IMG/VR virus record: IMGVR_UViG_3300020463_002553 | Location: 1 to 21,650 of that record | DNA: 21,650 nt | Direction: 5' to 3' (one strand) | DNA from: a virus | Program-made: the position numbers and the translations under genes | Shown: in pieces, positions 1 through 21,650 of the stretch | Layout of the letters: each line of letters opens with the position of its first letter | How positions within the stretch are numbered: the stretch's first letter is position 1 | The notes under the pieces: model-generated | What the model saw: only the letters and a program-made list of their open reading frames with translations | The model's database searches: none | What the model was told of the DNA's origin: nothing

Positions 1-709
1 TTCCATCCTCGCCCCCTCGGATCACCAACCAATCTCCGTCGATGTCCTCGGCCCTGATCGCGGCCACCTCGGCCGGGCGGGCTCCTGAGTAAGCGGCAAA
101 CTCCACCATCGCCGCGCACTCAAGCGAGTGACGCTTGCCCTGTTCTCGGATCGTTTGGGAAAGATTTCGAATGTCTTGGGCTCCAGGTATCTTTCGAACA
201 GTCCGCCTGACTGGCTTTCTCCTAAGTTTTTTGATGGGATTATCGAGCCGACCGGTTTCCTCCATTGCAAGCACAATGATTGATCGAAAGACCCGGAAGC
301 GAGAATTTGCGGTAACCGGTGCCACCCTATCGTTGAGCTCCTGCCACCATTCTAGGCAATGCTCTTCATTCAAGCGGGCAAAAGCAATCGACATGACCGG
401 AGCACCCTTGAGGCTTTTGATTTTCTTTTCGTAATCATACTTGGTCCCTGGCTTGATGTTGGGGCGTTTCTTTTCGCGACGCAACCACTCCCGAGCCCAG
501 TCGCCTAGGGTGACAATTTTCCCGTGATGGCTTCCTTGATATTGCCGCTTTCCGGCTTGCAATCTTCGATACAATCTAGATTTGGCAGTAGACATTGATT
601 TAGTGCCCAGAGTGCCCTGACGAACCGAGCCATTTATTTTGGCTTTCCAATAGTAATTCCCGTAACTAGAAACGAACAGATTTGTGATGCCCGTCGACTT
701 CAATCCCAT
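1..709 (-). CDS. int: Tyrosine site-specific integrase (partial, C-terminus beyond left edge)
   Basis: Phage integrase that would recombine attP with a host attB. The frame is open from the ATG at 709 to base 1 with no stop, giving 236 visible residues. The start MGLKSTGITNLFVSS is preceded, within the same frame, by a stop at 716-718, so it cannot begin much earlier; an AGGT about 10 nt upstream may serve as ribosome site. Roughly residues 65-150 look like a SAM-like core-binding domain (VTLGDWAREWL, then a helical stretch). The catalytic domain begins near residue 180 and contains SGARPAEVAAIRAEDI, the usual context of the first catalytic Arg (TGxRxxEl in the family). The remaining catalytic residues, including HxxR and Tyr, lie outside the window. 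The gene starts about 50 bp from the attachment-site repeats, the normal neighbourhood for an integrase. Family assignment is firm; att specificity is inferred from the adjacent tRNA fragment. Confidence 0.93.
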   Translation of the reverse strand, partial: MGLKSTGITNLFVSSYGNYYWKAKINGSVRQGTLGTKSMSTAKSRLYRRLQAGKRQYQGSHHGKIVTLGDWAREWLRREKKRPNIKPGTKYDYEKKIKSLKGAPVMSIAFARLNEEHCLEWWQELNDRVAPVTANSRFRVFRSIIVLAMEETGRLDNPIKKLRRKPVRRTVRKIPGAQDIRNLSQTIREQGKRHSLECAAMVEFAAYSGARPAEVAAIRAEDIDGDWLVIRGGEDG

Positions 710-756
710 GCTTTTTACCTACTCAATCCGCGAGAACCTGGCGAGATTTTTTAGAT

Positions 757-783
757 CTGAGGTTGGCCTTGGGGGTTGGCCTT
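757..783 (+). repeat. Arm-type repeat pair, integrase-proximal
   Basis: Two copies of GGTTGGCCTT (761-770, 774-783) with a 13-bp period, the first extended to CTGAGGTTGGCCTT. The same pair recurs at 985-1011 in the same orientation. Likely integrase arm-binding sites. Confidence 0.7.
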
Positions 784-846
784 GGGTTTTAGGGGTAAGT
801 AGTGATTCCACTCAACTCCCTATCAATCAGGTATTAAGGACAAAAA

Positions 847-885
<39 letters not shown>

Positions 886-984
886 GTACGCCTGGACGTT
901 CCAGGGGGGGTCTACAACGCTACTATAAGGGCTCCAGAGCCTTAAAACCCCTTAAAAAGGCTCTACAACGATCACATTCAACGC

Positions 985-1011
985 CTGAGGTTGGCCTTTT
1001 AGGTTGGCCTT
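985..1011 (+). repeat. Arm-type repeat pair, lysis-gene-proximal
   Basis: Second pair of GGTTGGCCTT (989-998, 1002-1011), same 13-bp period and orientation as 757-783. It ends ten bases before the amidase stop codon. Its presence on the other side of the tRNA fragment argues that both sides belong to one intact attP. Confidence 0.7.
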
Positions 1012-1020
1012 TTGCCTTTT

Positions 1021-1683
1021 TCAAAGATGTTTTTTGAGGGCCTCAAGCTCCTTCTCAATGACCGCAATCGAGGCTAAAAAATCAAAGTCTTGGCGGTCCG
1101 TATCGCTCGAATCACCAAGCCCAAGAAATTTTTTAACGCCTAAGGCAACCGCCAGGGCCATCATCTGGCGTTTGTTTTCGTTTTTTATAAGCTCGGCCCC
1201 GTGTGTCGTATGGATAAACTCGCCTTCGATGAGGCAGGAAGGGCAGTCGGTCCCGCGGATCACCGCAAAATTGGCCTCTTTGTCGTCGTCCCCGTCCCTT
1301 CTGTCGGCTCGAAGGGACTGCTCAGGTAAAAGCCGCGCATGAGCGTCCAGGATGCCCTGACAGAGCTTGTCGCTATTGTTTTGCCCTGGGGTCGTAAACC
1401 CTTCAAACGAGAGAGCGGTCCTCAAAGAGCTCCCGGCGTTAAAATGATAGCTGACAAACGCGTCAGCTTTGAGCTTATTAGCCAAGACCGGACGGGCCCG
1501 AAGTGATACAAAACAATCTTTCTCCCTGGTTAAAACGACTTTGCAACAGTTTAAAAGTAGAGCTTGAGCCCGCTGACAAACGTCCAGCGTCATCTCGGCT
1601 TCTGTAACCCCAACCAATTCATTGACCGCCCCAGGGTCGCGGCCGCCGTGACCAGGATCTAGGACGACGACCGGACCGCTCAT
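1021..1683 (-). CDS. N-acetylmuramoyl-L-alanine amidase (endolysin, Amidase_3 type)
   Basis: A 220-residue zinc amidase that would cleave the amide bond between muramic acid and the peptide stem of peptidoglycan at lysis. The Amidase_3 motifs are all present: LDPGHGG with zinc ligand His12, a second ligand probably Glu28 (VTEAEMTLDV), VSYHFNAG with ligand His80, and PSCLIEGEFI with the catalytic Glu153. VLTREKDCFVSLRARPVLAN is the typical family middle section. The catalytic domain fills about residues 5-190; a short charged C-terminal helix follows, with no separate wall-binding domain. No signal peptide is seen, so export would depend on the holin. Its ATG overlaps the stop of the upstream membrane protein (ATGA), suggesting translational coupling. 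It is the last late gene before attP. Confidence 0.93.
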   Translation of the reverse strand: MSGPVVVLDPGHGGRDPGAVNELVGVTEAEMTLDVCQRAQALLLNCCKVVLTREKDCFVSLRARPVLANKLKADAFVSYHFNAGSSLRTALSFEGFTTPGQNNSDKLCQGILDAHARLLPEQSLRADRRDGDDDKEANFAVIRGTDCPSCLIEGEFIHTTHGAELIKNENKRQMMALAVALGVKKFLGLGDSSDTDRQDFDFLASIAVIEKELEALKKHL

Positions 1684-2147
1684 TTTTGATGGGGAATCTC
1701 AATGCCAATGATAGCCCCGCCGAATCCCGGCCCGAGGTCATACTCGATTGAAGCACCGCAAGATGGAAGGCAAAGGGCAAGGACAGCAAAAAACAAAATG
1801 ACCGGAAGCCCTTTTATCACTTTGACACCGTTGGCTTTTGCAGAGAACCCGAGCACCATCGGAAGGACCGCGGCCGAAATGTATTCAATCGCTTCAAATT
1901 TTTCTTTATCGAGCCAACCAAAAACCAAAGCGGCACCAGCCGCCGAGGCCATCAGCTTACGCACTCCTGAAGCAATCACTTGAAACCCTTGCTTGTCTTT
2001 GATGCCCCAAATCAGCATTAAAACCGAAAGAAAGACTCCGCCTGAAGCTGACGCGATTTCTTGGTTAACAAATCCAAACGCCGCCACTGCTCCGCCCAAG
2101 GCATTCACAATCTCGCGAATCTGACCGGCAAGAATTTTTTTAGTCAT
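1680..2147 (-). CDS. Membrane protein, holin-like, with lipobox-like C-terminal segment
   Basis: A 155-residue multi-pass membrane protein directly upstream of, and overlapping, the amidase. Hydrophobic stretches lie at about 15-28, 34-48, 66-79, 88-101 and 114-128. Position and topology suggest a holin or holin accessory. The last stretch reads LPVILFFAVLALCLPSC, with Cys130 in a lipobox-like LPSC context, followed by a 25-residue hydrophilic tail. An internal start (Met97 at 1859, or GTG at 1820 giving n-region MIKG) would produce a small lipoprotein resembling an outer-membrane spanin subunit. Whether this is a fusion, an internal start or simply a fifth membrane span cannot be told here. 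The leader carries the RTTGACR element at 2162-2168 and no Shine-Dalgarno. Confidence 0.7.
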   Translation of the reverse strand: MTKKILAGQIREIVNALGGAVAAFGFVNQEIASASGGVFLSVLMLIWGIKDKQGFQVIASGVRKLMASAAGAALVFGWLDKEKFEAIEYISAAVLPMVLGFSAKANGVKVIKGLPVILFFAVLALCLPSCGASIEYDLGPGFGGAIIGIEIPHQK

Positions 2148-2161
2148 GCCCAGGCAGATTT

Positions 2162-2168
2162 CGTCAAC
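2162..2168 (-). promoter_or_regulatory. RTTGACR start-associated element before the 155-aa membrane protein
   Basis: GTTGACG; TTGAC ends 15 nt before the ATG at 2147. It lies in the spacer after the 56-aa membrane gene. Confidence 0.6.
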
Positions 2169-2180
2169 CGAGCCCGGGGA

Positions 2181-2351
2181 TTACTTTTTGCGGAAATTCC
2201 TCCAGGTGTTAGCCAAGGACAAGACTCCTATCAACAGCGCAATGAGACCCGACACAATTGAAAGCGTCACCTGGAAAAATTCTATGTGCGGAATAGCCGC
2301 GGCATAAACCGCCGCTACAATTCCCGTTATTGGATGAAATATTTTATCCAT
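2181..2351 (-). CDS. Small membrane protein, candidate holin (56 aa)
   Basis: A short gene coding MDKIFHPITGIVAAVYAAA... and ending NTWRNFRKK, 56 residues. One strong transmembrane segment (about 28-47, VTLSIVSGLIALLIGVLSLA) is preceded by a weaker hydrophobic stretch (about 8-22), and the C-terminus is basic. This is the usual architecture of a small two-span holin. Its ATG overlaps the stop of the preceding gene (TGATG at 2349-2353), which supports it as a real, coupled gene. It is followed by a spacer and then another membrane protein and the amidase. Either membrane protein could be the holin, with the other its partner or antiholin. Assignment rests on size, topology and position, not sequence homology. 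Confidence 0.72.
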   Translation of the reverse strand: MDKIFHPITGIVAAVYAAAIPHIEFFQVTLSIVSGLIALLIGVLSLANTWRNFRKK

Positions 2352-2704
2352 CACTTAAGCTCTACCGCGGCCGGGCGGATTAAGTTAAACTCGGTTTGAG
2401 TAAGCTCTTTCACACCATCCCCGGCGGCTTCAATCATGGCGTCATCCTCTGGAGTAAACCTCCAGCAATCGATTGCAATAAGAAGATTGCCACTCCCATC
2501 GGTTGCGATTTGAAGAAACTGAGATTCTGGGAGTCCTCTAAGAGTCGTGCCCTGACGATTTGGGTACCCGCGAGACTCATCGACCTTTTTTGATACCTGG
2601 TCAAAAACGAGCACGTCGCATGAAAAAAACCTGAATCCCGAATTTGCTCGGCTGATTTCAATCGGAGTCAATTGCTCCTGATTTTCTAGCGTTTTTTCAA
2701 GCAT
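2351..2704 (-). CDS. Hypothetical protein between adhesin and lysis genes (117 aa)
   Basis: A 117-residue protein beginning MLEKTLENQEQLTPIEIS. A longer in-frame reading from 2932 exists but would overlap most of the C-terminus of the upstream fibre gene, so I chose the ATG at 2704, which follows the upstream stop by 19 nt with an A-rich leader. The stretch TTLRGLPESQFLQIATDGSGNLLIAIDCWRF looks beta-rich; no catalytic motif, membrane span or signal peptide is visible. The stop overlaps the start of the 56-aa membrane protein. Being last in the fibre block, it may be a fibre chaperone or a small tail component. I do not recognise the family. Confidence 0.75.
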   Translation of the reverse strand: MLEKTLENQEQLTPIEISRANSGFRFFSCDVLVFDQVSKKVDESRGYPNRQGTTLRGLPESQFLQIATDGSGNLLIAIDCWRFTPEDDAMIEAAGDGVKELTQTEFNLIRPAAVELK

Positions 2705-2723
2705 GTTTCGATTTTTATTAGAT

Positions 2724-4073
2724 TTAAGATGTTGCTCGATTGGCAATATAATCACGGATTTTCTGAGCGATTTGCTCATTAGGAATTGAATTTGGATTAA
2801 ATAAGGCGAGGAACTCCAAATCAATAGAAGGGTTTGAGGTTTGATTAGCATTGTTTTCGCAACCAATCGCAAATTCTTCTGCAGACAGATTAGATATTGA
2901 TGTGCTGCTTGTTTTTTGGCCAGCGTTATCAACCGACGAAGATTGGGCGTTGTTTACAACTTTAACTTCATGTAAAAAACTACCTTTATCTTCATCATAA
3001 AAATCGTTATGTATCAATCTGTATCCTCCGTAGTAAGAGGCCAGATCGTTTGTGGAGCCCTTTTTAATAGCGTAAACAAATCCTGTGTTGGCTGTTTCGT
3101 TTTGATTAGTGGAGTTTATAGCAAACACCCTTGAGGCAGCGTTCCCGCCGTCGCCGTTGATGCTAAACACTGCGAAATAATACCCACCGTCTGTAATTGT
3201 CCGGTTCAGTTGTCCCCGAAGCGAACTCCCCGCCGAAGTAACAAAGCGTAAAACACTACGCCTAATAATTTTGGCCGGGTTTTGACCAGATTTATGTATG
3301 GTTACAGTCTGCCCAGATCCAGAGGTAAACGAAGATGCTCCGTGTGCAACAGTTGAATCTGTAAAATCTATGTCTAGGACTGGTGTGCCTGATGCTGTGG
3401 AATTTTTCCAAATCCGAGCCCGACTAATTTTTCCCCTCAGCCGATGGTTGACGCCATCATCCCGAGCGCCTATCGCGATGTCTGACGTGGTGCTCGCAAT
3501 AGCGTCGGAAGGAACGGTCTGAGAAGTTCCAATGGAAACATAACCCGAACCAGAATCTAACTCTGCTGTAATAGCGGTTCCTACCCGAGTCAGTCGGATG
3601 CTTGCAATCGCTGAACCAGTAATACCGTGAGCAAAGTTTGAATTTACCGTTGCGCTACCATAGACAGCCGAAAAATTAACGTTTGAAACGTTTCGACGAA
3701 AAGTAAATGCGCTTCCGCCAGAACCGAACTTTGAAAAAAAGGTTTCAGTTCCAGTGGCCCAGTTGGACATATAGACATCCTTCGCCTCCATGACGAAATC
3801 AGTAATGCCATTGAAGTCTGCGGAATGCGGGACGGTCGCATAGTTACCAGTTACACCAGATAGATGCAGATAGCCTTTACCATTGGCGTCCAAGGGCAAC
3901 GCTCTAGGCTGTTTAAGAGCCGTCGTCTGTTTGGCGTCTTTTGCACGATTCCCTAAATTTGCTTCATTTTTTAAAATAGGGACGGCATCCAAAAAGTCCG
4001 CTTTTGTTGCCGATTCAGTAAGAATTGATGCAGACGTTGAAGCGTTGGTAAGTGTCGATAAGCTGAGGGACAT
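2724..4073 (-). CDS. Tail fibre/adhesin with LamG-like (concanavalin-fold) domain
   Basis: A 449-residue virion protein, probably a receptor-binding fibre. The N-terminal 50 residues are helical and Ser/Thr/Lys-rich. From about residue 65 to 250 there is a LamG-like beta-sandwich: YLHLSGVTGNYATVPHSADFNGITDFVMEAKDV opens it, and KISRARIWKNSTASGTPVLDIDFTDS closes it, the usual ending of laminin-G-like modules. The remaining ~190 residues are beta-rich and contain NRTITDGGYYFAVFSINGDGGN and a C-terminal segment EFLALFNPNSIPNEQIAQKIRDYI; a YF-variant second LamG-like module is plausible. No signal peptide or enzymatic motif. It follows a different carbohydrate-binding adhesin, so the tail tip may carry two receptor specificities. 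The leader is AT-rich without Shine-Dalgarno or RTTGACR. Confidence 0.78.
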   Translation of the reverse strand: MSLSLSTLTNASTSASILTESATKADFLDAVPILKNEANLGNRAKDAKQTTALKQPRALPLDANGKGYLHLSGVTGNYATVPHSADFNGITDFVMEAKDVYMSNWATGTETFFSKFGSGGSAFTFRRNVSNVNFSAVYGSATVNSNFAHGITGSAIASIRLTRVGTAITAELDSGSGYVSIGTSQTVPSDAIASTTSDIAIGARDDGVNHRLRGKISRARIWKNSTASGTPVLDIDFTDSTVAHGASSFTSGSGQTVTIHKSGQNPAKIIRRSVLRFVTSAGSSLRGQLNRTITDGGYYFAVFSINGDGGNAASRVFAINSTNQNETANTGFVYAIKKGSTNDLASYYGGYRLIHNDFYDEDKGSFLHEVKVVNNAQSSSVDNAGQKTSSTSISNLSAEEFAIGCENNANQTSNPSIDLEFLALFNPNSIPNEQIAQKIRDYIANRATS

Positions 4074-4095
4074 TGTTAAAATAAAATAAAGATTA

Positions 4096-5448
4096 TCACA
4101 ACTGACTGCTATGCGTTGGCCAGTAAATCAAACGCTTGTAATGAAGCGGGACTGGTGTGTCTTTTCCTAACTTGATTGACGTTTTTCCTGAAAAAGAACC
4201 GTCGTGATTACCAGAATGCTCAGACCCGCCGTTAATGCTTCCTTTCATTGCCGTGGAACTATAGCTAAAGCCGATTCGGTTAACCTGAGAATCTAGCGCT
4301 GGTCCATAATTAGCTCCATTCGTCCCATCAAAAGTCTGAACCTGAGCGCTGTTGTTGTTGGTGTATAAAATTAATTCACTTGAGCTTCCCCCATGCCCCG
4401 TCAGTAACCGCACCGTCTTGAGTATATCGGTTGGAACAACTTCAAGGTAAAATGTGCCCTCCCCGCCAGTGTTAAAGAAGTCCGTGAAGGCAGTCCCGTC
4501 GATGCTAATTAAGTCAGCGGGTCGCGTCACGCCTGAAACGTCATTGTCTGTTGGTATGTAACTTGTTGCTATGCTTCCTAATTCAAACTGTGTGCCGTAA
4601 ACAAGGACGCCTGTAGTCTCATTGGTTCCATCGAATAATTCTACAGGATTATTTGACGCATCTCGTTTGACCAGCCTAACCCCACTGTAGAGTAGACCGT
4701 TATTAATTTGGTTCTGAAATGTATAAGTAACCTTGTATCTGAACCATCCATTTCCATAGTCCTCTGACGATGCTGAAATAACATTCCCCTCTGTAGATTT
4801 AAGTGAACCGTCTAATGAATCAAATACTGCGCTTTCTGATCCAAAAAACCCACCGACTTTAAGGAAATAATCGTAACCGTCGGTTTTAAGCCAAACGCTC
4901 ATTGTGACTACAGCATTTGAGTTATAAGAACCCGAGTAGCTACTACCTCCCCGATGTGTAGCGTCACTTCCGTCCGGAGTCATTTTAAAAGATGATGCCT
5001 GACCGTTAGGTGCTAAAATATCTGAAGCTGAAAAAGTAATACCAGAGCCATAATTGTAAGCGGTAGAGTCCTCAGACCATCGAATCGTGTTGGTCGCACT
5101 CGGCTCCACCAGAATCATCGGCACTCCATCAACGTGATCAACGCGCACCGTGTTGGGGCTGGCCACCTGAATTAAGCCTGAGCTGTTTCTGAATGTTGCC
5201 GTTGTCCCTGCGCGGGTCGCGGTAATCACATCAAGTGTCTGGGGCTTGCTCGGGTCAAGGTCGAGTGTAAATGCTTCAAGCGTTCCGCGCATTGATGTCT
5301 CTGCATCAAAAAAAAGGTATGGGTCCAGAGTTAACGGATCAAAAGAACTTGCCCCCGAAAAACTTAATGCGCTGAAATCATAAATCCCGCCTTGGTCATA
5401 AAGACCAGCGTTATCTTGAAGGCCGGCATTTGTAAGAAGGCGGCTCAT
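4096..5448 (-). CDS. Carbohydrate-binding tail adhesin
   Basis: A 450-residue protein of the type seen in many phage tail spikes and fibres. The recognisable blocks are VDGVPMILVEPSATNTIRWSED (the LIEPxxTN motif) near residue 120, a CBM-like beta-sandwich from about 130 to 300 (SVWLKTDGYDYFLKVGG, NGWFRYKVTYTF), the hinge YGTQFELGSIATSYIPT...TRPADLISIDG near 285-315, and a second LamG-like region to the end (GEGTFYLEVVP..., KLGKDTPVPLHYKRLIYWP). The TSYIPT/TRPAD combination is a well-known signature linking two such beta-sandwiches. It probably binds cell-surface glycan. Its ATG overlaps the stop of the 82-aa gene before it (ATGA), so the two are co-translated. Confidence 0.82.
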   Translation of the reverse strand: MSRLLTNAGLQDNAGLYDQGGIYDFSALSFSGASSFDPLTLDPYLFFDAETSMRGTLEAFTLDLDPSKPQTLDVITATRAGTTATFRNSSGLIQVASPNTVRVDHVDGVPMILVEPSATNTIRWSEDSTAYNYGSGITFSASDILAPNGQASSFKMTPDGSDATHRGGSSYSGSYNSNAVVTMSVWLKTDGYDYFLKVGGFFGSESAVFDSLDGSLKSTEGNVISASSEDYGNGWFRYKVTYTFQNQINNGLLYSGVRLVKRDASNNPVELFDGTNETTGVLVYGTQFELGSIATSYIPTDNDVSGVTRPADLISIDGTAFTDFFNTGGEGTFYLEVVPTDILKTVRLLTGHGGSSSELILYTNNNSAQVQTFDGTNGANYGPALDSQVNRIGFSYSSTAMKGSINGGSEHSGNHDGSFSGKTSIKLGKDTPVPLHYKRLIYWPTHSSQL

Positions 5449-5693
5449 TTTGCCTCCGTGACAGTGAAAAAGACACCCGATGCGCTTGGCGTGATTTTGA
5501 GCTTATTCGCACCTCCTTCGTATCGGCGTCGTGTTCCGTCAGAAACTGTTCCTTCCTCTTTTGTGATTTCACCGGCCACAGGGTCAATCACAATTGACTC
5601 AACTAAAACCTCGCCATCATCAGCCGTGATAAAATAGGTCTTCCCAGGCTGGCAGTTAATTATGCTTGAACTTGTATCGGTTGAAAGCGGCAT
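5445..5693 (-). CDS. Small beta-rich tail-associated protein (82 aa)
   Basis: An 82-residue protein, MPLSTDTSSSIINCQPGKTY..., predicted mostly beta-strand, without membrane segment or motif I can name. It overlaps the downstream adhesin by four bases and sits between two fibre genes, so a linker, cap or chaperone role in the tail tip is the best guess. The leader is exceptional: the 17 bases immediately before the ATG (5694-5710) read CAAAAACAAAAAGAAAA, and the same 17-mer occurs in the major capsid leader. Confidence 0.72.
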   Translation of the reverse strand: MPLSTDTSSSIINCQPGKTYFITADDGEVLVESIVIDPVAGEITKEEGTVSDGTRRRYEGGANKLKITPSASGVFFTVTEAK

Positions 5694-5710
5694 TTTTCTT
5701 TTTGTTTTTG
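5694..5710 (-). promoter_or_regulatory. A-rich 17-mer leader, shared with the capsid gene leader
   Basis: CAAAAACAAAAAGAAAA on the coding strand, directly abutting the ATG at 5693. The identical 17-mer lies at 15781-15797 upstream of the major capsid gene. There is no Shine-Dalgarno. A-rich leaders can promote initiation through ribosomal protein S1 or lack of structure; that role here is inferred. Confidence 0.5.
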
Positions 5711-5713
5711 GTG

Positions 5714-6820
5714 TTAGATTGAAGTGGTTGAAAGCGTTCCGGAATTGCTGACTTTTACTCTGAAACGAGAGCCGTCGGGGCTTTCTAAAATCAGTCCATT
5801 AGCCGAGCCAGTGGTTTCCAAGTCGCCGGGCACCGTCAAGGCAGAGCTCTCGAGAAGGTTGGCAATCGCCTGGGCTTTTTGGGCTGCGGTCAAAGTGTCC
5901 GCCAAAGTGGACACGAAATCATCTTGGACAAAATCCCGAGAATTCACGCCGCCCGCTAGAGTTCCTGATGCGTCGTCACTTGTGACGGCCTGGAGAAGGT
6001 AGGAAATCGAATTGCCCTCCGTGCCTGCCTCGTTTGCTCTAAAGCCTAAATTTACCGTAGTCCCTACGACGTTAGTTTGAGCCGTTACTTCATTGGACGC
6101 GGGGCGACTTCCAACTAAGGTAAATCCTGAATATGTCGCCGCACCCGTGTTAATTACTTGCACAAAAGTATCGACCCACTCAGACCATCCACCAGAGCCG
6201 GAATAAGAGATATATGGTTCAGCGGGGGCCGAACCCGTGGACCCGTCCCAAAGATTGACAGACCAAGTGCCGACCGTTAGGCTCCCCGCTGAGATCGTTA
6301 TTGTATCTGTGCCCGCGAACCCAGAGAGGGCGGTTGCTTGAACCCCTGGAATCTCTCCAGCGATCGCGGGCAAAAGTCCTTGGTCGCTCTTTACAACGTC
6401 GTTGTTAATTTTACCCGCAAGCGTATCCGTCGAGCTCCACCCTTTGCCCGGCGGCCGCCAACTGACTTCGAACATGGCAGAAATGAAAGCCACGTCGTTT
6501 GTGAGATCTAGATCGTCATTCAGAAGAGCATTTAAGGAATTTACGTCATAGCTGAGAGAACCAGTGTGAACGCCTCCGCTCGTGGCGGCATTTGCAAAGG
6601 TTGAGCACTCAATCAGCGGGCCCGAATCATATTTACCAGATTCTTTTCCTTGAAAAATAATGTCTGAACTATCAGGCAAAGAAACCAAGGTCGTGCCTTG
6701 GCAAAACTGCAAACTCACCTCCCCGCCGTCTCCGCGTTTCAGTTCGATTGCTCTAGCCGGAGAGCCAAAGCCAGGGGCCCCAACAAATCGGCGGAGATCG
6801 ATATCGACGTAAAGGACCAT
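5714..6820 (-). CDS. Tail fibre / baseplate-type structural protein
   Basis: A 368-residue virion protein. The N-terminal ~130 residues (IDLRRFVGAPGFGSPARAIELKRGDGGEVSLQFCQGTTLVSLPDSSDIIFQGKE...) resemble the beta-sandwich attachment domain of upper-baseplate or fibre-base proteins. A Gly/Ser/Thr-rich beta region follows (about 160-290), then a helical patch (TLADTLTAAQKAQAIANLLESSA, about 310-333). The C-terminus GLILESPDGSRFRVKVSNSGTLSTT is a typical fibre ending of the form SPDGxxxRxxVxNSGxLxT. It heads the adhesin block and likely anchors the two adhesins to the tail. Its leader has the RTTGACR element (6835-6841). Confidence 0.72.
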   Translation of the reverse strand: MVLYVDIDLRRFVGAPGFGSPARAIELKRGDGGEVSLQFCQGTTLVSLPDSSDIIFQGKESGKYDSGPLIECSTFANAATSGGVHTGSLSYDVNSLNALLNDDLDLTNDVAFISAMFEVSWRPPGKGWSSTDTLAGKINNDVVKSDQGLLPAIAGEIPGVQATALSGFAGTDTITISAGSLTVGTWSVNLWDGSTGSAPAEPYISYSGSGGWSEWVDTFVQVINTGAATYSGFTLVGSRPASNEVTAQTNVVGTTVNLGFRANEAGTEGNSISYLLQAVTSDDASGTLAGGVNSRDFVQDDFVSTLADTLTAAQKAQAIANLLESSALTVPGDLETTGSANGLILESPDGSRFRVKVSNSGTLSTTSI

Positions 6821-6834
6821 GAAACGGAAGAGAA

Positions 6835-6841
6835 CGTCAAC
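6835..6841 (-). promoter_or_regulatory. RTTGACR start-associated element before the fibre-base gene
   Basis: GTTGACG; TTGAC ends 15 nt before the ATG at 6820. The context TAATCAGTTGACG, where TAA is the stop of the previous gene, nearly matches the portal and FII-like leaders. The spacer is pyrimidine-rich with no Shine-Dalgarno. Confidence 0.6.
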
Positions 6842-6844
6842 TGA

Positions 6845-7951
6845 TTAAGGTGAGGTGTTACAATCACCAAGCACCAGGGAATAAGTGTCATCATTGCCGC
6901 CGGACTTCAAAAGCCCATCCTCAAACTCAAGGGTAACAATTTCATTATTTGAACAGTCTCGAAATATAATCGTTCGATTGACCGCGTTGCCCTGGATTCG
7001 CACAAGCTCACCGTCTTCGACCACTTGAATTTGTTGACGATCAAGAGAAGCCCCCTGGGTAAGTTGTCGGAATTTCGCTTTATCAGTGCAAGCGACGCCG
7101 GTTGCTGGCTCAACATAAACTTTTGCTTTGTTTCCGCTTGCGCTTTGACCGCCGTTCTCGCCCTCAAAATCTAATTTAATTGAATTGGTGTTGGGATTTG
7201 TCGAGAGCTCGGATTTTATACCGTAACAACCTAAAATCCGTCTAAAATTGTAGACTGAATTTTCCTCGTCGTGATCTCTAAAAACGTCAGCCCCTTGACC
7301 GACATTATCGCCCATCCAGAGATACGGCTCTAGGTCAATGTCAGAACGCCGCCAAACCTTGATTTCAACCTCACCAGAAACCACATCTAGGTCTAAGATT
7401 CTTCGGTATTGATAGATTTCTTGGGTTCCTGAGTTGTCAGGATCAGGCGGGAAATAATGCCCGCTCACTTCTTCGCGATCAGCCGCGACCAAATCAACCG
7501 GGTTCATAAGAACGCCCATGGCGGTTCTCCCAATTCGACAATAAACCGAAAATCCTTTTTCGACAGTCAGGGCCGGAAAATCTCCGTTCGCGTCCTTTTG
7601 ATCCATCGGCGTTCCATTGATTTTTGGGATCTGGTAGTCGATGCCATCGTCATCGTTGGACGCCGCCTCGGGATTTGCTGAGGAAACGCGGCCAGGTTCA
7701 AAGCGTAGATTGTAATTATTTCCGCCAGCCGACTCGACTTCAATGACCGAAAACGGTGGATTGATGCGAGGACGAAATTCTTTGTTTTCTTTAATCCTTA
7801 GAGTGGTCCCGCTTTTGTTAATTGTTCGAAGGTAACCGGTCCCCGGCTGAATGATTGACCTTCGAAGAGCGGCAAGGAGCTTGTTGTAGTCCTCCGCTTT
7901 TACTGGATCGCCTTTTTTTACATCGGCGGGTAAATCAATTGCGTTGCTCAT
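6845..7951 (-). CDS. Conserved-looking distal tail protein, unknown function (368 aa)
   Basis: A 368-residue protein starting MSNAIDLPADVKKGDPVKAEDYNKLLAALRRS. I chose the ATG at 7951, two bases after the upstream stop; a longer in-frame reading would run back into the previous gene. The first 45 residues look like a helical attachment segment (KKGDPVKAEDYNKLLAAL is common at the N-terminus of phage tail proteins that read through a trimeric collar). The rest is beta-rich, with many Gly/Asn/Asp turns, and contains three Cys in the last 90 residues. No enzymatic motif. Position between the tape measure and the fibres suggests a tail-tip hub, distal tail protein or fibre adaptor. Confidence 0.72.
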   Translation of the reverse strand: MSNAIDLPADVKKGDPVKAEDYNKLLAALRRSIIQPGTGYLRTINKSGTTLRIKENKEFRPRINPPFSVIEVESAGGNNYNLRFEPGRVSSANPEAASNDDDGIDYQIPKINGTPMDQKDANGDFPALTVEKGFSVYCRIGRTAMGVLMNPVDLVAADREEVSGHYFPPDPDNSGTQEIYQYRRILDLDVVSGEVEIKVWRRSDIDLEPYLWMGDNVGQGADVFRDHDEENSVYNFRRILGCYGIKSELSTNPNTNSIKLDFEGENGGQSASGNKAKVYVEPATGVACTDKAKFRQLTQGASLDRQQIQVVEDGELVRIQGNAVNRTIIFRDCSNNEIVTLEFEDGLLKSGGNDDTYSLVLGDCNTSP

Positions 7952-7953
7952 CT

Positions 7954-8694
7954 TTAACTGTAGTAACGTGATAACCAACCCCCTCGGCCCGAGAGCTCCC
8001 ATGTTATTTCGTTCTCATAGACTTTCCCACGCTCACGGGATCTAATTCCGATGTTTAACCAATCTCGCCCCGCCGCCGCTTGTGGTGGGTCGCCTTCTGG
8101 AGCCGCAACGCTTTTTCCTATGTCATTCAACCCCGTCGGCTTTTCTTTAGAAATCCACCGCTTTGACCAGGTTACCCTGGGCTCGCGGTAGGCTTCAATC
8201 CCTTTTTTTGTGTCATCGTAAAGGTCTTTTTTAAGTGGGTTCCAAGTGCTTGTGTCTGGCTGTTTTACTTTCTTACCATCTTCTGACCTAGGCGGGTTTC
8301 TCGCGAGTTCGAGCGCTTCAAGAATGTCTTGGGCGGTAAGGTTAGCAGCGGGATCAGTGTATCGATAGTGAGTCGAGATCGGTTCTTCCGATGTACTAAT
8401 GTCGAGATTATATTCCTCCTCAGGCTCCTCAGAACCGTCAAACCCAAACGAAGCGCCGGCATATCCTGCAGTGATTTTCACGAGCCCTTCCTGAAATATT
8501 TCAAATGAAACGGTCTCAAGGGCAAGATATGGAAACTTTGGATGTGGGCTTCCCTGGCGGGGCATAAGATTCAAGAGCTCAGATTCCTTGCAATGATACA
8601 TTTGCGTCCCGGTCCAGAGTCCCGCGTTATCCTTCGAAGCCTTGAAACCTGGCATCGCGACCAGGTTCCCAGGGTGATAAATTTTGTTCGCCAT
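7954..8694 (-). CDS. Tail protein downstream of tape measure, unknown function (246 aa)
   Basis: A 246-residue protein beginning MANKIYHPGNLVAMPGFKASKDNAGLW. A non-ATG start at 8715 would extend it by seven residues, but those codons are the RTTGACR element and spacer, so ATG 8694 is preferred. The N-terminal half is beta-rich (FPYLALETVSFEIFQEGLVKITAGYAGASFGF); the middle is acidic (EEPEEEYNLDIS); the C-terminal part has several Trp (VTWSKRWISKEKP). In lambda-like maps this place belongs to distal tail (gpM/gpL-like) proteins. Sequence alone does not let me name the family. Confidence 0.75.
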   Translation of the reverse strand: MANKIYHPGNLVAMPGFKASKDNAGLWTGTQMYHCKESELLNLMPRQGSPHPKFPYLALETVSFEIFQEGLVKITAGYAGASFGFDGSEEPEEEYNLDISTSEEPISTHYRYTDPAANLTAQDILEALELARNPPRSEDGKKVKQPDTSTWNPLKKDLYDDTKKGIEAYREPRVTWSKRWISKEKPTGLNDIGKSVAAPEGDPPQAAAGRDWLNIGIRSRERGKVYENEITWELSGRGGWLSRYYS

Positions 8695-8709
8695 CGAAAA
8701 GAGTGAGTT

Positions 8710-8716
8710 TGTCAAT
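8710..8716 (-). promoter_or_regulatory. RTTGACR start-associated element before the 246-aa tail gene
   Basis: ATTGACA; TTGAC ends 16 nt before the ATG at 8694. It overlaps the tape measure stop (TAATTGAC). Confidence 0.6.
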
Positions 8717-10293
8717 TAGCCAAAAACCGCAGTCGTTCCATTTCCAGTGTTAAAGGCGATGTCCTTTAGGAGCTTGTTGCGCTCTTTATCCATTCTAAAA
8801 ATGACGCTTTGCCCCCCTTCACCCGCCCCACCGATTCGGCCAAGGCTTGAGAGGATAGGTTTAAAAATCTTCGGAGTTGTAAACCGGTCTTCCTCTTTTT
8901 TTTCTTCTTCGCTTTTGTTTTCACCAGCAAATAAGCTTGCTCGTGATGGGTTGCCAATATCAAGGCTGTTTGAACGGTTTTGCTTGCTCGAAGTTTTCGC
9001 CCTTTCTCTTATTATTTCTAAGAGTGGCCCGATTGTCTTATTTATATTTCCCAAATGTTCGTCTGGATCAAAAAGCTTTGCTTTTGAGCCTCGAGCTAAA
9101 TCCCGCAAAATTTCGTTCTCCGCCTTGTCCATATGACCAAGAGCATCAATTGCCGAATCAGTAAGTTTTCCTTCAATATTGTCGATGAAATCATTTGCAA
9201 AATCAGGACGAAATTTCTTTACAATTGGATTATTTAAAGCCCCTTTAAATAGACCTAAAGCTAAAGTTTTACCAAACGCTTCAGCGTTTTCACCTGAGAA
9301 AAATTCTGAAATTAACTTACCAACGCCCGCGGCCGCTTGCAAAAGAATCACTCCGGCAGATGTGAACCCTTCAATCACCGCATTGACTAAAAAGGTCGCA
9401 CCATACAAAAAACTGTCTTTTAAAAGCTCTCCTAAAACTCCTGTTTTAAACGCCTCTATAATAACCAGGACTGCTTCTTCAATATTTTTACCAAACTTTT
9501 TTGCGGCCTCGCTGTTCTCATCGATAAAAGAAATTAACTCGTTTAAAACTGGCTTCAGTGACTCCATTAAACCTTTCCCGACATTTCTCACTAGATCGTT
9601 AAGCTTTCCTATTAAAGTCGATAAAAGACCTGAGAAAGTTTTTGATTGCTTTGACAACATCCCCGCAAATTTACCGCCGCTAGAAGACATATTAGTAAAA
9701 GCTTTTTCAAGCTCAGGGAAACCTATTTTCCCATCTGAAACGAGTTGCTTAATATTAGAAGTAGAGACGCCCAAAACTTTCGCAAGTTCTTTTTGAATAG
9801 GAATCCCTCGGCCCGCAAGTTGGTTGATGTCTTCACCAAACAATCGCCCGCTCACCTGGGCTTTACCATAAATTTCTGCAATTTCACCAAGCGGCGCACC
9901 AATGCCAGAAGCGACGTTTCCGACTTTTTTAAGAACGCCGACGACGTCGTCGGCTTCAGTTCCAAACGCAATTAGGGCACGTCCAGCGGAAACAACCTCG
10001 TCCGGTTTTAATGGCGTTGAGTTTGAAAACTCCATGAGAGCTTCAATTGCCTTGTTCCCCTTCTCGGCGCTCCCTGTCATAACCTCCATTGCGACCGAAA
10101 CCTGTTCCATATCAGCCGCAAGTTTAAGACCTCGGAAAGCGGAACCAATCGCAGCGACCGAACCCGCGACCGCCCCGCCAAGAGCTAAATTTTTGGCCGC
10201 TGTTCCCAAACCCGAAAGCATCCCTTTAGCCTTCGAGACTGCTCGGCCTAAACCGCTGGTATCTCCCCCAACTTTAAACGTTAATGCTGCCAT
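8716..10293 (-). CDS. Tape measure protein
   Basis: A 525-residue tail length determinant, which occupies the tail tube lumen and helps DNA entry. Residues 1-270 match the tape-measure N-terminal domain pattern (TIGR02675 type): FKVGGDTSGLGRAVSKAKG, MEQVSVAMEVMTGSAEKGNKAIEAL, SAGRALIAFGTEADDVVGVLKKVGN, GKAQVSGRLFGEDINQLAGRGIPI. Hydrophobic, potentially membrane-active segments lie near 33-50 and 300-335. The C-terminal third is charged and helical. ATG 10293 is preferred over an in-frame TTG at 10314 that belongs to the RTTGACR element. It is short for a tape measure, so by the lambda rule of about 0.15 nm per residue the tail would be roughly 80 nm. It follows the frameshifted chaperone pair, as in lambda. 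Confidence 0.93.
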   Translation of the reverse strand: MAALTFKVGGDTSGLGRAVSKAKGMLSGLGTAAKNLALGGAVAGSVAAIGSAFRGLKLAADMEQVSVAMEVMTGSAEKGNKAIEALMEFSNSTPLKPDEVVSAGRALIAFGTEADDVVGVLKKVGNVASGIGAPLGEIAEIYGKAQVSGRLFGEDINQLAGRGIPIQKELAKVLGVSTSNIKQLVSDGKIGFPELEKAFTNMSSSGGKFAGMLSKQSKTFSGLLSTLIGKLNDLVRNVGKGLMESLKPVLNELISFIDENSEAAKKFGKNIEEAVLVIIEAFKTGVLGELLKDSFLYGATFLVNAVIEGFTSAGVILLQAAAGVGKLISEFFSGENAEAFGKTLALGLFKGALNNPIVKKFRPDFANDFIDNIEGKLTDSAIDALGHMDKAENEILRDLARGSKAKLFDPDEHLGNINKTIGPLLEIIRERAKTSSKQNRSNSLDIGNPSRASLFAGENKSEEEKKEEDRFTTPKIFKPILSSLGRIGGAGEGGQSVIFRMDKERNKLLKDIAFNTGNGTTAVFG

Positions 10294-10308
10294 ACTTTTG
10301 GCCCTTGT

Positions 10309-10315
10309 TGTCAAT
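10309..10315 (-). promoter_or_regulatory. RTTGACR start-associated element before the tape measure gene
   Basis: ATTGACA; TTGAC ends 16 nt before the ATG at 10293. The TGA inside TTGAC is the stop codon of the frameshift extension. Confidence 0.6.
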
Positions 10316-10951
10316 CTTTGAGACCGTGCCGGGCTCGAAGGTCGTGGAATCCATCAAAAAGAGAATCTTTCTTTTCCTGGTTCCCTTCCTCTAGCTCCAT
10401 CGTCGTTCCATTAGCGACCGCCACCGCGTGTAGGTATCGAAGCCCTCGAGCGTAGGGAAGCTCCCACAAAACGTAATCATCGTCCCGACCAGTCACCGGG
10501 ACCAGGGCGGAAACGTAAGTTGCCCACCAGGGAGCATCGTCACCAGGCGGGTCAATTAGGTTCTCGAAGCCCGACGGGCTCTCTTTTTTTTTGGAACTGC
10601 TCGAGCGGCCGAGATAGCCTTGCGTTCTGCTTCGACGACGTCCCAAAAGTCCATCAATGTTTGATCCTCAAGGTCAAAGCCAAATGCCCTTGTTGCAATT
10701 TTCCAATCCTCATCGCTTAGAATTGAAAGCTCGGCAAGCTCTTCCCCGCTCGAGACCGATACCATGAACGCCTCGAATACGTCATATGAATCCACAGAGT
10801 CGCCTTCCTTTACCCCTGCAAAAAGCTTGTTTCCTTTGTCCTCGAGGAGAGCAATACGCCCGGCCGTAAGAGGGTAGAGCGTATATTCCCCCACCTTTGG
10901 CCGTTTTGAAAAAAGAGTGAGCACTAGGTTTTTGTTTTTTTGCTTACTCAT
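10311..10951 (-). CDS. Tail assembly chaperone, long -1 frameshift product (GT-like)
   Basis: The frame closed by the stop at 10311-10313 is one base back (-1) from the upstream chaperone frame and has no credible start of its own. A -1 slip at A AAA AAG (10583-10589) would join them into a 213-residue protein: about 123 residues of the short chaperone followed by ...KKKESPSGFENLIDPPGDDAPWWATYV and ending GFHDLRARHGLKD. The extension contains LWELPYARGLRYLHAVAVANG, the type of sequence seen in the T part of phage tail chaperones. In lambda the G and GT proteins chaperone the tape measure, and here the gene lies immediately before it. Frame relation, slip site and position agree; the product ratio cannot be read from sequence. 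Confidence 0.85.
10556..10951 (-). CDS. Tail assembly chaperone, short product (G-like)
   Basis: A 131-residue protein, MSKQKNKNLVLTLFSKRPKVGEYTLYPLTAGRIALLEDKGNK... ending AVPKKKRARRASRT. The pattern YTLYPLTAGRIALLED, an acidic helical middle (SVDSYDVFEAFMVSV...ELAELSILSDEDW) and position between the major tail gene and the tape measure fit tail assembly chaperones of long-tailed phages. Its ATG overlaps the preceding stop (ATGA at 10948-10951). The lysine-rich C-terminus is encoded by the slippery A9 run at 10584-10592. Confidence 0.85.
   Translation of the reverse strand: MSKQKNKNLVLTLFSKRPKVGEYTLYPLTAGRIALLEDKGNKLFAGVKEGDSVDSYDVFEAFMVSVSSGEELAELSILSDEDWKIATRAFGFDLEDQTLMDFWDVVEAERKAISAARAVPKKKRARRASRT
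10566..10589 (-). other. Programmed -1 ribosomal frameshift site
   Basis: On the coding strand, CCA AAA AAA AAG holds the classic heptamer A AAA AAG in the correct phase of the short chaperone frame (10583-10589). It is followed after about three bases by a stem AGCCC-GTC-GGGCT (near 10568-10580). The downstream ORF is in exactly the -1 frame. The heptamer and phase are the main evidence; the stem is short and close. Confidence 0.82.
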
Positions 10952-11403
10952 TTCGACATCCTTCCCAAAATAATTTCCTGTGTTTCGGCTGACGCATCCA
11001 GGGGAAGCATTGCAAAACTTTTCCCTCGGCTGACCCATCCATAAGGAACCTTTTTATTGATAAAATCCAAAAGCCCCCGGTAGTTTTTGACGGCCGCGAT
11101 GGCGTAGGCAAAAGGATGCTCTGGATTCTTTTCGACCCATTCAGTTCCCTGCGACCAATACGAAAGGAGCTCTCGAGTCCGAAACTTTCCGCAATTCGAA
11201 AGCGGCTTAAAGTAAAATTGATACGTCGACCCGCTAAGATGCTCGCGAGTGATTATCCTGCATGGTTCCGCGTCGACCGGCTCGACCCCCAGGGCCATAA
11301 GAGCCCCGGCAAGGAGTGAATCTCTGGTGTCAAAGTTGGCTTCGTCGCTGTTGCCGCCCATCGAGACGACCGGGCCGCCCCGTTTTAGATTTTGTTCTGT
11401 CAT
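10948..11403 (-). CDS. Hypothetical protein between major tail protein and chaperones (151 aa)
   Basis: A 151-residue protein starting MTEQNLKRGGPVVSMGGNSDEANF. An in-frame TTG one codon earlier is not needed. RGGPVVSMGG is followed by a helical segment (RDSLLAGALMALGVEP), a beta segment (GSTYQFYFKPLSNCGKFRTRELLSYW) and a helical C-terminus (HPFAYAIAAVKNYRGLLDFINKK). There is no membrane span or catalytic motif. It is coupled to the chaperone gene by an ATGA overlap and lies just after a strong terminator, so it starts the chaperone/tape-measure unit. A role in tail assembly is inferred from position only. Confidence 0.78.
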   Translation of the reverse strand: MTEQNLKRGGPVVSMGGNSDEANFDTRDSLLAGALMALGVEPVDAEPCRIITREHLSGSTYQFYFKPLSNCGKFRTRELLSYWSQGTEWVEKNPEHPFAYAIAAVKNYRGLLDFINKKVPYGWVSRGKSFAMLPLDASAETQEIILGRMSK

Positions 11404-11418
11404 CAAAAAGTTTTAACC

Positions 11419-11425
11419 TGTCAAC
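11419..11425 (-). promoter_or_regulatory. RTTGACR start-associated element before the 151-aa gene
   Basis: GTTGACA; TTGAC ends 16 nt before the ATG at 11403. It sits between the terminator at 11434-11485 and the start codon. Confidence 0.6.
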
Positions 11426-11433
11426 CAGGGCAC

Positions 11434-11485
11434 AAAAAAGCGGCCGCCGGGAGATGAAAGACACACACTCTCTCCCGAAGGCCGC
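11434..11485 (-). terminator. Rho-independent terminator after the major tail gene
   Basis: On the transcribed strand, GCGGCC-TT-CGGGAGA and TCTCCCG-GC-GGCCGC pair across a 16-base loop, followed by TTTTTT (11434-11439). The stem has an internal mismatch bulge but is GC-rich and long. It would end or attenuate the transcript of the major tail gene. Confidence 0.88.
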
Positions 11486-11505
11486 TCGTTTTTTCGGTGA
11501 GAAAA

Positions 11506-11895
11506 TTATTGCGCCGCACCCATGAACGGTTTGAAAACTCCGGTGAGGTCTAAGCTTTTAAATGCTTTATTCCCATATCCTAGACTTACCCCGGTAAGGA
11601 TTGTTTCTCCGGCGTCGTCATCAGAAGCACCATTTACAAAGCTTGCGGCGTCGATAGAATTGGCAACTGCAAGAGAAGCTCCCAGATCAGTAGAAAAAGC
11701 AGTCCCACCAGTTTTAACAAATCCGTTGATGGAAATTGAAGCCGAGGCATTTGTAAAACCCCCCGCGACGTCATCACCAGCTTCATCAGGAAGGAAAGTC
11801 TCGTCGATACTGTAACCCACCGAAAGGTCTTGGGCATACATTCCAACTTCCGCGGTGACTCCAAACACAGCCTCTCCGTAAATCTTTGCGCTCAT
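11506..11895 (-). CDS. Probable major tail (tube) protein
   Basis: A 129-residue protein, MSAKIYGEAVFGVTAEVGMYAQDLSVGYS... ending LTGVFKPFMGAAQ. It is small, acidic, Ala/Gly/Ser-rich and beta-predicted, without membrane span. Position supports the tube role: it comes after the tail terminator candidate and before the chaperones and tape measure, and it is followed by its own strong terminator, as expected for a highly expressed structural gene. ATG 11895 is preferred; the upstream in-frame TTG at 11919 would translate the RTTGACR element. It could instead be a truncated-looking tail tube relative, since it is short for the lambda gpV class; no direct sequence motif proves the family. Confidence 0.7.
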   Translation of the reverse strand: MSAKIYGEAVFGVTAEVGMYAQDLSVGYSIDETFLPDEAGDDVAGGFTNASASISINGFVKTGGTAFSTDLGASLAVANSIDAASFVNGASDDDAGETILTGVSLGYGNKAFKSLDLTGVFKPFMGAAQ

Positions 11896-11909
11896 AATTC
11901 GCTTAGTGC

Positions 11910-11916
11910 TGTCAAC
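11910..11916 (-). promoter_or_regulatory. RTTGACR start-associated element before the major tail gene
   Basis: GTTGACA; TTGAC ends 15 nt before the ATG at 11895, in a 36-base spacer without Shine-Dalgarno. Confidence 0.6.
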
Positions 11917-11931
11917 CAAAACGGTCAGTTT

Positions 11932-13581
11932 TTACAATTCAAAATTGATTTTGAGAACCCGGTTTGATGACTGCGGAGCGAGGTAAATCGAATTTTTATC
12001 TGTCACCCCGTAGCTGAACCAAGAATGTCCAAGAGTCCCCGCCGTGCTTAGTTCGGTCGAAATATCACGAAAACCAATTTCGTCAGTCTGTGGATTGATC
12101 CAAAACAAAAACGGGATCTCGTACGGCACTGAATAAATCCACCCATTTGGACCCAATACCGACGAGTAAGATTTCATTTTGTTCGTGGTCACCGGGTAGC
12201 TTGAATCGTGATTGAAGGAAACATCTGAAACGATTAGAGCGGACGGAAGAGGAATTTCTTTTGCGCTGTTTGTTAGCGTGTCGATTTTCAGAATCGAGTT
12301 GGCATGACGCGGGAAACAATAAATGGACTTGTTCAGAGTTGAAAACGTTCCTCCCGAATACTTATTCCAATAGGCGTGTTTTGACCATAGATTTCCATTA
12401 TACGATCCTAAATAATAAGGCTCGTTTCCTGTCAAATAGTCAGAGCCGACTGTCACGAAGTCGTCGGAAGAAGGATCAACAACTACGATGCGGTCTGCGC
12501 CGTGGGGAGTCAGAAAAATTTTTCCATTCTCGGCTTTGGTTGCGCCGAAAAATGAATCATACATCCATTTCAAAGTCGATCCAAGCTCACTTTGCCAATT
12601 GCTTCTTAAATCGTAGATCCCGCCGGATCGAACTTCGTCACCATTTGAATCGAGGGTGCCAAAAATAATATTGATCCGCGATTTTGTCACGCTCGCGATG
12701 TCGAATTTTGAGATAAAGGCAATCGGATGGTCGGTGACGTTTCGCGAGTACACTGAACCATAGATTGCCCCACCACTCTCGGCACCTCCGCGAAGTGACT
12801 CGGGAGAAAAATTAGCCTCAGAGCCATGTCCTAAATAATCCCTCGGATGTTGAACAAATGGATCGGCCTGGGATGGATCGATTTTTAAATATGACGTGTT
12901 TTGATTTGGGTTTGCATAAATCGCCCCGTTATAGACTAGAGAATCGATGTATTTTGAATTCCCACCCTGGATCGTGATTGATGGAGAAAGATCGCTCGAT
13001 TTGGTCACTGTATCGTCAGCAAGATCGATTATCAAAAGCTCGTCCTCGATATTTGGCGAAGCATACAATTTCCCGTCTAGCTTTGATAATGCTCTCCATT
13101 TAAGATTTGTTCCCGATCCCAAATCGCCGCCGATATATTCGAAAGTAAAATTTTTCTCTTTCCCACAAATCACGGCCGAGAATCCGAGGCGACCTAAAAG
13201 GAACTTGTCTTCCTGTTCGAATGCCCCATCCGCAACCCTGAAATCAAACACGGCCAACTCGTCAGTTCCTAATCCTCTCGCGTTGGTGTGAAGATTGATC
13301 CAATCTTTTGCCCTTAGTCTAAGGGCGTCATTGATTTGAGAAAGCTCGTCCCGTTGCGTGGCGTCGGCCACGTCCCGGTTGCGGAACTTCAGAATCACCT
13401 CGCCGTCAATTTCAAAGACTTGGTCCAAAGCTTCATGCTCTACTGGATCTTCTGCGTCTAAGATTAAAGTTTTACCGTCTTTAGTCCCGCCAAAGTCTCG
13501 AAGCCTGGGAGTGAGGCCGAGCGAAAGGTCTTGATTCAAAAACTCGCCCAGGGCGACCAAAAGCCGATCAGATACCACCAT
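11932..13581 (-). CDS. Probable tail terminator/completion domain fused to a beta-propeller
   Basis: A 549-residue protein with two parts. Residues 1-145 (SDRLLVALGEFLNQDLSL..., INDALRLRAKDWINLH, DELAVFDFRVADGAFEQEDKFLLGRLGFSAVICG) have the length and layout of a tail terminator (lambda gpU position), and the gene precedes the major tail gene. Residues 160-549 carry at least seven copies of a motif of the form xIYxxPxxxxxxLxIDP: KLYASPNIEDELLIIDL (171), AIYANPNQNTSYLKIDP (220), a degenerate copy near 272, KIFLTPHGADRIVVVDP (354), SIYCFPRHANSILKIDT (419), WIYSVPYEIPFLFWINP (481), SIYLAPQSSNRVLKINF (531). Spacing of about 50-80 residues fits propeller blades. The role may be surface decoration or glycan binding at the head-tail joint. 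An in-frame TTG at 13602 belongs to the RTTGACR element. The propeller call is stronger than the terminator call. Confidence 0.8.
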   Translation of the reverse strand: MVVSDRLLVALGEFLNQDLSLGLTPRLRDFGGTKDGKTLILDAEDPVEHEALDQVFEIDGEVILKFRNRDVADATQRDELSQINDALRLRAKDWINLHTNARGLGTDELAVFDFRVADGAFEQEDKFLLGRLGFSAVICGKEKNFTFEYIGGDLGSGTNLKWRALSKLDGKLYASPNIEDELLIIDLADDTVTKSSDLSPSITIQGGNSKYIDSLVYNGAIYANPNQNTSYLKIDPSQADPFVQHPRDYLGHGSEANFSPESLRGGAESGGAIYGSVYSRNVTDHPIAFISKFDIASVTKSRINIIFGTLDSNGDEVRSGGIYDLRSNWQSELGSTLKWMYDSFFGATKAENGKIFLTPHGADRIVVVDPSSDDFVTVGSDYLTGNEPYYLGSYNGNLWSKHAYWNKYSGGTFSTLNKSIYCFPRHANSILKIDTLTNSAKEIPLPSALIVSDVSFNHDSSYPVTTNKMKSYSSVLGPNGWIYSVPYEIPFLFWINPQTDEIGFRDISTELSTAGTLGHSWFSYGVTDKNSIYLAPQSSNRVLKINFEL

Positions 13582-13596
13582 GCAACGAACCCCGCT

Positions 13597-13603
13597 TGTC
13601 AAT
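13597..13603 (-). promoter_or_regulatory. RTTGACR start-associated element before the propeller gene
   Basis: ATTGACA; TTGAC ends 16 nt before the ATG at 13581. TTGACAAGCGGGG is identical to the leader of the gpW-position gene at 19168. Confidence 0.6.
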
Positions 13604-13605
13604 TG

Positions 13606-14286
13606 TTAGCGATTAATTTTCTTTTCGGCTTTTTTGAGATTTGCCCGCATTTCTCTTCTTAACAAATTTCTAAGTGAACGATCTTTTGCCCTCATTGCTC
13701 TTTTTACCCCTCGTTCGCCCATTACTCGATCGCTTGCAACGTGCGCGGGCTCTGCTCTAAATGTCCAAATTGCTCCGAAAATACTTCTTTTTCGGCGAGA
13801 AGATCCAGTTTTTTTCCACCTTTGAATCCAAGATTTAAAGTTGTGTTTTATCTCTGAAGGGTTGCCACCTAAAACCGAACCTTTTGCCATTCCTACATTT
13901 TTGAGAACCTTACGCTCGTAGCTTTTAAAAATACTGTTTAAAATGTTCCGCTTGTTGTTTGTTTCCCGAGTTCTCCCGCGGGAACCTCTTTTTGATTGAT
14001 GAAACGATTGAGCTTCAGCAATCGAGGTAATTACTCCCCGTCGACCTCGAGCAGACTCTGGAACGACTCGAAAAATATTTCCAAGATCTTTTTTAATAGC
14101 TCCGCGTCCCATACTAATGGCTTTTTGACCTAAACCAAATGGCTCTGCATTTCGAACAACCGTATCACGAACCGATTTTGCCGCTTTGTTTGCAAACTGG
14201 CCTGCGGAAAGCCCAAGCTTTTTTTTAAGCTTAGCGGTTTCCCTGGCAAGCTCGCGAGCTCCCTGGACTTTGACCTTCAGCCTCAT
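13606..14286 (-). CDS. Basic minor tail / head-tail joining protein (gpZ-position)
   Basis: A 226-residue, strongly basic protein starting MRLKVKVQGARELARETAKLKKKLG. The N-terminal region AGQFANKAAKSVRDTVVRNAEP is typical in style of HK97 gp10/lambda gpZ-like tail completion proteins, and the C-terminal half is Arg/Lys-rich helix (RVMGERGVKRAMRAKDRSLRNLLRREMRANLKKAEKK). An upstream in-frame extension exists, but ATG 14286 overlaps the previous stop (ATGA) and gives the better start. Position between the FII-like gene and the terminator candidate agrees with a tail completion role. Low-complexity basic composition limits certainty. Confidence 0.75.
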   Translation of the reverse strand: MRLKVKVQGARELARETAKLKKKLGLSAGQFANKAAKSVRDTVVRNAEPFGLGQKAISMGRGAIKKDLGNIFRVVPESARGRRGVITSIAEAQSFHQSKRGSRGRTRETNNKRNILNSIFKSYERKVLKNVGMAKGSVLGGNPSEIKHNFKSWIQRWKKTGSSRRKRSIFGAIWTFRAEPAHVASDRVMGERGVKRAMRAKDRSLRNLLRREMRANLKKAEKKINR

Positions 14287-14492
14287 TTTTTGGCGTTTTT
14301 GCCATACTTGAATGAATCCCAATCTGGCCCCCGGTCTTCGTTTTCATTCAGCCACCTATCACAAGCTTCCCTGACCTCATCGAGAAGCCTAACCGCTCGA
14401 AACTCGACCCCGCAAAACCTTTGCATTCCTGCTTTTGAGCCGGTCCCTCGGCCGCGCTTTTCATAGGCAAATTTTCGTTTTGTTCGTGACAT
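14283..14492 (-). CDS. Small basic hypothetical protein in connector block (69 aa)
   Basis: A 69-residue protein, MSRTKRKFAYEKRGRGTGSKAGMQRFCGVEF..., basic at the N-terminus and charged-helical after that (RAVRLLDEVREACDRWLNE). I chose ATG 14492 because it starts five bases after the upstream stop; the longer reading from 14729 is a shadow of the upstream gene. The stop overlaps the next ATG. It has no named motif. It sits among head-tail joining genes and is probably a small connector or assembly factor. Confidence 0.65.
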   Translation of the reverse strand: MSRTKRKFAYEKRGRGTGSKAGMQRFCGVEFRAVRLLDEVREACDRWLNENEDRGPDWDSFKYGKNAKK

Positions 14493-14496
14493 AATT

Positions 14497-14814
14497 TTAG
14501 ACAGTTTCGAGTTCCACGCTCCACGCAACATCTCCAGGCTCGAGCAAACATTCCTCGACGCGATACTCGACCGAATCCAAAGTGATGGCGGTTTCCCTGG
14601 GAAGCCCGGCGGCGGGGAGGTTAGCAGTTCGAACCCGGACCATGACGCGGCCCTCGTTTTCAAACCCACCGGGCTCGGCTCCTTGGACGACCTCGAGGCC
14701 AGACCTGGAGCACGCAAAGGTCGAACCATTGTATGTGATCGATCCAGGGAAAACGCTTTCCAAACTTTCTTGGGCTTTCTCTAAAAATGCGATTCGGGAC
14801 GTGGCCAAACTCAT
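14497..14814 (-). CDS. Head-tail joining protein, lambda FII-like
   Basis: A 105-residue protein, MSLATSRIAFLEKAQESLESVFPGSITYNG... It matches the pattern of FII-like tail-attachment proteins: an N-terminal helix, a middle beta-segment VMVRVRTANLPAAGLPRETAITLDSVEYRVEEC (the strand-turn-strand around a hydrophobic core) and a short hydrophobic C-terminus WSVELETV. Position after the major capsid gene agrees. It is the first gene downstream of the capsid terminator and has its own RTTGACR leader. Confidence 0.72.
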   Translation of the reverse strand: MSLATSRIAFLEKAQESLESVFPGSITYNGSTFACSRSGLEVVQGAEPGGFENEGRVMVRVRTANLPAAGLPRETAITLDSVEYRVEECLLEPGDVAWSVELETV

Positions 14815-14828
14815 AAAGTGACCGTTCT

Positions 14829-14835
14829 CGTCAAT
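14829..14835 (-). promoter_or_regulatory. RTTGACR start-associated element before the FII-like gene
   Basis: ATTGACG; TTGAC ends 15 nt before the ATG at 14814. The context TAATCAATTGACG lies directly after the capsid terminator, where TAA is not a stop of any gene, yet it resembles the portal and fibre-base leaders. Confidence 0.6.
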
Positions 14836-14847
14836 TGATTAGACCAC

Positions 14848-14882
14848 AAAAAAGCGCGGAAAGCCCCCAGCCTTCCGCGCTT
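14848..14882 (-). terminator. Rho-independent terminator after the major capsid gene
   Basis: On the transcribed strand, AGCGCGGAA and TTCCGCGCT form a perfect nine-base stem, extended inward by GGC/GCT-type pairs around a G-rich loop, then a T-run. It lies about 20 nt after the capsid stop codon. Confidence 0.92.
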
Positions 14883-14901
14883 GCAATGGTTGTTTTAAAT
14901 C

Positions 14902-15753
14902 CTAGGAGCCATCGGTAATAATTGCTCCAGCGGTCGCGTCCCCGACAGCCGCACCAAGCATGACGGAAATGTTCATGTAGCGTGAACGCTTATTAATGTC
15001 AGTGAAACTTGAAAGGTAAGCGGTCAAACCTCCAGGGAGCTCCACAGGCTCGTAAAACGACAGCAAGTCCTGGATTTCATCGTCCATGATTGGCTCACCG
15101 GAAGCGATCGCAAGAGCGTCAGCGGCTCCGCAAAAACCTATGACCTTCGCATCGGCGCCATCCCACCGGTTATTCATCGCCAAGGAATCGAATCCATAAG
15201 CACCAGTTGAACCAGGCAAAAATGAATCCGCGTTAGTTGGAAGAAGCTTTGAAAAGTAAGCCCCATCTAGAATAAGATTACGAGTTGGAAAGTCTTTGCA
15301 AGCCCCCCAAATTGTTTGCAAGTCGCTCGCGTCGAAGTCTGTTGCGGTCGAATGCAAAACTGCTGACCCATAGTTGGCAGTTGTGATTGGAGCGAAGACC
15401 GCATCACGGCAAGCCGTTGCAATGACCTGCATATTTTTACGAAGGAGTGTTCGTAAACGATGCCCGTTGTTAAGCTCGGCTTGTGTGACTTTAAAAGAAA
15501 CAGAATGCTGGTTTACAGTGATCGACTTTGCTTGCTTTTGACTGTCGCTGTCAGACGTGTAGTCTCCGGGGTTGACTAGTGCCGTTGCCCCAGAATTAAC
15601 GACTTCTACCTGGATTCTTGATCCGGGCGCGACAGGCGAAACTGCCACGTCTAAGCTAAAGTTATCGAGAACGGCCAAGACAGGCCCAAGAGTTGTAATT
15701 GATTCTTCAGCGAGTGTATCCACCGCTAAAGCTGCTGCAAAATTGTTTGCCAT
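14902..15753 (-). CDS. Major capsid protein
   Basis: A 283-residue protein, MANNFAAALAVDTLAEESITTLGPVLAVLDNFS..., ending VGDATAGAIITDGS. The layout agrees with small major capsid proteins of the HK97-fold superfamily: an N-terminal segment, PGSRIQVEVV...TALVNPGDYTSD, a middle helix rich in Ala/Arg (RTLLRKNMQVIATACRDAVFAPI), then LILDGAYFSKLLP and AVGDATAGAII at the end. The context is decisive: it follows the protease-scaffold gene, it is followed at once by a strong terminator, and it has a special A-rich 50-nt leader, all expected of the most abundant virion protein. The exact fold family is not proved from sequence. Confidence 0.86.
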   Translation of the reverse strand: MANNFAAALAVDTLAEESITTLGPVLAVLDNFSLDVAVSPVAPGSRIQVEVVNSGATALVNPGDYTSDSDSQKQAKSITVNQHSVSFKVTQAELNNGHRLRTLLRKNMQVIATACRDAVFAPITTANYGSAVLHSTATDFDASDLQTIWGACKDFPTRNLILDGAYFSKLLPTNADSFLPGSTGAYGFDSLAMNNRWDGADAKVIGFCGAADALAIASGEPIMDDEIQDLLSFYEPVELPGGLTAYLSSFTDINKRSRYMNISVMLGAAVGDATAGAIITDGS

Positions 15754-15803
15754 TTTTTTAGATAGTTAAGTTTTTCAAGTTTTTCTTTTTGTTTTTGTCG
15801 CCC
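15754..15803 (-). promoter_or_regulatory. A-rich leader of the major capsid gene
   Basis: A 50-base spacer almost without G/C, rich in A on the coding strand, with no Shine-Dalgarno and no RTTGACR. It holds CAAAAACAAAAAGAAAA at 15781-15797, which is also found before the gene at 5693. It may be an unstructured, highly translated leader or contain a late promoter; I cannot see convincing -35/-10 boxes. Confidence 0.5.
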
Positions 15804-16985
15804 TTACTGCGATTGAAGTCTTTCGATTTCTTTGCGGTTTTTAGCAAAGAATTCTCTTCGTTCCTGACCTGGTTGCATTCCCAGATAAGTCTCAAGGACG
15901 TTTACGATTTTGTTCTGGTTTGGAGCCGGAAGGTCGGCCGCCTCTGCAAAGTCAAAGCCACACTCGATTAAGCGTGATTCAACCGTAAGCGCACAGCTCT
16001 CCAGTTCTCTGTTTTGATCCCGTAAAATATCCATTTCTTCATGGATCTTTTCAAGTTCACTCACCCGGCCGGAAAGTTCCGCCTCGAGTTCGTCAGCACG
16101 AGCAAGAGCAGCTTTTGCGCTCGATCCCTCGTGATTGTCGGCGCACTTATCTCCCGATATGGCTGCCAAAATTCTTGCCCAAGTGCTAAGTTCTTTTTTA
16201 GCACTAATTTCATTTTGTAATTCTTCTTCGATTTCCTCCTCGTCGGCCTCGATTTTGGCCGCCTCCTCTTCGGATTCTTGGGCCTGGTCTTCCTCGAGTA
16301 CCTCAACCTCCTCGACCTGGTTTTCCTCGAGGGCTGGCTCTTCGGCCTGGAGCTCTAGGACTGCCGCCGGGACATTCTCAAACTTAGAAACGAGAGTATC
16401 GAGGTCGGCACAAGCGGCCGCCTTAACTGGCTCCAGGACGCGAGTTGCAAAACCATGTTTGACCGCGTCCTCTCCATTCATCCAGGTTTCGGCCGCCATC
16501 ATCTCGGCGACTTCTTCGCGGCCTTTCCCGGTCGCGTTGGCATAGAAATCGGTGACGTCGTCCTGGAGCTTTCTCATCAATGCCGCCATGCTTTCCAGCT
16601 CTTCGGCTTCTCCAAATGCTCCACCGCTCACGTTGTGTATCATGACGTAAGCATTCTGTGGGACTTCGATCTCGTCGGCTGACATTAAAACGACCGACCC
16701 CATTGAAGCGGCCAATCCTTCGACCCTGGCGACAACATGAGCCGGGTGGTTTTTGATTCCATTGGCAATAGCCCAGCCATCTAGGACAGAGCCTCCTGGT
16801 GAATGAATCCGCAAATCTATCGAATCAACATCGCCGAGGTCTTTCAGCTCGCGAAGAAACTCAGAACCAGAAACATCCCAGCCACCAATCGGCCCCATAA
16901 TGTCGACCCGTGCGACGCGGCCGCCTTCGTTCCGCGGCTCTAAGTCCGCCGATGAGTTGCTGATTTCAAACCAATGTTTTGCCAT
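15804..16985 (-). CDS. ClpP-like prohead protease with C-terminal scaffold region
   Basis: A 393-residue head maturation protein. Residues 20-190 are a ClpP-type serine protease: RVARVDIMGPIGGWDVSG, LRIHSPGGSVLDGWAIANGI (family SPGGxxxdG), GLAASMGSVVLMSAD with nucleophile Ser94, and VMIHNVSGG with His117; ETWMNGEDAVKHGFAT is the usual domain end. Residues 210-270 are very acidic (EEPALEENQVEEVEVLEEDQ...), and about 285-345 is coiled-coil (ARADELEAELSGRVSELEKIHEEM), which together resemble an internal scaffold. One gene therefore seems to supply both protease and scaffold. The start is ATG 16985; the earlier in-frame TTG is in the RTTGACR element. Confidence 0.9.
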   Translation of the reverse strand: MAKHWFEISNSSADLEPRNEGGRVARVDIMGPIGGWDVSGSEFLRELKDLGDVDSIDLRIHSPGGSVLDGWAIANGIKNHPAHVVARVEGLAASMGSVVLMSADEIEVPQNAYVMIHNVSGGAFGEAEELESMAALMRKLQDDVTDFYANATGKGREEVAEMMAAETWMNGEDAVKHGFATRVLEPVKAAACADLDTLVSKFENVPAAVLELQAEEPALEENQVEEVEVLEEDQAQESEEEAAKIEADEEEIEEELQNEISAKKELSTWARILAAISGDKCADNHEGSSAKAALARADELEAELSGRVSELEKIHEEMDILRDQNRELESCALTVESRLIECGFDFAEAADLPAPNQNKIVNVLETYLGMQPGQERREFFAKNRKEIERLQSQ

Positions 16986-17000
16986 AGAAAGAAGGAAGGG

Positions 17001-17007
17001 CGTCAAC
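17001..17007 (-). promoter_or_regulatory. RTTGACR start-associated element before the protease gene
   Basis: GTTGACG; TTGAC ends 16 nt before the ATG at 16985. It overlaps the HAD gene stop (TAGTTGAC). The spacer is entirely pyrimidine-rich, so no Shine-Dalgarno pairing is possible there. Confidence 0.62.
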
Positions 17008-17300
17008 TATAGAAATTTGGTCACGATTTTGGTGAACTTTGTCCACCCCCAAGCCATATCGTCGACGATGTAACCAGGCTTCCCAATCACTTGGGAAAAA
17101 TGATCCTCAAGACCAAACCTCTCCACCACCGCGGCGGCGTGTGGTCGTCCTCGAGCGGTCCACAAGATGACCTCAAACCCCTCAAGCTTTTTTTGTTTTG
17201 CCCAATTCGCTAGAGACCAATTAATTTTCCCCCGCTTTAGGAGCGTCCCGTCTACGTCAATCGCGATGCACTTGGGCGGCGCAAATATACCTTTGGCCAT
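17007..17300 (-). CDS. HAD-superfamily phosphatase-like protein
   Basis: A 97-residue protein with all four HAD motifs in order: IDVDGTL (nucleophile Asp15 and general acid Asp17), ILWTARG (Thr48), Lys74 in IGKPG, and VDD (Asp80, Asp81). It is about the smallest length for a HAD core, with almost no cap, so it may act on a macromolecular or bulky phosphorylated substrate; the real substrate is unknown. It lies between portal and protease, one base after the portal stop, and uses no RTTGACR leader, so it is translationally coupled to the portal. Lambda has no equivalent at this place. It could process nucleotides, DNA/RNA ends or a phosphorylated protein. Confidence 0.88.
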   Translation of the reverse strand: MAKGIFAPPKCIAIDVDGTLLKRGKINWSLANWAKQKKLEGFEVILWTARGRPHAAAVVERFGLEDHFSQVIGKPGYIVDDMAWGWTKFTKIVTKFL

Positions 17301-17301
17301 G

Positions 17302-18828
17302 CTAGTCGACTAGACCGGCCTCGGCCCGTTGTTTTTTAATATATGCTTGCTCGTTGGCAACTTTCGCCTCCTCCGTTTTCCAGTCTTTACCTTGGCGGGC
17401 CCACCATTCTTCCCGAGTCATGAGCCCTTGATCGAGGAGAGCCAAGTCAAGCTTCCCGTCGCGGCCCCGGTCGATTGTCAAATCGGCTTGTGGAATCCAA
17501 GACGTCTTCCACCAGGTATCCTGCAACTCAGGGGGAATCACCAGGTTGCCCCGCTTTGCCTCCTTGGCAGAGAAGTACATCCAAATCCTTTGGCAATCTC
17601 GTCTCCCGCGTTCTTGCTCGTCCGCGACAAATCTCCGGGTTTCCGACATCACAAAGCGCATACCGGGCCCGTTCATCTGAGACGCATCCCAGAGAACTTC
17701 GGGAGACAGCCCACCGTGAGGGAGCCCCCAAGCCATATCGCGAATTAACCAGGACAAAAGCCCAAGCACGTTCGGATGAGGCCGCGTATCGTTCATCGTG
17801 TGCAGACTCTGCCCTGGAGAAAACTCTTGGAAGCGACCCCCTTGAACAACGTCCTCGACAGAAAGAACATTTCCGTCAGGCAAAGTTTCCCCAGAAAGAC
17901 CTTCGACTTCTGCAATCTCAGCGGTTTCCCCAGCCGCCTCCAGGAACCCCTTTAGGTCTTCGCCAGGGTCTTCATTGTTTTCGGTATTTGCCCCTTGCTC
18001 GATCCAGGCTCCCCACAAAGCCGCCACTTTTACGGCGTGTTTCGTGTCGGCTATAATTTCGACCATATCGAGGAAATTCGCCACCGCGTGAGCAAGGCCC
18101 GACACTGATCGAACCCGCCCGGCTCTTCCTCCGATTGAATGATAGATTGACCGGTCGCGAGAAACAACTTTGGCCGCCTTTCCTTCATCGTCTAAAAGCT
18201 GGAAACCTGACCGTCCCCCAAAGCGATCCAAAAAGATTCCATCATAAAGGTTTTTCGGCTGGTCTCTTCTCCCTTGACCGTCGCCGATCTGGTTCCCCTC
18301 GTAACACATCACGCGAGCCGCCCCATCCGGCCCCGAGGCCAAAACAGTCAGACAATCACCAGTCCTGATTTTTGACTCTCGAATCCAGGTTTGCCAGTCC
18401 AGAAAATCGAAATTGCCCGCCCCGTCAAATGCTAGAGGATTTTTCAGTCTGTTTCCAACTTTCTCTTCTATCTCGGCTTCAAAATCAGCATTTCCCGCCT
18501 GGCTCTGTGGGTGTAGATTTCCGACTAACCGAGCCGGTCCTTCTATGGCACGTTTTACAAATCCTACATTCTGCTCGGCCGCCTCAACTTTCCTGGAAAT
18601 CTCCAGCCTTTCCGTCGGTGAAACTCTTCGCTTCGGATTAAGTGACGGCATGACAACCCGGCCACGACGGTCCGAATGCCTTGCGGCATCCCAGGAGGAA
18701 AGCATCTTAATCAGGTCGGATTTTGTTCTTGGAAGTCCGTCAACTGGCTTTTTTGAGGCCGCTTTTCTGGCTTGAACTTTCTTTCCCGCCCTAGTTCCTC
18801 GCCGTGATTTTTTTGAGTCCTGCCCCAT
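17302..18828 (-). CDS. Portal protein, lambda gpB family
   Basis: A 508-residue dodecameric portal through which DNA enters the head. The lambda-family pattern is clear: an N-terminal basic segment (residues 1-50), NVGFVKRAIEGPARLVGN, FLDWQTWIRESKIRTGDCLTVL, the domain SRDRSIYHSIGGRAGRVRSVSGLAHAVANFLDMVEIIADTKHAVKVAALWGAWIEQ (HxxxxxxxGqxRGvs region and crown helix), and GRFQEFSPGQSLHTMNDTRPHPNVLGLLSWLIRDMAWGLPHGGLSPEVLWDASQMNGPGMR, followed by the C-terminal KREDQGLMTREEW-type end. The length is normal for the family. The leader has the RTTGACR element and no Shine-Dalgarno. Confidence 0.94.
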   Translation of the reverse strand: MGQDSKKSRRGTRAGKKVQARKAASKKPVDGLPRTKSDLIKMLSSWDAARHSDRRGRVVMPSLNPKRRVSPTERLEISRKVEAAEQNVGFVKRAIEGPARLVGNLHPQSQAGNADFEAEIEEKVGNRLKNPLAFDGAGNFDFLDWQTWIRESKIRTGDCLTVLASGPDGAARVMCYEGNQIGDGQGRRDQPKNLYDGIFLDRFGGRSGFQLLDDEGKAAKVVSRDRSIYHSIGGRAGRVRSVSGLAHAVANFLDMVEIIADTKHAVKVAALWGAWIEQGANTENNEDPGEDLKGFLEAAGETAEIAEVEGLSGETLPDGNVLSVEDVVQGGRFQEFSPGQSLHTMNDTRPHPNVLGLLSWLIRDMAWGLPHGGLSPEVLWDASQMNGPGMRFVMSETRRFVADEQERGRRDCQRIWMYFSAKEAKRGNLVIPPELQDTWWKTSWIPQADLTIDRGRDGKLDLALLDQGLMTREEWWARQGKDWKTEEAKVANEQAYIKKQRAEAGLVD

Positions 18829-18843
18829 GACGCGGACCGACTA

Positions 18844-18850
18844 CGTCAAC
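18844..18850 (-). promoter_or_regulatory. RTTGACR start-associated element before the portal gene
   Basis: GTTGACG; TTGAC ends 16 nt before the ATG at 18828. The context TAATCGGTTGACG includes the stop TAA of the previous gene. Confidence 0.62.
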
Positions 18851-18853
18851 CGA

Positions 18854-19168
18854 TTAAAATCCCCACTCACGGAATCGAAAGTTAACGTGGTTCATTTTGC
18901 GGTTAGCCCCCCCGTTAGTCGCCCCGGCATCCGTCCTTTTTCGAAGCCCAATGGCGGCCTCATAGGTTCTGACCTTTAAATCTAGGGCACCGCTCAAATA
19001 TTCTCCAGTAGTTCCTGACTCTTTCATGTTGGCACCGGTCACCACGACTTCCGCGGACATTGCTTGCTCGAGCTCCGCGGTCGCGGCGTCCAGCTTGGTC
19101 GTTAATTGTGCGACAGTGTGAAGCCTGGCAAGACTCCGAACTAATGCCCGATTGATCGGTTGACTCAT
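18854..19168 (-). CDS. Small head protein in the gpW position (104 aa)
   Basis: A 104-residue protein, MSQPINRALVRSLARLHTVAQLTTKLDAATAELEQAMSAE..., helical at the N-terminus and ending RKMNHVNFRFREWGF. In lambda the small head-completion protein gpW lies between terminase and portal, exactly here. The C-terminal FRFREW is a plausible portal-contact tail. No strict gpW motif can be confirmed, so the role rests on position and size. It is the first gene after the small AT-rich cassette. Confidence 0.75.
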   Translation of the reverse strand: MSQPINRALVRSLARLHTVAQLTTKLDAATAELEQAMSAEVVVTGANMKESGTTGEYLSGALDLKVRTYEAAIGLRKRTDAGATNGGANRKMNHVNFRFREWGF

Positions 19169-19182
19169 ATCGAGCCCCCGCT

Positions 19183-19189
19183 TGTCAAT
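19183..19189 (-). promoter_or_regulatory. RTTGACR start-associated element before the gpW-position gene
   Basis: ATTGACA; TTGAC ends 15 nt before the ATG at 19168. It follows the HTH gene stop by one base (TAGATTGACA) and shares TTGACAAGCGGGG with the propeller gene leader. Confidence 0.62.
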
Positions 19190-19366
19190 CTATCGACGTT
19201 TTTTTGTTTTAAGGGAAAGTATTGCCAGGCGAGCTTCTTCGGTGATTTTCGTTGAACCTTTCTCTCGGAAGTTGATCGTCTTTCGCGACACTCCAAGGAT
19301 AGCCGAAAGCTTGGCCTGTGTCAGACCGAGCTTTTGGCGGATTGATTTATATTTTTCTGGAGTCAT
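19190..19366 (-). CDS. Small XRE-type helix-turn-helix regulator (58 aa)
   Basis: A 58-residue DNA-binding protein, MTPEKYKSIRQKLGLTQAKLSAILGVSRKTINFREKG... ending KTKKRR. LTQAKLSAILGVS followed by RKTINFREKG is the classic helix 2-turn-helix 3 of the lambda Cro/XRE family, and the basic tail may add DNA contact. It lies between terminase and the gpW-position gene, on the same strand as the late genes. Two operator-like repeats lie upstream of the cassette at 19951-20003, and it may regulate itself or the following late genes through them. The binding target is inferred. Confidence 0.88.
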   Translation of the reverse strand: MTPEKYKSIRQKLGLTQAKLSAILGVSRKTINFREKGSTKITEEARLAILSLKTKKRR

Positions 19367-19373
19367 TCAAAAA

Positions 19374-19697
19374 CTAAAATTTACTTTCAGCCCAAATGAT
19401 TTCTTGCAGGTCGGCTGGTTCAGCATTCGGTTTTAAAGACCAACCGTCTAAGTCGTCGGCCTCAAAACTTTCAGGGGTGAATTGATCCATTTCATAAATC
19501 TCATTTTTAAAAGCTTGAAAATGATCGTGGAAGGAACTTGAAGAAAAATTTATTTCAATATGCTTCACCGCGTCACTTCGATCTGCAAACTCGTACCATT
19601 CATTGAATGGACTGCTTCCGCTCGAGGCAGAAATATATATTTTTTTAGGATCGCTGTTCCAAAAATCTGGTGCGCCCGCTTGTTGTTCGTATTTCAT
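19374..19697 (-). CDS. Hypothetical acidic cassette protein (107 aa)
   Basis: A 107-residue protein from ATG 19697, four bases after the upstream stop. It reads MKYEQQAGAPDFWNSDPKKIYISASSGSSPFNEWYEF... and is acidic and aromatic-rich, ending DLDGWSLKPNAEPADLQEIIWAESKF. It has no membrane span and no motif I recognise. A longer reading from 19796 would overlap the previous gene and is rejected. The gene is AT-rich relative to its neighbours. With the 67-aa gene and the HTH gene it forms an operon-like cassette inserted between terminase and the head genes. An accessory role (host takeover, superinfection immunity or anti-defence) is possible, but nothing in the sequence proves one. Confidence 0.75.
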   Translation of the reverse strand: MKYEQQAGAPDFWNSDPKKIYISASSGSSPFNEWYEFADRSDAVKHIEINFSSSSFHDHFQAFKNEIYEMDQFTPESFEADDLDGWSLKPNAEPADLQEIIWAESKF

Positions 19698-19701
19698 TAG
19701 C

Positions 19702-19905
19702 TTAAGAATTTGAATTATTGATGCCGTTTTTAACGACGTGAGCGAGTTCTTCATAATTAAAATTGAGAAGAACGCGGATTTCTTTTTTAGTATCAACGTC
19801 TACCCCTAGGCATCCGAGAGCATAGGTTTCTTCGTCGTGGTCAAAAACTTTATCGATTGATTCAATTACAAAAGTGTAGTTTTTTGGTGTTTCTAGTTTT
19901 GTCAT
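19702..19905 (-). CDS. Hypothetical small cassette protein (67 aa)
   Basis: A 67-residue protein, MTKLETPKNYTFVIESIDKVFDHDEETYALGC... ending FNYEELAHVVKNGINNSNS. It is acidic with a possible beta-beta-alpha layout. It is the first gene of the AT-rich cassette, with an A-rich leader (AAATAAAAAA before the ATG) and the operator-like repeats upstream. No family recognised. Confidence 0.72.
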   Translation of the reverse strand: MTKLETPKNYTFVIESIDKVFDHDEETYALGCLGVDVDTKKEIRVLLNFNYEELAHVVKNGINNSNS

Positions 19906-19921
19906 TTTTTTATTTAGTTCG

Positions 19922-20003
19922 ATCGAAGGATTCGTTTTCTTCGATAAGAAAAGGTAACTTATTGTTACGTATGACGCAACCCTAAAAGGTAACTTTTTGT
20001 AAC
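19922..20003 (-). promoter_or_regulatory. Operator-like repeats upstream of the HTH cassette
   Basis: Three structures lie in the 112-base gap after terminase. Two repeats begin with AAGGTAACTT: 19951-19968 (AAGGTAACTTATTGTTAC) and 19986-20003 (AAGGTAACTTTTTGTAAC), 35 bp apart. The first contains the perfect dyad GTAAC-N5-GTTAC; the second has one mismatched half. A perfect 7-bp inverted repeat, ATCGAAG...CTTCGAT with a 10-nt loop, lies at 19922-19945. These fit binding sites for a small dimeric HTH protein such as the one at 19190. No consensus promoter is obvious. Confidence 0.6.
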
Positions 20004-20017
20004 TTTTTTTTATGTTC

Positions 20018-21650
20018 CTAATCTCTCACCGCTGACCGGCACCAAACATCTCGACCAATCACCGCCATCTTGACCGCGTCGCCAAAATCATTAGGACCAG
20101 ATTCTCGTTCCCATCCCCACTTCCCGCCTTTCTTTATTTGGTATTCCCGGCAAAGCTCGAGGAGAAACTCATCATCTCGAAGAGCGTCGACCGGAAAGGT
20201 CAGCTTTCCAAATTGCTCGACCTCCACGCCTTCCTCGTCGACCTGGTTGCGATCAAGAATGAGCGTCCGATAAAGAAGCCGCCGATATGAATCATCATCG
20301 TAGTGGAGCACCTTGACCAATCTCATTCCTTCCTGCGTCGTTTTAAAGACTCGGCTCTTACTCCAACGAAGGAGATCGCCACCTCGTTGGCGGACCTGCA
20401 TCCCTGCAATGCCTTTTGAAGGACTAAATATTGGAGCCAAACTAGAGCAGTTCTTTCGGACTTCATAAGTCCGGTGGCCCCCCTCATCAGTCAGGTTGCA
20501 TCGCACCGAGTATTTGACGCCCTCGTGTTCGATTCCGGCTTGAGCCCAAGACAATAAATTTTTCCAGGTCAGAAACGACCCCCAATCAGAAACCATAATA
20601 TCACCTTCCGCGGAATATCCGACTTTGACCGCCTTCCAGGAATCATCTTGGGTATCCGCAAAGACTCCGCAAAGGATGGGCTTTTTAGGAACCGTCTTTC
20701 GGCGGTAGTCACCACACATTTCGCGCACGTCGCTCAAGCGTACCCTTCGTGATCCGCCTTCCGCCCAGGCTTCCCCGAGTCGATCCTGGAGAAATCCTTT
20801 TAGCTTAACTGGTTCCCGCCCAGCAGCGTGTTTTTCAACTGCGAGATTTCCCCAGGTTGAATTCTCCCAAAGTGCGTAAAGGTCGTTATGGTAAAAGCTC
20901 ATCCGTTTTGGCAACCAACCAGGAACTTTTTCTTTTTGGTCGCCTTCCCCTTTACCAACGTAATTCGTGGCCCTGACTTCACCGTTTGCGAGCATTTCTT
21001 TCTTATCGCTTTCTTTGTGCATTCCGCCACAAGACTCACATTCGTATTCTGCCTTCTGAATGACTTTTGCGAGATCCAGGTCTCCAAACTTGTCACGCAA
21101 ATGTTGATATCTAACCTGACCCATTTTTAAATATTGAAAATGGCCACAGTGCTTACAGGGGACAAAATCGCGATGGCCGGAACCGGTTGTGACAAGCTGC
21201 CAGATTTGACCCTCCTCGATGGTGGGTTTTGAAAAGCCCAGGATTTTCCCGCTGACCGTTGCTTTTCCGCGTTGTGCGAAAAGGTGAACAGTTGACCCGT
21301 CTACTTGCGTGTCCCTGTGTGTATCTATTTCATCTATGACAACGAGTCCTACGCCAGGTTTGGAAGCGGCTTGACCGACGGAGCCTGCACCAACGAAATA
21401 ACAGTTCATTCCTGGCAGAGAAATCACGTCGCCCTTCAAATAAGACTCTGGAAGCTTGGCAACGATGTCCCCCATCGACTGCGAGCTTTTTAAAAAATCA
21501 ACGTATCTTTCCGCAATCGCCGATGCGTTCTTGACCGCGTCAATGGCATAAACAATGTTGGTAGGAGCATAATCAGCCCTTCGAACCATTTCCATTAATG
21601 AATGAGCGGTGACCGCAGCTTGTGAACCTTTTGCACCGTAACATTCCCGC
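20018..21650 (-). CDS. terL: Terminase large subunit, lambda gpA-like (partial, N-terminus beyond right edge)
   Basis: The packaging ATPase/nuclease, gpA family. The frame stays open to the right edge with no stop, so the true start lies outside and the internal ATG at 21595 is not the start. Visible blocks are GAKGSQAAVTAHSL near the edge (a divergent Walker-A region), VGLVVIDEIDTHRD (Walker B), a Zn-ribbon CKHCGH...CESCGG, KLKGFLQDRLGEAW, then the RNase H-like nuclease: LCGVFADTQDDSWKAVKVGYSAEGDIMVSDWGSF with acidic ADTQDD, and near the C-terminus ESGPNDFGDAVKMAVIGRDVW with the last conserved Asp. It is followed by a regulated accessory cassette, not directly by the gpW-position gene as in lambda. 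Confidence 0.94.
   Translation of the reverse strand, partial: RECYGAKGSQAAVTAHSLMEMVRRADYAPTNIVYAIDAVKNASAIAERYVDFLKSSQSMGDIVAKLPESYLKGDVISLPGMNCYFVGAGSVGQAASKPGVGLVVIDEIDTHRDTQVDGSTVHLFAQRGKATVSGKILGFSKPTIEEGQIWQLVTTGSGHRDFVPCKHCGHFQYLKMGQVRYQHLRDKFGDLDLAKVIQKAEYECESCGGMHKESDKKEMLANGEVRATNYVGKGEGDQKEKVPGWLPKRMSFYHNDLYALWENSTWGNLAVEKHAAGREPVKLKGFLQDRLGEAWAEGGSRRVRLSDVREMCGDYRRKTVPKKPILCGVFADTQDDSWKAVKVGYSAEGDIMVSDWGSFLTWKNLLSWAQAGIEHEGVKYSVRCNLTDEGGHRTYEVRKNCSSLAPIFSPSKGIAGMQVRQRGGDLLRWSKSRVFKTTQEGMRLVKVLHYDDDSYRRLLYRTLILDRNQVDEEGVEVEQFGKLTFPVDALRDDEFLLELCREYQIKKGGKWGWERESGPNDFGDAVKMAVIGRDVWCRSAVRD

Follow-up and report, generated by a model that had tools for sequence, protein, structure and literature searches.

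In order to establish whether a gene lying in the tail terminator place of a lambda-like phage really encodes a terminator joined to a beta-propeller, and what such a protein could do at the neck of the virion, we analyzed the 21,650 nucleotides of the IMG/VR virus record IMGVR_UViG_3300020463_002553 (the window). This record is a metagenomic contig of 21.65 kb, which may be a fragment.

The fusion gene and its genomic setting

The gene begins with an ATG at 13581 and ends with a stop codon at 11934-11932 on the minus strand, the plus strand of the same span being closed by many stops. The open frame and its translation confirmed the coordinates 11932-13581 given in the initial annotation and placed the gene on the minus strand. 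Together with its neighbors, it is listed below.

11932..13581 (stop codon included), minus strand: fusion gene, predicted tail terminator plus beta-propeller, 549 aa (open frame and translation)
11506..11895, minus strand: next gene, in the tail-tube (lambda V) place (gene order, conserved in relatives; function by position only)
13606..14322, minus strand: preceding gene, in the lambda Z (tail completion) place (gene order; function by position only)
14497..14814, minus strand: stopper (gpFII-like) candidate (Pfam Phage_attach, E 0.017, below cut-off)

Read on the minus strand from the head side, the window carries a GpA-type terminase, a gpW-sized gene, a lambda-family portal, a small HAD-like gene, a ClpP-type protease and a gene in the capsid position. 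The order continues with the gpFII-like stopper candidate, the Z-place gene (for which an HK97-gp10 hint was very weak, E 0.98), the fusion gene, the small V-place (tail-tube) gene, two small genes and the tape measure, after which come tail-tip and fiber genes, a holin-like gene and an amidase. The capsid, Z and V genes of the window were assigned by order only. When compared with the lambda record, in which the order is FII-Z-U-V-G-T, the window has the lambda order with the fusion gene in the U place, where the initial annotation had put it. In the window and in six IMG/VR relatives alike, this gene sits between the Z/stopper and tail-tube genes.

Other observations concern the head region. 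A small HAD-like hydrolase gene (17007-17300) lies between the portal and the protease, and relative L002 has one too. A low-GC insertion (19195-20019, about 0.8 kb), which is missing in L001 and L002, separates the terminase from the gpW-sized gene and carries ORFs of 140 and 67 aa without any Pfam match. Among named phages, the sole match of the portal (17302-18828) was to Akkermansia phage Moulinsart (28%), hinting at a possible Verrucomicrobiota host for the window phage; a portal-based scan of bacterial genomes found no host.

A predicted tail terminator domain at the N-terminus

In the six relatives (L001, L002, L005, L007, L008 and L142), the same gene is present at the same place, is 144 aa long and lacks the propeller. 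The part of the fusion that corresponds to it is the following.

13162..13581, minus strand: putative terminator domain, residues 1-140 (identity to stand-alone relatives, gpU-like model, Foldseek matches to terminators)

This domain is 78-84% identical to the 144-aa stand-alone genes of L001, L002, L005, L007 and L008, and 67-68% identical to that of L142, the most distant of the six. Residues 1-143 were modeled by AlphaFold2 with the six relatives in the alignment; the best model reached a pLDDT of 76 and a pTM of 0.71, the other four models a pLDDT of only 40-47. It contains, in order, helix 2-19, strands 25-27, 37-43 and 55-67, helix 73-96, and strands 109-116, 120-124 and 127-140. Lambda gpU consists of a five-stranded antiparallel sheet and two flanking helices, with an O-loop between beta1 and beta2 and an E-loop between beta2 and beta3 (PMC10721106). 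The model likewise displays two helices and an antiparallel sheet with O- and E-loops, and the order of its elements matches that description.

Furthermore, a Foldseek search of residues 1-143 against the PDB ranked solved structures of tail terminators and of tail-cap or neck proteins highest. Lambda gpU was among the leading matches (3fz2, 3fzb and 8iyd, TM-score normalized to the target up to 0.72), as were the monocin cap and the Bxb1, T5 p142, Mu, R4C and T1 proteins. At the sequence level, residues 1-143 gave no significant database profile match, no sequence profile linked them to gpU or to a named terminator family, and a single-sequence comparison with gpU yielded one short local match (E 0.12). 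Because terminators in general share almost no sequence (PMC11784142), the gpU-like call rests on fold and gene position, as is usual for these proteins. The predicted structure supports the assignment of residues 1-143 as a tail terminator domain.

A predicted beta-propeller at the C-terminus

11935..13152, minus strand: predicted seven-bladed beta-propeller, residues 144-549 (blade motifs, AlphaFold2 model, Foldseek, 48-55% identical full-length homologues)

The blade starts were followed with a strict motif, [ILVF][YF]..P, 5-6 residues, a hydrophobic residue, any residue, a hydrophobic residue and D/N. It occurs six times in residues 143-549; in 5000 shufflings of the same residues, the mean number of strict motifs was 0.01 and the maximum 1. 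The seventh blade start is degenerate (AIYGSVYSRN...FISKFDI, about residues 272-295) and has a long hairpin insert. A full-length AlphaFold2 model, built with four phage homologues in the alignment, shows seven four-stranded blades (counted from the DSSP line) in a closed ring, the last blade being completed by strand 145-150. In the propeller, 10-residue blocks reached a pLDDT of up to 93, with some loops below 50. The terminator part of the same model had a pLDDT of about 37, so that the model is no guide to the mutual orientation of the two parts.

When the propeller was compared with the PDB by Foldseek, the best matches were virginiamycin B lyases (Vgb), which we take to be seven-bladed propellers (TM-score normalized to the target 0.77-0.79, about 10% identity). 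A profile made of the six repeats retrieved mainly propellers from the PDB sequences (designed SAKe proteins, BACUNI_02894 and YncE-family proteins), over short stretches only. Scanned against Pfam, PHROGs and NCBIfam, the whole chain showed sub-threshold propeller hints only: DUF6923 scored 18.6 bits against a curated cut-off of 27 and TIGR02276 (YVTN-type repeat) 13.6 against 27.85, scores that place the chain in neither family. A reading of the propeller as a P22 gp10-type nozzle was rejected, as the two have nothing in common beyond the fold class.

On the basis of the model, residues 144-549 are predicted to form a closed seven-bladed beta-propeller. The initial annotation had described a terminator-like N-terminus (residues 1-145) followed by seven motifs in about 390 residues. 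The first part was borne out by the model and by Foldseek, which, used as an equivalent of the proposed HHpred search, matched solved terminators above all else; the homologous part is residues 1-140. As for the second, the motifs do make blades in the model, seven in number, and Foldseek agrees with a closed propeller, but only six motifs are strict, the seventh is degenerate and the span is 144-549.

The junction and the origin of the fusion

13153..13161, minus strand: junction, residues 141-143 (KEK), where the relatives have xDP(A/S/V) and a stop (junction sequence comparison)
11896..11931, minus strand: spacer, 12 new bases followed by the intergenic sequence common to the relatives (TTGGTTGAC...) (comparison with L008)

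The chains of the relatives end with ...FSA(V/I)IVG-xDP(A/S/V)-stop. The window chain reads ...GFSAVICG-KEK-NFTFEYIGGDLG... and continues for 406 more residues to ...VLKINFEL-stop. At 12 bases past this stop, the intergenic sequence of the relatives, TTGGTTGAC...ATGAGCGCAAAG, picks up again. Since the terminator ends match and the intergenic sequence is regained 12 bases past the stop, the insertion lies exactly at the terminator end. The GC content is 0.441 in the insertion and 0.512 in the terminator part, compared with 0.44 in the propeller of L132.

Both flanks of the fusion are collinear with the relatives, and the join is in frame at the domain border. A frameshift or a separate ORF was rejected, the frame being continuous; upstream of the in-frame GTG or TTG codons at residues 137, 154 and 172, no evident Shine-Dalgarno sequence was seen, and an internal start within the fusion frame is possible. 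The continuous frame, the collinear flanks and the exact in-frame join indicate that the annotated fusion is real on the contig. Computation established the open frame, the two folds, an acquisition in frame relative to the relatives found, and the mobility of the module, which is described below.

One propeller module in three settings

When single proteins were used as queries, no propeller relatives were found in viral_contigs, genome_contigs, phages or plasmids; in the contig collections such searches were probably blind, as they need exact short peptide seeds. Relatives were found by scanning a back-translated blade motif over IMG/VR, with follow-up scans. These propellers, in L021/L129 (one contig), L131, L130, L132/L051 (one contig) and L168, are 48-55% identical to that of the window, over the whole length where complete. 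The L131 propeller is identical to that of L021, and the nearest known copy of the window propeller is only about 55% identical.

L021:10537-12192, L130:1991-3469 and L132:9941-11260: free-standing propellers with Ser-rich ends
L008:10376-11953, L132:8865-9938, L130:843-1991 and L168:5424-6515: genes ending in the partner domain
L168:8388-10595: propeller-bearing 318-aa protein, 736-residue frame

In L021, L131, L130 and L132, the propeller is a free-standing gene with Ser-rich ends, located between a gene ending in a partner domain and a GT25-type glycosyltransferase gene. Glycosyltransferases of GT25 and GT8 type follow the free-standing propellers, together with a GT2-type/methyltransferase gene in L131. 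The Ser-rich ends and these neighbors suggest that the products are glycosylated virion proteins. The partner domain is a conserved C-terminal domain (STAIVPMDW...FINSAYPR, 70-80% identical), and the gene directly behind it is Ser-rich and in most cases encodes the propeller. This arrangement is seen in podophage-like contigs and also in L008, a siphophage closely related to the window phage. L008 has both a plain 144-aa terminator and a separate free-standing propeller gene, placed directly after a tail-tip gene which bears the partner domain at its end; the contig stops inside the propeller.

In L168, the propeller is inserted in a loop of a 318-aa protein, which is uninterrupted in L130, L131 and L132. 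The partner domain is kept in L168 and is followed by a different Ser-rich protein. For the 318-aa carrier, neither a PDB profile nor PHROGs nor phage tblastn gave an identity. The borders of the module are nearly equal in all three settings (free, inserted and appended). Apart from L008, the propeller contigs look podophage-like from their gene content, and L129/L021, L131, L132 and L168 have nearby fiber-like genes homologous to 4096-5448 and 2724-4073 of the window.

Judged from these comparisons, the propeller is a mobile module, here grafted onto a putative neck protein. The initial annotation had not seen that the propeller is mobile and common to podophage-like contigs, nor that it is missing from every one of the six terminator relatives. 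The partner domain was looked for in the window and is absent from it; as this contig is possibly a fragment, the window phage may encode its partner elsewhere.

The fused propeller has kept 154 (74%) of the 209 residues that do not vary among four other phages, against a mean identity of 30% in the variable columns. The kept stretches include W.YD and AY.NKYSGGT. Much of this conservation may be structural. The pattern argues that the fused propeller, of which one copy joined to a terminator is known, would have retained a function. As the invariant residues are kept in a window without the partner domain, we infer that an outside ligand is favored over partner docking.

Proposed function and alternatives

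We propose that the phage gained the propeller by recombination and that the module was appended covalently to the terminator C-terminus. The terminator part would form a hexameric ring between the stopper and the tail tube, and the virion neck would then carry about six propellers. The propeller would act as an accessory adhesin for a ligand on the host surface or on a particle surface, the covalent mounting at the neck replacing the mounting through the partner domain used by the free-standing form elsewhere. We lean slightly towards this account as a whole, namely a true terminator carrying a mobile propeller as a neck-mounted accessory adhesin. By analogy with terminators in general, the hexamer and its neck position are very probable. 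An outward-facing propeller with an adhesive role is less secure, and we would call it an even question; that the free form docks on the partner domain is plausible, with the balance tilting somewhat against it.

The propeller homologues beside fiber genes represent a virion-type setting, which counts in favor of an adhesin. In a 936 lactococcal phage, a carbohydrate-binding module (CBM) of the neck passage structure bound host cells, although weakly (PMC6669499), and such proteins are subject to domain exchange (PMC10684548). Some terminators bear an extra C-terminal domain, for example in PVC16, and T5 p142 with a C-terminal tag showed aberrant polymerization, the tag possibly folding into the lumen (PMC11784142). 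Owing to this behavior and to a linker of three residues, an outward path of the propeller is not assured. A broader and rather unlikely proposal would be that the module travels among tailed phages that differ in build and colonizes head-tail connectors (the terminator here, and the 318-aa protein of L168 if this is a podophage neck protein). It would thereby create a class of propellers, covalently mounted at the neck in about six-fold number, that act as adhesins or enzymes and recognize a conserved ligand.

The principal alternative is a structural brace, in which the propellers would clamp the head-tail joint (capsid, stopper or first tube ring) and stabilize the particle, with no host binding. 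The very short linker and the propeller loops, conserved and not diversified, would suit this role, and the Ig-like domain of the R4C adaptor, which is in contact with the capsid, was argued to have a role in local stability, not in adsorption (PMC10276861). However, the six relatives manage without a propeller, and the same propeller is free-standing or carried by another protein in podophage-like contigs with no common neck partner, for which an outside ligand fits better. A brace is therefore improbable in our opinion. Alternatively, the neck could display a lyase- or hydrolase-type domain degrading polysaccharides or glycoconjugates, since virginiamycin B lyase, the top match by fold, is an enzyme and the polar loop residues are strongly conserved. 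The identity to this enzyme is nevertheless about 10%, propellers are promiscuous as a fold, no catalytic site was identified and no enzyme family was matched by sequence, so that we give an enzyme little chance.

It is slightly harder still to regard the propeller as a recent passenger, that is, a failed recombination product tolerated in one genome and neutral or mildly harmful. The single known instance and the six of six relatives without propeller would be expected for such a product. Against it stand 406 codons without a stop, the preferential keeping of conserved residues, a join exactly at the domain borders and a nearest copy only about 55% identical, although the time of the fusion is not datable from that identity. 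Finally, two genomes falsely joined in metagenome assembly would be conceivable for a metagenomic contig whose propeller family is present in other virus contigs, but this chimera was rejected as very improbable, given the collinear flanks, the in-frame join at a domain border and a closest known propeller only about 55% identical, because of which no near-identical donor and no shared sequence able to cause a false join were seen.

Comparison with known systems

The protein behind the proposed neck-mounted adhesin resembles several known systems in part. Lambda gpU and the T5 p142, R4C, Bxb1 and Mu terminators are like residues 1-143 in fold, size and place between stopper/Z and tube genes. 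Unlike these, the window protein has an extra propeller of 406 residues, and there is no significant sequence similarity. Larger known terminators possess other extra domains; in PVC16, for example, the terminator fold is duplicated (PMC11784142).

The neck passage structure of the lactococcal 936 phages is alike in displaying accessory binding domains at the neck, with six fibers in the published model (PMC6669499), the binder of the window being putative. In the 936 phages, the CBMs belong to separate collar-and-fiber proteins, whereas the propeller and the terminator share one chain. The R4C head-tail adaptor with its Ig-like domain similarly has an accessory domain fused to a connector of a marine siphophage (PMC10276861). 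The Ig-like decorations (lambda gpV, T5 pb6, SPP1 gp17.1*) are also mobile domains set in frame on the C-terminus of a tail structural protein; they differ from the window domain, which has a propeller fold and not an Ig, FN3 or Big fold, and from its terminator carrier, terminators not being among the five carrier classes reviewed (PMC9022992). The free-standing propellers of L021, L130, L131, L132 and L008 belong to the same family as that of the window and differ by the Ser-rich ends, the preceding partner domain and, in most, the glycosyltransferase genes downstream. Virginiamycin B lyase and YncE-like propellers share the seven-bladed fold and are cellular proteins, not virion parts.

Occurrence and significance of the fusion

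In 50,697 phage records, no match was obtained for the fusion, its terminator or its propeller, and neither these records nor the IMG/VR scans contained a second terminator-propeller fusion. With the L132 propeller as query, the phage records gave two Cylindrospermopsis phage proteins at about 25% identity. The papers retrieved by a literature search combining tail terminators with beta-propellers did not deal with such a fusion, to judge by their titles and abstracts. The statement that no standard lambda-like phage has it has thus held as far as the phage records and IMG/VR scans reach.

Domain shuffling in virion proteins is well known, and propeller-type proteins are common in phages; the novelty is a new domain at a new, constrained place. 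Tail terminators lie at the joint of the virion that is under the strongest constraint, and only a few decorations of this site are known. As a natural fusion, the window protein suggests that a domain of 45 kDa can be tolerated at the C-terminus of a terminator. It also offers a direct test case for a contribution of neck-mounted binders to adsorption. A single propeller family is found free (also in a close relative), inserted and appended, which provides a natural experiment on the movement of virion modules between tail types that also share fiber genes. In the virus contigs L049 (6350-9521) and L033 (4312-7852), propeller genes with near-regular blade repeats were also observed, two or three of them side by side.
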